From positions 2,405,501 to 2,469,500 of the forward strand of contig NZ_CP038255.1 in NCBI RefSeq assembly GCF_004564135.1: a stretch of 64,000 nt of DNA, read 5' to 3'. Shown here piece by piece: positions 1-64,000 of this stretch; the first letter of the stretch is position 1; every line of letters starts with the position of its first letter. Under the pieces are notes generated by a model that saw only the letters and a list, made by a program, of their open reading frames with translations, made no database searches and had not been told where the DNA came from. The translations under genes were made by a program, and so were the position numbers. The stretch is from Terasakiella sp. SH-1 (lineage in GTDB: Bacteria > Pseudomonadota > Alphaproteobacteria > Rhodospirillales > Terasakiellaceae).

Positions 1-1182
1 AACAACCAAGGCCACAGCAATCGACCAGACGACAATCCGGCGATGCCCGGAAAACTGCAAAAACGGAACAGAAAAGCCTGCAATAAAATTCAGATAATAG
101 GCCCCCATCAACACCAGCAAACCGGGATAGCCCACAGCATATTCCGGCCCGAAAGCCTCCAGAATATCTTCCCCCTTGATGATGAAAACAACCAGGGGCA
201 ACAAGCCCCCCCACATCACCAGATGCATGCTGGTTCCATATAAACGCTGTAATTCTTTGCGATCCCCACGGCGCAAAGCGGGGCTGATAAAGGGAATGAC
301 ACTCAGGTTCACCGCCATGAAAATAATCAGCAGAAAACGGGCATGCTTGAGCAAGACAGCATAGATGGCAACATCTTCCTCGCCAGCCAGAAACTCACAC
401 ATGTAAATGCCCATCTGTTCCATTGCCAAAAATAAAACAGCGGCCACCATCAAAGAAAGTGAAGTGCTTGCCCATTCACGCGTTTCATACTGTGCCTGTG
501 CCCGTCCTATAGGACCCACGACATGGCGACCAACAACCACCATCTGGACCAGCAAGAGCAAAAGAAAACTCATCCCAAAAACCGCAACCAGATCCCAGTC
601 CGTCACCCTGCCCTGCAAGCTTAGATAATAGCCCCCCGCCATAATCAGCAGGGGCAGAACCACCCCTGTTGGGGCCGTCGCCATCACAATATGACGAAAC
701 CCCCGAAGGGTTTTTGAACTCAGCAATGTCAAGGATACCAATGGTAAAATGGCAAAAGCCAATAAAGAAGGATGGCTTGTCCAATCTTCTGGCCCGAGAA
801 AGGCCCCGCCCAAAGCCAGCCCGCTCCCCATCAAGCTGGTCACAAGCACCACACTGAAACTAAAGGTCAGAAGACCTTTTACACGGTTCCAGTCTGTATC
901 TTCCAAATATTGCGGGAGAAATTGCATCAAGGTCTGATCGGTGCCCAACAAGGCAAACATGCCGCCAAAAACGGCAATGGAAACCGCAACCGAATAATCA
1001 CCCAAATCAGCCGGGTTGAGCCATTGAGACAATGCAAGGTTGAGCAAGTAATCCAGAGCAAACCCTGTACAGGCAATAACGATTGCCAACCAGCTGCCTG
1101 AAAGAACAGCCCGGTCAAAACGTTCCAATCTGCGACGAAAGGGAGAGAACAAATCGTTTGCCTTACTTTCAACTCTTTTCAC
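1..1182 (-). CDS. Polysaccharide/lipid-linked oligosaccharide flippase, partial (C-terminus outside window)
   Basis: 394 codons are visible, reading from a GTG at 1182 down to base 1 without a stop. The product is very hydrophobic, with about nine or ten membrane segments visible. The first segment follows a basic cytoplasmic stretch (SPFRRRLERFDRAVLSGSW), and the next residues (LLNLALSQWLNPADLGDYSVA) fit the conserved start of the Wzx/MATE-like polysaccharide flippase superfamily. Such proteins flip undecaprenyl-linked sugar units across the inner membrane. A stop codon lies immediately upstream in frame, so GTG 1182 is the most distal possible start. The ribosome binding site is weak and a hairpin abuts the start. 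Neighbouring genes of the pathway are outside the window, so the substrate is unknown. The family assignment is inferred from the topology and the N-terminal pattern. Confidence 0.72.
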   Translation of the reverse strand, partial: MKRVESKANDLFSPFRRRLERFDRAVLSGSWLAIVIACTGFALDYLLNLALSQWLNPADLGDYSVAVSIAVFGGMFALLGTDQTLMQFLPQYLEDTDWNRVKGLLTFSFSVVLVTSLMGSGLALGGAFLGPEDWTSHPSLLAFAILPLVSLTLLSSKTLRGFRHIVMATAPTGVVLPLLIMAGGYYLSLQGRVTDWDLVAVFGMSFLLLLLVQMVVVGRHVVGPIGRAQAQYETREWASTSLSLMVAAVLFLAMEQMGIYMCEFLAGEEDVAIYAVLLKHARFLLIIFMAVNLSVIPFISPALRRGDRKELQRLYGTSMHLVMWGGLLPLVVFIIKGEDILEAFGPEYAVGYPGLLVLMGAYYLNFIAGFSVPFLQFSGHRRIVVWSIAVALVV

Positions 1183-1209
1183 TTAAGGGTTTTCCAACCA
1201 AACCCTTAA
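1183..1209. repeat. Perfect 10-bp inverted repeat abutting the flippase start
   Basis: TTAAGGGTTT at 1183-1192 and AAACCCTTAA at 1200-1209 are exact reverse complements separated by 7 bases. On the minus strand the 3' arm ends one base before the GTG start of the flippase gene, and the purine-rich GGTTGGA that could serve as ribosome binding site lies in the loop. There is no T-run, so it is not a classic terminator. It may affect translation initiation or be a protein-binding site. Confidence 0.5.
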
Positions 1210-1261
1210 CAAAAAAGACTCTAAAAACAGTCTGACCACGATTACCCGAAGATAACCGTGG
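1210..1261 (-). terminator. Tandem rho-independent terminator of the nqr operon
   Basis: Downstream of nqrF on the minus strand, an 11-bp stem with one G-T wobble and a G-T closing pair (arms 1236-1246 and 1251-1261) closes on a UUCG tetraloop. A second short stem (AGACT/AGTCT, 1216-1220 and 1229-1233) follows and is succeeded directly by a run of six T (1211-1216). Together they form a convincing double terminator, 29 bases after the nqrF stop. Confidence 0.8.
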
Positions 1262-1289
1262 CCATGACCAATACATACTGTGGTTCTGA

Positions 1290-2507
1290 TTAACCGAAGT
1301 CGTCGAGCAAAATATTTTCGCGTTCAACGCCAAGGTCAAGCAGCATCTGAATCACAGAGGAGTTCATGATGGGTGGGCCACAGAGATAGTATTCACAATC
1401 TTCTGGTGCCGGGTGATCTTTCAGATATTCGTCATACAGAACGTTGTGAATGAAGCCTGTGTAACCTTCCCAGTTATCTTCCGGTTGCGGTTCAGACAGG
1501 GCACAGTGCCACTGGAAGTTCTCATTCTCTTCTTGCAGACCGTCGAAATCTTCAACGAAGAACATTTCTTTCACGGAACGTGCACCGTACCAGAAGGAAA
1601 TCTTACGTTTGGATTTCAGACGCTTGAGCTGGTCGAAGATGTGAGAGCGCATCGGCGCCATACCGGCACCACCACCAACGAAGACCATTTCGTTGTCAGT
1701 TTCACGTGCAAAGAACTCACCATACGGACCAGAAATTGTCACTTTGTCACCCGGCTTCAGGTTCCAGATGTAAGTGGACATGATCCCTGGAGGAATGCCT
1801 TCAGAACCCGGAGGAGGCGTAGCGATACGCACGTTGAGCATGATCTGCCCTTTTTCTTCCGGATAGTTCGCCATGGAATAAGCACGCAGGCAATCTTCTT
1901 CCTGTTTGTGGCTTGTTTCCCAAAGGTTGAAGTGATCCCAATCAGCGCGATACTCTTCTTCAACGTCAAAGTCTTTGAACGAAATATCATACGGAGGACA
2001 TTCGATCTGAATGTAACCACCGGCGCGGAACGGTACGTCTTCACCTTCCGGCAATTTAAAGATCGGGCATTTAATGAAGGTCGCAACGTTTTCGTTAGAG
2101 ACAACTTCACATTCCCATTTCTTCACACCGAAGACTTCTTCCGGCACGTCGATTTTCATGTCTTGCTTTACAGCAACCTGACAAGAAAGACGACAGCCTT
2201 CACGTGCTTCACGCTTGTTAATATGTGATTCCTCAGTCGGCAGAAGAGAGCCGCCACCTTCATGTACGTTAACCGTACACTGGCCGCAAGACCCACCGCC
2301 ACCACAAGCTGATGGAATGAACAGGCCGTTATCGGCCAATGTGGTCAGAAGTTTCCCGCCCGGGGCCACTTCAATTGTTTTTTCGTCGTTGATCAGGATC
2401 GACACGTTACCAGACGGGACGAGCAACTTTCTGAAGAACAGAATGATGACGACCAACGCCAGAACGATGGCTGTGAATACAACGACACCTGCTGTAAATT
2501 CTTGCAT
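1290..2507 (-). CDS. nqrF: Na+-translocating NADH-quinone reductase subunit F
   Basis: 405 residues, the usual NqrF length. This subunit is the electron entry point of the inner-membrane Na+-NQR complex: it oxidises NADH through FAD and a 2Fe-2S centre. Visible are one N-terminal membrane anchor (residues about 5-26), a plant-type ferredoxin domain with cluster cysteines C68, C74, C77 and C109, a flavin-binding RAYSMAN motif, and an NADH-binding [11 protein letters not shown] motif. The protein ends with the typical DDFG. It is the last gene of nqrABCDEF, 27 bases after nqrE, and is followed by a strong terminator. Confidence 0.97.
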
Positions 2508-2534
2508 GGTTATAACCTCGTTTCTTCTTCAGCC

Positions 2535-3143
2535 TTACAGCTTCACGCCTGAGAACGCCATGAAACCCATGGACATCAGACCCGCTGTAATGAATGTGAT
2601 CCCAAGGCCACGAAGACCTTCCGGAACGTCGCTGTATTTCAGTTTCTCACGAACACCGGCCATGGCTGTAATTGCCAATGCCCAACCGATACCGGAACCG
2701 ATACCGTATGTGACGGATTCACCAAAACCATAATCACGTTCTACCATGAAGAGCGCACCACCGAGGATCGCACAGTTCACTGTGATCAACGGCAGGAAGA
2801 CACCCAACGCGTGGTAAAGTGGTGGGAAGAATTTATCCAGAACCATTTCCAAAATCTGTACCATCGCCGCAATAACACCGATGTAACAGATCAGACCGAG
2901 GAAACGCAGGTCCAGATCAGGCATGCCCAACCAGGCCAGTGCCCCTTCGTTCAGGAAAGTGGACAGGATGAGGTTGTTGGCCGGAACCGTAATGGATTGT
3001 ACCACGACAACCGCGATACCCAGACCAAGTGCTGTTTCAATTTTCTTCGATACCGCAAGGAACGTACACATCCCCAAGAAGAAGGAAAGTGCAAGGTTCT
3101 CAATGAAAATCGATTTTACAAATAAGCTAAGATAGACTTCCAT
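2535..3143 (-). CDS. nqrE: Na+-translocating NADH-quinone reductase subunit E
   Basis: 202 residues, full length. A hydrophobic integral membrane protein with six expected helices, homologous to RnfA, beginning [20 protein letters not shown] as is typical of the family. It forms part of the membrane core of Na+-NQR with NqrD and carries a conserved cysteine ([10 protein letters not shown]) of the kind that binds the intramembrane iron site between NqrD and NqrE. It lies 3 bases after nqrD in the operon. Confidence 0.96.
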
Positions 3144-3146
3144 GAT

Positions 3147-3794
3147 TTAGTGCCCCGCTGGGAAGGAGATTTTGAAATCAAGCGCTTCGACTTGCTTCGG
3201 CTTATAAGAGCGAACCGCCCAAATCAGCAGACCAATTACGAAAAACGCGCTTGGCGGCAGCAGCAGCAAACCGTTAGGCACATACCAGCCACCGTCATTG
3301 ACAGTCGGCAGGATTGTAATACCCATCAGTTTACCGGAACCGAACAGCTCACGAATAACCGCAACAGAAATCAGTACGATGGAATAACCCAAACCATTAC
3401 CAATACCGTCAAGGAAGCTTTTCCCCGGAGGGTTAGACATCGCATAAGCTTCTGCACGGCCCATAACGATACAGTTTGTAATAATCAAACCAACGAATAC
3501 GGACAGTGTTTTGCTGATGTCATAGGCATAAGCTTTCAGGATCTGGTCAACCACGATAACCAGCGATGCAATGATAACCATCTGTGCGATGATTCGAATG
3601 CTGCTGGGGATCTGGTTGCGGATACAACTGATCAGGAAGTTTGAAGACGCAACAACCGATGTCAAGGCCACACACATGATCAAAGACACTGTCAGTGATG
3701 ATGTTACCGCCAATGCAGAACAGATACCCAGTACCTGCAGCATAATCGGGTTGTTATCAATTAATGGGTCCGTCAGGACGTTATCTTTCGCCAT
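3147..3794 (-). CDS. nqrD: Na+-translocating NADH-quinone reductase subunit D
   Basis: 215 residues, full length. A hydrophobic six-helix membrane protein, paralogous to NqrE and RnfE. The conserved stretches [13 protein letters not shown] and [15 protein letters not shown] match the family, and each holds a cysteine placed to help ligate the NqrD/NqrE iron centre. It lies 10 bases after nqrC in the same operon. Confidence 0.96.
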
Positions 3795-3804
3795 CTCTTA
3801 CCCC

Positions 3805-4578
3805 CTATTGTTTCATGTTACGCAAGAAAGGACCAAAGCCTTTCTCACCGACCCAGAACTGAACCAGGTTATGTACACCAACAGATGTCAGTGTCGCCCC
3901 CGCAATCGAGTCAATTTGGTGATCACCGGAAGCCACACCCTTCACAACGGAAATTTTCACGTCGCCAGAGGTATCATACAGCTTCTTGTCAGCCCACAGG
4001 CCACGCCATTTCGGGTTATCAACTTCACCACCCAGACCCGGTGTTTCTGCATGTTCGTAGAACTGCAAACCGGACACTGTGTTCAGGTCAGGTTTCAAAG
4101 CCACGAAACCGTACAGAGTTGACCACAGACCATAACCGTGAACCGGCAGGATCATCTTTTTCAGCTCGTCACCTTCTTTAACCAGATAGACGCTTGCCAG
4201 GTTGGCTTGACGCTTGATGCTTGCAATATCATCAGCACCGGAAAGAGCCTTGCTTTGTGCCGGGTCTTTGGATGCTTTGCGTTGGTCATAAGCCCCCGCA
4301 TCTTTGGCATCGCTATATTGACCTGTTGCCAGATCAACCAGACGCGGCTCAATTTTGCTTTGGAAAGCCGTCTCAACGTCTGCACCTTCTTCGTAAAGGC
4401 CGGCAACTTGAAGAATGATTTTCTTCTTCGCCAGGCTTTTATTCAGTTCTTGCGTCGGCTTCAACATAACGGCTGCCGCAGATACGGCGATAGAAGCGAT
4501 AAGGCTCAGCGTGACCGCAACGATAATTGTGCGCAACGGTGTTTCAGCAGGAGCTGCGTTTTGTTCGTTATCAGACAT
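3805..4578 (-). CDS. nqrC: Na+-translocating NADH-quinone reductase subunit C
   Basis: 257 residues with one N-terminal membrane helix (about 15-38) and a periplasmic FMN-binding domain. Near the C-terminus the motif AGATLTS carries the threonine to which FMN is attached by a phosphoester bond (about T230); ApbE, encoded upstream, performs this attachment. The start overlaps the end of nqrB by 8 bases, indicating translational coupling. Confidence 0.96.
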   Translation of the reverse strand: MSDNEQNAAPAETPLRTIIVAVTLSLIASIAVSAAAVMLKPTQELNKSLAKKKIILQVAGLYEEGADVETAFQSKIEPRLVDLATGQYSDAKDAGAYDQRKASKDPAQSKALSGADDIASIKRQANLASVYLVKEGDELKKMILPVHGYGLWSTLYGFVALKPDLNTVSGLQFYEHAETPGLGGEVDNPKWRGLWADKKLYDTSGDVKISVVKGVASGDHQIDSIAGATLTSVGVHNLVQFWVGEKGFGPFLRNMKQ

Positions 4579-5779
4579 TGCGACTCAGCCTCCGTTTGAT
4601 ATTCGCTTTAACAACAAAGTGGTCGATCAGCGGTGCAAAGATGTTACCGAACAGGATCGCCAGCATCATACCTTCCGGGAAGGCCGGGTTCACAACGCGG
4701 ATCAGAACAACCATCACACCGATCAATGCACCATAGACCCAGCGGCCTTTGTTGGTCATTGCACCGGAAACAGGTTCTGTCACCATGAAGATCAAACCAA
4801 AGGCATAGCCACCGATAACCAGATGCCAGTACCAAGGCATGGCAAACATCGGGTTGGTGTCGCTACCGATTGTATTGAACAGCAAGCTTGTGCCGATCAT
4901 ACCGAGCAAACAACCCGCAATCAGGCGGTAGTTGGCAATCTTTGCAAAGATCAGGAATGCGCCACCCATGAAGGCAGCCAAAGCAGATGTTTCACCCAGA
5001 GAACCCGGAATAAAGCCGAGGAATGCGTCCATCCAAGTGATGCCCGCTTCCGGCAGTGCTGCAAAGCCTTTTTCGTTGGCAATGCTCAGTGCTGTCGCAC
5101 CGGAATACCCATCAACCGGAACCCAAACAGAATCACCAGACTGGCTGGCCGGATAAGCAAAGTACAGGAACGCACGACCAACAAGGGCCGGGTTCAAGAA
5201 GTTCTTACCTGTACCACCGAACACTTCCTTACCGATGACAACACCGAAAGAAATACCCAGGGCAACCTGCCAAAGTGGCGTGGTTGGCGGCAAGATCAAT
5301 GTGTAAAGCATGGAAGTGACGAGGAAACCTTCGTTTACTTCGTGACCACGTACCATGGCAAACAGAACTTCCCAAAGCCCCCCAACAACCAGTGTCACCA
5401 CATAGATCGGGAGAAAATAGAGGAAGCCGTGGAACATGTTGGCAATAAAGCTGTTCGGGTCGAACCCGATACCAAACATGTTAAGAATAAAGCCCTGAAC
5501 CGTATCCGGGTTTGCTTGTCCCACAGTTTGCAACGCCATGTTGGTTTGCAGACCTGTGTTATACATCGCAAATAAAATACAGGGGATGGCAGCAACAACC
5601 ACATAACTCATCAGACGCTTAAGGTCCAAGTGATCACGTGCGTGCGGCGCTTTGTATGTCACATCTTTCGGCGAATACAGGAATGTGTCAACCATCTCGT
5701 AAAGAGCATAGTATTTTTCATATTTCCCGCCGACATCGAAATGATGGTGCATGCTGTCGAAGAAATTACGGAGTCCCAA
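4571..5779 (-). CDS. nqrB: Na+-translocating NADH-quinone reductase subunit B
   Basis: 402 residues, a multi-pass membrane subunit of Na+-NQR homologous to RnfD. It carries the second covalent FMN: the motif DGYSGATALS contains the acceptor threonine. The region GYAFGLIFMVTEPVSGAMT is also typical. NqrB binds riboflavin and the quinone-site region in this complex. It starts 3 bases after nqrA and overlaps nqrC by 8 bases. Confidence 0.97.
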   Translation of the reverse strand: MGLRNFFDSMHHHFDVGGKYEKYYALYEMVDTFLYSPKDVTYKAPHARDHLDLKRLMSYVVVAAIPCILFAMYNTGLQTNMALQTVGQANPDTVQGFILNMFGIGFDPNSFIANMFHGFLYFLPIYVVTLVVGGLWEVLFAMVRGHEVNEGFLVTSMLYTLILPPTTPLWQVALGISFGVVIGKEVFGGTGKNFLNPALVGRAFLYFAYPASQSGDSVWVPVDGYSGATALSIANEKGFAALPEAGITWMDAFLGFIPGSLGETSALAAFMGGAFLIFAKIANYRLIAGCLLGMIGTSLLFNTIGSDTNPMFAMPWYWHLVIGGYAFGLIFMVTEPVSGAMTNKGRWVYGALIGVMVVLIRVVNPAFPEGMMLAILFGNIFAPLIDHFVVKANIKRRLSRNV

Positions 5780-5782
5780 CGA

Positions 5783-7126
5783 TCAGCCCTCCTTCTCGAT
5801 CTTTGTGAGGTTCTCACGTAGCGCTTCACCATAGTTATATTTACTATGACAAACGAAGCTACACAGCGAGAGGTCTTCCTCGTCTAATTCCAATGCGCCG
5901 AGTTGTTGCGCGCTGTCAGTATCCAGAACCAACAAAGAACGCAGCAATTGGGTCGGCAAAATATCCAGCGGCACAACTTCTTCATAAAGCCCGACCGGCA
6001 CCATGGCACGGTAGCTACCGTTACGGTTTGTTGTCAGGTTGAAGAGTTTGCTCGGTGTCAACGCAGACAGGTTCACACGTGCAAAGGAGTATTTATCGAA
6101 TTTCGGGATCAGCCAGCCCAAAAGATCGCGCTGACGACCTTCATGCATCACAGTGACCTGTGAGTGATAGCGCCCCAGATACGCAAATGTATCTTCGGCG
6201 GTGTCACCAGAAAGCAGTGAGCCGGAAATCACACGACAATCGTCGTAGTTACATTCGTCTTTTGTCAGCTCATTCAGGTTGGCACCGATACGTGTGCGTA
6301 CCAGACGAGGCTTTTTAACACCCGGACCAGCCAATGACACAACGCGATCTGGAGAACGTTCACCTGTTGTGAACAGTTTACCGATAGCAATCACATCTTG
6401 ATAGCTGATGGTCCAGACTGTTTTTGTCGCGCTTACCGGATCCAGATAGTGGATATGAGTCCCTGCGTTACCAGCAGGGTGCGGACCTTCAAAGTCTTCA
6501 AAACGAACGCCTGCAATGTCAGCACCCGGAATGTTGCCACCCGGATATTTACAAACAAATGTCGGACCTTCGGTCAGTTTTGAAATCAGCGTCAGACCGT
6601 TGTAGAAGTCTTCCTTGGCATCTTCAATAATCACATTGGCGTCAGCGGCCAACGGATTACTGTCCATTGCTGTTACAAAAATGGAGCGCGGCGTATCTTG
6701 CGAATGCGGCACCTTGCTGTACGGGCGTGTGCGGAAACAAGTCCACCCACCGGAAGTCGTCAGCTGTTCGCGAATCTTTTCAACCGGAATGTCAGCGAGA
6801 CTATCCGGTGCAAATTTCTCAAACTGTACGGCCTGTTCGTCTTTATCAAGCTCGATAACAACCGACTCCAGAACACGACGATGACCGCGGTTAATCGCAA
6901 TCACTTTACCGCCGCCCGGAGACGCATATGTGATATCGGGACATTGCTTGTCGACGAACAATGCCTGACCTCGTTTGACGTGGTCACCCACGGCGACTTT
7001 CATAGATGGCTTAATCCAGCTAAAGTTAGGCCCGATTAGGGCAACTGTATTGACGGGATTACCATCGTAAATCTGCTGCTCCGGTGCTCCGGTAATCGGA
7101 ACATCCAAGCCCTTTTTAATTCTCAT
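5783..7126 (-). CDS. nqrA: Na+-translocating NADH-quinone reductase subunit A
   Basis: 447 residues. NqrA is the cytoplasmic subunit linked to ubiquinone binding. The sequence begins [17 protein letters not shown], the normal family N-terminus, so ATG 7126 was chosen over a TTG two codons upstream. Recognisable stretches include [22 protein letters not shown] and [22 protein letters not shown]. It is the first gene of the operon, behind a 383-base gap that should hold the operon promoter. Confidence 0.95.
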
Positions 7127-7509
7127 CCCCAAACTCTATCCCTCTTCTAGCTTCGCAACGCATGCGAAGGGACAAACTCTCGACCGCCTAGCAAAAAACA
7201 ATAGGCAACTAGGCGAAAAACGTACACCGAGTAACACAGAACAACGCCCTATGCAATTGTCATATTTACTTTTATTGGTAAGACCTTTGGCCCAGTTTTC
7301 CGCGAGGTTGAACGCCCTTTTTCGAAGGGTTTTAATCACCAATTGAGGATTACATTTATTAGCTTTTGCTTGATTAAATTGCTATCAGCGCAACTGCCAC
7401 GCTTATATGAAAACACAAGCATGGTCATCCGCCTGCTGTACAAAGACGCAATGCGGGTATTTCAGCAATGGGAAATAAGGAATTATGCCTATTAAAGCAT
7501 AATGGAAAG
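7127..7509. other. 383-base intergenic region upstream of nqrA
   Basis: No convincing gene lies here. A 68-residue reading frame (7136-7342, minus) lacks family resemblance and overlaps the expected leader. The stretch should contain the nqrA promoter and perhaps the 3' end of the apbE-nqrM transcript. A small stem (CCCTT/AAGGG, 7315-7329) followed by TTTT reads as a terminator only on the plus strand, where no gene precedes it. I could not fix a promoter. Confidence 0.5.
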
Positions 7510-7716
7510 CTAGCTTAAACGCTTCCTCAGGTTCTTCTGATAGCAGCTATTGGGGTCATGAGGGCGTTTACAGACCACACAATGGTCAGAGTCGTCAATC
7601 GCATTCAATCCGCCACAACTGCCTTGAATGGGCTTGCGCTTAAACATCACGCCAATTGCCATTCCTGCAATCACAAGAATAACAACACCGAAACTTAATA
7701 AAAAGAGATCCATCAT
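7510..7716 (-). CDS. nqrM: Na+-NQR maturation protein NqrM
   Basis: 68 residues: an N-terminal membrane helix (about 3-25), a basic stretch, then a cysteine-rich tail with GSCGGL, CVVCKRP and SCYQ, which give the conserved cysteines of the NqrM (DUF539) family. NqrM is needed to assemble functional Na+-NQR, probably by delivering the iron of the NqrD/NqrE site. It has a good AGGAG ribosome site and lies 47 bases after apbE and upstream of nqrA, so function and context agree. Confidence 0.93.
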   Translation of the reverse strand: MMDLFLLSFGVVILVIAGMAIGVMFKRKPIQGSCGGLNAIDDSDHCVVCKRPHDPNSCYQKNLRKRLS

Positions 7717-7763
7717 CTTTTATTCTCCTTTTCCAGCCCCCAGACAGTACACGACAATAACAG

Positions 7764-8786
7764 CTATTTTACCTGATTTTCATAGACATCGAAATGAGAA
7801 GAGCGTTTTTCAACAAAACCTTCTCCTTCTCTAATCAGGAAAAAGGCGGCAATCCCGTTTTCTTCTGCCAGCTTGGGTCCTGCGATCTCTCCCATGGCAA
7901 GAAGAGCCGTTGCCAAACCATCTGCTGTCATTGCAGTCTGACTTAAGACTGTCACGGAAGCGAGCCTATGTGTAACTGGTTGTCCTGTGCGCGGGTCAAT
8001 AATATGGGTAAACCGCTTCCCGTCCTTTTCAAAAAAGTTCCGGTAATCCCCCGAGGTCGCCATCCCTGCCCCATGAACCGCAACAATGCGATGAACAGAG
8101 CGGCTGGTGACATCCGGTTTTTCAATCGCGATCCGCCATGGCTCGCGACGTGCGTTGGTGCCTTTTACCCGTAAATCCCCCCCAATTTCAACCATGTAAT
8201 TTTCAATACCCTGACTTTCCAGATAATCCGACAGGACATCAATGCCAAAACCCTTTGCAATTGCAGAAAGATTGACCGTTACCTCCGGGTTAGACTTTTG
8301 TAAAGCTGGCGGCTCTTGACGAAGGGAGACCTTCTCATACCCCACCTGTTTCAGTGCAGCTTCCAGCGCCGACTCGTCCGGTGTTTCCCGTGTCATGGAT
8401 TTGGTGGAAAACCCCCATAATTTGATCAAGGGCTCAATCGTGACATCAAATAGTCCGTCCGTCATGGCGCTAATGCGTTGAGCTTCTGCTGCAACTCGAA
8501 AAAGGTCAAGGGAAACCTCCACCCACTCCGTTGAGTTGGATGTATTGAAACGTACCAGCTCGGAGTCTTTGACCCAAAGGGACATTTTATCATTCACCCC
8601 TTTTAGCAACTCACTTAAACGCGCCTGAACCTCATCAGCGGGAAGTGTCTTGGGTAAGTCGATGACTTTAACCGTGAATGTCGTCCCCATGGTTGAACCG
8701 GAAAAAGAAGTCTCCGTTCCCAACTCCACCTCATCAGCGCAAGCACTGAGTATAAACAAAAGCGTAATGGCAAAGAAGGCACGCAT
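7764..8786 (-). CDS. apbE: FAD:protein FMN transferase (lipoprotein)
   Basis: 340 residues from ATG 8786, which gives a lipoprotein signal (MRAFFAITLLFILSACADE, lipobox cysteine in LSAC). A longer in-frame start at 8909 would run through the terminator of the upstream gene and lack a signal peptide. ApbE attaches FMN from FAD to threonine in flavoproteins in the periplasm; NqrB and NqrC, encoded downstream, are its expected substrates. Typical stretches seen are GSTMGTTFTVKV, NLSAIAKGFGIDVLSDYLE, the MVEIGGDLRVKG region and HIIDPRTGQPV near the metal and flavin site. Confidence 0.95.
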   Translation of the reverse strand: MRAFFAITLLFILSACADEVELGTETSFSGSTMGTTFTVKVIDLPKTLPADEVQARLSELLKGVNDKMSLWVKDSELVRFNTSNSTEWVEVSLDLFRVAAEAQRISAMTDGLFDVTIEPLIKLWGFSTKSMTRETPDESALEAALKQVGYEKVSLRQEPPALQKSNPEVTVNLSAIAKGFGIDVLSDYLESQGIENYMVEIGGDLRVKGTNARREPWRIAIEKPDVTSRSVHRIVAVHGAGMATSGDYRNFFEKDGKRFTHIIDPRTGQPVTHRLASVTVLSQTAMTADGLATALLAMGEIAGPKLAEENGIAAFFLIREGEGFVEKRSSHFDVYENQVK

Positions 8787-8865
8787 GGTCTTGACCCTTT
8801 TTTGATGAATGAGCCGGGAATATATGTGAATTCCCCCACAGGGTAAAGACCTCGCCAATCCCCAT

Positions 8866-8899
8866 AAAAAAAAGCGCCGGAAAACCGACGCCTTTTTTT
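8866..8899 (-). terminator. Rho-independent terminator between the 420-residue gene and apbE
   Basis: GCGCCGG (8874-8880) and CCGACGC (8885-8891) pair with one mismatch around an AAAA/TTTT loop and have A- and T-runs on both sides. On the minus strand it ends the transcript of the gene at 8919-10181 and places apbE in a separate unit. Confidence 0.8.
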
Positions 8900-8918
8900 C
8901 TTTATGCAAGTACAGAAC

Positions 8919-10181
8919 TTAAAAGTCCTTCACCAGCTCAATCTGGCCATTATCATGTAGATAAGACACCAGTGGACGCATGGAGTCTGAAACCGGGAGA
9001 CTGCTGATTCTCAACTGGCTTTTGTTATCCACCGGGTAAATATAGGCAATGGTTTTATCCGTAAAGGTCTGGCCCAACCCTTCCAGCACACCACCGGCCA
9101 AGCCTTCGTAGTTTTCTTCCTGGAAAATATCTTTCACCCCACGTGCACCACTGACCAGTGCCACTTCTTCAGCTGTATAGCGCGCCAGGAACTGACGTAC
9201 CCGGAAATAGCGATACAGTTCGGAAATCAACACGTGATAGCCCGCTTCACACAACTGGTTCACACGTGACAGGAAGGTGTTCACATCAACGCCTTCTTCG
9301 TTGGCCAAAGAGGACATGGACATTTCAGCCAGACTGATAATTCCTTTGGAAATACCGGGGTCACGCTTTTCAAAACGGGCCTTGGCATGGGTAAAGCGAT
9401 CAATATCGCGCTGTTCCACCGTTTCAAACTTACCGCGCATAGCCAAAATACGATGTTTGTACAATGCATCTGAGGGGATCACCACCTTGCCATCCGGGCT
9501 AAACAGAACCGCACGCACCAAACTGGCATGGACAAGCTCCAGCGCCATCAGGCTATTATCAATATGATCAAAGTTCGGACCGTTAAATTCGATCAGATCA
9601 ATTTCAATGCGGCCCCATTTGATGTTGTCTTTCAGATGGTTAATCAGTTTTTTTGGATCATCGGCATAATTATAGGCCCCATGAATCAAGTTCACGCCCA
9701 AAATACCGATGGCTTCTTGCTGTTCCAGATTGGTATCGTCCAGCATGCGTACGTGTAAAATAATTTCATCGGGTGCAGACTGGGGTTTTGTTTGCAGCTT
9801 AATCCCTAACCAGCCATGACATTCAGAACGCTTGTTATAGCTTTGTGCCGCAACCGTATTGGCAAAGGCAAAATAGCGGGAATCTTCTGAACGGTGGTCA
9901 GCCACCCGTTCTACCGTCAGCTCGTATTCACGCTCCAGCATCCGTTCCAGACGGCTGCGTGATACATAGCGTTTATCCGGGCTCGCCCCATAAATTTCAT
10001 CACTGAAGACCATATCATAAGCAGACATGGATTTGGCAATCGTTCCCGCAGCCGCACCGGCCTGGAAGAACCAGCGTGCAACTTCTTGACCTGCCCCGAT
10101 TTCAACGATCGTGCCATAATGCAGCGGGTCAAGGTTGATGGACAATGCTTTTTCAATGGTGCTTACAACTGGTTCGCTCAT
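8919..10181 (-). CDS. Conserved protein of unknown function, 420 residues
   Basis: I do not recognise a named family with confidence. The protein is soluble, with no signal peptide or membrane helix. It opens with VSTIEKALSINLDPLHYGTIVEIGAGQEVARWFFQAG and has a conserved-looking YVSRSRLERMLEREY segment and a DDTNLEQQEAIGILGVNLIHGAYNY segment, suggesting an enzyme or nucleotide-handling fold, but no catalytic signature is evident. The start has a good GGGAGC ribosome site 8 bases upstream. It is a single-gene unit: a terminator follows and about 200 bases of non-coding DNA precede it. Confidence 0.75.
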   Translation of the reverse strand: MSEPVVSTIEKALSINLDPLHYGTIVEIGAGQEVARWFFQAGAAAGTIAKSMSAYDMVFSDEIYGASPDKRYVSRSRLERMLEREYELTVERVADHRSEDSRYFAFANTVAAQSYNKRSECHGWLGIKLQTKPQSAPDEIILHVRMLDDTNLEQQEAIGILGVNLIHGAYNYADDPKKLINHLKDNIKWGRIEIDLIEFNGPNFDHIDNSLMALELVHASLVRAVLFSPDGKVVIPSDALYKHRILAMRGKFETVEQRDIDRFTHAKARFEKRDPGISKGIISLAEMSMSSLANEEGVDVNTFLSRVNQLCEAGYHVLISELYRYFRVRQFLARYTAEEVALVSGARGVKDIFQEENYEGLAGGVLEGLGQTFTDKTIAYIYPVDNKSQLRISSLPVSDSMRPLVSYLHDNGQIELVKDF

Positions 10182-10377
10182 AATTGCTGCTCCCTCTCAT
10201 ACAGCGAGTTACATACTACCGATACGTGATCGTTCCTTGAATCTTGGATGAGTACATGCCTCAATGACACCGTTGCCTGCTCGCATGTCCGCATAACATA
10301 CAAGGACTTACACGAAAGTCCATCCTTCAATGCACAATTTGAACGCTAAATATATTATTTCACTCATCCAAATCGCT

Positions 10378-10776
10378 TTATTGGCCCTTTGAAGAATACA
10401 CTTCCTGATCTTCAATCATCATATGGGGGAGCAAACGCTCTTCCACCCAGTTCAAAAGCAAACGTCCGGGTTCTTCCTGAAACCCCAGTTTTTCTGCATC
10501 CCAGGTCTTTTGTAATTCTTTGGCAAGCACGTTATGTTCCTCGCAATGCTGCGCCAGACCCGAGGTTTTCAAGCGTTCAAAGTATGCTTCTTCCTCGTTG
10601 AAATGCTTTTGCGTATAGTTCAACAACTCAGCAAAACAACTTTCCAGATGATCCTCGTCTCTGCGCGCCAAAACGGCATTAAATAGTTTCTCTGCGATTT
10701 TGAGCAGGTTCTTATGTTGTGCGTCAATCATACCTTCATCAATGCGATACGCATCTTGCCAGTCAAAGATAGACAT
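10378..10776 (-). CDS. Bacteriohemerythrin
   Basis: 132 residues, a single hemerythrin domain. All seven expected di-iron ligands are visible: H21, H58, E62, H77, H81, H118 and D123. Bacteriohemerythrins reversibly bind O2, or react with NO, in the cytoplasm and act as oxygen carriers or sensors. The start is supported by an AGGAG site 8 bases upstream. It lies 37 bases downstream of the degenerate GGDEF-EAL gene on the same strand and may be co-transcribed with that signalling cluster. Confidence 0.92.
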   Translation of the reverse strand: MSIFDWQDAYRIDEGMIDAQHKNLLKIAEKLFNAVLARRDEDHLESCFAELLNYTQKHFNEEEAYFERLKTSGLAQHCEEHNVLAKELQKTWDAEKLGFQEEPGRLLLNWVEERLLPHMMIEDQEVYSSKGQ

Positions 10777-10813
10777 CCAAGCTTCTCCTTCATATTCGTA
10801 TCCCGAAAAGCCC

Positions 10814-12037
10814 TTATTTATGTTTTAAAAACTGCTTATATAAGTCGACTGGTTTGATAAGAAAATCATCAAGTCCCCAGCCTTCCAGTTCCTGATCAAT
10901 CGGTTGACAGCCAATAAAATCAAACCCGGCACAGATTGCCCCAACACTTAAACTGACGGTTTTAAGCCCCAAAGCATGGGCGTGCAGATTTTCATATTGA
11001 CTCACCTTGGCAATAAACACCTCCATATCTGATAATATTTCCGCTTCATCACGGTTGTCATGGCTTAGATCAACCCCAAACGATACAATGCCATCAACCC
11101 CGTAATCTCCAATCTTGTCAAAACCAAATGGCACCTGCAAATACAGGCCATAACAATAAGAACGCAAACGATGTAAGGCCCGTTTGATATCGTCAGAACC
11201 GGCATTTTCAGGAATGGATTTCAATTCCATCGACACCCGGTTACGCCACGCGGGAAGCAACGTGCCATAGGTTTGCAAGAACATCTCAAACCCCGCGTCT
11301 TCCATGACTGTATCAAAATGGATTGGGACAAGAATGGAAGCCATGTTGTTATGCTCAATAACCTTCACCACCTGATCAACGGCATGAAAAACGGTTTGCG
11401 CATCCAGCGCATATTCCATTTCATGCTTCTGAAAATGCTGGGAAAGGTCATTTTCATCCAGAATGGTTCCATCATCCTGATGCCAGCGGGGAATACATTC
11501 AAAACACATGACGAAATTGCGCCGCACATGCCAAATCGGCAAATAATCAAACGACGCCTTTCCTAACAATTTCGCAGACTCATCCAAATCAGGTATTTTC
11601 TGTTGCTGACCGGTTACCTCTGGAACACGTGTTTTTTCAATCACAATCGCATTTTGCGCCGTGCCCACCACGACAGAACAAGAAACCGTCACACGAGCCC
11701 AAGGACCTGAAAGATGTGGCCCCAGGGCTTTCATCAGCTTTTGCGCCAACTCCAAAGACGTTTGCTCATACGCCTGGTCCGCAATCAGTAAAAAGGATGT
11801 TTCATCAAAAGAAACAATTAGATCACCAGTTCTGAGGACCTGCTTTGCTTCCCCTTTCACAATTCCTGTCAATCTGGGAGCCGCCTCGCCGCCTCCCCCC
11901 AGTCCCTCAAAGCGCAAAAGGACCACACCATTGGGATTGTTGTGAACGGCCTCTTTGAGCATTGTCTCCAACAATGCCCAATAGTCTTGCCCGAGAAGCT
12001 GATCCTGCGCACCACGATATGTTACAGTTTCTGTCAT
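10814..12037 (-). CDS. Degenerate GGDEF-EAL protein (predicted non-catalytic)
   Basis: 407 residues. Residues about 15-140 follow the GGDEF layout, but the signature loop reads SFDETSF instead of GGDEF. The second half (about 165-400) follows the EAL layout: ECIPRW replaces EALxRW, VPIHF replaces the NLS motif, SMELKS the ExTE motif, LQVPFG the DDFG loop, and HALGLKT the AEGVE motif. It therefore should neither make nor cleave c-di-GMP and more likely binds a protein or ligand. It starts 3 bases after the adjacent paralogue (12041-13267), so the two are co-transcribed and possibly act as a heterodimer. Confidence 0.8.
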   Translation of the reverse strand: MTETVTYRGAQDQLLGQDYWALLETMLKEAVHNNPNGVVLLRFEGLGGGGEAAPRLTGIVKGEAKQVLRTGDLIVSFDETSFLLIADQAYEQTSLELAQKLMKALGPHLSGPWARVTVSCSVVVGTAQNAIVIEKTRVPEVTGQQQKIPDLDESAKLLGKASFDYLPIWHVRRNFVMCFECIPRWHQDDGTILDENDLSQHFQKHEMEYALDAQTVFHAVDQVVKVIEHNNMASILVPIHFDTVMEDAGFEMFLQTYGTLLPAWRNRVSMELKSIPENAGSDDIKRALHRLRSYCYGLYLQVPFGFDKIGDYGVDGIVSFGVDLSHDNRDEAEILSDMEVFIAKVSQYENLHAHALGLKTVSLSVGAICAGFDFIGCQPIDQELEGWGLDDFLIKPVDLYKQFLKHK

Positions 12038-12040
12038 CCG

Positions 12041-13267
12041 CTATTCCTTTGAAGCGGCATATTTAGAGACATAGGGCATTCTGATCGAATAATACTGGAC
12101 GTCGCGCGCGCCTTCCTGAACATCTGTAATGGCATAGCCATCCACATAATCAATCCCGGCGCAGATCGCTGCCGTTGTCAGGCTGATGGAACGCACCCCG
12201 TGCATATAAGTATGAAGGCCAAATTTGGCGGCACTGGCGGCAAATTGTTCCATATCATTCATAATGTTCAGTTCTGAGCGGCGGTCATCATATAAATCCA
12301 CCCCGACAGCATGCAAACCGATATGTTTAAAGCCGGAAAAATCGCGATGCATAGAATCAAAACGTGCCATCACAGCCCGCGAAAATGGTTTGAGAGCCTG
12401 AATTAAATCCTGCAAACGCGACTGGGGAATCCCATCGGGTAAATGGGTAAGTTCAATCACAATACGCCCCTGATGCGGGGCCAAATTACGTTTACATTGT
12501 TCCAGTAAAATGGAACGTCGCCCGGTTGACGCCAGAGATTCAAAATGCACAGGCACTGTCAACAAGGCCGGGTTCTTCATTTTTTCCAGTTTCAAGGCTT
12601 CACGGTGGATACGTTTCATGGTCATCAAGTCCAGTGCCTCCAGCGCAGCCGGATCGAGATGATCATCCAACACGTTGTAACTGGATAAAAAACGCCCAGG
12701 CCCCTGTGGGCGCACCGGAATACAGAAATAAGACGAAATGATTTTATTTTTCACAAACCACAAGGGCCTGAAAATAAAATCCACATCTTCTTTGACCAGA
12801 GCATGGGTCCGTACATCCTGACTGGCCCGAATGGGAGCGGCTTCCTCATCGTCTTCGACAATCAATTGAGAAGGGTCCGCCCCTTGCTGCCAGAAAAATC
12901 GGCCGTTTTCATCAGCAGAGGCCATGGTCACAGTAATGGCTTTTTTAGGATCAGGTGATCCCAGCAATCGTTGGGTGATTTCCTGTGCAATCAGATTGAT
13001 TTTAATCCGTGCGCGCGCCTGATCCAACATGCCAAAAGCAATCAGATATTTCTTTTCATCCCAGCGGCAATAGACATCATCATCATGCAGGCGATGCTTG
13101 ATCACATCTTCTGTGGTTGCATAAATCTGTTCTCGCAAACGATCCCAGCGTTCCCCGACATGTTCGGCAACAGGGGCCAGCTCCAGTACAAACACCCGTC
13201 CTTTGCTGGTTGCGCTTCTGTCATTGAAAAAACTTTCAAACCTTTTCTTATCGTCTTCTTCATTCAT
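12041..13267 (-). CDS. Degenerate GGDEF-EAL protein, paralogue of the downstream gene
   Basis: 408 residues from ATG 13267, chosen for its strong GGGGGTGG ribosome site; the longer start would overlap the receiver gene. The layout is the same as the neighbour: a GGDEF-like half with YCRWDEKKYLIAF at the signature position, then an EAL-like half in which FCIPVRP, VPVHFES, VIELTHLP, VMARFDS and YMHGVRS occupy the catalytic motif positions. All catalytic acidic residues seem lost. Both proteins share AICAG-DY/F-G near the C-terminus, showing a tandem duplication. It probably receives input from the receiver protein encoded just upstream. Confidence 0.8.
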   Translation of the reverse strand: MNEEDDKKRFESFFNDRSATSKGRVFVLELAPVAEHVGERWDRLREQIYATTEDVIKHRLHDDDVYCRWDEKKYLIAFGMLDQARARIKINLIAQEITQRLLGSPDPKKAITVTMASADENGRFFWQQGADPSQLIVEDDEEAAPIRASQDVRTHALVKEDVDFIFRPLWFVKNKIISSYFCIPVRPQGPGRFLSSYNVLDDHLDPAALEALDLMTMKRIHREALKLEKMKNPALLTVPVHFESLASTGRRSILLEQCKRNLAPHQGRIVIELTHLPDGIPQSRLQDLIQALKPFSRAVMARFDSMHRDFSGFKHIGLHAVGVDLYDDRRSELNIMNDMEQFAASAAKFGLHTYMHGVRSISLTTAAICAGIDYVDGYAITDVQEGARDVQYYSIRMPYVSKYAASKE

Positions 13268-13283
13268 AGCCACCCCCTTTAAA

Positions 13284-13649
13284 TTAGGTGAGGCATGCAT
13301 TGACTGCGCTTATGAGATCAGCAGATGAAAACGGTTTGGACAAAACCTTGTCTGCCCCAAACTCATTTGCCAGCTGAAGAAAGTCCAAATTGCGAGTTCG
13401 CCCACCACCGGATATAGCAATAATCTTTAGATTGGGGTCTTCGCGCTTCAATTCAATGATCATCTCGACACCTTCTTTTTCCGGCATAATAATGTCGGTG
13501 ATAATCAAGTCGATGTCATTGTTGTGGAATTGCTCAATTCCTTCATTTCCATTTTTGGCTTCAATAATGGAATGATCAAAACCTTCAAGAATTTCACGAA
13601 CGGTGTAGCGTGCAAGTTCTTCATCATCAATTACTAAAACATGTGCCAC
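13284..13649 (-). CDS. Single-domain response regulator (CheY-like)
   Basis: 121 residues, only a receiver domain: acidic pair D8/D9, phospho-acceptor D52 in LIITDIIMP, and a C-terminal KPF lysine. It starts at a GTG with GAGGAAG a few bases upstream. It lies 90 bases after the PAS histidine kinase gene and 16 bases before the degenerate GGDEF-EAL pair, so the kinase, receiver and two non-catalytic c-di-GMP-type proteins may form one pathway. Confidence 0.93.
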   Translation of the reverse strand: MAHVLVIDDEELARYTVREILEGFDHSIIEAKNGNEGIEQFHNNDIDLIITDIIMPEKEGVEMIIELKREDPNLKIIAISGGGRTRNLDFLQLANEFGADKVLSKPFSSADLISAVNACLT

Positions 13650-13738
13650 GACTTCCTCAACACTCTTAGCTTATTGTAGTTATATTTTCGTATAGGTTAG
13701 CACATAAACCCATTGAAATGGAACTATTTCCGACAAAC

Positions 13739-16700
13739 TCACCCTTTTTTCGGCAAGAGTATGTCAAATGTCGTTCCAAAGCCAATCCGGCTATTCGCCT
13801 TAATCCGCCCTTGATGCTTTTCGACAATACTTCTCGCCATGGCGAGCCCCATCCCGGTTCCCTCTCCCACAGCCTTGGTTGTAAAGAATGGATCAAAGAT
13901 CCGATTGAGCGTGCTTTCTGACATCCCCGGCCCATTGTCCTTGAGGCGTATATGGAAATATTGATCGGCCACAATCTCAAAATCAGGATCAGATTCCAGT
14001 TCCGTTTTCCCGACAAGATCACATTGAATATCAAAGCTCCCGGTGCGACCATGCAAGGCATCGGCTGCATTTTTCGCAATATTAATCAAAACGGACTGCA
14101 GTTGACCAAAGCTGCCTTCAATCATACAGCTCTGGCAATTGTTCACCTTATCTGAACATCCTGCCTCAAAAGAAATCTGCATGGAAGACGGCATGGTCTG
14201 TTCCAATAATTCCACGGTTGTTTCCAGCAGATCGACCACTTCGATTTCATCAAAGCTGACTTCTTCTTCACGGGCAAAGATCATCAGACTTTTCACCAGT
14301 TCTTGTGCCTTTTCCCCTGCATCCTTGATTTTAACCATTCTTTTTTGCAAGGGACTTTCTTCTTCGAGCTGGTTTGCAGTCAAATCAGCCAGTGCAATCA
14401 CAGGCAAAAGCATATTGTTAAAGTCATGGGCAATCCCGGCCGCCATATTACCCAAAGCTTCGGATTTTTGTGATTGCCAAAGCAAGCGTTCGACTTCCTT
14501 GCGGTCCGTAATATCCAGGCAGACCCCTTCAAAATGGGTAATCTCCCCTTTTCTGTTGCGCCGCACCCAGGTGCGATCATCAATCCAGCGCAAGGTGCCA
14601 TCCGGCATTTTTATGCGATATTCCTGAACAAAGGAGGCATCATTATTGTCAATATGGCGACGGACCTCCCCACCAACCCGTTCCAGATCAGATGGCTCCA
14701 CAATATCGGCAAACATAATCTCCCGGCTTTCAAACTGTTCTTTGCGATAGCCCCATTCAGACACATTGCTGGACACATATTCCACAGGCCAGCCTTCTTC
14801 ATTTTTCCATAAAAAGGCAACCGCTGGACTGCGGTCCACAATGGTTTGCAATTCGGTCAAAGCATCTTTTTGCTGGTTCAATCTTTCTTTGGTCAAAACA
14901 GTTTCGGTCACATCCAAAATGGAAACCGGAATATTTTTATAATCATCTGGCTGGGTCGGAATGGGCACATAGATCATGACATAAAGAATGCTGCCATCCA
15001 GCTTACGCTGGGTCGCGGTTGAAACAAAACCAGATTCCTGACGCCAGATCGCATCAATCTCATCAATAAAGATATCAATGGCATCACCGGAAAATGTCTC
15101 TGAAATTGAACTGTAAAACTGTTGTTTTGATTTTGCCCCATACATGAGCAGGGTTTCTTCATTCACATCATTGATTTTAATTTTCTGGGCCAGCTCAAAC
15201 GCCTTATCAAGATTGGCATGCAGATAGACCTTAATGTCGCGCACACCAGAAGAGCGGATTTCTTCCAGCGTTTTATAAACTTCGGTAAAATCTTCATCCC
15301 AGATTGATATTTTTGCATTATCAAACAATGATTTATACTTTGATGCACTTTCAGCCAGCGCATCATAAACGCGATGCAAGGCATGTTCGGCTTCTTTCTT
15401 GGAAGAAATATCGCGAAAAATAGCAAGTGCGCTCCAGCGATCATCTTTTTTCAGCGCAGCCAAAGACAATTCGATATCAATGATGCCCCCATCCTTACAA
15501 CGCGCCTTAAGTTCCAGCACCTCGCCTTCGGTATGTAAGAAACCGCTTTCAACAAAACTGGACAACCCCTCACGGGCTTTTTCACGATCAGAATCACAGG
15601 TCAGGAAATCATGGGGGGATTTTCCTGTCACCTCTTCTCTTGAATATCCCAGGATTTTTGTTGCCGCCTTGTTCCAAACAACAATATGCCCCAGATTATC
15701 CAGTAAAATAATTCCATCGGCCGCATTATTCACAATTGCATCTGTCAGCGCCTTATTTTCAGCAAACAGACGGTTTTTCTCGAAGCTTTCGGTCACATTT
15801 CGCGCAATGCAAACCGTCCCGGTCTGAATATCGTCATCCGTTTTAATCGCTGATTGCTGGGTGTGGTAAATATTATTTTTGCCATTCACAGCAAGTTCAC
15901 TGACAAAGAAATTACTTTTTCCCGTTTCGGCCAATTCCTGATCTGAAATCAAAAGTTTATCCAGAACCACCTGCGGCAAGAATTGGCAAATATTCTGCCC
16001 GACAATGGCCCGTCCCTCAGCCTGAAAAAGGTCTTCCCCAGCCCGATTAATAAAAGTGATTTTCCCCCTGAGGTCTTTAGAAACGACAATATCATCCGTG
16101 CCGTTCATCACTTGACTGAGCAATTCCTCATTGCGTTCAATCACCCGGATCAGCGGCGCACTCGTTCGTTGAAAAAAGAAAGCACCTGCAAAAATGATCA
16201 CAATGGCAATCAAGGCAATGCGAAAGCCCGCCTGAACAAAGGGATCATGGATTTCAGCCCAATCGACCTTGGCGACAATCCCCATATTCAGAATTTTCAC
16301 ATGTTCATATGCCGCCAGAACTTCGCTCCCACGATAATCCAGCCCGGTCATAATCCCGCTTTTCCCATTTAAAGCAGCCAGCATCGGTTCTGCAATTTTA
16401 TCATTGATCCGTATCACTTGTTCCGGATTCATCTGCGTTTCATGGCGATGGCGTAACAAGAAGATAATTTTGTCATCTTCCTTCTTGGCAAGGGTAAATT
16501 CCCCAGTCTCGCCAAACCCTTTAAAGTTCAAATGAGCTTCGCGCACCTGCAACAGGGTATTGGCATCGGATTGTGCCTCTGGCCTTTGCAGGCGCTGCCC
16601 TTCCATCCGATCATATTTGGCAATGGATTCAATCATGCGGGCACGAGATTGAACGATCTCAACAAGGCGCCCTTTCTCGTGCTCAACTTCTGTTTGATAC

Positions 16701-16789
16701 CAGGTTGTGAACACCACCCCGACAGAAAAAACGACAATCACAATCATGATATTAATAAGCAAGAAGATTGTCTTACTGGTCAGTTTCAT
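13739..16789 (-). CDS. Multi-PAS sensor histidine kinase
   Basis: 1016 residues. Order: membrane helix (about 8-30), a periplasmic region resembling a Cache-type sensor (GETGEFTLAKKEDDKI, GSEVLAAYEHV), a second helix (about 190-208), then several PAS domains, the last with a PAC-like end (HFEGVCLDITDRKE). The kinase core has phospho-acceptor H788 in AAGIAHDFNNMLLPV, an NtrB-like H box, and an ATPase with N box NIAKNAADAL, DNGPGM and GTGMGLAMARSIVEKHQG. It is expected to phosphorylate the receiver encoded 90 bases downstream. It is divergent from the CheA-like kinase at 16985. Confidence 0.92.
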   Translation of the reverse strand: MKLTSKTIFLLINIMIVIVVFSVGVVFTTWYQTEVEHEKGRLVEIVQSRARMIESIAKYDRMEGQRLQRPEAQSDANTLLQVREAHLNFKGFGETGEFTLAKKEDDKIIFLLRHRHETQMNPEQVIRINDKIAEPMLAALNGKSGIMTGLDYRGSEVLAAYEHVKILNMGIVAKVDWAEIHDPFVQAGFRIALIAIVIIFAGAFFFQRTSAPLIRVIERNEELLSQVMNGTDDIVVSKDLRGKITFINRAGEDLFQAEGRAIVGQNICQFLPQVVLDKLLISDQELAETGKSNFFVSELAVNGKNNIYHTQQSAIKTDDDIQTGTVCIARNVTESFEKNRLFAENKALTDAIVNNAADGIILLDNLGHIVVWNKAATKILGYSREEVTGKSPHDFLTCDSDREKAREGLSSFVESGFLHTEGEVLELKARCKDGGIIDIELSLAALKKDDRWSALAIFRDISSKKEAEHALHRVYDALAESASKYKSLFDNAKISIWDEDFTEVYKTLEEIRSSGVRDIKVYLHANLDKAFELAQKIKINDVNEETLLMYGAKSKQQFYSSISETFSGDAIDIFIDEIDAIWRQESGFVSTATQRKLDGSILYVMIYVPIPTQPDDYKNIPVSILDVTETVLTKERLNQQKDALTELQTIVDRSPAVAFLWKNEEGWPVEYVSSNVSEWGYRKEQFESREIMFADIVEPSDLERVGGEVRRHIDNNDASFVQEYRIKMPDGTLRWIDDRTWVRRNRKGEITHFEGVCLDITDRKEVERLLWQSQKSEALGNMAAGIAHDFNNMLLPVIALADLTANQLEEESPLQKRMVKIKDAGEKAQELVKSLMIFAREEEVSFDEIEVVDLLETTVELLEQTMPSSMQISFEAGCSDKVNNCQSCMIEGSFGQLQSVLINIAKNAADALHGRTGSFDIQCDLVGKTELESDPDFEIVADQYFHIRLKDNGPGMSESTLNRIFDPFFTTKAVGEGTGMGLAMARSIVEKHQGRIKANSRIGFGTTFDILLPKKG

Positions 16790-16874
16790 GGCCGCCTCCC
16801 CAGATTGCGCGTCACAATCGTGTTGATCCCGGACAGACCTGCGATATACGCCTGTTGAAACGGGATTTTACAAA

Positions 16875-16970
16875 CCTATTGTATTTTTTAGATCTATAGG
16901 TACTTTATTATTGGGTAGATAAAGTTTGCCATAACCATCGAGCAAATTAAAGAGTAGGCGATACAATAGG
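16875..16970. repeat. 10-bp inverted repeat in the divergent kinase promoter region
   Basis: CCTATTGTAT (16875-16884) and ATACAATAGG (16961-16970) are exact reverse complements, 76 bases apart, in the gap between two divergent sensor kinase genes. The second copy lies close to the ribosome site of the plus-strand gene. They could be half-sites for one regulator. Confidence 0.35.
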
Positions 16971-16984
16971 GGGTTAAAAAATTC

Positions 16985-19819
16985 ATGACAAAACCCGATA
17001 CAGACCTGTATCCCCCCTTAATCAAGGCTGCACCAACAATTTTTGGTGTTCTCTTTGGTATCTCGATTGTCCTAATTTCCCTTATTCTTGAAATGTATGT
17101 CACGGGCTTAAGCTGGTCCTATAAGAACTTCATTCAAATCCACCAAAACAATCCTGTGCTTTTCATTATCGGCACAGCCCCTGTTATTCTGGGGGTGATG
17201 TTTTTCATCATCGGGCAACAACATTTCAAACTAAGGCAAAGTGTTGCTGAGACACAGCGCGAAAAGAAGCTTCTGCAAACCTTCATTGATACCGTCCCCG
17301 GTCATATCAATATGAAAGATGCCAGCGGGAACTATCTGTTGATGAACCAGTTCCAACGCGATTATTTCGGTTGGGAACCCCATGATATCATTGGGAAGTC
17401 AATCACTCCACACGCCGAAAATGCCAAAGAACACCATGCTGTTTTACAATCGCGCAAAACAGAAGTTTTTGAACGCGAACTCACAGATAAAAATGGCAAT
17501 AAGGACTGGTGGCTGCATTCGCGCTCCCCGATTTTAGATGAGCAGGGCCATGTGGCTTATGTGGCGACCAGCGCCTTGAATATTTCTGAACGTAAGCTTT
17601 ATGAACAAAAATATGCCCAAACGGCAAAAGAGCTGGAGGCGATTCTTGAAAATGCCTCGCTGGGGATTTTTGTTGTCTCAACGGCAAGCAGGGCCATTAC
17701 CCGCGTCAATAAACAGTTTGAAAATATGATGGGTTATAGCCGGGAAGAACTTCTCGGCCAGAACACCCGTTTATTTTATCTTTCCGACGAGGATTGGGCA
17801 GCTTTGGGGCAACGGGCTTACCCTAAACTGGCACAAGGCCAAACTCATCGTGAAGAAGTCCGCTGGCGCGATAAAGGGGGCTCTTTACACTGGATTATGC
17901 TGACAGGAGCCATCGTTGATCCGGACAATGGCGAAGATGCCATCTGGCTGATTGATGATGTGACTGCAAGACGCGAAGCCGAAGAAGCTGTGCGGCAAAA
18001 AGAAAAAGAATTACAACGCAAAACCGACCTGCTGGAAACAACCTTTTCCAATATCAGTCAAGGCATTGCCTTTGTGGACGAAGATTACAAGGTTGCCGTG
18101 TGTAATTCTGTCTTTTTGGATATGCTGGACTTCCCAAAAGAACTTGGGCGTGAAGGTACTCCTGTTGAAGAATTATTCAGATATCGGGCCCTGAAAGGCA
18201 ACTACGGCAGCGGAGATGTGGAAGAGTTTGTCAAAAAAAGGATGGAACGTACTCTTAGTGGGGACACTCATCATTTTGAATATGAACGAAGCAATGGGAC
18301 AACCCTGGAAGTCGTGGGCAAAAAAATGCCCTCTGGCGGTTTTGTAAATACCTATACCGATATTACCCAACATAAAAATGCACAGCAGCAGATTTCATCC
18401 CTGTTAAATCACGCCGACCAAGGGTTCCTGTCCTTTGGCCCAGATTTAATCGTTCACCCCCAATATAGCCTTGCCTGCACAAACTTCTTTGGCACAAAGC
18501 CCGCAAACCATAAGATTACAGACTTATTGGGCAACGGTTTTGATCAGGAATTTTTTGACAGTTGCATCCATCAGGTTTTTAACAGTCCGGACGAATTCCA
18601 GAAACAAATGTTTTTGGGCCTCTTGCCTAAAGAGTTTGGGTTTAATCAACAGTATTTCAGCGCCAGCTATCGTTTCATAGATGAGCGTCATTTGATGATG
18701 GTTCTGACCAATATCAGTGAAGAACGCCGTCTGGAAGAAGAATTAACCAGCAGCCATGATGAATTGAAAATGATCGTCAATTATGTCCGGGAACGTAAAA
18801 CCATTCAGGACCTGATCAACGATTTTCGCGTTTTTCTGGCCCGTCTGGAATGGTCCATAGAAGACGGCGGGCCTGACTGGCATGAAACCTATCGTCAAAT
18901 TCACACCTTCAAAGGACTGTTTATGCAGTTCTCCTTCCGCCACCTGACAGACGCTATTCACAGATCAGAAGATAATCTGCAAAAACTGTCAAAAGATCAT
19001 AAGCGCCAAGAGCTTGTTGATAGCGTGGATGCCAAAACTCTGTTCAAGGCACTTGATCTTGATTTGGCAATTATCGTTGATCAGCTTGGGGATGCGCATA
19101 TTGATCATCATTCAGCCCCGCAACATTACCTGTACCGCATGCAAAAACTGCAAAAGGCCCATCCACAGCTGGAACAAGATGACACATTCATCTCTCTTAT
19201 GGATGAGGTTAAAAAATCTCAGAAAAAAGAGATGAAGAATTTACTATCCCCCTATCTATCCGGTCTTGAATTGATCGCAGAAAAAGCAAACCGCAAAGTT
19301 GACGGGGTGGAATTTTGCGGGGATGAAATTTATGTCCATGCTGAAGAATACCGCCCGTTCCTCAAAAGCCTGATTCACGTTTTTAGAAATGCTGTCAAAC
19401 ATGGAATTGAAGAGACAGACAAGCGTATCGAAATCGGTAAACCCGAAGAAGGTAAAGTGACGTGCGAACTCTTAGATAAGCAAGACTTCTTTGAAATGAA
19501 AATTTCCGATGACGGCCATGGTATTGACGTAAATGCCATCACTAACAAAGCCATCTCTCTCGGCCTGATTGATCCAATAAAAGCCGAGGGGCTCAATCAT
19601 CAGGAGAAGATGATGCTGATCTTTCAGGACGAATTTTCAACCACTGAAGAAGCCAATGAATTGTCAGGACGTGGCATCGGCTTAAGTGCGGTAAAGAAAG
19701 AGTTAGATGACTTAAATGGATCAGTAAAAGTGGAAACCACTCCCTTACAGGGCACAAGTTTCACCTTTTCCCTCCCTTATGAGGCAGATCAAGCCCTCAA
19801 CGCAAACAGCAGTAACTAA
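16985..19819 (+). CDS. CheA-like PAS/Hpt sensor histidine kinase
   Basis: 944 residues: two membrane helices (about 15-37 and 57-78), three PAS domains (about 90-455), a further PAS-like module starting LLNHADQGFLSFGPDLIV, an Hpt domain with probable phosphorylated H640 in QIHTFKGLFMQF, and a CheA-type ATPase (HVFRNAVKHGIEE, DDGHGID, GRGIGLSAVKKEL). There is no ordinary HisKA H-box and no C-terminal CheW-like domain, so it is not a chemotaxis-array CheA. The last 480 residues closely parallel the kinase at 33258-35438. No receiver gene is directly adjacent; the CheY-like proteins elsewhere in the window are candidates. Confidence 0.9.
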   Translation: MTKPDTDLYPPLIKAAPTIFGVLFGISIVLISLILEMYVTGLSWSYKNFIQIHQNNPVLFIIGTAPVILGVMFFIIGQQHFKLRQSVAETQREKKLLQTFIDTVPGHINMKDASGNYLLMNQFQRDYFGWEPHDIIGKSITPHAENAKEHHAVLQSRKTEVFERELTDKNGNKDWWLHSRSPILDEQGHVAYVATSALNISERKLYEQKYAQTAKELEAILENASLGIFVVSTASRAITRVNKQFENMMGYSREELLGQNTRLFYLSDEDWAALGQRAYPKLAQGQTHREEVRWRDKGGSLHWIMLTGAIVDPDNGEDAIWLIDDVTARREAEEAVRQKEKELQRKTDLLETTFSNISQGIAFVDEDYKVAVCNSVFLDMLDFPKELGREGTPVEELFRYRALKGNYGSGDVEEFVKKRMERTLSGDTHHFEYERSNGTTLEVVGKKMPSGGFVNTYTDITQHKNAQQQISSLLNHADQGFLSFGPDLIVHPQYSLACTNFFGTKPANHKITDLLGNGFDQEFFDSCIHQVFNSPDEFQKQMFLGLLPKEFGFNQQYFSASYRFIDERHLMMVLTNISEERRLEEELTSSHDELKMIVNYVRERKTIQDLINDFRVFLARLEWSIEDGGPDWHETYRQIHTFKGLFMQFSFRHLTDAIHRSEDNLQKLSKDHKRQELVDSVDAKTLFKALDLDLAIIVDQLGDAHIDHHSAPQHYLYRMQKLQKAHPQLEQDDTFISLMDEVKKSQKKEMKNLLSPYLSGLELIAEKANRKVDGVEFCGDEIYVHAEEYRPFLKSLIHVFRNAVKHGIEETDKRIEIGKPEEGKVTCELLDKQDFFEMKISDDGHGIDVNAITNKAISLGLIDPIKAEGLNHQEKMMLIFQDEFSTTEEANELSGRGIGLSAVKKELDDLNGSVKVETTPLQGTSFTFSLPYEADQALNANSSN

Positions 19820-19904
19820 ATCTGGTAACGAAGAGACAGATTCTGGTTTCTTTTTAGGCATAGTTTTGCTATCACCCCCTCAGATTTAAGGAACCATCTG
19901 GAAA

Positions 19905-19924
19905 ATGTTGGTCAGCGTCAACAT
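19905..19924. promoter_or_regulatory. Short inverted repeat in the gap leader
   Basis: ATGTTG (19905-19910) and CAACAT (19919-19924) form a 6-bp inverted repeat with an 8-base centre, about 50 bases before the gap start. It could be an operator or a leader hairpin; nothing else supports either. Confidence 0.3.
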
Positions 19925-19976
19925 CTCCGGGTTGGAAACTTCGCATGCACTTTTATAGTCACAGGAGATAATGAGC

Positions 19977-21416
19977 ATGACTGATTCAAGCGTAACGCAC
20001 TTTGAAAATTGGAAAGAGCAGCAAAGTGCCGCTGAACAGATGATTCCGTTGGTGGGCAAGTTGTACCGTGAAAACGGCGTAACAATCCGTGTCTTCGGTC
20101 GCCGCATTCAAAACCACAACACAATCGACATTCTCAAAGCACACCGCTACTCCAACCAGATGGTCGGTGAATATCTTGACGTGACAAAAAGCCTTGAGCT
20201 GCTGCAAGTCATGGTCGGTATGGACCTGGCACCAGCACGCGTTGACATCGGCAAGCTGTGCTACGCTTTCATGAAAAACGGTGGCGATGCACAAGCCTTC
20301 ATCAATGAAGAACTGTCTTCTATCAACACAGGGAAAGGCACTGCCCTGGAAGAGCCACAAGACGTGGTTCTTTACGGTTTTGGTCGGATCGGCCGCCTGC
20401 TGGCCCGCATGATGATCGAACGTGTGGGTGCCGGTAACAAAATGCGCCTGCGTGCCATCGTTGTTCGTGGCGGTAAAGAAGGCGATTTGCAAAAACGTGC
20501 AAGCCTGCTGCGTCGCGACTCTGTTCATGGTTCCTTCAACGGCTCTATTGATGTGAACGAAGAAGAAAGCGCAATCATTGCAAATGGCGTGTACATCAAA
20601 GTAATCTACGCGAATTCTCCGGCTGACGTGGACTACACGGAATACGGCATCAAAAATGCACTGGTCGTGGACAACACAGGCATGTGGCGTGATGAAGAAG
20701 GTCTGGGCCAGCACGTTGCATGTAAAGGGGCTTCTAAAGCCCTGCTGACTGCACCGGGCAAAGGCAACATCAAGAACATCGTTTATGGTGTAAACCACGG
20801 CGATATCGAAGCCTCTGACACCATCTTGTCTGCGGCGTCCTGTACAACAAACGCCATCACACCGGTTCTGAAAGTTCTGGACGACGAATATGGTGTTGAA
20901 AACGGCCATGTTGAAACCATCCATGCCTATACCAACGACCAAAACCTGATCGACAACTACCACAAAGGTGATCGTCGTGGTCGTGCGGCTGCCATGAACA
21001 TGGTTCTGACATCTACTGGTGCAGCCTCTGCTGTTGCCAAATGTCTGCCGCAAATGAAGGGCAAGCTGACAGGTAATGCGGTTCGCGTTCCAACACCGAA
21101 CGTTTCCATGGCGATTTTGAACCTGAACCTGAAAAAAGAAACAAATGTTGAAGACATGAACGCGTTTTTGCGTGATGTGTCCCTGAACTCTTCTTTGCAG
21201 GATCAAATCGACTACACAGCTTCTACAGAAGCGGTTTCCACTGACCTGGTGGGCAATGTTCACGCCGGTGTGGTTGACTCTCAAGCCACAATCGTGGATG
21301 GCAACCGTCTGGTTCTCTACGTTTGGTATGATAACGAAGCTGGCTACAGCGCACAGGTTATCCGTATGATGCAAGACATCGCCGGCCTGAAAATGCCGAC
21401 TGTTCCTGCGGAATAA
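19977..21416 (+). CDS. gap: Glyceraldehyde-3-phosphate dehydrogenase, long form
   Basis: 479 residues from ATG 19977. An ATG two codons earlier sits only 3 bases from the AGGAG site, whereas 19977 is 9 bases away. The enzyme converts glyceraldehyde-3-phosphate to 1,3-bisphosphoglycerate. After an N-terminal extension of about 125 residues come the NAD-binding start VVLYGFGRIGRLLARMM, the catalytic cysteine in SAASCTTNAITP, HAYTNDQNLID and the C-terminal WYDNEAGYSAQVIRM. Typical GAPDHs have about 335 residues; this ~480-residue form is a known separate subfamily. It is a monocistronic gene ended by a strong terminator. Confidence 0.95.
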   Translation: MTDSSVTHFENWKEQQSAAEQMIPLVGKLYRENGVTIRVFGRRIQNHNTIDILKAHRYSNQMVGEYLDVTKSLELLQVMVGMDLAPARVDIGKLCYAFMKNGGDAQAFINEELSSINTGKGTALEEPQDVVLYGFGRIGRLLARMMIERVGAGNKMRLRAIVVRGGKEGDLQKRASLLRRDSVHGSFNGSIDVNEEESAIIANGVYIKVIYANSPADVDYTEYGIKNALVVDNTGMWRDEEGLGQHVACKGASKALLTAPGKGNIKNIVYGVNHGDIEASDTILSAASCTTNAITPVLKVLDDEYGVENGHVETIHAYTNDQNLIDNYHKGDRRGRAAAMNMVLTSTGAASAVAKCLPQMKGKLTGNAVRVPTPNVSMAILNLNLKKETNVEDMNAFLRDVSLNSSLQDQIDYTASTEAVSTDLVGNVHAGVVDSQATIVDGNRLVLYVWYDNEAGYSAQVIRMMQDIAGLKMPTVPAE

Positions 21417-21458
21417 TTCATTTTACAGCCCTGATCTAAAGGGCATGATTTGAAGAAT

Positions 21459-21498
21459 ATATGGCCTCCCCTTTTTATTGGGGAGGCCATATTTTTTG
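21459..21498 (+). terminator. Rho-independent terminator of gap
   Basis: A perfect 13-bp stem (arms 21459-21471 and 21480-21492, core GGCCTCCCC/GGGGAGGCC) with an 8-base loop, followed by a T-run, lies 43 bases after the gap stop. One of the strongest terminators in the window. Confidence 0.95.
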
Positions 21499-21688
21499 CA
21501 TCTTATAGGAAGGTTGCAGCCACCGAAGGCATATGACAGAATAAAATAACGTTCGTGATACAAAAAGACACCCGTTAAACCCCTTAAGTATCCGGCCCCA
21601 ATTGAGAAACAGGAAATCCCCACGTATAAATTAACAAATATACACATATAGCAAGAATAACTTGTATTGATTTTAAACGGTGGCATTC

Positions 21689-23941
21689 ATGAAGCTTACC
21701 CATAAACTGACAATCCTGTTTCTCGGCGGTTATATACTGCTGGGCATTGCCAGTTATGTGGGCAGTAAATTTGTCAGCGATAATATTGAAACCATCATCC
21801 ATAACGGCACGCCAAAAATCAAAAATGGCATGGAGATGGAGATCAATCTAAACGAGGCATCTTCGGCCCTGCATTATTACATGCTAACCGCCTCAAAAAA
21901 TGCACTGGCTTCCTTTAAAAAGCATGCCAAAAATTTTGAAAAAACCGTTGAACAATATAAGCGCCTCACCCTTTCTGAACGTGAAAAAGAGCTGCTGCAA
22001 ATTATTCAACAAAAGTTTGTTCAATTTAATGAAGTCGCTTCTATCCTGATTAAAAAGAACGACCTTCAATCCCAACAAATGAAAGAACGTGATCGTATTC
22101 TTGGCAATGAGATTCAAATTCTCATGCAGGATGTCCTGCAAAAAGGCCAGCAGATCACCAAATACACCCTAAAAGACCATATCCTTGTGGAGATGCAGGT
22201 TAATCTGCAAGAAATCATTTCTGCGGTGCGTGCCTATTTATTGCGCCATGATGAAAAGCTGAAACAGGATGTGGCCCAAAGTGCTGAAAACTTCAGCCTG
22301 TGGAAAGCACGCATCCTCACCCTGCCCTTAACCCATGATGAACGCCGCAAAATTGGTGTGGTCAATTTCCTCTTCACAGAAATTGAAAAATTAAGCCTGC
22401 AAATCCTCACCCTTGAAGATGAGAAAACACAGCTCGTCCAAGAGTTGGGAGACATCAACGAGGAAATGGAAGAACTGTTTGATGACGAACTGCTGGTTGT
22501 TTCTTTCCAGCAGGCCCATCAGGCAGAAGAAGCCGCGCTGAAAACCATTACCAGCATGCGCGATATCAATATCCTCATTTTGATTTTTGGCGTCCTGCTG
22601 GTCAGTTTTGTATCACGCCCGATCCTGAAAGCCATTCGTGAGCTGACCCTTGCCACCGGAAAGGTCAAAGAAGGCGAGACCGTTAATATCGAAGTAACCT
22701 CCCGTGATGAATTGGGCGAACTGGCCTATGCCTTCAATCACATGTCAAAAGAGCTGCATACCCAAAAAGAAAAACTCATTGCCGCCAAAGAAGACGCCGA
22801 AACAGCCAATAATACAAAGTCTGAATTTCTCGCAGCCATGAGCCATGAAATCCGCACACCGCTAACTGGTATTATGGGCTTTTCAGATCTCTTGCTTCAG
22901 GATGATATCCCTGCCAACAGCAAGAACAAGGCCCAGCGGATTAAGACCTCAACAGAAGCCCTGTTCAGAATTTTGAATGACATTCTGGATATGTCAAAAC
23001 TGGAAGCCGGTAAGTTTGAAATTGAACGGGTTGATTTCAAACTGAAAGATTTGGTTGAACATGTCAGCGGCATGTTTGAAAAAAGCCGTAAAGGCGACCA
23101 GCATGTCACTTGTGAACTCCTGTTCAGTGACGATTTCCCCGCAACAGCCCATTCCGACCCGACCCGCCTGCGTCAAATTTTGCTCAATCTGGTCGGCAAT
23201 GCCTTTAAATTTACACATGATGGCAGCGTTACCATTGACTGTAAGCTTGTTGAAGGCACAATGCTTCAATTTTCAATCATTGATACTGGCATCGGTATTG
23301 ATGAAGAAACATTAGCCCGCCTGTTCACTTCCTTTACCCAGGCTGATGCCTCTATCTCCAGACGCTATGACGGCACCGGGCTTGGCCTTGCGATTTCCAA
23401 AAGTCTCATCACCCTGCTTGGGGGTAAAATCACCGTTCAAAGCGATGAAGGTGTTGGCAGTACCTTTAGCTTCACCCTGCCCTATATCGAAGCGGCCGCT
23501 GACTTTGACGGATCCAGAGAACAGGCCAAAGCCAGTGATTTCAAAGCCACACGTCCGCTCAATATTTTGCTGGCCGAAGACAACCGGGTCAATCAGCATA
23601 TTATCTTCAAATTTATGGAAGCCTACGGCCATAAAGTCACAATTACCCAGAATGGTCAAGAAGCCGTTGAGGCCCATCAGGCACAAAACTTCGACCTGAT
23701 TTTAATGGATGTCCGCATGCCGGAAATGGATGGGCCTGAGGCCACACGCACCATCCGCAATCTGCCTACGGGTAAGGCAGATATTCCCATCATTGCGGTA
23801 ACAGCTGATGCGATCAAGGAACATATTGATGGCTATTACAATGCCGGGATGAATGCCTTTGTTCCCAAACCCTTTGACTGGGTCCAAACCATCAAGACCA
23901 TCAATGATGTGTTGGGTGAAGAAATTCACATTCTGAAATAA
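21689..23941 (+). CDS. Hybrid sensor histidine kinase with C-terminal receiver
   Basis: 750 residues from ATG 21689, which has GGTGG 5 bases upstream (a GTG three codons earlier is less likely). Order: membrane helix (about 7-28), a long helical periplasmic region (about 35-285), second helix (about 290-307), HAMP ([18 protein letters not shown]), HisKA with H386 in [16 protein letters not shown], an ATPase ([30 protein letters not shown]), and a receiver with phospho-acceptor about D674 in [14 protein letters not shown]. No Hpt or output gene is adjacent; it is convergent with the PAS-GGDEF-EAL gene, so its partner is unknown. Confidence 0.94.
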
Positions 23942-23947
23942 GGCTAT

Positions 23948-26692
23948 TTAAAGATCGTGCAAAGGCGGATTTTCACACCATTTAACCAGCTCATGTAATT
24001 CCATCGGCTTGGCAAAATAATAGCCCTGCACCTCATCACACCCTTCGGCCTGTAAGAAATCAATCTGCTCTTTCTTCTCTGTTCCTTCAGCGATCACATC
24101 CAAGTTCATGGCCTTGCCCAAAGAAATAACGGTTTTGACAATAGCACGGCTTTGATCATTTTCAGAAATAAAGCGAATAAAGCTCTTATCGACTTTCAGC
24201 TGATCCAAGGGGAATTTCGCCAGATAGGCCAAAGACGAATGCCCGGTCCCAAAATCATCAACGGAAATTCTAAAGCCCAATGATTTCAGCTTATTAAGCT
24301 GCCCTAAAGCCAGGTCCAAATCTTCCATGATGGAACTTTCCGTCACTTCCAGTTCCAGACAGGCAGGATCAATCTTATGATCCTTAAGCAGCTTTTCCAG
24401 ACTGGGTAACAAATAATCCGATACCAAAAAGTTCGCTGAAATATTGATCCCCATACGCACAGTCGGCAAAGTCTGTTGCAGGGTTTTCAGGTCCTGCACA
24501 CAACGTTCATTCGTCCATTGGCTTAACTGGGAAATGAATTCCGAGACTTCCAGAACCGGGATAAATTCCCCCGGTGAAATAAAACTGCCATCGGGACGAC
24601 GCCAACGCATCAAGGCTTCCACCCCAACGACGTCACGGCTTTTCAGGGATATTTGCGGCTGATAGACCATATAGATCTCACCATTTTCCAACGCCTGTTC
24701 CACCGAATGTAAAATCATCGTGCGGCGAGACACATTTTGCAAAATACCACTTTCAAACCGAATAAGGGTACTGCCACTCATTTTGGAACTTTCAAGCCGG
24801 CTTAATTCAAGGTAGCGATTGATATCGTCTGTCGTCCTCTTATCGGCACTGAGCGCTTGTAAGTCATCAGGATAGACCAGCGCCCCACACGAGGCACTTA
24901 CCTTTAACAAGTTCTCGTCAACTTCAAAGGCATGATGAAACACCTTTTGAATTTTTGCAGTAATCTGATTTACATAATCATCTGCATGATCTTCTGTGAA
25001 CAGCACAATGCCAAAACGATCCCCCCCGATTTTGGCAATCAATTCAGCCTCACTCAGTTCCCTTTTTAAGCGTTCTGCAATTGTGCAAATTAAGCGATCA
25101 CCATATTCCCAACCAAACGCCCCATTAATTTCAACCAGACCGCTAACCCCAAGGTCAATAATCACCAGCTTGCCAAAATCATCAAACTGGTCAATTTCAG
25201 CCTGCATGCTTTTAATCAGTTCATTAAACTGCATTAGGTTCGGCAGTTTGGTTAAGGTATCCACATAAGCCAATTGATGAATGCGACGTTCCGCATTCTT
25301 AATCTCGGTAATATCGGTGCGTGCCGACACATATTTATGGATCGCCCCTTTTTCATTTCTAAAGGGCATAATGGTGGAATAGACCCAATAAAGTGATCCA
25401 TCCTTACGACGGTTTGTCACTTCCCCATGCCAAATTTTGCCTGATGAAATTTCTTGCCACATTTTCTTCCAGAAAACGCTAGAATGCATATTGGACTTCA
25501 CCAAATTATGCTTATTCCCCAAAAGCTCTTCGAGGCTGAACCCGCTTGTCTTGCAGAATTTTTCATTGGCATAGGCAATGCGACCCGCCGCATCTGTCAT
25601 GGAAACCAGGGCATGTTCATCCAGTAATTTCTTAAATCCATTGACCTCTTCAATCGTTTGTTCCAGTTGCAGGTTGGTTTCTTCCAACTTGCGCTTGGCT
25701 TGATTGAGTTCGGACATATCCGTAATGGTCAGAATATATTTTTGCCGCCCTTGGGTGTTCAAGGGTTGGACCTCCACCAAAACAGGTTTTCTGGAAAAGG
25801 ACTCATCCTGACTTTCAATGGTAAACTGCCCCATATTGCCAGAGAGAACATCAAGGAAAGCGGGCATATCTCCGATACTGCCAAAGATATCCAGCAACGA
25901 AAACTTTTTGTCCTGACATTGAATAGCCCCAAAAATCTCTTTGGTTTTTTCATTATATTTTTCAACCATTCCATCGCGGTTCACAACCAAGAGCCCGCAA
26001 GGCAGGCCGGAGGTAATGGAATCCAGATAAAGGGCTTTCTTTTCAATTTCGCCAAATAATCGTCTGAGATTACTCAGCAAAAACCCGGCAACAAACAGCA
26101 AGATGAAAACCCCAACCAGCCCGACAATCACCACCATCTTGCCGCCGCTAATGGCATTGGTTAATTCACTGTGGCCTTGTTCAATGCCTTTTTCAATCCC
26201 TCTGGAAATGATCTCCATTGCTTCAAAGGCCGGGGTATCATCTACCTTTACAATTCTGTCAATATCCGTCACAGCACGCCCCCCGGCAATCGCAGCCTTA
26301 ACCATGACGGTCATATTTTGATAGGCCCGCAGCACTCTGGCAATATCTTGCAGGGCGTCTTTTTCAGCTTGTGTCTTTAGGTGGACTTCCAGTTCTGCAA
26401 TGGCGATTTTTGCTTTTTCTGCACTTTTGCGCGCCGCATTATAATATTTTTCATCATGGCGAATAACGTAATTTTTAAAATGGTGGATCACACCGCCATA
26501 GCCCAAAGCACTCTTTAAATCCGCCAGATGGTTGGCGCGATGAAATGTATCATCTGCATATGTGGTCCAGGATCGGCTGATCCGGTTAAAATCATCATAT
26601 GCCTTTGTTCCAATAACCAAAGACCCCAAAGCCAAAGCGACAATCAACAGAATTGAGATCTGATATGTTTGTTTTTCCGTCAGACTTATCAT
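23948..26692 (-). CDS. Membrane PAS-GGDEF-EAL protein, predicted c-di-GMP phosphodiesterase
   Basis: 914 residues from ATG 26692. It has an N-terminal helix, a helical periplasmic sensor region, a second helix (about 185-207), two PAS domains (the second Aer-like: NEKFCKTSGFSLEELLG), GGDEF and EAL. The GGDEF signature reads GGDRF (about residue 556), so cyclase activity is doubtful. The EAL catalytic set looks complete: EALMRW, NIS, EVTES, DDFGTG, LKVDKSF, AEGTE and VQGYYFAKP, so it should hydrolyse c-di-GMP to pGpG. It is convergent with the hybrid kinase (6-base gap). Confidence 0.92.
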   Translation of the reverse strand: MISLTEKQTYQISILLIVALALGSLVIGTKAYDDFNRISRSWTTYADDTFHRANHLADLKSALGYGGVIHHFKNYVIRHDEKYYNAARKSAEKAKIAIAELEVHLKTQAEKDALQDIARVLRAYQNMTVMVKAAIAGGRAVTDIDRIVKVDDTPAFEAMEIISRGIEKGIEQGHSELTNAISGGKMVVIVGLVGVFILLFVAGFLLSNLRRLFGEIEKKALYLDSITSGLPCGLLVVNRDGMVEKYNEKTKEIFGAIQCQDKKFSLLDIFGSIGDMPAFLDVLSGNMGQFTIESQDESFSRKPVLVEVQPLNTQGRQKYILTITDMSELNQAKRKLEETNLQLEQTIEEVNGFKKLLDEHALVSMTDAAGRIAYANEKFCKTSGFSLEELLGNKHNLVKSNMHSSVFWKKMWQEISSGKIWHGEVTNRRKDGSLYWVYSTIMPFRNEKGAIHKYVSARTDITEIKNAERRIHQLAYVDTLTKLPNLMQFNELIKSMQAEIDQFDDFGKLVIIDLGVSGLVEINGAFGWEYGDRLICTIAERLKRELSEAELIAKIGGDRFGIVLFTEDHADDYVNQITAKIQKVFHHAFEVDENLLKVSASCGALVYPDDLQALSADKRTTDDINRYLELSRLESSKMSGSTLIRFESGILQNVSRRTMILHSVEQALENGEIYMVYQPQISLKSRDVVGVEALMRWRRPDGSFISPGEFIPVLEVSEFISQLSQWTNERCVQDLKTLQQTLPTVRMGINISANFLVSDYLLPSLEKLLKDHKIDPACLELEVTESSIMEDLDLALGQLNKLKSLGFRISVDDFGTGHSSLAYLAKFPLDQLKVDKSFIRFISENDQSRAIVKTVISLGKAMNLDVIAEGTEKKEQIDFLQAEGCDEVQGYYFAKPMELHELVKWCENPPLHDL

Positions 26693-26783
26693 TACATACG
26701 CCAAAATAAAGACACTAAACTTCCACCGTCCTTTATCAAAGCATCAAGCACTTAAGAAAAGATAAATAAAGCTGCCAAGCCCC

Positions 26784-27689
26784 TTAATAAATCAACTCTT
26801 CGAGGTATCGGCGTGCGAAATTCAACTCTCGCCAAACATGGGTCGGGGTTGCATGGTTTTCACCACCAGGCAATCTGAAGGTACCCCCGCCCCCAATTTG
26901 GTGGCGTACCTCGATTAAGTCAGCCAATAAAATACCACAGGTCTTATTCACAATTCGAGGTGTAATAAATTCTTTGGACAAAAGCGGGGCTGTCACCCCC
27001 CCTTCAATCTCAATCCCATTGGCAAGAACATAACGGCGCAGACCTGTAATCAGCTTATTGGCTTCACGATAGACATGGATCGGCATTTTCGGTGTCAATA
27101 AATCCACCGGGGATTTCTCGACACTGGGGCAAACCTCGCTGGCACACAGGCTTCTGACCACCTGACTAATTGCCATCACCCGGCGCAATACATTTTTAGG
27201 CAGAACCGACGGGCTCCCAATGGAGAGCATAAAGTTTTCAATACGCTCCATCACCGCATAATGGTCTCGTGGTCCCCGTTTATTTTCCGGAATTGTGCTA
27301 TGATCCACCATCAAATCATTTGCTGCTAGGATAAGTTCCAGTTTTGCATCAATGCCTTGAAGCAAAACCACAATGTCATCCTCGTTATATTTTTTGAAAT
27401 GTAAGATTTGCCTTTCCTCAACCTCTTCCCCATGCATTTTTAAAAAGGCACTTAAATGACGATCCACATCAATGGCGCGATGAAAGGTGTGGCGGATTTG
27501 CATTTTATGGGAACATTCCGTGCAATAGCCATCAACAACTACCCCTTTGGTCCGCATCGCACGAATAACCGTCACAATATGATGCGTCAGCTCATTGGTC
27601 AGATAAGACAGGTCAGAATCATCTTGTGCAAAGGCAGGGACCTTGACCAAAAAACAAAGAGAAACCGTAATGGCGAAAATAAAACGCAT
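26784..27689 (-). CDS. Exported protein of unknown function
   Basis: 301 residues from ATG 27689, which has GAGG 6 bases upstream. A clear signal peptide is present (MRFIFAITVSLCFLVKVPAFA, cleavage after AFA). The mature part is mostly helical and has cysteine pairs (YCTECSH, LCASEVCP) that could form periplasmic disulphides. I see no known domain. It is read in the same direction as the PAS-GGDEF-EAL gene 91 bases downstream, and could be its periplasmic partner, but that is inference from position only. Confidence 0.72.
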   Translation of the reverse strand: MRFIFAITVSLCFLVKVPAFAQDDSDLSYLTNELTHHIVTVIRAMRTKGVVVDGYCTECSHKMQIRHTFHRAIDVDRHLSAFLKMHGEEVEERQILHFKKYNEDDIVVLLQGIDAKLELILAANDLMVDHSTIPENKRGPRDHYAVMERIENFMLSIGSPSVLPKNVLRRVMAISQVVRSLCASEVCPSVEKSPVDLLTPKMPIHVYREANKLITGLRRYVLANGIEIEGGVTAPLLSKEFITPRIVNKTCGILLADLIEVRHQIGGGGTFRLPGGENHATPTHVWRELNFARRYLEELIY

Positions 27690-27887
27690 AAAAACCTCGT
27701 AGATTCTTATCACGAATGTATATGATTTACATTTGAAGGAAAGAAAAGTTTTCTTAAATTTTCACTTTTTGACCAAATAGACAATTATAGCTACAGCATC
27801 TTTATACAGATCAATTCTCAGATTGAAATCTCCCATAAAGCTGCCTACAATCCGCATCCCCTCAAGATAAAGAAACAACAGGTAACA

Positions 27888-28799
27888 ATGGCGAACAGCA
27901 CCCCCATAACAGTCATCGACCGTGAAACAGGCAAAGCCTTTCATGAAAAAATACTCGGTGAAAAATGGATCAGATGGGCCTATCAGGATGGTAATGCCAC
28001 CACTTTGGAAAGCCTACTGTTTCGTTCTTCCCTGATCAGCACACTGATGGGCTGGTGGTATGATTCCCCTTTTTCAAAGGGTAAAATTGACTCTGCCATT
28101 CACGAGCTGGAAATCAATGAATGGGAATTTGCCTCCCCGAAGGAAAGCTACGGTTCCTTCAACGAGTTTTTTGCCCGCCACCTCAAAGACGGGACACGCC
28201 CTTTTGATCCGGCCCCTGAAAATATCGTTTCTCCGGCAGATGGGCGTGTGTTGGTTTTCCCAAAATTGGATGAAGATACCTTTGCACCGGTAAAAGGCCA
28301 CCCTTTCAACATCCGTAAAATGCTGCCTGTCGCATCAGAACATTTCATTAATGGCTCCCTTGCCATCATCCGCCTGTGCCCTGCGGATTATCACCGCTAT
28401 CATTTCCCCTGTGCTGGCAAGATCGTACAGTCACGGGATTTTGCCGGGGCCCTTCATTCGGTAAACCCTATCGCCCTTGGCAGTGGCCCGGACGTTTTTG
28501 GGGAAAACAAGCGCAGCTATACCATGATCCAGACCCCCAATATCGGGACCTATTGTTATGTTGAGGTCGGTGCCTTTGGGGTGGGCAGCATCATTAATAC
28601 TAAGACAGATGGCTCCGTTCAAAAGATGGAGGAGAAAGGCTATTTCAAATTCGGTGGCTCTACTGTTGTTCTGGTGTTTGAACAAAATAAAATCCGCTTT
28701 AGCGAAGACTTGATCGCCAATAGCGCAGCGGGGCACGAAACCCTGATCAAGGTCGGTCAGCCTCTGGCAAGCGCTATTGAAAAAACGGATAAAAAATAA
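27888..28799 (+). CDS. psd: Phosphatidylserine decarboxylase proenzyme
   Basis: 303 residues. The enzyme makes phosphatidylethanolamine from phosphatidylserine at the inner membrane. The pyruvoyl-forming site GGST is at residues 256-259; self-cleavage should occur between G257 and S258. GGST, rather than the LGST of the E. coli type, marks the other Psd subgroup. Also present are SYGSFNEFFAR, VSPADGRV, HPFNIRKML and PADYHRYHFP. Single gene, divergent from the exported unknown protein. Confidence 0.95.
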   Translation: MANSTPITVIDRETGKAFHEKILGEKWIRWAYQDGNATTLESLLFRSSLISTLMGWWYDSPFSKGKIDSAIHELEINEWEFASPKESYGSFNEFFARHLKDGTRPFDPAPENIVSPADGRVLVFPKLDEDTFAPVKGHPFNIRKMLPVASEHFINGSLAIIRLCPADYHRYHFPCAGKIVQSRDFAGALHSVNPIALGSGPDVFGENKRSYTMIQTPNIGTYCYVEVGAFGVGSIINTKTDGSVQKMEEKGYFKFGGSTVVLVFEQNKIRFSEDLIANSAAGHETLIKVGQPLASAIEKTDKK

Positions 28800-28825
28800 G
28801 ACGCCAAGGGCACCAATAAAAGAAC

Positions 28826-28861
28826 AATAACTCTTGGACTTTCGAGTAAATGAGAGTTATT
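28826..28861. repeat. Inverted repeat after psd
   Basis: AATAACTCT (28826-28834) and AGAGTTATT (28853-28861) are exact reverse complements with an 18-base centre that itself contains a smaller ACT-TTCG-AGT hairpin. It follows psd by 26 bases and is followed by AT-rich DNA without a true T-run, so it is a possible weak terminator or a binding site before the small gene at 28982. Confidence 0.4.
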
Positions 28862-28981
28862 ATTAATTATAAATAAAATTTTATGGAGTTATGTTTAAAA
28901 GCAAGGGTTCACTAAGGACGGGCCAATTGGAGAGAACAGAGGCAAATCTCTGAACACCCCAGACACAGGAAAGGGCCAGCA

Positions 28982-29173
28982 ATGAGCACACCGCGAAAGA
29001 AGAAAAAAGACAAAGCAATCGAAGTGGATCTGGATGTGATCCCCTATACCCTCAGCATCCAACCCCGTGATACACACTTGTGGAAAGTTGTGAATATGAT
29101 CGGCAACCTATTTAGCGAAGCCCCGAAAGATCAATCATCACGCCATCGCTCCCAAAACCGTAAACAGGGATAG
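28982..29173 (+). CDS. Small basic protein, 63 residues, possible
   Basis: Begins MSTPRKKKKDKAIEVDLDVIPYTLSIQPRDTHLW and ends SSRHRSQNRKQG, so both ends are strongly basic and the middle is more hydrophobic. A good AGGAAAGGG ribosome site lies upstream and no other gene overlaps, which favours a real gene; I do not recognise the family. It ends 12 bases before the convergent REC-ATPase gene. Confidence 0.45.
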   Translation: MSTPRKKKKDKAIEVDLDVIPYTLSIQPRDTHLWKVVNMIGNLFSEAPKDQSSRHRSQNRKQG

Positions 29174-29185
29174 GGTTCAGGCTGC

Positions 29186-30193
29186 TTAACTTGCCTGTTT
29201 CATATAACTTTTAGCAACAACGCGATTGCCGCAACCGAGATATTCAACCTCATCAAACGCCATTGACATGGTCAACATGATCCCACGACCATGAAGGTCG
29301 AGCATGCGTTTTGGGGATGCCTCGACAAATTCCTGCCAATCAAAACCTTCGCCCATATCCTGAATATCCACTTCAATATGGTCGGCAAAACGCTTGAAAG
29401 TACATGTGACATATTTGTCCCTGTTTTCTTCAAGCTTCATGCGCTTTTCGATTTCATCAGCCCAGCGTCCATCTAACAAAAGCTTGCCTTTTTCATCATA
29501 GGCAATGCCCAGATTGCCATGTTCAACGGCATTCACCAGTAACTCATTCAATCCCAGCAAGGCATTATCCGGTACCGTAAACAAATGGGACATTGTCAAC
29601 GCGACATTTTCCGCATCCTGAATAGATTTGATTTTATAATCAATACGTTCCATCTTGCGTAACGTTTCAATGGGCCGTTCCAGTTTGGCCAGCAAATCCT
29701 TGTAACGCCTGATCACAGAAGCCAGCTGTGATTGTTTGGCCTCATCAGCCTCACCATCACAACCATCTTCAAGCCGGGTGAAAAAGTCATTGAGCGCGAT
29801 ATTATAGCTTTGAACAGCACGTTTACTGACATCAAGCTGCGCACGGATACTGGCCAGTAAAATATCATAATCAATCGGCTTGGACAGGAAGTCATTCACC
29901 CCCAGCTCTTTACCCAGAATTTCATCTTCACGCGATGAAAATGCTGTCAGGAAAATAAAGGGGGTCGCAGCAATTTCAGGATGATCAGTCTTAAACTTAA
30001 CAAAAAACTCATGCCCACCCAATTTCGGCATGTTGATATCGGAAATAATCAAATCCGGCTTATATTGCAAAATCTTGGCAATGCCCTCTTCCCCGTCAGC
30101 GGCCTCAATCGTATCAAAGCCATTGAGTTCAAGGACATCTTTAATATCTTCACGTACATCATTCTCGTCTTCGACGATCAGAATTAAAGTCAT
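29186..30193 (-). CDS. Receiver-HATPase regulator (REC fused to anti-sigma-type ATPase)
   Basis: 335 residues. An N-terminal receiver (D9, phospho-acceptor D52 in LIISDINMP, K in SKPID) is followed by a helical linker (about 120-200) and an ATPase domain of the RsbW/SpoIIAB type: NELLVNAVEHGNLGI, DMGEGFDW, HGRGIMLTMSMAFDEV. There is no HisKA phospho-acceptor, so it is not a normal histidine kinase; such domains phosphorylate or bind partner-switch proteins. Its start overlaps the hemerythrin stop (ATGA), so the two are translated together. A paralogue lies at 45950-46936. Confidence 0.9.
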   Translation of the reverse strand: MTLILIVEDENDVREDIKDVLELNGFDTIEAADGEEGIAKILQYKPDLIISDINMPKLGGHEFFVKFKTDHPEIAATPFIFLTAFSSREDEILGKELGVNDFLSKPIDYDILLASIRAQLDVSKRAVQSYNIALNDFFTRLEDGCDGEADEAKQSQLASVIRRYKDLLAKLERPIETLRKMERIDYKIKSIQDAENVALTMSHLFTVPDNALLGLNELLVNAVEHGNLGIAYDEKGKLLLDGRWADEIEKRMKLEENRDKYVTCTFKRFADHIEVDIQDMGEGFDWQEFVEASPKRMLDLHGRGIMLTMSMAFDEVEYLGCGNRVVAKSYMKQAS

Positions 30194-30606
30194 GCCTTGT
30201 CCTTTCCCTTTTCAAGGGCGGAGCGATATTTCATATCTTCAGATAAAATATGACCGGTCCACCACTCCCGCAGGAACATGATAATTTCATCAGGAACCTT
30301 GTTTTCATGGGCCATTGCCGCCACTGACAAGTTCGAGATCTTTTCCAGGTACTGCCAGTGCTGTTGACGGTGTGCGTCAAAATCTTCATAGCTGCATTGC
30401 ATCAGAACTTCTTCTTCATAGCGTAAATGCTCTTCCGAATAATGCAGAAGTTCTTCCAACACAGTTGAAACCAGCTCACTATCGACGTCAACCTGACCCT
30501 GTGCAGATAACTGGTTAATCAATTCAAAAATCTTCTTGTGCTGGTTATCCAATTCCTCTTGCCCAACACTGTATTTTTTATCTTCCCAAACAATACGTTC
30601 CATCAT
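30190..30606 (-). CDS. Bacteriohemerythrin coupled to a REC-ATPase regulator
   Basis: 138 residues with a full hemerythrin ligand pattern: DNQHKKIFELIN, EEHLRYEEEVL, AHRQQH and GHILSEDMKY. Expected to bind O2 at a di-iron site. The start is the first or second of two adjacent ATGs behind AGGG. The 4-base overlap with the downstream REC-ATPase gene points to a dedicated pair, perhaps an oxygen sensor acting on the regulator. Confidence 0.9.
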   Translation of the reverse strand: MMERIVWEDKKYSVGQEELDNQHKKIFELINQLSAQGQVDVDSELVSTVLEELLHYSEEHLRYEEEVLMQCSYEDFDAHRQQHWQYLEKISNLSVAAMAHENKVPDEIIMFLREWWTGHILSEDMKYRSALEKGKDKA

Positions 30607-30869
30607 GGCCCTGGCGAAAAGCGCTACCCTGTTTCAAATTTATCTTAAGTTGTTCATCACGAACTAACCTACACTTTATACTTTGTGAAGCCAAACATCA
30701 ATTATCACGTTCGCGTTAATTTCATTCAAGCCAAAGAAGATATCCAAATCCTTCTAGACTCTATAAATCAAGCTCTCCACACTGTAGTGGCGGCATCCTA
30801 ACACAAGCCAGTTTTGGCACCAAAGTATCAAAAGTATTAGGAAGAAACTCCGCGAATGTCCCTTTGCGG

Positions 30870-31643
30870 TTAATGCATGATCCGGCGTGATAAACTAACC
30901 TCATAGCCTAAAAAGCGAATCACAAGGTCCTTTTCACCGTTTTTATACTGCTCCAGCATATCGAGCAAATTGACTAACCCTTCATAAAAACTGTGCTGGC
31001 AATGAGGGGGCTTTCCCCCCTCCCTTTCACTCTCGCAATGCTTGCCTATAAATTCTTTCACTTCATCAATCACACTTTGATAAAACGCATCGTCTTCCAG
31101 CAAAACGGGCTCGTAGCTGATCAAATTGATGATATCGACAATTGATTTTTTATCGCGTTCAAACGGGCTATCGGCAGGTTCAACAGAAGACTTATAGCGG
31201 ATCAGCGTTTCACGGGGTAATTGCACCTGAAGTTTCAATGCCTTGCGACTGCCACTTTTGGGACAACGCAAACAATCCAACTCGTCAGGAATAATGACAT
31301 CCGTCATCAGAAGTTCGACAAATCCTTCCAGTTCTTTCAGACTTAAATTGAAATTGCTGAGTTTTAAATTTTCAAGATGACGCAAAAGCTGATGCTGTTT
31401 TTGCATTTTGCTATTGCAGCTTTGAGGGTCGAATTCACTTTGTTCAAGTGTCTCGATTTTGCTTCTACAATAATGGAAGGCTGTTGATAAAATAATCTTA
31501 AGCTGTTGAACCTGTTCTTCCTGCGTCCATTCACAGCTCTTTGACATACAGTAATGATCGTACAGATCCTGCAATTCCATAAATCCCGGATAAAAATTAT
31601 CCAGATAATTGCACTTGTCCCCATATGTTCCTTGGAAAAACAC
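30870..31643 (-). CDS. Unknown protein sharing a C-terminal domain with the divergent neighbour
   Basis: 257 residues, soluble, with no signal peptide. The N-terminal two thirds are helical and cysteine-rich, with a CxxC (DCLRCPKSGSRKALKL) near residue 123 and a PRETLIRYKSS segment that resembles the linker after it. The last 90 residues (from FERDKKSIVDIINLI to YEVSLSRR) align with almost the whole 136-residue protein at 31898-32308: shared IINL, LLED, a FYEGLVNLL-type core, and GE-L-I-FL-YE--L-RR. Function unknown. It reads away from its neighbour across a region with a striking inverted repeat. Confidence 0.75.
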   Translation of the reverse strand: MFFQGTYGDKCNYLDNFYPGFMELQDLYDHYCMSKSCEWTQEEQVQQLKIILSTAFHYCRSKIETLEQSEFDPQSCNSKMQKQHQLLRHLENLKLSNFNLSLKELEGFVELLMTDVIIPDELDCLRCPKSGSRKALKLQVQLPRETLIRYKSSVEPADSPFERDKKSIVDIINLISYEPVLLEDDAFYQSVIDEVKEFIGKHCESEREGGKPPHCQHSFYEGLVNLLDMLEQYKNGEKDLVIRFLGYEVSLSRRIMH

Positions 31644-31702
31644 ATCAAGCTCCTGCTAAATATTTATATTTTTCCTATTGTCCCTTGCGCCCCTGTAAAC
31701 GC

Positions 31703-31780
31703 ATATCCCCATATGGGAACAGTACTATCCCGCAGCCTCTACCCCCCATAAAAACTGCGACTGTTCCCATATGGGGATAT
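31703..31780. promoter_or_regulatory. Perfect 21-bp inverted repeat, probable divergent operator
   Basis: The arms at 31703-31723 and 31760-31780 are exact reverse complements, 36 bases apart. Each arm contains the 10-bp palindrome CCCATATGGG, flanked outside by ATATC/GATAT and inside by AACAGT/ACTGTT. A partial third copy (CCCCATATGTTCC) lies at about 31620, beside the start of the minus-strand gene. The arrangement suggests a dimeric regulator binding two sites between the divergent paralogues. Confidence 0.7.
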
Positions 31781-31897
31781 TGCCTTAAGTATTTATACGA
31801 TATTGTTAAATCATAAGCGAAGACATGGGCCGTGTCGTTATTTTAGCGCAATACGGCACGGTCCCCGGCCAATGGTTTACTCTTGAGGGAGTGTTAA

Positions 31898-32308
31898 GTG
31901 GAAACGCTCATTCAGCATACAGTTAAAAAAGAACTTGATGGCGATCAGTTCAGTAGAGAGCAACAATGCATCTGCAATATCATCGACCTCGTCAACTGTG
32001 ATCCTTCCGTACTGGAAGACCACAATGTGTGCAATACCATTGTCAGCGAATTATGGGATTATGTGGAAAACCAATGTGATAACCCGTTGCGCACCGGATT
32101 ACAGATCAAATCCGTTCATTTCACAGAAAGCTTTTGTGACGCCCTGAAAAGCCTTCTGGAAACCTTATTGGATTATCATCAGGAAGGCGAACATCGCCTG
32201 TTGATCCTGTTCTTACTTTATGAAATTGAACTGGTGCATCGTCGCTTTGAATATACAGGCACCCCCAGCAATCAAAATAGGCTGATGGATGGGGCTGTTA
32301 ACGCATAG
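31898..32308 (+). CDS. Small unknown protein, paralogous to the C-terminus of the divergent gene
   Basis: 136 residues, soluble and helical. The first in-frame start used is a GTG at 31898, behind TTGAGGGAG, a strong ribosome site. The domain FSREQQCICNIIDLVNCDPSVLED ... GEHRLLILFLLYEIELVHRR matches the C-terminal 90 residues of the protein at 30870-31643. It lies next to the CheX/receiver cluster (convergent, 21-base gap), but no functional link is visible. I do not recognise a named family. Confidence 0.75.
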   Translation: METLIQHTVKKELDGDQFSREQQCICNIIDLVNCDPSVLEDHNVCNTIVSELWDYVENQCDNPLRTGLQIKSVHFTESFCDALKSLLETLLDYHQEGEHRLLILFLLYEIELVHRRFEYTGTPSNQNRLMDGAVNA

Positions 32309-32329
32309 CCCCTTATCCAGTTCATATCT

Positions 32330-32704
32330 TTAAGAGTAATTTTCTATAACCTGAGTGAACATTTCCTCAACACTGTCTTCTTTCACAGGTTTGAGGACAT
32401 ATCCCTTTGCCCCGGCATCAAGGGCAGACATGATCATTTGTTCCTGCCCGTGGGATGTCACCATGACAATCAATGCCTCAGGGTTATCTTTTAAAATATG
32501 GCGCGTTGCCTCAATCCCGTCCATATCCGGCATGGTGATATCCATCGTCACAATATCAGGCTTGTGTTCCCCGTATGCTTCAATGGCCTTACTGCCCGTA
32601 CGTGCCGTGCCAACAATTTCATGCCCCATCCCTTTTAAGATGGCGATCAATTTTTTTTGCGCGATAAGCGAATCATCAACGACCAAAACCTTCAGGGGAT
32701 TCAT
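32330..32704 (-). CDS. Single-domain response regulator (CheY-like), operon A
   Basis: 124 residues, receiver only: D10/D11, phospho-acceptor D55 in VTMDITMPDMDG, VTSHGQEQM at the switch region and K in LKPV. It is closely similar to the receiver at 36319-36693, including the identical stretch MDITMPDMDGIEAT. Overlaps the CheX-like gene upstream by 4 bases. Likely receives phosphate from the CheA-like kinase of the same operon. Confidence 0.93.
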   Translation of the reverse strand: MNPLKVLVVDDSLIAQKKLIAILKGMGHEIVGTARTGSKAIEAYGEHKPDIVTMDITMPDMDGIEATRHILKDNPEALIVMVTSHGQEQMIMSALDAGAKGYVLKPVKEDSVEEMFTQVIENYS

Positions 32705-33261
32705 TCGTTATTTTCTCCCGTTCCGATAAAATTCAGGTGATCATCAAACAGTTCTGTGGGGCCGACCAGATCAATTTCCAAACGCCCAAACCTGGATTCA
32801 AGACCAACAGTAAAAAATTTTGCATCCGCATTCCCGGCAACCGTCTTGGCCCCGAGAATCACCACTGGTGGGGATAAGGGAATAATCGTCCCCTTTTCAG
32901 CCAAATCCGCCGTGCTGTTACCCACAATTGTATTCACAACTTCGCATGCTGTTTCCTTGATATAAAGATCATGCTCGTCATCATCGACTTCCAGATCTTC
33001 AGTCATGGCTTCCATCAAATGATCAAGCAGCGGCTCATCAAAGCTGAAGGCAATAAAGAGATTAATATGCCCGCCAACAGAAACCAGCGATGTAATAGGA
33101 AGCAAATCCAGTGACTTCACATCATCAACTTTATAATCGCGCTTCTTAATTTCCACGCCAGTTTCGGAAGATAAATAATTTTCCGTATAACGGGCAATGA
33201 CAGAAACAAGCGAACGTATCTGGTCTTTAATATGTATGGAATTCATATTTTCCAACTTCAT
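32701..33261 (-). CDS. CheX-like chemotaxis-type phosphatase, operon A
   Basis: 186 residues. The fold pattern matches the CheX/CheC family: PITSLVSVGGHINLFIAFSF, then the catalytic-type helix ETACEVVNTIVGN with the ExxN motif (E and N spaced as in CheX), and GRLEIDLVGPTELFDD at the end. CheX proteins dephosphorylate CheY~P. It sits between a CheA-like kinase (4-base overlap) and a CheY-like receiver (4-base overlap), so the three are translationally coupled. Confidence 0.85.
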   Translation of the reverse strand: MKLENMNSIHIKDQIRSLVSVIARYTENYLSSETGVEIKKRDYKVDDVKSLDLLPITSLVSVGGHINLFIAFSFDEPLLDHLMEAMTEDLEVDDDEHDLYIKETACEVVNTIVGNSTADLAEKGTIIPLSPPVVILGAKTVAGNADAKFFTVGLESRFGRLEIDLVGPTELFDDHLNFIGTGENNE

Positions 33262-35438
33262 GCATGCATCTCCCCCCGAGATGTACTGTCACCTGTTAAG
33301 ATTTTATCCGGAATGGTAAAAGTAAAACAAGTCCCTTCACCAATTTTCGTTTCTACACTGACCCGCCCACCGAGCTTTTCCGTTTCCGCTTTCACAGCTG
33401 CCAAGCCGACACCGCGTCCGGAAATCTCTGTTATATTTTCTGTCGTCGATATATTATCGGCAAAAATATACGTGAGAATTTCATCATCACCTAAACTTTT
33501 TACCTGTTCATCCAATAAAACATTTCTCTTCACAAGCCTGCGTCGCAGCTTGCCAGCATCAATGCCCCGGCCATCATCACAGATGACCACCGTAACCTTA
33601 TGATTTTTCCGGCTGATTTCACAAGTGATACGTCCCTCTGGGGTTTTGCCCAGTTCATCACGTTCATCCAGGGTTTCCAAACCATGATCAACGGCATTAC
33701 GAAACACATGAACAAGGGACTTGGCAAAGCTGCGATAGCGGTTGGGGTCCACCATAACGGCTTCCCCTTCAATCTCAAATTCTGCCACTTCTTTATCCAG
33801 ACGCTGGGCAACACGATAAATGCTGGTGGAATAAGGGGTAATCAAGTCCCGCAAATCTTTTTGACCAATTTCGGATAACAGGGCCAATAACTGGTTGTAA
33901 TTCTGATTTTGTGACAGGAAGGGGTGTTCCCCCACCATATTGTCAACCAGCTCATTGATTTCCGGCAGAATAATGTTCATGCCCTGATCACGCATAATAA
34001 CTTCACTGCCCAAGGCCCCGGTCAAAATCTCCAAGTCAGTCCTAAGCGCATCGGTAATGGCCTCCACATCCAGTTTCAGCGCCTCGCCTTGCACCTGATC
34101 ATTACGTTCCTGCAGCTGCATCTGGCTTTCAATATCATGTAATGTATCGGCCAACGTTGGAAAAGCGAACTGGGCAAACAACCCTTTAAACGTATGGACC
34201 TGTCGATACAGCTCTTTATTCAATTTTTCAGGCTTGTTCATTGCCCTATATAGTTCCGGCACACCGACATAAATGAACTCATTAAAATCATCCAGTAAAT
34301 CGAGAAAGGTTTCACGTTCCGTTGCCACATTAACGATCATTTCCAAGCGCTTACGGTTTGTATCCAGTTTTTCCTGAAGCTTTCTCTCATCACTGATATC
34401 AGACAGGATCAGCATGACACGGCCTGTCCCTAAAATATTATATTTAATTTCAATGATGCGCCCATGGAGGGCTCGTTCTTTGACCAGCAAATTCACCATC
34501 AAGCTGCGCTTGAACCTATCTTTCTCTCCCATCGCTCGTTTGATGGTATCGGCAAAAAATTCTGCCGTGCCATCACCACATTCTTCCTTCGAAAATAACA
34601 GCTCGGAAATCAACTTACCTGCCGGAGGCATTGCAAACATTTTTTCACAAGCCCGGCTGTAATTAGGCTCCACAATCAAATCCGCACCAAAGGACAAAAA
34701 GCCCTGATCAGAAGAATTCAACAAACGTGAAATCGCATCAGAAGATACGGCAAGACTGTCATTGGCAGAACGCAACAACCCTTGTTCATGGGCCAGCTGG
34801 TCAACCATCCGGTTATATGCCTTAACCACCCGGCCAATTTCATCATCGGAAAAAAGATCGACTTTGATCGTGGTATTGTCATTTTCACTGGCTTGAATAA
34901 TCTTGAGAAAACGGGCCAAAGGTTTACCAACCAGATGTCTATTGGCAAGCAAAGCTGCCCCAATCATCACGATCAATAAGGCAATGAGCTGCAAAGCATC
35001 ATGCGTGAGCTGCCGGATCAGGGCTTCATCGGTTCTCTTGTCATTAAAGGTAATCAGCAGATGACCAAGCGTATGGATCTTTTTGCCATTATCAAAAACA
35101 ATATCAGTTCGAGAACTCAGTTCTGAGCGATCATCCCGAACTTCCCCGTTTCGGGCAATTTCCACCCCGTCGGCATCAACGATCTGCGCCCCGGAAATAT
35201 CCTGATCAAGAACAATGGTTTCCAACGTGCGCTGAATACTCTCATAATCAAAGTTCCACAAGGGCATTGCCAGCGACACCGCCATGGATGATGTCAGCTT
35301 GCGGTTTTTCTCTTCAATTTCCTGCCGGATATTTTCAGCCGTATAATAGCCAAAAATCACTGAAACCAAAACGGTTGCAAAAATAACCGGCGGTAAAAGA
35401 TAGAGCAAAAACTTCGTATGGATTGTTCTTTGCTGCAT
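33258..35438 (-). CDS. Membrane CheA-like Hpt histidine kinase, operon A
   Basis: 726 residues: helix (about 9-30), periplasmic domain (about 31-145), second helix (about 147-165), HAMP (VGKPLARFLKIIQAS), PAS-like module (LLNSSDQGFLSFGADLIV), Hpt domain with probable phospho-acceptor H415 in VHTFKGLFAQFAF, and a CheA-type ATPase (HVFRNAVDHGLE, DDGRGID, GRGVGLAAVKAE). No CheW-like domain follows. The C-terminal half parallels the kinase at 16985-19819. It heads an operon with CheX- and CheY-like genes by 4-base overlaps, giving a compact kinase, phosphatase and receiver set. Confidence 0.92.
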   Translation of the reverse strand: MQQRTIHTKFLLYLLPPVIFATVLVSVIFGYYTAENIRQEIEEKNRKLTSSMAVSLAMPLWNFDYESIQRTLETIVLDQDISGAQIVDADGVEIARNGEVRDDRSELSSRTDIVFDNGKKIHTLGHLLITFNDKRTDEALIRQLTHDALQLIALLIVMIGAALLANRHLVGKPLARFLKIIQASENDNTTIKVDLFSDDEIGRVVKAYNRMVDQLAHEQGLLRSANDSLAVSSDAISRLLNSSDQGFLSFGADLIVEPNYSRACEKMFAMPPAGKLISELLFSKEECGDGTAEFFADTIKRAMGEKDRFKRSLMVNLLVKERALHGRIIEIKYNILGTGRVMLILSDISDERKLQEKLDTNRKRLEMIVNVATERETFLDLLDDFNEFIYVGVPELYRAMNKPEKLNKELYRQVHTFKGLFAQFAFPTLADTLHDIESQMQLQERNDQVQGEALKLDVEAITDALRTDLEILTGALGSEVIMRDQGMNIILPEINELVDNMVGEHPFLSQNQNYNQLLALLSEIGQKDLRDLITPYSTSIYRVAQRLDKEVAEFEIEGEAVMVDPNRYRSFAKSLVHVFRNAVDHGLETLDERDELGKTPEGRITCEISRKNHKVTVVICDDGRGIDAGKLRRRLVKRNVLLDEQVKSLGDDEILTYIFADNISTTENITEISGRGVGLAAVKAETEKLGGRVSVETKIGEGTCFTFTIPDKILTGDSTSRGEMHA

Positions 35439-35761
35439 AAGCCTGCGGTATCAATCATCTCTTAAGCTGTATCACCTAAAACAACGGCAATCACAGCGAT
35501 ATTATTCTGTCAAAAAGTGCGCCTGTTAAGCGTAGTATATTTTGATTATACCAAAAAAGAAACGCCCTTTTAGAACCTATTAACTGAAATGAAACCCACG
35601 TGAGCAAAGCGACAAAAGAAACCAAAAATATAGAGCTATCCAACAAACAGAAGCAGAAGTTGCAAAAAACAAAAGATTTATTTTCTCAAATTCACTTTCT
35701 GGTGATATAAATACTGCGACGCCACCGATGTAAATTTGCCAATGCGCAGGAAAGCGTAGTA
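35439..35761. other. 323-base divergent intergenic region between operons A and B
   Basis: AT-rich, without a convincing gene. It should hold the promoters of both signalling operons. Visible are a TATAAT on the minus strand (35550-35545), GTATA/TATAC half-sites around it, and the AGGAAAG ribosome site of the plus-strand CheX gene. Nothing else stands out. Confidence 0.5.
35545..35550 (-). promoter_or_regulatory. Possible -10 element for operon A
   Basis: The minus strand reads TATAAT, about 100 bases before the kinase start. The hexamer 17 bases upstream (CTAAAA) is a poor -35, so the assignment is tentative. Confidence 0.3.
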
Positions 35762-36319
35762 ATGGGACAACAACAAATAGATACGCAGGAAACAAAACGT
35801 CAGATCGAAAAGATGATGTATGTCATCACGCAGCATGCCGAAGATTTTCTGGCTGAAGAAACCCAGACGGCTGTGCAAAACTGTGAATTTTCGATGGGGG
35901 GAAGCCAGCAAATTGAACTGAAGCCCCTGACCTCCTTTGTGTCCCTTGGTGGCCATATAGATACGATCATTGCTTTCAGCTTCGATGAATACCTCATTGC
36001 CCATCTGACCAAAATGTTCACCGCCGACATCGAGTTTGAAGAAGACGAATTTGAACTCTATGTTCAGGAAACAGCCGGGGAAACCGTCAACACCATTGTT
36101 GGGCAAAGCACGGCTGAACTGGCACCGCCACGACGCACCGTTTCGCTTACCCCGCCAGAAACCATTTATGGAAAAAAGAAAATCCGTGGGGATGAAAGCT
36201 CACGCTTTTTCAGTGCAACCCTGACAACTGAATTCGGCACCATGGACATTGACCTGCTGGTCCCGACAGAACTGTTTGACAACAAGCTTAATTTCATTGG
36301 CCGGGGGGCGCCTTCCTGA
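35762..36319 (+). CDS. CheX-like chemotaxis-type phosphatase, operon B
   Basis: 185 residues, a paralogue of the protein at 32701-33261: LTSFVSLGGHIDTIIAFSF, the helix ETAGETVNTIVGQS with ExxN, and TMDIDLLVPTELFDNKLNFIG. Expected to dephosphorylate the CheY-like protein whose gene begins inside its stop codon (TGATG). The AGGAAAG site lies 8 bases before the start. It is the first gene of an operon that continues with a receiver, an EAL protein and a cNMP-binding protein, but has no kinase of its own. Confidence 0.85.
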   Translation: MGQQQIDTQETKRQIEKMMYVITQHAEDFLAEETQTAVQNCEFSMGGSQQIELKPLTSFVSLGGHIDTIIAFSFDEYLIAHLTKMFTADIEFEEDEFELYVQETAGETVNTIVGQSTAELAPPRRTVSLTPPETIYGKKKIRGDESSRFFSATLTTEFGTMDIDLLVPTELFDNKLNFIGRGAPS

Positions 36320-36693
36320 TGACGCCAATGTCTGTTCTCGTCGTGGACGATTCCCTGATCACGCGAAAAAAAGTCTCAAGCCAGCTGGAAAATATGGGCC
36401 ATAACGTTGTACGTATGGCCTCAACGGGTAAGGAAGCGATCGAAGCTTTTCGTGAATGTATCCCTGATGTTGTCACCATGGATATCACCATGCCCGATAT
36501 GGATGGGATCGAAGCAACCAAACATATTATCGCCCATTACCCCTCTGCGGTCATCATTATGGTCACCTCTCACGGTCAGGAACAAATGGTTATGGAAGCC
36601 CTGAAAAGCGGGGCAAAGGCTTATGTCCTGAAGCCCATTCAGGCCGATAAGCTGCAACAGGTTTTGCAACAAGTCTATGACAGGTATTTTTGA
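36319..36693 (+). CDS. Single-domain response regulator (CheY-like), operon B
   Basis: 124 residues, receiver only: D10/D11, phospho-acceptor D55 in VTMDITMPDMDG, VTSHGQEQM, and LKPI. Close paralogue of the receiver of operon A. Its start codon overlaps the CheX stop by one base. It has no output domain, so output probably goes through protein contact, for example with the EAL protein 69 bases downstream. Confidence 0.93.
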   Translation: MTPMSVLVVDDSLITRKKVSSQLENMGHNVVRMASTGKEAIEAFRECIPDVVTMDITMPDMDGIEATKHIIAHYPSAVIIMVTSHGQEQMVMEALKSGAKAYVLKPIQADKLQQVLQQVYDRYF

Positions 36694-36762
36694 TCTCTTT
36701 GACAAAAGCCTGAGAAACGATACACTTACTGTTCCTTCTTCTTTCTGATCCGGGGTTTGCTT

Positions 36763-38412
36763 ATGGCAGATATTGATGCCTTAAAGCAGGACAAAAACCG
36801 CTTTGTAAAACTTGCCTTCTGCCGTGCAGACCTTTTGTTTGAGGTCGATAGCGACAACATCATTCATTTTGTTGCCGGAGCGACAGAAGCCCTGTTCGGT
36901 CGGTCTCCCGATGAAATGGCAAACACCCCTTTTCTTGATCTTGTCAGCGAAAAGCAACGCACCCTGACCCAAGGCATGCTGGATGGCACATCCGAAGATG
37001 AACGGATCGAAGATGCCGAGATCACTCTGATTGGTCAAAAAGGGCTGCGCCTGCCCTGCATCATGGCCGGGTACCGCACACCTGAATTTGACAATCACGC
37101 TTTTCTCGCCATCAAGATTGTCACTACAGCAAAGGCAGAAGTCCAAAACGCAAGCCAGAGCGGTGAAATCCTCAGTCAGGAAGGTTTTTCCCAAGCCGCC
37201 GCCCAGCATTTGCAGGACCACCTTCAAAAAGGCGGGCAAGGTCAGGTCACACTGATTAAGGTCAAACGGATCAAGGACCTGTTCAAAATGATCGGGGCCA
37301 GTGACCGCCAATCCTTAACCGGTGCCATTACCGATGTGCTGAAAAACTACTCACTGGGTAAAAATACGGCCGGGCAAATCAGTGAAGATAGTTTCGGTTA
37401 TGCCCATACACCGGACATAGACACCGATAAAGTGAATATGGAGATCGAAGAGGCTGCCCAGAAGTTCCTTCCCGATGGGGAAGAGCTGGCAACCAACGCC
37501 CTGACCATGGATGCCGATGGCGCAGGTATGAGTGAAGATCAGGTCGCCAAGGCTCTGGTCCATACCATGCAGCAATTTTGTTCAACCGATAAAAAAGTCA
37601 GTGCGACCCGCCTGTCAGACTCCCTAGATGAAATGATGAATGGCACGGTTGAAACGGTCAAATTCATCAAGGACGTTACCCGCACCAAAGACTTTGATCT
37701 GGTCTATATGCCCATTTGCGACATGCGCTTGGGTAAGGTTCATCATTTTGAAGTGCTGTCACGCTTCCAACAAGGTGAAAACACACCACCGACTTTTCAA
37801 ATCATCACACTGGCGGAAAACCTTGAACTGATTGTCGATCTGGACTTTGCCGTTTTTGAAAAAACAATCACTCATATGCACAGCATTCTGTCCCAAGGGT
37901 CTGTTCTGCCCAGCGTCGCCATTAACCTGTCCAGCATTTCACTGAACAACCCACGTTTTGTTCAACAAGTTCACAAACGGCTAGAAAATTATCCGGGCCT
38001 GACCAAACGCTTGATGTTTGAACTGACAGAATCAGCCGAAGTCAAACATCTGGAACAAACCAACCAGATCATTCAGGATTTCCGAAACAAAGGCTTTAAA
38101 TTCTGCCTTGATGATTTTGGGGCAGGTGCGGCCAGCTTTGATTATTTAAATGCTTTGGAAGTCGATATCGTCAAGTTTGACGGCCCTGTGGTGCGCCGGG
38201 CTTGTGCCAGTAAACGCGGGCATGACATGCTCAGCACCATGGCAAAAATGTGTAATACCAGCGGCATCGAAACCGTTGCCGAAATGGTTGAAGATAAAAA
38301 AATCGCCAATCAGGTTTATTATTGCGGAATAGATTATGGACAGGGATGGTATTTCGGTAAACCCCACCGTGACCCTCTTTCCTTCCAGGACTTATTTGTG
38401 GGTAAAAGCTAA
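36763..38412 (+). CDS. PAS/degenerate GGDEF/EAL protein, predicted c-di-GMP phosphodiesterase
   Basis: 549 residues from ATG 36763, with CGGGG 7 bases upstream. Residues about 10-120 look PAS-like, about 140-240 like a degenerate GGDEF (ISEDSFGY at the signature), and about 290-545 are EAL. The EAL residues appear complete: E of EVLSRF, NLSS, ELTES, DDFGAG, VKFDG, AEMVED and QGWYFGKP. It should therefore cleave c-di-GMP. It has no membrane helix and follows a CheX-CheY pair, suggesting control by a phosphorylated receiver. Confidence 0.85.
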   Translation: MADIDALKQDKNRFVKLAFCRADLLFEVDSDNIIHFVAGATEALFGRSPDEMANTPFLDLVSEKQRTLTQGMLDGTSEDERIEDAEITLIGQKGLRLPCIMAGYRTPEFDNHAFLAIKIVTTAKAEVQNASQSGEILSQEGFSQAAAQHLQDHLQKGGQGQVTLIKVKRIKDLFKMIGASDRQSLTGAITDVLKNYSLGKNTAGQISEDSFGYAHTPDIDTDKVNMEIEEAAQKFLPDGEELATNALTMDADGAGMSEDQVAKALVHTMQQFCSTDKKVSATRLSDSLDEMMNGTVETVKFIKDVTRTKDFDLVYMPICDMRLGKVHHFEVLSRFQQGENTPPTFQIITLAENLELIVDLDFAVFEKTITHMHSILSQGSVLPSVAINLSSISLNNPRFVQQVHKRLENYPGLTKRLMFELTESAEVKHLEQTNQIIQDFRNKGFKFCLDDFGAGAASFDYLNALEVDIVKFDGPVVRRACASKRGHDMLSTMAKMCNTSGIETVAEMVEDKKIANQVYYCGIDYGQGWYFGKPHRDPLSFQDLFVGKS

Positions 38413-38444
38413 ACAATAAGCGCCCATTAGAAAAGAGAGATCGA

Positions 38445-38885
38445 ATGAGTAAAATTGCTTTTGAACGCGCCTTTCAAGAACTCAGCGAAATTGAAATCAA
38501 CGAACTGATGGAAAAATCGCACTATCTGGTCTTTCAGGCAGATACTGAAATCATGCGTGAAGGTGAAGACCCAAACCAGATTATGGTGATCTTAGGTGGG
38601 GAAATCCGGGTGGTCCGCTACGGCCAAAACGGCAAGGAAACCGAACTGTCCTCCCCGCTTGGTCCCGGCGATACCGTAGGGGAAATGTCCTTTATTGATC
38701 ATATGGGAGCCAGTGCCACACTCATCGCCAATACAGATGTGGCGGTGAAATCCATTGACCCTAATCTTGTCGAGGAAATGACCAAGCATCACCAAGGTTT
38801 TCGCGAACGTTTTTATCATTCCCTGCTGCATACGGTAATCAGGCGCTTGCGCTTACTGGATTACAAAATATCCTTTGGCGGATAA
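38445..38885 (+). CDS. Cyclic-nucleotide-binding domain protein without DNA-binding domain
   Basis: 146 residues, a single CRP-type beta-barrel: GEDPNQIMVILGGEIRVVRYG, then a phosphate-binding-cassette region GEMSFIDHMGASATLIA, and a C-terminal helix. In cAMP-binding CRP the cassette has an R after GE-L; here the arginine is missing, so the ligand is uncertain. There is no helix-turn-helix, so it is not a transcription factor. It lies 32 bases after the EAL gene and probably belongs to operon B. Confidence 0.8.
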   Translation: MSKIAFERAFQELSEIEINELMEKSHYLVFQADTEIMREGEDPNQIMVILGGEIRVVRYGQNGKETELSSPLGPGDTVGEMSFIDHMGASATLIANTDVAVKSIDPNLVEEMTKHHQGFRERFYHSLLHTVIRRLRLLDYKISFGG

Positions 38886-39401
38886 TCAAACCGTTATCAG
38901 GTTGACCTCAATCGCCAGCTGACCATCCATCACCACACTGCGGATCGGACCAACGGTAAAACTGGAAACCGCCAAATCCTGATTCATCGAAACCATTTGA
39001 TCCAAAATGGATTCCACAGCTTCCAACAGTTCACACTTTTCCGCATCCATATCTGAATAGCCCAATACGACAGCCAGATTGTCATTCAGGCTCAGATCAC
39101 TCTTATAGCCTGATGACGTAAGATGTTGATGCAGGATAATCGCACCACTGGCCGCACTTAGTGGTTCTTCCTGCCCGGCAAAGGCATCCTTGAAATTTTC
39201 AGCTGCTTTGAGAATTTCTTCTTCTGACGGCATATTCATCATGGCGACTTCAGCGCCAATGGGCTCGTTGCCAAACAGTTCAAACTCATCTTCAACAGGG
39301 TCATCGTCAAAGAGGTCGATATCATCTTCATCAACTTTGGCAAACCTTGCAATCAGCTCATTTGCACTATCAAACTGATGGTCATTTCTTTTTTCGAGCA
39401 T
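38886..39401 (-). CDS. Acidic protein of unknown function
   Basis: 171 residues. The N-terminal half is very acidic (DEDDIDLFDDDPVEDEFELFGNEP) and probably disordered; the C-terminal half looks compact (LSLNDNLAVVLGYSDMDAEKCELLEAVESIL). No signal peptide or known domain. Its stop codon abuts the stop of the cNMP-binding gene with no gap, so the two transcripts must overlap at their 3' ends. Confidence 0.65.
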   Translation of the reverse strand: MLEKRNDHQFDSANELIARFAKVDEDDIDLFDDDPVEDEFELFGNEPIGAEVAMMNMPSEEEILKAAENFKDAFAGQEEPLSAASGAIILHQHLTSSGYKSDLSLNDNLAVVLGYSDMDAEKCELLEAVESILDQMVSMNQDLAVSSFTVGPIRSVVMDGQLAIEVNLITV

Positions 39402-39651
39402 AGTGCCGTTCCTTCTGGTTGATGGAGTCCGACGCGCCTTTTTTTATATTGTTAAGAAAAAGACTATCCGATTTTTTAATCTTTAGTACCTATCTAAAAC
39501 GATAGTTTTTACGTATTTTCACCTAATCTCCTAGTTTATAAGGGGTTTCAGACATATATTTTTTCATTTTTCTTAGAATTATTCTATTGATCCCGCACTT
39601 CCCTAAAGTAAACTATTCTAATGTAACAGAATCACACTTTTGGACTTTAGT

Positions 39652-40971
39652 ATGATGACCTCTCGTTTCCTTTTGACTGCCCTGTTTGCAAGCAGCTTGC
39701 TCACAACCAACCCAACCCTTGCTATGCAAGATGCTTCTGACATTTTGTCACAGGCAAAAAATGAAATAAAAAACATCTCCACTAAAGACTTACAAAAATG
39801 GATTGTTGATCATCCAGAAGGAATTCTTGTTGATGTACGCACCCCCGCAGAAGTTACAATGCTGGGCGGTAATATTGGCAGTTATCAAAATCGCATCATC
39901 CCACGGGGCTGGCTGGAATTCCAAATTCAGGATCATGCCCCCGATCCCAAGACCCCGATTGTGGTTTATTGCGGTAAAAATGAACGCAGTCCTCTCGCGG
40001 CCAAGATGTTACAGGATATGGGGTATCAAAATGTCCAAAACTACGCCGAAGGTGTCTTTGCCTGGCGCGATGCAGGATTGACGATAAAGTCACCGGATCA
40101 GGCACGCGACAGCTTTCTTTATCGCAAACCGCAACAGGTCGTGGATGGTGTTTGGTCTGCCATCGGTCAGACTGCTCCGCCTTTATATGAGAATTCCGGC
40201 CATAACAACAACCTGACTTTCATTGAAACCTCAGAAGGCGCGGTTGTGGTCAATGCCAGTGCCAATTACCTGCTGGCACGTGCCTTTCATGAAGAAATGA
40301 AAAAACTGAGCAGCCAGCCTGTTAAATATGTCATTTTCGAAAACGGTCAAACTCATGCCGCCATGGGGGCGCAATACTGGAAAGAACAAGGCGCGACCCT
40401 GATTGCCCATGTGGATGCCGCCCACGAGATTGAAGAAAACCGGGAGCGCATGATGGCTCAAACCCTCAAACGCTATCGTGACAAGGCCATGGGCTCTAAA
40501 GTACTGCTGCCCGATGAAACCTTTGAAGACGAGATGGTGCTGGAACTCGGTGGGGAACGTATTGAACTGCGCAATTTCGGCCCGGCCCACAGCCCCGGCG
40601 ATATCTCCGTCTGGTTGCCGAAGAAGAGCCTTGTGATTGCCGGGGATATGGCCTTTCACCAACGCCTGCTTGCTGTCTTTGAAGAAACCGACACAGCCGC
40701 CTGGATTGAGTCCTGGCAGGAATTCGCCGCTCTTAAGGCCAAACACGTCATCCCCGGTCACGGCGACCCCACCACCATGGCAGAGATCACCAAATACACT
40801 CATGACTATCTGGTCTACTTACGCGCAGAAGTGCGTAAACTGCTGGATAATGACGGTGGTTTGGCAGATTCTTATAACATCGACCAATCCGCCTATCGCC
40901 ATCTCGATACCTTCCGCGAACTGGCACGTAAAAACGCCGGGCGGGTATTTGTACAGATGGAATTTGAGTGA
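39652..40971 (+). CDS. Exported rhodanese / metallo-beta-lactamase-fold protein with incomplete zinc site
   Basis: 439 residues from ATG 39652. A signal peptide (FLLTALFASSLLTTNPTLA) sends it to the periplasm. Residues about 35-145 are a rhodanese domain with active cysteine in VVYCGKNERSP. The rest follows the MBL-fold of quinoprotein-relay type hydrolases, with AHSPGD, AGDMAF and PGHGDP present. The HxHxDH zinc motif, however, reads HAAMGA, so most ligands of the first metal are gone. It may bind one metal or be non-hydrolytic; the rhodanese half could still handle sulfane sulfur. Confidence 0.82.
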   Translation: MMTSRFLLTALFASSLLTTNPTLAMQDASDILSQAKNEIKNISTKDLQKWIVDHPEGILVDVRTPAEVTMLGGNIGSYQNRIIPRGWLEFQIQDHAPDPKTPIVVYCGKNERSPLAAKMLQDMGYQNVQNYAEGVFAWRDAGLTIKSPDQARDSFLYRKPQQVVDGVWSAIGQTAPPLYENSGHNNNLTFIETSEGAVVVNASANYLLARAFHEEMKKLSSQPVKYVIFENGQTHAAMGAQYWKEQGATLIAHVDAAHEIEENRERMMAQTLKRYRDKAMGSKVLLPDETFEDEMVLELGGERIELRNFGPAHSPGDISVWLPKKSLVIAGDMAFHQRLLAVFEETDTAAWIESWQEFAALKAKHVIPGHGDPTTMAEITKYTHDYLVYLRAEVRKLLDNDGGLADSYNIDQSAYRHLDTFRELARKNAGRVFVQMEFE

Positions 40972-40977
40972 GTGTGT

Positions 40978-42621
40978 TTACTTTATAACCGAAAGGATCA
41001 GGTCCGCAATGGGCTTGATCCAGCCAAGTTCCTGCGCCACAGCAACCGCCCCCCCTGTCAACAAGGATATCACAACAGGTGATTTGACAAACTTCACTAC
41101 TTTCTTGCCAAAGTCCAAAAGGGGACCGCTCAGTGCCACCCCTGTTTTTTGGGCTTTGCGGGCCAGTGGGAAAAGGGGTTCAAACAGGCCGGAGAAAATA
41201 TTGCCCACAACCCGCACCAAATTCAGCTTATCCGTATCAGAAAGTTGAATACGATCTTCCGGGTCTGGCAGAATATTTGTATCAACCTCTTCAAGCAGAT
41301 CATGTACCGGGGCGCGTAAATCTTCGGCAAACAGCTCAGGCTCATGTTCTGTTTCTTCAAGAACATCTTTACTGTCTTCAATCGCCTCTTGTGGAATGTC
41401 GATCCCGGCATCATCCAGATAATCCAGCCAGTCCTGAAACTGACGAATAAAAAGGTGATGGGAATCTTTCAGTGCCTTAATCTCAGCAACCGCATCTTCC
41501 AGAAAAAAGTCATTGGCACTATCAGCCAAATTTTGAAGTCGCAAGCCTTGTGTGCCCAGTGCAATCACATTCAGTTCATCAAAGCTTACCCCCAACGCCG
41601 CCTGATAGCGTTTCAGGAAATTCCCCACCGCCGGATAATTACGTCCGGGCTGTAATTCGGCAAGATCTTCAAACATATGCAGATGACTTTGCCATGCCAC
41701 ACGCAAACGACCTTCCTGTGCCTCCCCTTTCAGGGCAGGGGCAGGGGGCGGGCGACGATGCAGCAAGCCGTCCTCATGATATTCTGTCTGAACAGAGGCT
41801 TGGCGCTGTTCTGCAACCTCATCAACAGGTGGTTTGCCCCGATATTTCTCCTCAATCTCAGCAATCACCGCGTTGAAATGAGCAGCCCCCTTTTTCCACT
41901 TATCCTTAGGGATCAAGGCACGTTCTTTTTCCAGATGGTAGATGAGCGAACGACCATTAGGCTTAGCCCCACCTTCAAGGCGGTCCTCATACCATTGCGT
42001 CCAAACCCACCAGTCTTCATCCAATGCCAGCAAACTCTGTTTCAACGACTGCCAATTGACTTTCAGTTCTTCAGGCATATCCTCCCCCCATAAGGGGCGG
42101 TTCATCACCTGTTCAATCTGCGCACCATCTTCCAGCAAAGCAATATCACGATTAATTTCCGGCCAGACATCAACACCCGTCGCCAAGGCCCTATGCACCG
42201 TGCGAATAGCAGATACAATCGCCGTTCTCACGGCCGCCTTGGCTGCAGCGGCAGCAGCATCTGCAACAGCAGCACGCGCCCTCCCTGTTTCGCCGTAATC
42301 TTTACTTTTGGTCCGGGCTAAGGCTCTGGCAATCGTCCTGCCATCACCAGCAGCCTTTCGAGAAGATGCAGCAGCAATATCGCCCGCAGCACTAAACTCA
42401 GGTCCATCACTGGGTCTGCTACTCGCAATCCAGGGCACTGCCAATGCCCGAAAAACCGGTAATAAAAGGAGTGTGCTATTTTTTGTCGGGGCCAGTGAGA
42501 CCATAAGCTCCAGTTTCGGCAAAACCCGCAACCCAATACGTGCAGCCAGACCGGCAGCGACCCAACGGCCTCGTCCGACCAACCACTCTTGCAATTCTTC
42601 CTGATTGCGCACCTGCGTCAT
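40978..42621 (-). CDS. Unknown protein with C-terminal membrane segment
   Basis: 547 residues from ATG 42621, with AGGAG 11 bases upstream. The first 170 residues are rich in alanine and arginine, the middle has an aromatic DEDWWVWTQWYEDRLEGG motif and a REDL-type region, the second half is acidic, and the end (about 500-547) is hydrophobic (VVISLLTGGAVAVAQELGWIKPIADLILSVI). I do not recognise a named family. Aromatic xWxxWYExRLxG motifs occur in several uncharacterised alphaproteobacterial proteins. It is convergent with the rhodanese gene (6-base gap). Confidence 0.65.
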   Translation of the reverse strand: MTQVRNQEELQEWLVGRGRWVAAGLAARIGLRVLPKLELMVSLAPTKNSTLLLLPVFRALAVPWIASSRPSDGPEFSAAGDIAAASSRKAAGDGRTIARALARTKSKDYGETGRARAAVADAAAAAAKAAVRTAIVSAIRTVHRALATGVDVWPEINRDIALLEDGAQIEQVMNRPLWGEDMPEELKVNWQSLKQSLLALDEDWWVWTQWYEDRLEGGAKPNGRSLIYHLEKERALIPKDKWKKGAAHFNAVIAEIEEKYRGKPPVDEVAEQRQASVQTEYHEDGLLHRRPPPAPALKGEAQEGRLRVAWQSHLHMFEDLAELQPGRNYPAVGNFLKRYQAALGVSFDELNVIALGTQGLRLQNLADSANDFFLEDAVAEIKALKDSHHLFIRQFQDWLDYLDDAGIDIPQEAIEDSKDVLEETEHEPELFAEDLRAPVHDLLEEVDTNILPDPEDRIQLSDTDKLNLVRVVGNIFSGLFEPLFPLARKAQKTGVALSGPLLDFGKKVVKFVKSPVVISLLTGGAVAVAQELGWIKPIADLILSVIK

Positions 42622-42713
42622 CGACTGCCCTACTCCTTTCCCATTTGCACGAAAAGATAGCACGACGCTTTCTTCTTGTCGATAAAACCCCGTCCTTGTG
42701 CAGCTGTCCTGGC

Positions 42714-43916
42714 TTAAATAATCTGATTGCGCCCGGACCTTTTGGCGCGATAGAGCCGATCATCTACCGATTTAAAAAATTGTTTCAGGCTGGAATCATG
42801 GTCAGGGGCGATGTGACCAACACCGAGGCTGACGCTAATATAATCACTGACCATAGAAGGGCTATGTTCTATTTTGAGTTCACCCACGCGCCGGTGCAAC
42901 TGTTGGGCAACGGCCTGCGCCCCTTCCTGATTTGTATTGGGCAAAACGCAAACGAACTCTTCTCCGCCATAACGTGCAACAAGGTCGCTTGAACGGTGCA
43001 CAACCTGCTGCAAGGTTTGGGCAACGGTTTTCAGGGTTTCATCCCCTTGGGCATGACCATATTTGTCATTATAAAGTTTGAAATAATCAATATCTATCAA
43101 GATCAAGGACAGTTCCCCACCGGATTGAACCGCCTGCTCCCAACTGGTTTCGTAAAAATCATCAAAACGTCGGCGGTTGGGGATTTGGGTCAGGGCGTCC
43201 GTATTGGAGATCCCTTGCAGGATTTCATGATCCTTGCCCATGCGCTGTTTAAAGCGGTTTTCATGGATGAGAACAGACCAACTGATCAGCAAGGCAATGA
43301 CCGTAGCCGCCCCACTGAGCATAATCATATTATTTTGTGCTTTTTTGATTTTACGTTGGGCGTTTTCCGCTTCACGTTTGGCTGCCTTTTCAAAGACTTC
43401 CACAAATTTTTGCAGACTGTTCAAAACCTGAATTTGGGCAATGACACCATTATAAAGGATTTGGCGGGTTTCCATGGACCAGTCTTCATTGACCACATCT
43501 TCCATGGCTTTTTCGATAATAGGGCGTGCCGTTTTAATTTCGCCTTCAAGAGTATGCAGGGCGCGTTGTTCGCCTTGTGTTAAATTAAGCTTTTGCAGGT
43601 CTTCACGCGCTTTTAGAAAACGTCCGGCCTCTCGGTGAAAAGCTTCCAGCTCAACATCCTTGTCAAAATAATCATCAAGTGTAGACGCAATGGTCAGGCG
43701 AAAAGAGCGTTCCCGAATGGCTTCGCGCATTAAAAAGGCAGCTTGAAGTTTTTCCTGATAGGCAGTATCGCGTTTCCAGGCATCTTCCATCTGGTTTAAG
43801 CGGTCATAGCCGATATAGATACTGCCTATCATACAAAGCAAAATGGATGAAATGCCAAGAACAAGAAAGGCAAATGTTGTCTTTGATCTATGCATGCGCC
43901 CCCAAAACCGATTCAT
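42714..43916 (-). CDS. Membrane diguanylate cyclase (GGDEF)
   Basis: 400 residues: helix (about 14-36), a four-helix-type periplasmic sensor region (about 37-195), second helix (about 197-215) and a GGDEF domain. The signature GGEEF is at 317-321 and the allosteric I-site RSSD at 308-311 is intact, so it should make c-di-GMP from GTP with product inhibition. Single gene, 92 bases upstream of the unknown 547-residue protein on the same strand. Confidence 0.94.
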   Translation of the reverse strand: MNRFWGRMHRSKTTFAFLVLGISSILLCMIGSIYIGYDRLNQMEDAWKRDTAYQEKLQAAFLMREAIRERSFRLTIASTLDDYFDKDVELEAFHREAGRFLKAREDLQKLNLTQGEQRALHTLEGEIKTARPIIEKAMEDVVNEDWSMETRQILYNGVIAQIQVLNSLQKFVEVFEKAAKREAENAQRKIKKAQNNMIMLSGAATVIALLISWSVLIHENRFKQRMGKDHEILQGISNTDALTQIPNRRRFDDFYETSWEQAVQSGGELSLILIDIDYFKLYNDKYGHAQGDETLKTVAQTLQQVVHRSSDLVARYGGEEFVCVLPNTNQEGAQAVAQQLHRRVGELKIEHSPSMVSDYISVSLGVGHIAPDHDSSLKQFFKSVDDRLYRAKRSGRNQII

Positions 43917-43996
43917 AGCTTATATGAATCTATATATGGATCAGCATGATAAAGACAAGGAAGATACGTTTATGGTTTCATCAAGCCTTTGTCCGG

Positions 43997-45943
43997 CTAC
44001 TGCCAGCGGGAATGTTTTTCCATGCGATGAAACGCAAGGGCTGTCCCATCGGTTAGGAGTTGGCGAAAACGCCAAGGCTTCCCATCCTTATCCAGTTCCA
44101 CCAATCCAATGCCTGCACCATTAAGGACGCGGCGACCATCAGCATGACCTTCGGGTTTTCGGGGGATCACGCGCATGCGTCGGCGTTTGGTCAGCCAGTT
44201 TAGGGGAGATTGTGGGGCGTAAAGCCAGCGATTGACGATATCCAGAATATTGAGCAATTTCTTCGGGAATTCATTTTTTAGCCCACTGCTCGTGACTTGC
44301 CAGATATCCGGCCCCCCATTTCGATTGCGTAACTCCACGTCATAAACAAAAGAGTAATGCACATCACCGGATAAAATGACAAAATTCTGCGGTGTTTTGG
44401 AATGGAGAAAGACATTCAGGATGGAATTGGCCGTTCCCGGGTGCGCCATCCAGTTTTCCGCATCCACCATCAAGGGTTTGCCCAGCCAGGTGAAGACACG
44501 CTGGATTGTCTCAATCAATTTTACCCCGTAAATCGGGGCGGGTGAAACCAGTAATACACTGTCATTGCCGTAAAGTTTTTGTTGCAGGTCGCCCAATGCC
44601 TCCCAATCGAGCAGGCCAGAGGGTTTGACCATCGAACTTTCTGAGCGCCAGCGACGTGTGCGTGAATCAATTACAATAAGCGGCGGGGTGGTTTGCCAGT
44701 CATATTCCCAGCCTTCAAAACTGATTAACAAATGAAGGAAATCATCATGTTGTTTGTGGCCGGGATGCTCAAGGGCGTCTTGTAATTGGGTGATGATATC
44801 TGTTGAAAACTTATCCGGGGCATTGCCCCAACCCTGACAGATGAAATAGGCCGACAGGCTGTTGCCGATCATACGGGTGGAAAAAGGGTGGTTGTAAACG
44901 GCCTCTTCCCATTGGCGGTTCAGGTTCCAGTCATCGGTGACATCATGATCGTCAAAGATCATGGCAACCGGAATATGGGCAAAGAGACGGCGCACCTGTT
45001 CCAATCCGGAAACAAACTGTTTAAGGATCGCTTTTTGTTTGGCAAAGAGTGTTTTATTTTCTTCGCTCAACCCATCTGGCTGGCTCATTTGTGTCAGTGT
45101 CCAGGGAACAGGTGACCAGACCATCAGATACATGACGAGGTTTTCATGCAGGGTAATCAGGTGATTATGGGCCGTATCTGTTGTGAAAACCGGTTTGTGC
45201 ACCCCTTCAAACAACATGTCCATCAAGGCACGGTTGCCTTCGACTTTAGGTAAAATTTCTTCACGGCCATAATAACAGTCAGGATGGTTATAAATATCCT
45301 GAGAGGATTGGATTGCAGGGGCCTCCAGCCCAGAAAAACCTTCTGCCGGGCAAGACAGAGCCGAAATCACGTCATGGATGGCGCGCAAGGTTGGCCCTGC
45401 CACATCATCGGCATAAATCTGATCCCCCGATAGAACAAGGGCAGAAGGCCAGCTGGGCAGGTCTTCATCTGCATGATCCTGTTTTTGCAGCAACCGTTCA
45501 ATCAGCCGATCAGCTTCCACCAGTCCGTCAGGGGAATCATGATGGGGCTTGCGACAGGACCCATGCAGGATTGACCCGATATGGCCGGGAAGCTGAAAGC
45601 CGAGTGAGGATTGCCCCGGATAAAGCAGAGATGGGGTAATATCAACAATATCCTGCCAGTCGCCCTCATCTGTTTTGAGGTCCAGCTGGTAGTCAAGCCA
45701 TTGATCTTGGGGAAGCGGCTTGTCCAGCTTGATATCGAGTAATGAAAAATATAGATGCGGCCCGACCTTTAGGTTGGTCAGCCGTCCATCGCCATTCGAA
45801 CAGTGGTAGTGTGTGCCATTCAAGTACAGGCGCAGTTCCAGTTCCTGTGTGGACACCAGCCACAGGGCGATATGATGCACATCGGTTCGACGCAGGATCG
45901 GCCCGGCCAGTATCAGGGGAAGGGAAGTCGCTGTCTCGTTCAT
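43997..45943 (-). CDS. PhoD-like metallophosphatase
   Basis: 648 residues. Metal-site motifs of the PhoD-like calcineurin superfamily are seen: SGDQIYADD, IFDDHDVTDDWNL and VILSGDVHYSF. Family members hydrolyse phosphodiesters or phosphomonoesters. There is no Tat or Sec signal, so unlike classical secreted PhoD it is probably cytoplasmic. It starts 6 bases after the REC-ATPase gene (45950-46936), so both are likely one operon, linking a partner-switch type regulator to a phosphatase; the meaning is unknown. Confidence 0.87.
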   Translation of the reverse strand: MNETATSLPLILAGPILRRTDVHHIALWLVSTQELELRLYLNGTHYHCSNGDGRLTNLKVGPHLYFSLLDIKLDKPLPQDQWLDYQLDLKTDEGDWQDIVDITPSLLYPGQSSLGFQLPGHIGSILHGSCRKPHHDSPDGLVEADRLIERLLQKQDHADEDLPSWPSALVLSGDQIYADDVAGPTLRAIHDVISALSCPAEGFSGLEAPAIQSSQDIYNHPDCYYGREEILPKVEGNRALMDMLFEGVHKPVFTTDTAHNHLITLHENLVMYLMVWSPVPWTLTQMSQPDGLSEENKTLFAKQKAILKQFVSGLEQVRRLFAHIPVAMIFDDHDVTDDWNLNRQWEEAVYNHPFSTRMIGNSLSAYFICQGWGNAPDKFSTDIITQLQDALEHPGHKQHDDFLHLLISFEGWEYDWQTTPPLIVIDSRTRRWRSESSMVKPSGLLDWEALGDLQQKLYGNDSVLLVSPAPIYGVKLIETIQRVFTWLGKPLMVDAENWMAHPGTANSILNVFLHSKTPQNFVILSGDVHYSFVYDVELRNRNGGPDIWQVTSSGLKNEFPKKLLNILDIVNRWLYAPQSPLNWLTKRRRMRVIPRKPEGHADGRRVLNGAGIGLVELDKDGKPWRFRQLLTDGTALAFHRMEKHSRWQ

Positions 45944-45949
45944 GTGATC

Positions 45950-46936
45950 CTATGGTATATCAATGACGATGCGCACCTGATTGCCTGATCCTTGATAGGT
46001 CAGATTGGGGAAGGCGAGGTTCAGGGCAATGGCCACCCCGCGTCCATGTTTGGCAAGCATCAGTTCAGGTGAAAATTCGGAATATTGTTCCCAGTTAAAT
46101 CCATTGCCTTGATCCGTAATTGTGAAATACAGCTTGTCGTCTTCGCGCTCATAATCCACTTCAACATATTTGTCTTTATATTCGGCCAAGGCCAGACGGG
46201 TGGCAATTTCATTTTCCAGCTGATGGGTCTCCAGCAATTCAGTTTTCTTTTCATAACCAATGGCCAGATTACCATGTTCAATACCGTTCATAATCAGTTC
46301 GGTAAAGCCGATAATGGCGGTTTCCGGTTCCGGGCACAAATGGGACAGGGTATTGGCAACATTATTGGCCTGTTCCGGGGTCTTGATAAAGAACTGAGCG
46401 TTGTTGAGACACTGGATACTTTGAACAGGTTGCTGGGCCAGCTTGATCAAATTGTCATAACGCAAGATCAAGGCTTCGATTTCAGGATCGCTTTCTTTTT
46501 GTGTCGCACTGACAAGGAAGTTCAGCGTTTTATTTAATTTACTTTCGGCATGGGCATCCATGCGTTCACGCGCATCATAAAGCGATTGAACGGTGGCAAG
46601 CAAAACATCAAAATCAATGGGCTTGCGCAGATAGTTTGTGACCCCAAGGCGGCGCCCCTTGATTTCATCATCACGTGACACCAGAGCCGTCAGGAAAACA
46701 AAGGGAATGGCGGCAAACTCCCGATTGGCTTTTTGCAGTTTTTCAAACAGTTCATACCCATCCATTTTGGGCATGGAAATATCTGAAATAACAATGTCTG
46801 GCGTATCCTGATTAATCAGCTGAAAAGCTTCTTCACCATCACCAGCTTCCAGAACGTCATACCCGTTATCTATGAGTTCATCGACGATTTCTTCACGTAA
46901 GTCGACTTCGTCTTCTACAACCAGAATTTTAACCAT
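45950..46936 (-). CDS. Receiver-HATPase regulator, paralogue of 29186-30193
   Basis: 328 residues: receiver with D9, phospho-acceptor D52 in IVISDISMP, and K in RKPID; helical linker; RsbW-type ATPase with GFTELIMNGIEHGNLAI, DQGNGFNW and HGRGVAIALNLAF. No HisKA. Strong similarity to the hemerythrin-coupled protein at 29186-30193 across the whole length, so duplicated. It lies upstream of the PhoD-like gene and divergent from a histidine kinase that could phosphorylate it. Confidence 0.9.
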   Translation of the reverse strand: MVKILVVEDEVDLREEIVDELIDNGYDVLEAGDGEEAFQLINQDTPDIVISDISMPKMDGYELFEKLQKANREFAAIPFVFLTALVSRDDEIKGRRLGVTNYLRKPIDFDVLLATVQSLYDARERMDAHAESKLNKTLNFLVSATQKESDPEIEALILRYDNLIKLAQQPVQSIQCLNNAQFFIKTPEQANNVANTLSHLCPEPETAIIGFTELIMNGIEHGNLAIGYEKKTELLETHQLENEIATRLALAEYKDKYVEVDYEREDDKLYFTITDQGNGFNWEQYSEFSPELMLAKHGRGVAIALNLAFPNLTYQGSGNQVRIVIDIP

Positions 46937-47069
46937 TTTATTTCTTTTTCGCAGTTCCCTGTTTTTCGCAGATGACTATAGCAGAAATTATGACGTTTTT
47001 TATGAGGGAATTTATCCAAAGAACAGACAAAAATATAAAGTCGGTTAAAATTCTGTCTTTAGCCTATGT

Positions 47070-47106
47070 GGATCAACATCATAGTGATATGATCCCTGCT
47101 CAGGGA
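47070..47106. promoter_or_regulatory. Two adjacent palindromes upstream of the histidine kinase
   Basis: GGATCA...TGATCC (47070-47095) is an almost perfect inverted repeat, and directly beside it TCCCTGCTCAGGGA (47093-47106) is a perfect palindrome with a 2-base centre. They lie 37 bases before the kinase start in the divergent promoter region. They could be operators or leader hairpins. Confidence 0.45.
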
Positions 47107-47142
47107 CATGAATGAAAACAACAAGAAGATGACGCATCAGCC

Positions 47143-48654
47143 ATGGAAACGGGCGTGTCGGACAATCAAAATCACTGCAGGAAAATCAGTGACCTTTTGG
47201 GGCTGAATAGCCGGACAACGCGTCGGGCATTGCTGTGGATTGTGGTGATTGGGCTGATCGGTTCTTTTATGCTGACGGCGTATCAATTCTTTCGGGATAA
47301 AGAATTACGCATTGATCAGCTGGATCGCGAAATGAAGGCACTGGGCCTTGTGTTTAGCGATGCCTTGTCCCACAGTCTCTGGGTTGTTGATACGGACCTT
47401 CTGGAAACCCAGCTTCAAGGGGTCGCCCAGCTTAAGCAAGTATCCGGCGTCAGCCTCAAGGCACAAGAAACTCTGGAATATCATTTTGGCTCAACCCAGC
47501 CCAAAGACGGCCAGCTCAGTTATTCATTCCCTATCCATTATCATCAGCACGACGAAACATATGAGTTGGGAACCTTGTTGATCTATCATGATTTACAGGA
47601 AGATATTGACGAAATTTTTGCCAGCCAGATGTTTAATTTCATGGGCAACTCACTGGTAATTTTATTAATCGCCATCAGCGTTTCCTTAATTTTCCAAGTC
47701 TTTGTTGTGCGCCGCTTGATGTCTATCGTGAACGAGCTGAACAATCTTTCAGCAACAGATATGAGAAGCCTGCCCCAAGGCCCAAAACTATCAGATATTT
47801 CTGATGATTGGGATGAGCTGGATGTGCTGGCAAATTCGGTGACAAGTCTGCGTCAAAAAGGATACGAGCTGTTGCAAGAGGCTGACCGTAAGGAAGAGGT
47901 CATGCGCAACCAGAATGTGGAACTGATGCAATCCTTGAAGAACGAACGCCATATGCGCAATCAGCATCGGACCTTTGTCACCATGGTCTCTCATGAGTTT
48001 CGCACACCTTTGGCGGTGATTGACAATATTGCCCAGGGCGTCATTCGCAGGCAGGCCAAGATGACGCCTGAAACGGTGGAGAAACGCATGATAAAGGTGC
48101 GCACCTCTATCAACCGTTTAACGGCCTTGATGGAAAGTGTGCTGGTGGCTGACCGGATGGAAGAAGGGGCGATCAAACTTGCCCTTGAAAAGGTGGATTT
48201 ACGTGAGCTGATCAGCGCGATTATAGAAACCCAGCGTCGCTTTGTGACCCATCGCCTCAATTGCGAATATCGCGCCTTGCCCGAACGGATCGACGGAGAT
48301 GCGCAAATGTTGCGTCTGGTCTTTGAAAATCTGGTGGTAAATGCCTGTAAATATTCCCCCGATGGCAAGGATATTGATATTACCGTCTGGACGGAAATGG
48401 ATCATGTCTATGTTTCCATTCGCGATTACGGTATCGGCATCCCTAAAAGAGATAGAAACCGCATGTTTGAACGGTTCTTTCGGGCCAGTAATGTCACAGG
48501 TATCAGCGGTTCCGGTATCGGGTTGAATACAGCGCAAAATATTATTGAACTACACGGTGGTAAAATCACCCTTGATTCTCAAGAAGGTGTGGGCACCATC
48601 TTCACCATCTCCCTCCCCATGGAATCTTCCGGGGTCAATGGCGTGATTGCATAA
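47143..48654 (+). CDS. Sensor histidine kinase
   Basis: 503 residues: cytoplasmic start, helix (about 30-48), periplasmic domain (about 49-165), helix (about 168-186), HAMP-like linker (VRRLMSIVNELNNLS), HisKA with H284 in VSHEFRTPLAVI, and an ATPase (NLVVNACKYSPDG, DYGIGIP, GSGIGLNTAQNIIELHGG). It should autophosphorylate and pass phosphate to a receiver; the divergent REC-ATPase gene 200 bases away is the nearest candidate. The first codon used is ATG 47143; METGVSDNQ lacks a strong ribosome site. Confidence 0.92.
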   Translation: METGVSDNQNHCRKISDLLGLNSRTTRRALLWIVVIGLIGSFMLTAYQFFRDKELRIDQLDREMKALGLVFSDALSHSLWVVDTDLLETQLQGVAQLKQVSGVSLKAQETLEYHFGSTQPKDGQLSYSFPIHYHQHDETYELGTLLIYHDLQEDIDEIFASQMFNFMGNSLVILLIAISVSLIFQVFVVRRLMSIVNELNNLSATDMRSLPQGPKLSDISDDWDELDVLANSVTSLRQKGYELLQEADRKEEVMRNQNVELMQSLKNERHMRNQHRTFVTMVSHEFRTPLAVIDNIAQGVIRRQAKMTPETVEKRMIKVRTSINRLTALMESVLVADRMEEGAIKLALEKVDLRELISAIIETQRRFVTHRLNCEYRALPERIDGDAQMLRLVFENLVVNACKYSPDGKDIDITVWTEMDHVYVSIRDYGIGIPKRDRNRMFERFFRASNVTGISGSGIGLNTAQNIIELHGGKITLDSQEGVGTIFTISLPMESSGVNGVIA

Positions 48655-48685
48655 CTAGAATTAGCAAGGGACATTTTCGGTCCAC

Positions 48686-49642
48686 TCACGGGGCTTCATA
48701 GATACAGACGCGATTGCGACCCATTTGTTTGGCCTGATACAATGCTTGGTCTGCCATTGCAATCAGCCCGCCTGCCTGCGTCTCCGGGTTAGGGAATAAC
48801 GAAACAGCCCCTACACTCATCGTCACCCGGTCTGTTGTGCAACTCCCACGATGTTCCAGATTCAAATCGAAAACCGTTTCTTTCAAACGTTCTGCCACAC
48901 GCAAGGCACCATCAGGGCCAGAAGACGGGATGATCATGGCAAATTCCTCCCCGCCATAGCGCGCAGCCAGATCATTTGCCCGCAATGCCTGTTTTTCCAG
49001 TGCCTGCGCGACCTCTTTTAAACATTCATCCCCTTTTTGATGACCATAGGTATCATTATACTGTTTAAAATGATCCACATCGCACAACAACAGGCTCAAG
49101 CTTTCTTGTTCGCGCACGGCATGTAACAGGTCGGCTTCCAGCTTCATATCAAATGAACGCCTGTTTGCCAGTCCGGTCAGGCCGTCTTTATTGGCTAAAC
49201 TTTGCAATGCCTGTTCAGCCCGCTTTTGTTCTGTCATATCACGCAAGGTTTCAACAACGGCAATGACATTGCCATCATCATCAAAAATCGGTCCACAATT
49301 AATCGCCAGATATAAACGCTTTGCCGCACGAGGCATAATACACCAGTTTTCGGCACGCACCCCATCATAGGTATCACATTGAAGGGCAGATTCTGCATAG
49401 AGTTCTTGGATTTCATCGAGTTTTGACTGTAAGACCAAATCAGCAAGGCACACGCGAGGCCCATCATAAAATGCTTTCCAATGATCCTGCGTTCCCAAAA
49501 CCTCGTCTGCGCTCACACCGCTTAAACGTTCACACGCCTTATTCCAGATAATCACCGTTCCCTGCGGGTCCAGAACAAAAGTTGGAACCACCAAATGTTC
49601 CATAAGACGAATGGCGAACTGATGCTCGCTCTGCTGATCCAT
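48686..49642 (-). CDS. PAS-GGDEF diguanylate cyclase
   Basis: 318 residues from ATG 49642, preceded by GGGAGAG. A PAS domain (about 8-140, ending VVETLRDMTEQKRAEQAL) is followed by GGDEF with signature GGEEF at 230-234 and I-site RAND at 221-224, both intact, so it should be an active, feedback-inhibited cyclase in the cytoplasm. It converges on the histidine kinase (31-base gap) and is divergent from the DUF2249 operon. Confidence 0.94.
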   Translation of the reverse strand: MDQQSEHQFAIRLMEHLVVPTFVLDPQGTVIIWNKACERLSGVSADEVLGTQDHWKAFYDGPRVCLADLVLQSKLDEIQELYAESALQCDTYDGVRAENWCIMPRAAKRLYLAINCGPIFDDDGNVIAVVETLRDMTEQKRAEQALQSLANKDGLTGLANRRSFDMKLEADLLHAVREQESLSLLLCDVDHFKQYNDTYGHQKGDECLKEVAQALEKQALRANDLAARYGGEEFAMIIPSSGPDGALRVAERLKETVFDLNLEHRGSCTTDRVTMSVGAVSLFPNPETQAGGLIAMADQALYQAKQMGRNRVCIYEAP

Positions 49643-49742
49643 TGAGTACTCTCCCTGAATGAAACCATGACACATTAATGCAATTATTTATTAAAATTTT
49701 ATCTATTTTACGCAAGTTAAGCGATTGCTTCAACCGTACTTA

Positions 49743-49756
49743 TTGACCAGTATCAA
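49743..49756. promoter_or_regulatory. FNR/NnrR-type box
   Basis: TTGACCAGTATCAA matches the TTGAY-N4-ATCAA consensus of FNR/CRP-family oxygen and NO regulators. It is centred about 42 bases before the ATG at 49792. It could activate or repress the DUF2249 operon, and also lies 101 bases from the divergent PAS-GGDEF gene. Confidence 0.6.
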
Positions 49757-49791
49757 TGTACAAAAGTCTCAAGATTGGCGATAATCCGATT

Positions 49792-50118
49792 ATGACGAAG
49801 AAAAAGACAGATTTTATCCCTTGTGATGGCACAATCCCCAAAGATTGGGTCGCACCGGAAATTGCCAACCGCGTCCAGCACTCTGAGCAGTTCATCCATG
49901 CAAATCTTGTCGGTCTTTCGCCCCCTACACCACTGGTTGGCACCTTAAAACTCTTATCCCACCTTAAACCCGGCCAGTATTTCGAAGGCTTGTTTCCCCA
50001 TTCCCCCATCCATCTTTACCCTCATTTACGTGAAGAGGGCTGGCAGTGGAAAATTATAGATAAAAGCAATGAGGGTGTTTTATTGAAAATCGAACGGTCA
50101 AAGGAAACATCATGTTAG
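49792..50118 (+). CDS. DUF2249-like small protein
   Basis: 108 residues from ATG 49792. An in-frame ATG at 49756 would begin inside the FNR-type box, so the shorter form is preferred. The pattern (SPPTPLVGTLKLLSHLKPGQYFEGLFPHSPIHLYPHLREEGWQWKII) is that of DUF2249 proteins: a small TusA/KTSC-like alpha-beta fold often found beside hemerythrin and NO-related genes. It overlaps the next gene by 7 bases. Confidence 0.65.
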   Translation: MTKKKTDFIPCDGTIPKDWVAPEIANRVQHSEQFIHANLVGLSPPTPLVGTLKLLSHLKPGQYFEGLFPHSPIHLYPHLREEGWQWKIIDKSNEGVLLKIERSKETSC

Positions 50119-51371
50119 GCGGTACCCTTCCCTTTGGCGCAGAACAACGCCTGTTACCAGAATGGATTCCCTTAACTTTTTTTGCCTTTGCCCTGATTTG
50201 CCTGCCACTGGGCTGGCTGTTGGTGATCATTCAGGCGGAACACATCAACAGCTTTAATGGGGGATTTGGCCCCGCCTTGGCCTGTCTGCACATGTTCACC
50301 ATCGGTGTCATTCTCAGTGCTGCCTTTGGGGCCTCCATGCAAATGCTGCCTGTTGCAACCGGGGCTGTGATGAACAGACCCCATCTGGTTGTGGCTGTTC
50401 TTTGCCTACTGGTCATTGGAACAACCATCACACTGGGGGGATTTGCCCACTACCTTGATTCAACGGCCACCTTTGGCAGCTTTTTTTTGCTGGTGGGCAT
50501 CAGTCTTTATATCTTCTTGCTGTTCTGCCTCTTGTTGAGAAGTGAAACCCTTAAAAGCGTGCGCAATCACGTGCTTGTCGCTGCCGTTGCTCTTTTTCTT
50601 GCCGCTGGGCTTGGCTTTATCACGGTTTTAAACTGGGCTGGCTATCTTCCCTTTTATATGGAAAACGCTGCTGTAATGCATATGGGGCTGGCGCTTTACG
50701 GCTTTATGGGACTGCTTGTTCTGGGCTTCAGTCGTGTGATGATCCCCATGCTCTCCCTCAGTGATCAAACCAATGACAAAATCTGCCTCATTGCCTTGAT
50801 CAGTGCTTTAAGTGGGCTTCTCACCTGGTCTGTTGGCCTTTATAAGATTGCCCCCGTCCTTGCTCTCCTCGCCGCCTGCCTGCATGTATATGAGATGTAT
50901 CATATTTTAAAAGGGCGCTTGCGTACCCGCCTTGGGCCTGAATGGCATGCCATCCGCTTTTCATGGGGCATGCTACCTCTCAGCCTTGTTTGTGCAACCT
51001 TGTCTCTTTGGGGGATATGGCCGGAAAAAATGGCACAATTTGCTGTGTCCCTCGCTGTCTTAGGCTGGCTGATTTCTTTTATTATCGGTATCTTACAGCG
51101 TATTGTTCCTTTCTTGCTGTCCATGCAAATCGCCCGCAAAACCGGTATGCCGGAACTTCCAGAAAAACTCGCCCATCAGCAACTCGTCAAGTTCATCGCC
51201 CCCTGCCACTTTATCGCCGTTGCCTGCGTGGCTTTGGCCCTGTTGTTTGACATCTCCCACCTGTTTCGCCTTGCCGGACTCTTCGGCCTGATTAGCGGAA
51301 TATGTTTCTTATCATATTTACTTATTGCCATCCGGCGCAAAAGCGCCAGTCTGGAGAAAATGACCTCATGA
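50112..51371 (+). CDS. Twelve-helix membrane protein, NnrS/heme-copper-oxidase-subunit-like
   Basis: 419 residues, about 12 hydrophobic helices from residue 19 onward. Histidines inside helices (CLHMFTIGVILSAAFGASMQMLPV, AAVMHMGLALYGFMG, AACLHVYEMYH) recall heme-binding helices of NnrS and oxidase subunit I-like proteins. NnrS-family proteins act in nitric oxide stress. Its last base pairs overlap the hemerythrin gene (ATGA). The operon (DUF2249, this protein, hemerythrin) behind an FNR-type box suggests a role in NO or low-oxygen metabolism. Family assignment is tentative. Confidence 0.55.
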   Translation: MLGGTLPFGAEQRLLPEWIPLTFFAFALICLPLGWLLVIIQAEHINSFNGGFGPALACLHMFTIGVILSAAFGASMQMLPVATGAVMNRPHLVVAVLCLLVIGTTITLGGFAHYLDSTATFGSFFLLVGISLYIFLLFCLLLRSETLKSVRNHVLVAAVALFLAAGLGFITVLNWAGYLPFYMENAAVMHMGLALYGFMGLLVLGFSRVMIPMLSLSDQTNDKICLIALISALSGLLTWSVGLYKIAPVLALLAACLHVYEMYHILKGRLRTRLGPEWHAIRFSWGMLPLSLVCATLSLWGIWPEKMAQFAVSLAVLGWLISFIIGILQRIVPFLLSMQIARKTGMPELPEKLAHQQLVKFIAPCHFIAVACVALALLFDISHLFRLAGLFGLISGICFLSYLLIAIRRKSASLEKMTS

Positions 51372-51841
51372 GACTTTCTGAAATTCTTCATCGCGAACAT
51401 CAACGTACCTTACAAGTTCTCAATGCCCTTGACGGCTGGCAAGGCAAACCCCAGCCGGATCAACTTGCCCCAATTGAAAACTTGTTGAAAGATGTGATCG
51501 ACGTCACCAAAAGTGATGTTCAGGATCATTATGCCTTTGAAGAGCAGCATCTTTTCCCGGTTTTACGCAATAACGGGGCCGATTTTATGGTGAATATGCT
51601 CAGCGGTGAACATGAACTCATTCGCCCCATTGCACAGGCCCTGCAATCCCTGTCTGAGACAGCCCTTGAAACAGGCTTCACACAGGAAAGCTGGGCTGAG
51701 TTCCAAACCCTCAGCGCCGATTTCATCGGCCATGAAACATTTCACATTCAAAAAGAAGAAATGGGCCTGATCAACGCAATCAACGCCATGTTCACACCAG
51801 AAGAAGAAACCCCTCTGATCGCGCTTTATCAAAAGACATAA
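51368..51841 (+). CDS. Hemerythrin HHE domain protein
   Basis: 157 residues from ATG 51368, chosen because it overlaps the membrane protein's stop as ATGA; a longer start at 51302 would lie wholly inside that gene. Di-iron ligands fit the HHE pattern: LHREHQRTL, DHYAFEEQHLFP, SGEHELI and IGHETFHIQKEE. Such proteins bind O2, NO or repair iron centres. It is the third hemerythrin-type protein in the window and of another subtype than the two bacteriohemerythrins. Confidence 0.85.
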   Translation: MRLSEILHREHQRTLQVLNALDGWQGKPQPDQLAPIENLLKDVIDVTKSDVQDHYAFEEQHLFPVLRNNGADFMVNMLSGEHELIRPIAQALQSLSETALETGFTQESWAEFQTLSADFIGHETFHIQKEEMGLINAINAMFTPEEETPLIALYQKT

Positions 51842-51851
51842 ACGAAGTTAA

Positions 51852-51877
51852 GTTCCCCTGTCATCACCCAGGGGAAC
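51852..51877. terminator. Hairpin between convergent genes
   Basis: GTTCCCCTG (51852-51860) and CAGGGGAAC (51869-51877) form a perfect 9-bp stem with an 8-base loop, 10 bases after the hemerythrin stop and 9 bases before the convergent DHH gene's stop. It can serve both transcripts, although no long T-run follows on either side. Confidence 0.6.
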
Positions 51878-51886
51878 AGTATTTGA

Positions 51887-52816
51887 TCAGCCGTCAGCTG
51901 TGATCTGTTCGATCAGTTCTTTTAGAACTTCGTCAACACGATCATTTTCAATACGGCAAGATCCCACCTGCTTGTGACCACCGCCACCGTACTTGAGCAT
52001 CAAGCTGCCCACATTGGTTTTAGATGTGCGGTTCAAGATGGATTTACCCGTTGCCAGCAAACATTTACCCGGCTCAATTTCAGGGATAACCTGAATGGAA
52101 ATGTTACAATCCGGGAAGATCGCATAAATAGTGAAACGGTTGCCAGCATAAACTGTTTCCTGACCACGTAGATCAAAGACCACCAGATTATTGTGAACCT
52201 GTGTGTTCTCATTCAGCTTATGTTCAAACATCTCTTCATGCTGATAGTAGAGATGCAGACGTTCTTCCACATCAGGAATTTTCAGGATTTCATCCACCGG
52301 ATGGTGACGGCAATACACCATCATATCTTTCATGAACTGTTCATGCGTGATAGAGAAGTTACCGATATGATCCAGCCCGGTACGCGGATCCAGAACAAAG
52401 TTCAACAACACCCACGGGCTTGGCGCCAGAATATCTTCTTCTGTATATTGCGCCATATCTGCCTTATCCACGGCTTCCAACATGTCAGTGCAGATTTTCG
52501 GGAATTTTTCACCCTTGCCAAAATGGTTATACACCACACGGGCTGCGGAAGGAGCCGTTGCATCAATAATCAGATTGTCATGATCCCCCACACGTTCCAC
52601 TTCACTGGCATGGTGATCCAGACAAAGGTGGGCTTTTTCCACATAAGGCAGGTTGGTTACAATATCGTTTTCCGTAACCTCAAAAACCCCATCCTGGATT
52701 TCCTTTGGCTCGGCAAAAACAATTTCATCAATCATCTCGAGTTCGAGAAGTAATGTACCTGAAACGACACCGTCAAAATCCGCTCGCGTAACGAGACGAT
52801 ATTTTTGGTCAGTCAT
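51887..52816 (-). CDS. DHH-family phosphoesterase
   Basis: 309 residues from ATG 52816, with AGGAG 8 bases upstream. The metal motifs of the DHH/DHHA1 superfamily are present: TRADFDGVVSG near the start, LDHHASEVE at about residue 70, and GGGGHKQVGSC in the DHHA1 domain. Members include nanoRNases, pAp phosphatases, cyclic di-AMP hydrolases and exopolyphosphatases. The sequence is long enough for a full two-domain enzyme, but I cannot name the substrate. Cytoplasmic, single gene. Confidence 0.88.
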   Translation of the reverse strand: MTDQKYRLVTRADFDGVVSGTLLLELEMIDEIVFAEPKEIQDGVFEVTENDIVTNLPYVEKAHLCLDHHASEVERVGDHDNLIIDATAPSAARVVYNHFGKGEKFPKICTDMLEAVDKADMAQYTEEDILAPSPWVLLNFVLDPRTGLDHIGNFSITHEQFMKDMMVYCRHHPVDEILKIPDVEERLHLYYQHEEMFEHKLNENTQVHNNLVVFDLRGQETVYAGNRFTIYAIFPDCNISIQVIPEIEPGKCLLATGKSILNRTSKTNVGSLMLKYGGGGHKQVGSCRIENDRVDEVLKELIEQITADG

Positions 52817-52917
52817 GTTTCCGGCTCCTATCCTATTCGTTCTTATGCGAAAAATTCGCCCCGTAGTTGGCAACAGTTTACGGATTAAAAATTGATTTGT
52901 ACACCTTAATAGACAAA

Positions 52918-54615
52918 TTAACTTTTAAAACCTGCATCTGCCATCATCTTGTAGAAATCCCTGATCATGATTTCCTTTTTCTGCGGGTCATCTTCGCCTT
53001 CGGTAAACTTCTCAATGAAGCTTGCCCCTTTGAGGTGATCAACCACACGTTGGCGCGCCAACGACATGGCATGACCATGTTCCCACAGCACACCAGACCC
53101 ACAAAATTGAACCATGCGAATTGCACGGTCACGCAAACTTGCCTTAGGATCATCCAGTTTGTCAATCAACTTTGTATCCATCAGGTACTTCTCCACCATT
53201 CTATCCAAGGTGGAGAGGATTTTTTTCTGTCCAGCCTCCTCCAATGAGGACTCTTCTACCAACACATGTAAGTCTTTCAAACAGACCAATCGTTGTTTTG
53301 CCGAAATGTCCTTGCCACTGAAATCCGTAATGGAACGTGCATTATTACAAAGCAGTGCAATGCTTTGATCAATCACATCGGGATGTGCCTCTCCCAACGG
53401 GGCATCACGCAAGGCCAGCAAATACGGCAATTGGCTGGAACCGTTGGGCAACATATCCAGCAACCATTTAATTGACATTCGCTCGCCGCTTTCCCCACCT
53501 TGTTTCAGGCTTCGGCCATAGCGCCGGGACAAGGCTTCGGCCATATCTGCCCCCCCAGTCATACCTGAGGGAAAAGCCAAACGGGCAAACAGGGCCATAA
53601 ATTCGGCCTCTTCCTGCGAGGGGTCATTGCGGGCCAAGGGCTGTTTCCCAGACATTTGGCGCAAGATAAAGTCAAACAAAACGTCACGGGTTTGTTGCAG
53701 CCTGCCTTGAGGGAATACACGACCAAAAGCGGCCACCACATCAGGGCATGCCCCGGTCCCCACACCCGCTTTGCCATCCACCCAATCAAGCAAGGTTGAA
53801 ATGGCGGAAGCCAAATTGCGCTGTGGCCCCAACATATCCTGAATCAGTTGAGCTGATGACATAATTTCAGCAATCAAACCATCCAGTTCATCTTCCAGCT
53901 CTCGCCCTTTGGGGGTTTCCAGCCAGTCCAGAATTTGTCCGAGTTTGCCCTCAACACTGCGATACTGAATAAGAACCTTACAAATCAGGGCCATCAAGGC
54001 CATTGGCTGATTAATCGCATCGGCCGCCTGAACCACATCGTTTAAATCCTTACTTTCAAACGCCTTAAAAACCTTTGTTTTCTGGATTTTCTGCGTGTCA
54101 CCCATAATGGCCTGAAATTCGTCGAACAATTCATCACGTCTTTTGCGCGAATCGCCCCCCATGTCCTTGGCCTGTAAAGTTGCCACCCGGTCAATGGCAG
54201 GCGAACACATGTCACTGCCCATAAAACGCTTGGCCTTGTCATAGGAATAGAGAAGTTCCGAAGCAATCATGCCATCACGATCAAACAAGGCACGCAACAG
54301 TCTGCTCATTGTCAAGCGCGCTTCCAGCCCCAGATAATCCTCACGATAGGCACAGGGGGCCGCTGCGTCGATATGAGCAACGCGAACCGGCTTTACCTTT
54401 GGCGTAAGGCGTTGCTCTTTAACAATTTTTTCAACTTCATTTTGATCGGCCCGCGTCCAGACCCGAACCAGCTGCACACCCAGATATTGCGTGCCTTCAT
54501 CTTCAGCATATTCTTTGAAAGACCGTTCAGCAGACCCTTGGTCCTTAAAGACCTTTTCAACGAACCAGCGGTCCTGATCACTTAAACGGATTTCAAACTT
54601 CGTGCGTTCACCCAT
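52918..54615 (-). CDS. Unknown protein, 565 residues
   Basis: Soluble, charged, mostly helical, with no signal peptide. The first 75 residues (FEIRLSDQDRWFVEKVFKDQGSAERSFKEYAEDEGTQ) look like a separate small domain; the remainder (GMIASELLYSYDKAKRFMGSDM, DKLDDPKASLRDRAIRMVQFCGSGVLWEHGHAM) has no motif I know. A lone start at 54615 has GGTGAACG but only a weak ribosome site. The gene next to it at 54735-55349 is also unknown and runs the same way. Size and composition recall the 559-residue protein at 59308, but no alignment is evident. Confidence 0.75.
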   Translation of the reverse strand: MGERTKFEIRLSDQDRWFVEKVFKDQGSAERSFKEYAEDEGTQYLGVQLVRVWTRADQNEVEKIVKEQRLTPKVKPVRVAHIDAAAPCAYREDYLGLEARLTMSRLLRALFDRDGMIASELLYSYDKAKRFMGSDMCSPAIDRVATLQAKDMGGDSRKRRDELFDEFQAIMGDTQKIQKTKVFKAFESKDLNDVVQAADAINQPMALMALICKVLIQYRSVEGKLGQILDWLETPKGRELEDELDGLIAEIMSSAQLIQDMLGPQRNLASAISTLLDWVDGKAGVGTGACPDVVAAFGRVFPQGRLQQTRDVLFDFILRQMSGKQPLARNDPSQEEAEFMALFARLAFPSGMTGGADMAEALSRRYGRSLKQGGESGERMSIKWLLDMLPNGSSQLPYLLALRDAPLGEAHPDVIDQSIALLCNNARSITDFSGKDISAKQRLVCLKDLHVLVEESSLEEAGQKKILSTLDRMVEKYLMDTKLIDKLDDPKASLRDRAIRMVQFCGSGVLWEHGHAMSLARQRVVDHLKGASFIEKFTEGEDDPQKKEIMIRDFYKMMADAGFKS

Positions 54616-54734
54616 TATTCTTACTTCTTTTCATTCCCGTGCTTGGCACAAGTGTAGACGCCAATTGCTTTGAGTTATCTTAGGATGAAAAAGAAGAACT
54701 TTCCATTGTAAATAATAAGTTTTTTTCCACATAT

Positions 54735-55349
54735 TTAATGGGAGGTCTCGCCCGCTTTTTCCTTTAAAAGCAACAGCGCCTTAATGGCATCTTCCACCAC
54801 CTGGTCACGTTCCACAATCTCATCTTGCAGTGCCTCACGCATGGCCGGGGTGTAGTCGGTCCAGTTTTCCAAATCCTGCAACAAGCCACTATAGGCATTA
54901 GCCTCATCACTGAGCCCGTCAATCAAGGCAGCGGTGGCAGAGGGCATTTTCATATCATCCTGCCCGCCCCAGAATCCTTCAATAAAACCGGCTTCAATTT
55001 CTTCAAGGCGGCGCAGCAGAGTTTCCTTGGCCTCTTCCAGATCAGCCAGCTTCCCGCGTGCACTTAACAAGGCCCCTTCGGCATCCGCCATTTTTTCCAT
55101 ACGCCGCCACAACCCCATAAAGGTAGAGAAAAACTTATCAGCCTCATCCTTGGTGACAAAACGTGGAAAATCATCTTCCGGCCAGAAACTTGCCACCACC
55201 ATCACAGGCAGCAAGTCTTTGTTGGGAGAAGCCAAGCCCCCCAGTACACGGGTGCGCACCACATGGAACGGGGTTTGGCTTTTATATTGCTCCAGAAACC
55301 TGGCGACACCTGCATCCCCAATATATTTACCCGGCTTTTTCGAGGCCAT
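54735..55349 (-). CDS. Unknown protein, 204 residues
   Basis: Soluble. The N-terminal half (GDAGVARFLEQYKSQTPFHVVRTRVLGGLASPNKDLLPVMVVASFWPEDDFPRF) looks compact; the middle is a likely coiled coil (EGALLSARGKLADLEEAKETLLRRLEEIEAG), followed by GFIEGFWGGQDDM. No family recognised. It is divergent from the riboswitch-controlled cobalt operon and lies 119 bases upstream of the other unknown gene on the same strand. Confidence 0.7.
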   Translation of the reverse strand: MASKKPGKYIGDAGVARFLEQYKSQTPFHVVRTRVLGGLASPNKDLLPVMVVASFWPEDDFPRFVTKDEADKFFSTFMGLWRRMEKMADAEGALLSARGKLADLEEAKETLLRRLEEIEAGFIEGFWGGQDDMKMPSATAALIDGLSDEANAYSGLLQDLENWTDYTPAMREALQDEIVERDQVVEDAIKALLLLKEKAGETSH

Positions 55350-55469
55350 TGGCTTTACCCCATATTCATGTGATCAAAATCTTGGGGCTGAACCTATTGG
55401 GCATCGGCTTTCAAGTCAAAGAAAATAGCACGAATATTGACTCAGTTCTCTTTCCATCATAAAAAGAGC

Positions 55470-55660
55470 CATGGTTCTTCCGAAGGCTAGAGTCTAGGAG
55501 ATTAAAAGGGAATACGGTGCGATGTACCCATCAGGGATCAAAACCGTAACTGCCCCCGCAACTGTAAGCGCAAATGTGTTGTTTCAAACCACTGGTGATA
55601 ACCGGGAAGGGAAACAAGGCGAAAAAGCGTAAGTCAGGATACCTGCCATGATAAACCGTT
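55470..55660 (+). promoter_or_regulatory. Cobalamin (AdoCbl/B12) riboswitch
   Basis: The consensus core is clear: GGTGCGA in the first helix region, AACTGCCCCCGCAACTG TAAGCG (the B12 box area), CCACTG, CCGGGAAGG, and AAGTCAGGATACCTGCC at 55631-55647. Order and spacing are as in class I cobalamin riboswitches. It lies about 110 bases before the cobalt-transport operon and should switch it off when cobalamin is plentiful. The outer limits are approximate. Confidence 0.95.
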
Positions 55661-55717
55661 GATTGGACGGGGTGGTCCATGGCTTGACTTGTTTTATTTG
55701 AGAAAACAGTTCCCCTG

Positions 55718-55754
55718 CCCCTTGTTCGATCTGCTATTACTATTGATCGAGGGG
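55718..55754 (+). promoter_or_regulatory. Shine-Dalgarno-sequestering hairpin behind the riboswitch
   Basis: TCGATC (55726-55731) can pair with GATCGA (55745-55750) and CCCC (55718-55721) with GGGG (55751-55754), with a bulge. The pairing covers the GAGGGG ribosome site of the first cobalt gene (start 55765), which fits a translational expression platform of the riboswitch. Confidence 0.5.
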
Positions 55755-55764
55755 ATCACACATC

Positions 55765-56559
55765 ATGAAGAAATTCTTTTTGGGCGTAGCCTTGGCTGTT
55801 TCAACTTTCCTTGCCACTGACGTTCACGCCCATTTCCAGCTTGTCTATTCACCACAATCCAATACGGAAAAAGCTGGTGTTAAACCGCTGAAATTGCTGT
55901 TCTGGCACCCGATGGAAAACGGACATGTCATGGATATGGGACAGCCGGAAGAATTCTATTATAGCTTCAAAGGTAAAAAAACCGATTTAACCCCCAGCTT
56001 GAAAGCAGTCTCATTTAATGGATTGCATAATAAAGCCAACGCCTATGACGGGGCCGTTAAGCTTAAACGCAATGGGGATTACAAACTGATCTTAACCCCT
56101 GCGCCTTATTATGAAGAAAGCGAAGATATTTATATCCAGCAGATCACCCAAACCCTGATCAATAAAGGCGGCGTTCCCACGGACTGGGCAGAACCTCTGG
56201 GATTAAAAACAGAAATTTTGCCACTAAACAAACCTTATGGGGCTGTTGTCGGCTCAAGTTTCTCCGCGATTGTTTTACGTGAAGGCAAGCCCCTGCCCGG
56301 TGTGGAAGTTGAAATTGAACATATGGTCGCTGAACCAGACATGGTTCAAAACAAGCCTTCAAACACCAAATCCTCCTCTATCCCCGGCGGGGCATTAAGT
56401 GTCATCAGCGACGCCAACGGCAAATTTACCTTTGCTATTCCAAAAGCAGGATATTGGGGCTTTGCAGCTCTGGGCTCCGGTCCAGATCAGGAATATCAAG
56501 GCAAGGAACTGTCCCAAGATGCGGTTTTATGGATCAAAGCCCATGAACTGGGGGAATAA
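55765..56559 (+). CDS. Periplasmic DUF4198 component of cobalt/nickel ECF transporter (CbiK/NikK-like)
   Basis: 264 residues with a signal peptide (MKKFFLGVALAVSTFLATDVHA) ending just before HFQLVYSP. The new N-terminus thus carries a histidine, apt for metal binding. The family (DUF4198) accompanies ECF-type Co/Ni transporters in place of CbiN. Two bases separate it from cbiM. Control by the B12 riboswitch suggests cobalt as substrate rather than nickel. Confidence 0.85.
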   Translation: MKKFFLGVALAVSTFLATDVHAHFQLVYSPQSNTEKAGVKPLKLLFWHPMENGHVMDMGQPEEFYYSFKGKKTDLTPSLKAVSFNGLHNKANAYDGAVKLKRNGDYKLILTPAPYYEESEDIYIQQITQTLINKGGVPTDWAEPLGLKTEILPLNKPYGAVVGSSFSAIVLREGKPLPGVEVEIEHMVAEPDMVQNKPSNTKSSSIPGGALSVISDANGKFTFAIPKAGYWGFAALGSGPDQEYQGKELSQDAVLWIKAHELGE

Positions 56560-56561
56560 TC

Positions 56562-57191
56562 ATGCATATTGTTGATGGTGCCCTTTCAAACGAGGTTGTG
56601 ATCGGCGGAGCCGTTTTGGCCGTCGGCGGCATTACCATTGGTTTGAAAAAGATGGACATGGAAAAAATCCCTGCAACCGGGATTCTGGCGGCCACATTTT
56701 TTGTGGCCTCCCTGATCCATGTGCCGCTAGGGCCAAGTTCTGTTCACTTGATTATGAACGGACTGGCGGGACTGATACTGGGCTGGACTGCTTTTCCCGC
56801 CCTGTTTGTCGGGCTACTTTTACAAGCCATTTTCTTTGGCTATGGCGGGGTGACAGTTCTGGGGGTCAATACCGTAGCCATCGCCCTTCCTGCTGTTTTA
56901 ATGCATTATGTCTGTAAAGCAGGGCTTCAACATGAAAGTAAAAAAGTCGCCATGATCTGGGGGGGAACAGCGGGTGCCATGTCCATTGCACTCACCGCCC
57001 TGTTTGTCACTTTTGCACTGGCCCTAACCGGGGAAGAATTTATCCCGGCTGCGAAATTGATCATTTTGGCCCATAGCCCTATTATGGCGATTGAAGGTTT
57101 CCTCTGTGCCTGTGCTGTTGCCCTGATCCATCGTGTGAAGCCTGAATTATTTGAAATTTTCAGCGAACCTAAAGAAGTTAGCCATGCCTAA
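56562..57191 (+). CDS. cbiM: Cobalt ECF transporter substrate-binding membrane component
   Basis: 209 residues, about six or seven membrane helices. The start MHIVDGALS is diagnostic: the N-terminal amine and His2 coordinate the Co2+ or Ni2+. LGPSSVHLIMNGLAGLILGW and FGYGGVTVLGVNTV are further conserved parts. It overlaps the next gene by 8 bases. It imports cobalt for cobalamin synthesis together with CbiQ and CbiO. Confidence 0.95.
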   Translation: MHIVDGALSNEVVIGGAVLAVGGITIGLKKMDMEKIPATGILAATFFVASLIHVPLGPSSVHLIMNGLAGLILGWTAFPALFVGLLLQAIFFGYGGVTVLGVNTVAIALPAVLMHYVCKAGLQHESKKVAMIWGGTAGAMSIALTALFVTFALALTGEEFIPAAKLIILAHSPIMAIEGFLCACAVALIHRVKPELFEIFSEPKEVSHA

Positions 57192-57747
57192 ATTCCTCCC
57201 CTTTCTCGCCTTCCTTTTATTGTGCAGCCCCGTTCATGCCCATAAAATCGTTGCCTCGGCCTGGACAGATGGTAACGATATCGAAGGTGAAATCGGTATG
57301 TCCAATGGCGATATGGCAAAAAGCGGGACTCTTATAAAAGTACTGGATTTAGAGGGCCATCAAATTGGGAAAACAACTGTCGGCAAGGATGGCCTGTTTC
57401 GTTTCACCCCTACCAAAGCTGTCGCCCATCGTTTTGAAGCCAATCTTGGGGCCGGACATGTTGCCTTTGTCATTGTTGGCGTGGATGAACTCCCCGACAG
57501 CTTAAAACAGCCTGAAAAAGCTTCCCCAACACAGGCATCTACACCCCCGCAATTGGTAAGTGCAGACCTTGAAAAAATCATTGCCAAAGCTGTACGAGAT
57601 GAAATCCAGCCCCTGCGCAAGGAAATCGCTGCTTATAAAGAAAAGAATGACCTGCAAACCATCTTGGGTGGAATCGGCTATATTCTGGGCCTGACAGGCA
57701 TTGGCTTTTATATGGCAGCACGACGCCAAAATGGTAAACAGGAATGA
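57184..57747 (+). CDS. CbiL/NikL-like accessory component of the cobalt transporter
   Basis: 187 residues from ATG 57184 (MPKFLPFLAFLLLCSPVHA is a signal peptide; a longer start would lie within cbiM). The mature N-terminus begins HKIVASAWTDGNDIEGE, with a His near the front, followed by a small beta domain and a C-terminal membrane helix (about 162-180, LGGIGYILGLTGIGFYMAA). This is the plan of NikL/CbiL proteins. ATGA overlap with cbiQ. Confidence 0.8.
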   Translation: MPKFLPFLAFLLLCSPVHAHKIVASAWTDGNDIEGEIGMSNGDMAKSGTLIKVLDLEGHQIGKTTVGKDGLFRFTPTKAVAHRFEANLGAGHVAFVIVGVDELPDSLKQPEKASPTQASTPPQLVSADLEKIIAKAVRDEIQPLRKEIAAYKEKNDLQTILGGIGYILGLTGIGFYMAARRQNGKQE

Positions 57748-58493
57748 AAACCAGCCCATCGGCCACATCATGGTTGTTGCGCCTTGATCCACGCGCACGT
57801 GTGGTTGCAGCCTTTCTATTTGCCTGCACGGTCGTTGCCCTTGACAGTTTTTGGACATTAGGGACGGCTTTAGTTACCGCCTTGTTCCTGTTAGCCTCTG
57901 CCCGCTTGCCTGCCAAAGAAACGCTAAAAAAAGTCATGACGATGGATGGCTTCATTATTTTTATGCTGTTCATGCTGCCCTTTACCACACCGGGCGAAAT
58001 CTGGTTTAACCTTGGTAGCCTGAGCGCCAGCTGGGACGGCCTGTTTAAAGCCCTGATCATTACCTTAAAGGCCAATGCCGTTGTCATGGCTTTATTGGCC
58101 CTTGTCAGCACCATTGATCCGATTGTTCTCGGCCATGCCTTAAACCGCCTGCGGATACCGGAAAACCTTGTACATCTTTTGCTGTTTTCCGTGCGTTATA
58201 TTGATGTCTTGAAACAGGAATATTTCCGCCTGCGCACCGCTATGAAAGCACGTTGTTTTCAGGCTGGAAACAATCTCCATACCTATCGTTCCATCGGCTA
58301 TCTTCTGGGCATGTTGCTGGTACGCAGTCTGGAAAGGTCTGAAAGAATCCTGGAAGCGATGAAATGCCGGGGCTTTCAGGGGAAGTTCTATCTGTTGGAT
58401 GAATTCCATTTTCAAAAACGCGACCGCCTTTTCAGCCTGATTGCCAGCCTGTTCCTCATTGCCCTTCTCGGATTGGATATGACTTATGGATAA
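57744..58493 (+). CDS. cbiQ: Cobalt ECF transporter transmembrane component
   Basis: 249 residues, with about five helices. Typical of the ECF T-component: RLDPRARVVAAFLFA near the start and, in the cytoplasmic coupling region, FRLRTAMKARCF and RSERILEAMKCRGFQGKF (the two ARG/CRG-type motifs that contact CbiO). It links the substrate unit to the ATPase. Overlaps cbiL-like by 4 bases and cbiO by 8. Confidence 0.93.
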   Translation: MKTSPSATSWLLRLDPRARVVAAFLFACTVVALDSFWTLGTALVTALFLLASARLPAKETLKKVMTMDGFIIFMLFMLPFTTPGEIWFNLGSLSASWDGLFKALIITLKANAVVMALLALVSTIDPIVLGHALNRLRIPENLVHLLLFSVRYIDVLKQEYFRLRTAMKARCFQAGNNLHTYRSIGYLLGMLLVRSLERSERILEAMKCRGFQGKFYLLDEFHFQKRDRLFSLIASLFLIALLGLDMTYG

Positions 58494-59163
58494 GCTTATC
58501 GACCTGCAAAACATCACCTTTGCCTATCCCAAACAAAAACCTGTCCTGAACGGGATTGATTTCACCTTGAAGGCAAGGGAGCGGATGGTTATCAACGGTC
58601 CCAACGGGGCTGGCAAAAGCACCTTATTTCACCTGATCGTTGGATTAAACAAACCCACAACAGGTAAAGTCATTGCCTTTGGCAAAGAACGCACACAGGA
58701 AAAAGATTTCAAAGACGTGCGCCAGCGCATTGGACTTGTCTTCCAAGACCCAGATGACCAGCTGTTTTGCCCCACTGTGGCCGAAGACATTGCCTTTGGT
58801 GTGCTGAATTTAGGCAATCCCCTTGATGAAGCGATGGCAGTTGTGGAACAGACCTTAAAAGACATGCATCTGGAACATTTACGTGATCGCGCCACCCATA
58901 ATCTATCGGGTGGAGAAAAAAGACTGGTCAGCCTGGCCTGCGTTCTTGCCATGGAACCGGAAATCTTGTTACTGGATGAACCCACCAACGCCCTGGATGA
59001 AAAAACTCAAGAACGTCTGATCGAAATTCTAAACGGATTGCCTCAGGCAATGATTGTGATTTCCCATGACCCAAGCTTTCGCCACCAGATCACAAATAAC
59101 CGTTTACACCTTGAAAATGGCCAACTAGTCAAGCCTGAACCAAAGTGTAAACATGCAAAATAA
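58486..59163 (+). CDS. cbiO: Cobalt ECF transporter ATPase
   Basis: 225 residues, one ABC ATPase domain: Walker A GPNGAGKST, Q-loop VFQDPDDQLF, signature NLSGGEKRLVSLA, Walker B ILLLDEPTNALD and H-loop VISHD. Powers the Co2+ importer. It is the last gene of the riboswitch-controlled operon; no clear terminator is seen after it. Confidence 0.95.
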   Translation: MDKLIDLQNITFAYPKQKPVLNGIDFTLKARERMVINGPNGAGKSTLFHLIVGLNKPTTGKVIAFGKERTQEKDFKDVRQRIGLVFQDPDDQLFCPTVAEDIAFGVLNLGNPLDEAMAVVEQTLKDMHLEHLRDRATHNLSGGEKRLVSLACVLAMEPEILLLDEPTNALDEKTQERLIEILNGLPQAMIVISHDPSFRHQITNNRLHLENGQLVKPEPKCKHAK

Positions 59164-59307
59164 TCGCGCCCTGTATGGATTTTGTTAACGATTGGACGCT
59201 AATATGTGAAAGTCGGATGGACTAGGTACTGAAATCATTGATTTTTTGGTAGTTTAGCCGTAATCTGACAGCAAATTTGCACCCTTTAACGAACCTGCGG
59301 TTTTAAC

Positions 59308-60987
59308 GTGTCTGAAGAGCAACAAAAAGATTTCGAGAAAATCGAACTGACAGCAGCCATGACTGAACTTTCTTCCCTGAATCCGGAAGAAGGGAAAGGG
59401 GCGATGATGGCACAGGTTGACCGTGCTGCCCTGCGCGTACTGAAAGTCTTGCGCGAAGGTAACCCGGACAAGTTGCAAAGTGATGCGACGTTCCTCGCCC
59501 AAATCAAATTCGTTATGCAAATCATGGAACAATGTAAAGACTTCCGTGACGGCCAGTTTACCCGGTTGGTGCGCCAACATGCCGAAGATATCATGACCGG
59601 GCTTGAGGCACTGCCCAAACGTTCCAAAGAAATAAAAGAAGAAAAGAAACGTAAAGCCGAAGAAGCCAAACGTCTAGCTGAGCAGGAAGAATCCGAAGCA
59701 CGTGCGCGCAAAATTGCCTCTGGCGGGGATGGCTCCCCCATTCATGAAGAAGAAATTGAAATAGATGAAGAGCCCGAATTTAATTACGAGCTGGCTGAAA
59801 AGCTCTGTATCCAAAGCGTTGTGCGCCATTTTGATTCCAAGCTGGATGTGCTGCGCAGCACGCACCTTTATGGCCGCCATTCAACCGAAGATATTGGTAT
59901 TCCGGCCCATTTCCTGTATTCCATCGAATTTTCCGTCCTGATCGAAGATGCCGTTCGTGCGTTGGTCATTGACAGCCGGGAAGTTTTGACACGACGCGTC
60001 TATAACGACATCGACCCCGAAGCCGATGAAGAAGCTATCCGTGTCATCTTGCGTGATAAAAGCAAACCATTGCTGGAAGTCGTTCATTCCGGCTTTAGCG
60101 GCTGGGGAAGTTCCCAAACAGAAGCTGCAAAACGTGCAGGAGAAAGCGACAAGCCCAAAAAAGCCGCCACCAAAGAGAAAAAAGGTGGCCTGTTTGCCAA
60201 GCTACTGGGTAAAGGTAAAAAAGAAGAAGCACCCAAAAAGAAAAAGAAAGTTGAGCGCGAAACTTGGGAAGATGTGCTGGATATCTTTAAAGAAGCACAG
60301 AATAAAGGCGAAGTCTTCTTCCCCAAAACCTTTAACTTCAGCATTCTTGCCTATCTCATGAACTTGCGTGACAACTTGTTTAAAGGAGAAGGTGATCGGA
60401 TTATCCAGATTGCTGAACAGGCCCAAGGTGGCTCCAGCGCCAAAGGGGCGGTCGCACGCGCACTGGAACAAAGCTTTAAACAGAACGATCAGAATTTCTT
60501 TGAAATGTTGATCCTCAACCTGCTTTATACCAAAAACTCCATTGGACTGGATGAAGTCCAATCAGCTTGTATGGGCCAAAAGCTGGATGCTGGCCGTTTG
60601 CCCCTCTCTGTACCGGAGCTGGGCCGCCGCCCGGTTGCCTATGCTGAACAGATCATCAAATTGTTAAAAGAACCAGCTGAACCGCGTGTTTTGAAAAACT
60701 GTCTGGAATTCTTCTTTGAATCTATTCTGGTGTTACACCTGATCAAATTTGACAAAGAATTCAAAAATGCTGTCACCCATTTTGAAGCAGAAAAAGAAAA
60801 TCTCGCAAAACCCTTACAAGGGGTGGTTGATGGTGTTCTCGGCCTGATTGACCGGGTCCTCTTTGCCCGTCAACAAGCCCGTGAGACAGGCGAAGACACA
60901 ACCATGCAAACCAAAGATACCATTAATCATACCATCGGCAAGTTTATGACAGCCTATGAAAACATGTATGAAAAAATGAAGAAATAA
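59308..60987 (+). CDS. Unknown protein, 559 residues
   Basis: Starts at GTG 59308. Soluble; two long highly charged linkers (KEIKEEKKRKAEEAKRL about 111-135, and a lysine-rich KKGGLFAKLLGKGKKEEAP region about 270-305) separate three more compact parts. The last part (FAGEGDRI... LARALEQSFKQNDQ region) is helical. No known motif. The gene is 12 bases upstream of the CinA-like gene, likely one operon, and 144 bases after cbiO. Confidence 0.75.
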   Translation: MSEEQQKDFEKIELTAAMTELSSLNPEEGKGAMMAQVDRAALRVLKVLREGNPDKLQSDATFLAQIKFVMQIMEQCKDFRDGQFTRLVRQHAEDIMTGLEALPKRSKEIKEEKKRKAEEAKRLAEQEESEARARKIASGGDGSPIHEEEIEIDEEPEFNYELAEKLCIQSVVRHFDSKLDVLRSTHLYGRHSTEDIGIPAHFLYSIEFSVLIEDAVRALVIDSREVLTRRVYNDIDPEADEEAIRVILRDKSKPLLEVVHSGFSGWGSSQTEAAKRAGESDKPKKAATKEKKGGLFAKLLGKGKKEEAPKKKKKVERETWEDVLDIFKEAQNKGEVFFPKTFNFSILAYLMNLRDNLFKGEGDRIIQIAEQAQGGSSAKGAVARALEQSFKQNDQNFFEMLILNLLYTKNSIGLDEVQSACMGQKLDAGRLPLSVPELGRRPVAYAEQIIKLLKEPAEPRVLKNCLEFFFESILVLHLIKFDKEFKNAVTHFEAEKENLAKPLQGVVDGVLGLIDRVLFARQQARETGEDTTMQTKDTINHTIGKFMTAYENMYEKMKK

Positions 60988-60999
60988 GGCAGCGGTTTC

Positions 61000-61746
61000 A
61001 TGGTCGATAAAGTTACAGCGTGTATTGTGATTATCGGCAATGAAATTCTTTCTGGCCGTACCCAAGACAGCAATCTTAATTTCCTTGCCACAGAATTAAA
61101 CAAACTGGGTATTCAGGTTGGTGAAGCCCGTGTCATCCCTGATATTGAAACTGTCATTATTGATACAATCAATTATGCCCGCAACACCTATGATTATGTC
61201 TTCACCACAGGCGGTATTGGCCCCACCCATGATGATATTACATCCGCCTGTGTTGCCAAGGCTCTGGGCTACGACTTTGCCCGCAACCCAGAAGCCGTTG
61301 CCATGCTGGAAAGCCATTACAAGCCAGAAGACCTGAATGAAGCCCGTTTACGGATGGCAGATACCCCCGTTGGGGCTATTCTGATTGAAAACCCCATCAG
61401 CAAGGCACCAGGGTTTCAAATTGAAAATGTCTTTGTCTTGGCAGGTGTTCCACGTATCGCCCAAGCTCTGTTTGATAACCTGAAAAACCGTTTAACAGGG
61501 GGGATAACCGTCCTGTCAAAAACCGTTTCAACCGATTTGGGCGAAGGGATCATTGCAGATCCCCTAGCCTCCCTTCAGGAAAAATTCCCCCATATTGACA
61601 TGGGCAGCTACCCTTATTTCAAAGATGGCCGTTTGGGTGTTTCCATGGTCCTGCGCCATCATGATGAAACAAGCTTGCAAGAATGCGAACAAGCGCTGAA
61701 AGAAATGGTTGAAACGCTCGGCGGAAACATTATCTTTTCCTTATGA
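61000..61746 (+). CDS. CinA-like molybdopterin-binding domain protein
   Basis: 248 residues. The fold of MoaB/CinA N-terminal domain is seen: ACIVIIGNEILSGRTQDSN, TTGGIGPTHDDITSACVAKA and LAGVPRIAQALFDNL. Full CinA has an extra C-terminal nicotinamide-mononucleotide amidase domain, absent here; this is the short competence/damage-inducible protein A form. Overlaps the next gene by 4 bases. Confidence 0.9.
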   Translation: MVDKVTACIVIIGNEILSGRTQDSNLNFLATELNKLGIQVGEARVIPDIETVIIDTINYARNTYDYVFTTGGIGPTHDDITSACVAKALGYDFARNPEAVAMLESHYKPEDLNEARLRMADTPVGAILIENPISKAPGFQIENVFVLAGVPRIAQALFDNLKNRLTGGITVLSKTVSTDLGEGIIADPLASLQEKFPHIDMGSYPYFKDGRLGVSMVLRHHDETSLQECEQALKEMVETLGGNIIFSL

Positions 61747-62033
61747 AACGAGAATTCCAGAAACTCCATTGGACGGCGCGCACGACGCTGATTTTCCTGT
61801 TCCAACATTTGGTTGCGGGCATTCTGGGCGGTATTTTCTTTGGCGTTCTGCTACTTTATTTTGATGTCAGCAATCTCTGGACCATGATTTCGTCTTCACA
61901 AGATCGCTGGCTGGTCCTGATTATGATGTTTACAGGATTGGCACTGACTTTTGGCAGCATCGGCATGGGCTGGGGTATTTTCAGTCTGGCACAGGAGCGC
62001 GACGACCCCCCCAGCAATCATACCTATTATTAA
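61743..62033 (+). CDS. Small two-helix membrane protein
   Basis: 96 residues, two likely membrane helices (about 17-40 and 56-80), with a basic N-terminus (MKREFQKLHWTARTT) and an acidic tail. ATGA overlap with the CinA-like gene shows co-translation. No family recognised. Convergent with bluB, with a 4-base overlap. Confidence 0.75.
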   Translation: MKREFQKLHWTARTTLIFLFQHLVAGILGGIFFGVLLLYFDVSNLWTMISSSQDRWLVLIMMFTGLALTFGSIGMGWGIFSLAQERDDPPSNHTYY

Positions 62034-62674
62034 CGGCGTAAAACCGTCTGATCAAAGGGCAAGCGGTCCTGCCAACCAAAGCGCACCAGCTCGGGGACAT
62101 CATGTTCTTCTTCGGGATAGCCAATACAAAGATATGCAACCAAGTCCCAGCTATCCTGCTGAATATCCAGAATTTCCTTAATCATATCCGGTTCAATAAT
62201 AGATACCCAGCCGATGCCGACCCCTTGGGCACGTGCCGATAACCACAGTGTCTGAATACTGGACACAACCGAATATTTCAGTGTTTCCGGCATGGTCTTT
62301 TGCCCCAGCCCTTGCCCAACCGTGGTGTGGCTATCGCAAAAAACCGCCACCTGGGCTGGCGCACGATCCAGTCCGGATAATTTCAGCGAGGCATAGGTCT
62401 CAGCCTTTTGACCATCATAATCTTTAAGTGCCTCTTGATTACAGGCTTCAAAATTATCACGGATGGCTTTGCGGCAATTCTGATCTTCCACCACAACAAA
62501 ACGCCACGGCTGGCTATTGCCCACAGACGGTGCCAACGTGGCTGTTTCCAACAAATTATCTAACAACCCTGAGGGCAGCGGGTCTGTTTTAAAATGACGC
62601 ACATCACGACGCCAGCGAAACAGTGCATCCAGTTGTTGCTGAAATTGGAGGTCAAAAACGGGTGGTGTCGGCAT
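62030..62674 (-). CDS. bluB: 5,6-dimethylbenzimidazole synthase
   Basis: 214 residues, nitroreductase fold. BluB cannibalises reduced FMN with O2 to make the lower ligand of vitamin B12. The conserved pattern is complete: FRWRRDVRHFKTDPLP, TLAPSVGNSQPWRFV, GLGQKTMPETLKYSVVSSIQTLWLSARAQGVGIGWVSI and YLCIGYPEEE. This separates it from ordinary nitroreductases. The start ATG 62674 has AGGGA 7 bases upstream, inside a hairpin. It complements the cobalt importer nearby and suggests de novo cobalamin synthesis. Confidence 0.93.
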   Translation of the reverse strand: MPTPPVFDLQFQQQLDALFRWRRDVRHFKTDPLPSGLLDNLLETATLAPSVGNSQPWRFVVVEDQNCRKAIRDNFEACNQEALKDYDGQKAETYASLKLSGLDRAPAQVAVFCDSHTTVGQGLGQKTMPETLKYSVVSSIQTLWLSARAQGVGIGWVSIIEPDMIKEILDIQQDSWDLVAYLCIGYPEEEHDVPELVRFGWQDRLPFDQTVLRR

Positions 62675-62699
62675 AAAAAAATCCCTGTATTTTTAGGGA
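62675..62699 (-). terminator. Terminator-like hairpin overlapping the bluB ribosome site
   Basis: TCCCT/AGGGA arms (62695-62699 and 62682-62686, read on the minus strand) with an 8-base loop are followed by seven T up to the bluB start. It is a plausible terminator of the GGDEF-EAL gene, and its 3' arm is also the only visible Shine-Dalgarno of bluB. Confidence 0.6.
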
Positions 62700-62734
62700 G
62701 GGACTGTACTGCCTTTGGCACAAAATAAAAAGTC

Positions 62735-64000
62735 TCATTTGCGACAATAAGCTTCAAACTCTTCAGGCGCCAAGGGCTTGCTATAATAATAGCCCTGGAT
62801 CATGTCACATTCCTGTTCCATCACAAATTTGCGTTGCTGCGGGCTTTCCACCCCTTCGGCCACCACTTTAATGCCCAGTTTATGCGCCATAACAATGATC
62901 GCTTCAACAAGGGCTGCATCCCCTTCATCACGATCCACATCCATAATAAAGGCCCGGTCAATTTTCAACACATCAAAGGAAAAACGTTTCAAGTAATTCA
63001 AAGATGAATAGCCTGTTCCAAAATCATCCAGATAAATCTGAACACCAAGATCACGGATATTTTCCAGTAATAATGCCGCCCCGTCCGGGTCTTGCATCAC
63101 CAGCGTTTCCGTAATTTCCAAAGACAGCTGCTTGGGTCGAACCCCATATGCCTGCATCACCCCTTGCAGTTTTTCAACCAAGTTTTGATTGCGCAACTGA
63201 TGGGGAGAAAGGTTCACCGCCACACGAATATCCTTAAGCTCCTCAACCGACTGCCAGTCATGAATTTGCTGACAGACCTGTTCCAGAACCTGCGCCCCAA
63301 TCTCGTCAATCAGCCCGGTCTCTTCGGCAATAGAGATAAAATAGCCCGGCCCGACAAGCCCCCTGGCCGGGTGGTTCCAACGCGCCAATGCCTCACAGGA
63401 AATGACATCGCCGCTTTTCACATCCACAACAGGTTGATAGTGAACAACAAATTCCTTCTTATCAATTGCCTGGCGTAATTCACGTTCCAGAACCATCGCC
63501 TCATGGGCGATTTTATTCATCTCAGGCGTATAGAAACGGAAACTGTTACGCCCCGCTTCCTTCGCCTGATACATGGCCGTATCGGCATTTCGCATCAAAG
63601 CTTCCAACGCCACCCCATCATCGGGATAAACCGTAATCCCGACACTGGCGGTCAAAAAGATATCATGGTCCAGCACCGAAAACGTCTGCGACATTTCTGC
63701 CAGAATTTTATTGGCAACCTTTTCAATATCATAGGAATGTTTGATATCTGGAATAATGACGGTGAACTCATCCCCGCCAAGGCGCGAAACCGTATCTGTT
63801 TCACGCACACAGCCGAGTAATCTTTTTGACGCATCCATCAACAGGGCATCACCGACATTATGCCCCAATGTATCATTCACCGACTTAAAACGATCCAGAT
63901 CGAGAAACATCAGGGCAACCTGCGTCCCATTTCTTTTGGCGCGCATCATCGCACGGCTGAGGCGATCCAAAAACAGGTTACGGTTGGGCAGACTGGTCAA
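62735..64000 (-). CDS. GGDEF-EAL protein, partial (N-terminus outside window)
   Basis: At least 421 residues, cut at the window end; the true start lies beyond base 64000. GGDEF: DALTSLPNRN-type start (TSLPNRNLFLDRL), signature GGDEF and I-site RETD intact. EAL: EALARW, NLSPHQL, EITETL, DDFGTGYSSL, LKIDRAF, AEGVE and IQGYYYSKPL all present. Both enzyme activities are therefore possible, but such hybrids usually favour one direction. It ends 36 bases before the hairpin that precedes bluB. Confidence 0.95.
   Translation of the reverse strand: MTSLPNRNLFLDRLSRAMMRAKRNGTQVALMFLDLDRFKSVNDTLGHNVGDALLMDASKRLLGCVRETDTVSRLGGDEFTVIIPDIKHSYDIEKVANKILAEMSQTFSVLDHDIFLTASVGITVYPDDGVALEALMRNADTAMYQAKEAGRNSFRFYTPEMNKIAHEAMVLERELRQAIDKKEFVVHYQPVVDVKSGDVISCEALARWNHPARGLVGPGYFISIAEETGLIDEIGAQVLEQVCQQIHDWQSVEELKDIRVAVNLSPHQLRNQNLVEKLQGVMQAYGVRPKQLSLEITETLVMQDPDGAALLLENIRDLGVQIYLDDFGTGYSSLNYLKRFSFDVLKIDRAFIMDVDRDEGDAALVEAIIVMAHKLGIKVVAEGVESPQQRKFVMEQECDMIQGYYYSKPLAPEEFEAYCRK

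Follow-up and report, generated by a model that had tools for sequence, protein, structure and literature searches.

Two divergent operons in the complete, 3.83-Mb genome of Terasakiella sp. SH-1 combine parts familiar from chemotaxis with a gene for a c-di-GMP phosphodiesterase, which raises the question of whether these parts serve swimming or a pathway of their own, and of which kinase acts on the operon without one. Our analysis of the window (the whole 64,000-nucleotide stretch of DNA containing both operons) leads us to regard it as rather probable that operons A and B represent an array-independent phosphorelay of chemotaxis parts acting on a c-di-GMP enzyme. This reading is founded on gene anatomy, domain content, recurrence in other bacteria, gene fusions, and association with a distinctive PAS domain, and it would mean that the operons probably control c-di-GMP rather than swimming.

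Anatomy of the operons and their kinase

Operon A, on the minus strand, encodes the kinase KIN-A (33258..35438), CheX-A (32701..33261), and the receiver REC-A (32330..32704), with 4-base overlaps at both junctions. A divergent intergenic region of 323 bases (35439..35761) separates it from operon B on the plus strand, which encodes CheX-B (35762..36319), REC-B (36319..36693, overlapping CheX-B by 1 base), an EAL protein (36763..38412 from its ATG start), and a cyclic nucleotide-binding (CNB) protein with a single-domain cNMP-binding fold (38445..38885). The gene orders, strands, and overlaps of the original prediction were confirmed at every coordinate. The counterparts of CheX-B, REC-B, and the EAL protein in the congener G001 are 70%, 75%, and 85% identical, respectively, and the CNB gene is likewise kept 3' of the EAL gene there.

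The two CheX proteins each match PF13690 (~2e-14 in Pfam), are 43% identical to each other, and carry the ExxN motif noted earlier, at residues 107-110; their sequences identify them as predicted phosphatases of the phosphorylated receivers. REC-A and REC-B are single-domain receivers with complete phosphoacceptor sites (D10, D11, D55, T83, and K105); they are 60% identical overall, and the identical block around D55 that had been noted extends over 16 residues (VTMDITMPDMDGIEAT). Both belong to what we call the TSHGQE class. Only 3 of the 108 receiver domains in the genome fall into this class (100, 60, and 56% identity to REC-A), and the next best is 39% identical, which excludes a chance likeness. 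Similar pairs are known as CheX/CheY3 in Thermotoga and Borrelia, which resemble the present proteins in the PF13690 fold and ExxN motif but differ in that operons A and B contain neither chemoreceptors nor CheW; the PDB matches of CheX include the CheX chain of 3hzh, with weak sequence similarity (E about 1e-3). An origin of the two operons by recent tandem duplication of a CheX-REC pair was rejected, since REC-A and REC-B do not form an exclusive pair in the tree, although the CheX proteins of the two operons are mutually closest by path.

KIN-A has two TM-like segments, a periplasmic segment, HAMP, and a PAS-like region, followed by Hpt (Pfam, residues 394-461, 8.8e-7), a P3-like hairpin, and a CheA-type P4 ATPase (HATPase_c, residues 573-712, 1.3e-17). 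The candidate phosphoacceptor is His415 in YRQVHTFKG. Neither HisKA nor CheW was matched in KIN-A (Pfam, E<=1), a genome-wide search for the CheW family gave matches in other genes only, and only 14 residues remain beyond HATPase_c, leaving no P5. PF02895 gave no match in KIN-A with HMMER, and P3P4 was recognized instead from structure: an AF2 model of the last 377 residues (pLDDT 82) had as its top Foldseek match the CheA P3P4 structure 4xiv (3.6e-16), and the best matches in a PDB sequence search with KIN-A were CheA structures. The Hpt, dimerization helices, and P4 core of CheA are thus all present; Hpt and the CheA-type ATPase had been noted before. The original prediction that the kinase works outside chemoreceptor arrays is supported by the same domain content, as array-independent action is to be expected of a protein without P5/CheW.

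KIN-A shares P1 (Hpt), P3-like helices, and P4 with CheA; P2 and P5/CheW are missing from it, and a membrane sensor, HAMP, and PAS are built in. P5 is regarded as a requirement for CheA, since surveys have found it in every CheA; in one of them, 100% of the CheA proteins had CheW, which also accompanied the CheA dimerization domain in every case (PMC10782961). By that definition KIN-A is not a CheA, yet it should function like one. Residues 2-380, which make up the input half, show homology (98 bits) to the input half of a GGDEF-EAL protein from a different genus within the order, so KIN-A has the look of a sensor attached to a CheA core. The GGDEF-EAL protein (L028:1474-3873) has the whole input half in common with KIN-A, suggestive of an exchange of sensors between class kinases and c-di-GMP enzymes.

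A recurrent module and its probable output

Operons A and B are one copy of a recurrent module, in which a sensor joined to Hpt, a P3-like hairpin, and CheA P4 without P5 is followed by CheX and then by a receiver of this class, and often by a gene for a c-di-GMP enzyme. Scanning named genomes with the receiver alignment alone retrieved 17 class loci (L080-L095 and L130) that span Alphaproteobacteria, Betaproteobacteria, Campylobacterota, and deltaproteobacterial/Desulfobacterota lineages. A class kinase is adjacent in 13 of the 17, CheX is adjacent or fused in 16, and GGDEF is the next gene in 6, from three lineages. Kinase and CheX are fused in L089 and L094 (Campylobacterota), and CheX and REC in L059 and L062 (Paramagnetospirillum), which lends Rosetta-stone support to kinase, CheX, and REC as a functional set; the adjacency counts and fusions bear out the earlier proposal that this set is real. 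Wherever an aligned class kinase covers Hpt, the histidine is conserved, and the ATPase box is the last element of every aligned kinase except the two CheX fusions. The kinase-CheX-REC order is also seen at two more loci, from the taxonomic order to which the Herbaspirillum genome belongs. The class is rare: strict cutoffs, with 11 candidates scored per genome, give lower bounds of 1 genome in 385 for its bacterial class and 3 in 399 for the order that includes Herbaspirillum.

Some loci depart from the common plan. L059:3201-9539 (Paramagnetospirillum) encodes a giant class kinase in which Ser/Thr kinase, AAA, GAF, and PAS domains precede Hpt and P4, and which is followed by a CheX-REC fusion and then GGDEF. 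In Paramagnetospirillum (L066:8445-16856) and Roseospira (L083:735-9375), class CheX-REC pairs that lack a kinase have a large polyketide synthase (KS-AT-DH-KR-ACP-TE) as their neighbor.

In operon B, CheX and REC adjoin a c-di-GMP enzyme composed of PAS, a degenerate GGDEF (SEDSF), and EAL; its PAS match is weak (Pfam, E 2.5e-4). The catalytic EAL motifs (ExL, N, ExTE, DDFG, KxD, E, and QG) are all present, as FEVLSRF, NLSS, FELTES, DDFGAG, KFDGP, VAEMVE, and YGQGWYF. Since the same receiver class is followed by GGDEF genes in other phyla, the c-di-GMP output proposed earlier for one branch is likely. Against a tie between the EAL protein and REC-B, EAL paralogues (~45% identical) occur in congeners that have no CheX/REC, and the EAL gene may have a promoter of its own.

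Association with a three-cysteine PAS domain

The output proteins neighboring the class have in common, across lineages, a PAS domain at the N terminus in which three cysteines are conserved (C..aIYxQxxPCxFC); its carriers are GGDEF proteins encoded after the receiver and, in Paramagnetospirillum, HisKA kinases whose genes adjoin CheX-REC. Across four Paramagnetospirillum genomes, all genes with this domain lie in class CheX/REC clusters (n = 11, with one gene split into two matches in G117), and the same is true of 10 of 10 matches above 62 bits in 14 other genomes. These genomes were picked for having the class, whereas L179 and L180 were fetched by the PAS domain alone; both are kinase-CheX-REC-PAS operons. 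The domain occurs essentially only beside these receivers. A search of the Terasakiella sp. SH-1 genome found no copy of it, and the link between REC-B and the EAL protein therefore rests on an adjacency kept in two species.

The idea of docking came first from this PAS pattern, and a precedent was found independently afterwards. According to the summary of PdcABC (Wang et al. 2022) in PMC9899790, phosphorylated PdcC of Burkholderia thailandensis binds the PAS domain of the cyclase PdcA and inhibits it, and PdcB is a phosphatase with a CheC/CheX domain that reverses this action. The association seen here matches that mechanism by analogy: in both cases a CheC/CheX phosphatase and a receiver control, or would control, a c-di-GMP enzyme outside chemotaxis, through PAS in Pdc. 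The Pdc output described there is the cyclase PdcA, whereas that of operon B is an EAL protein. That summary names no kinase, and our likening of PdcC to the present receivers follows its description rather than its sequence. The circuit is close to the published Pdc, and the family of P5-less CheA-type kinases is its less known part.

Chemotaxis-derived phosphorelays that control c-di-GMP also include the Wsp/ACF chemosensory systems. Operons A and B resemble them in being a chemotaxis-derived phosphorelay with proposed c-di-GMP control. The Wsp pathway comprises a receptor, CheW proteins, a P5-containing CheA, and REC fused to GGDEF, all of which are absent from operons A and B.

From these observations we infer phosphotransfer, CheX activity, and contact between REC and EAL, together with the sign of its effect. 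In the pathway that we propose, a membrane or cytoplasmic sensor would feed a P5-less kinase core of CheA type, composed of Hpt, P3-like dimer helices, and P4, the Hpt histidine would phosphorylate single-domain receivers of one class, CheX would strip the phosphate from the receiver, and the phosphorylated receiver would act on a c-di-GMP enzyme by protein contact. In relatives with a recognizable output neighbor, the target may be a GGDEF cyclase or a HisKA kinase with the three-cysteine PAS; in Terasakiella, the neighboring candidate target is the PAS-GGDEF*-EAL phosphodiesterase. A broader generalization seems to us about evenly balanced, namely, that P5-less CheA-type kinases whose built-in sensors replace the array, a CheX phosphatase, and one receiver class docking on the three-cysteine PAS of c-di-GMP enzymes or secondary kinases make up a widespread yet rare kit that was rewired to a phosphodiesterase in this genus. 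Such a kit is apparently undescribed as such in the open-licence literature searched, and an earlier description elsewhere is possible. If true, chemotaxis parts can work as an ordinary array-free two-component system, the kinases are candidates for Pdc-type c-di-GMP circuits, and the PAS association is a directly testable docking prediction.

Kinases, receivers, and the wiring of operon B

The Terasakiella sp. SH-1 genome encodes three class kinases, three class receivers, and two class CheX proteins. KIN2 (16985..19819, plus strand; PAS domains, Hpt, and CheA P4, no CheW) is an orphan ~16 kb from operon B with no CheX or REC adjoining, and at 2.667 Mb KIN3 and REC3 form a divergent pair that has no CheX; neither KIN2 nor this pair figured in the original prediction. 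The genome has one more PF13690 protein, at 172 kb, which did not come up in the class CheX search. Among the congeners compared (G001-G005), the class is confined to G001; G002-G005 have neither the kinase nor the receiver nor CheX, a pattern that indicates co-occurrence of the three. The B locus of G001 keeps all four operon B genes with synteny on both flanks, and operon A is missing from it, with a HipA gene in its place (L057:9166-10401). Operon B thus appears as the stable element and operon A as a variable cassette next to it, and the site difference is a cassette swap adjoining operon B. The sole class kinase of G001 lies elsewhere, unlinked to B, with its own CheX and REC. Of the predicted linkage of the two operons, operon B itself is kept in G001, and its union with operon A is not; the twin arrangement was found in none of the other genomes examined. 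The twin-operon layout, like the single-kinase wiring considered below, is best regarded as local or unproven.

It had also been proposed that one kinase serves both CheX/receiver pairs. The inventory of this genome does not support that part, although such sharing may be real in G001, where a single class kinase is available to two class receivers; of the arguments for sharing, this is the strongest. If KIN-A alone phosphorylated REC-A and REC-B, operon A would form the upstream half of a circuit with two branches; no kinase other than KIN-A adjoins operon B, both receivers have the block around D55, and class kinases hardly differ in the Hpt sequence that flanks the histidine. This arrangement is nonetheless quite improbable, given two further class kinases in the genome, including the orphan near operon B, and a G001 locus in which B stands independent of A. 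Three insulated pairs (KIN-A/REC-A, KIN2/REC-B, and KIN3/REC3) would fit the equal numbers of kinases and receivers, the proximity of orphan KIN2 to orphan REC-B, and the divergent KIN3 and REC3 genes. We consider this unlikely as well: G001 has REC-B yet no KIN2-like class kinase, and a KIN2/REC-B match seen in full-length scores across 21 loci vanished when catalytic cores alone were compared with adjacent receivers. Kinase and receiver trees give no resolution of which kinase pairs with which receiver, and the near-identical Hpt sequences make cross-phosphorylation within the class plausible.

The receivers could instead be accessory chemotaxis CheYs that bind the motor or act as a phosphate sink, with the EAL gene an unrelated neighbor. 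Single-domain RECs score well against CheY models, the genome also has canonical cheA/cheW loci, and a promoter-like site between REC-B and the EAL gene (TTGACA-16-TACACT, 36699-36726) makes separate transcription of the latter possible. We give this very little credence, because the class adjoins its own P5-less kinases rather than che clusters, is followed directly by GGDEF genes in three lineages, and stands apart from the genome's other receivers, those of the che loci included. Phosphorylation of REC-B in trans by a pool of class kinases (KIN-A and/or KIN2, possibly KIN3), rather than by KIN-A alone, would be the most likely wiring.

Several neighbors of the two operons were also recorded. 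A 171-amino-acid protein (38886-39401, minus strand), which has no match in Pfam or NCBIfam, is kept in G001, where it also adjoins operon B. Two proteins of unassigned function that seem related to each other (30870-31643, minus strand, and 31898-32308, plus strand) likewise keep their synteny in G001, and the former has a weak SiaC-like match (E 0.085). Farther out, a receiver fused to an anti-sigma-type HATPase_c_2 domain (29186-30193, minus strand) overlaps a hemerythrin-domain gene (30190-30606, minus strand).
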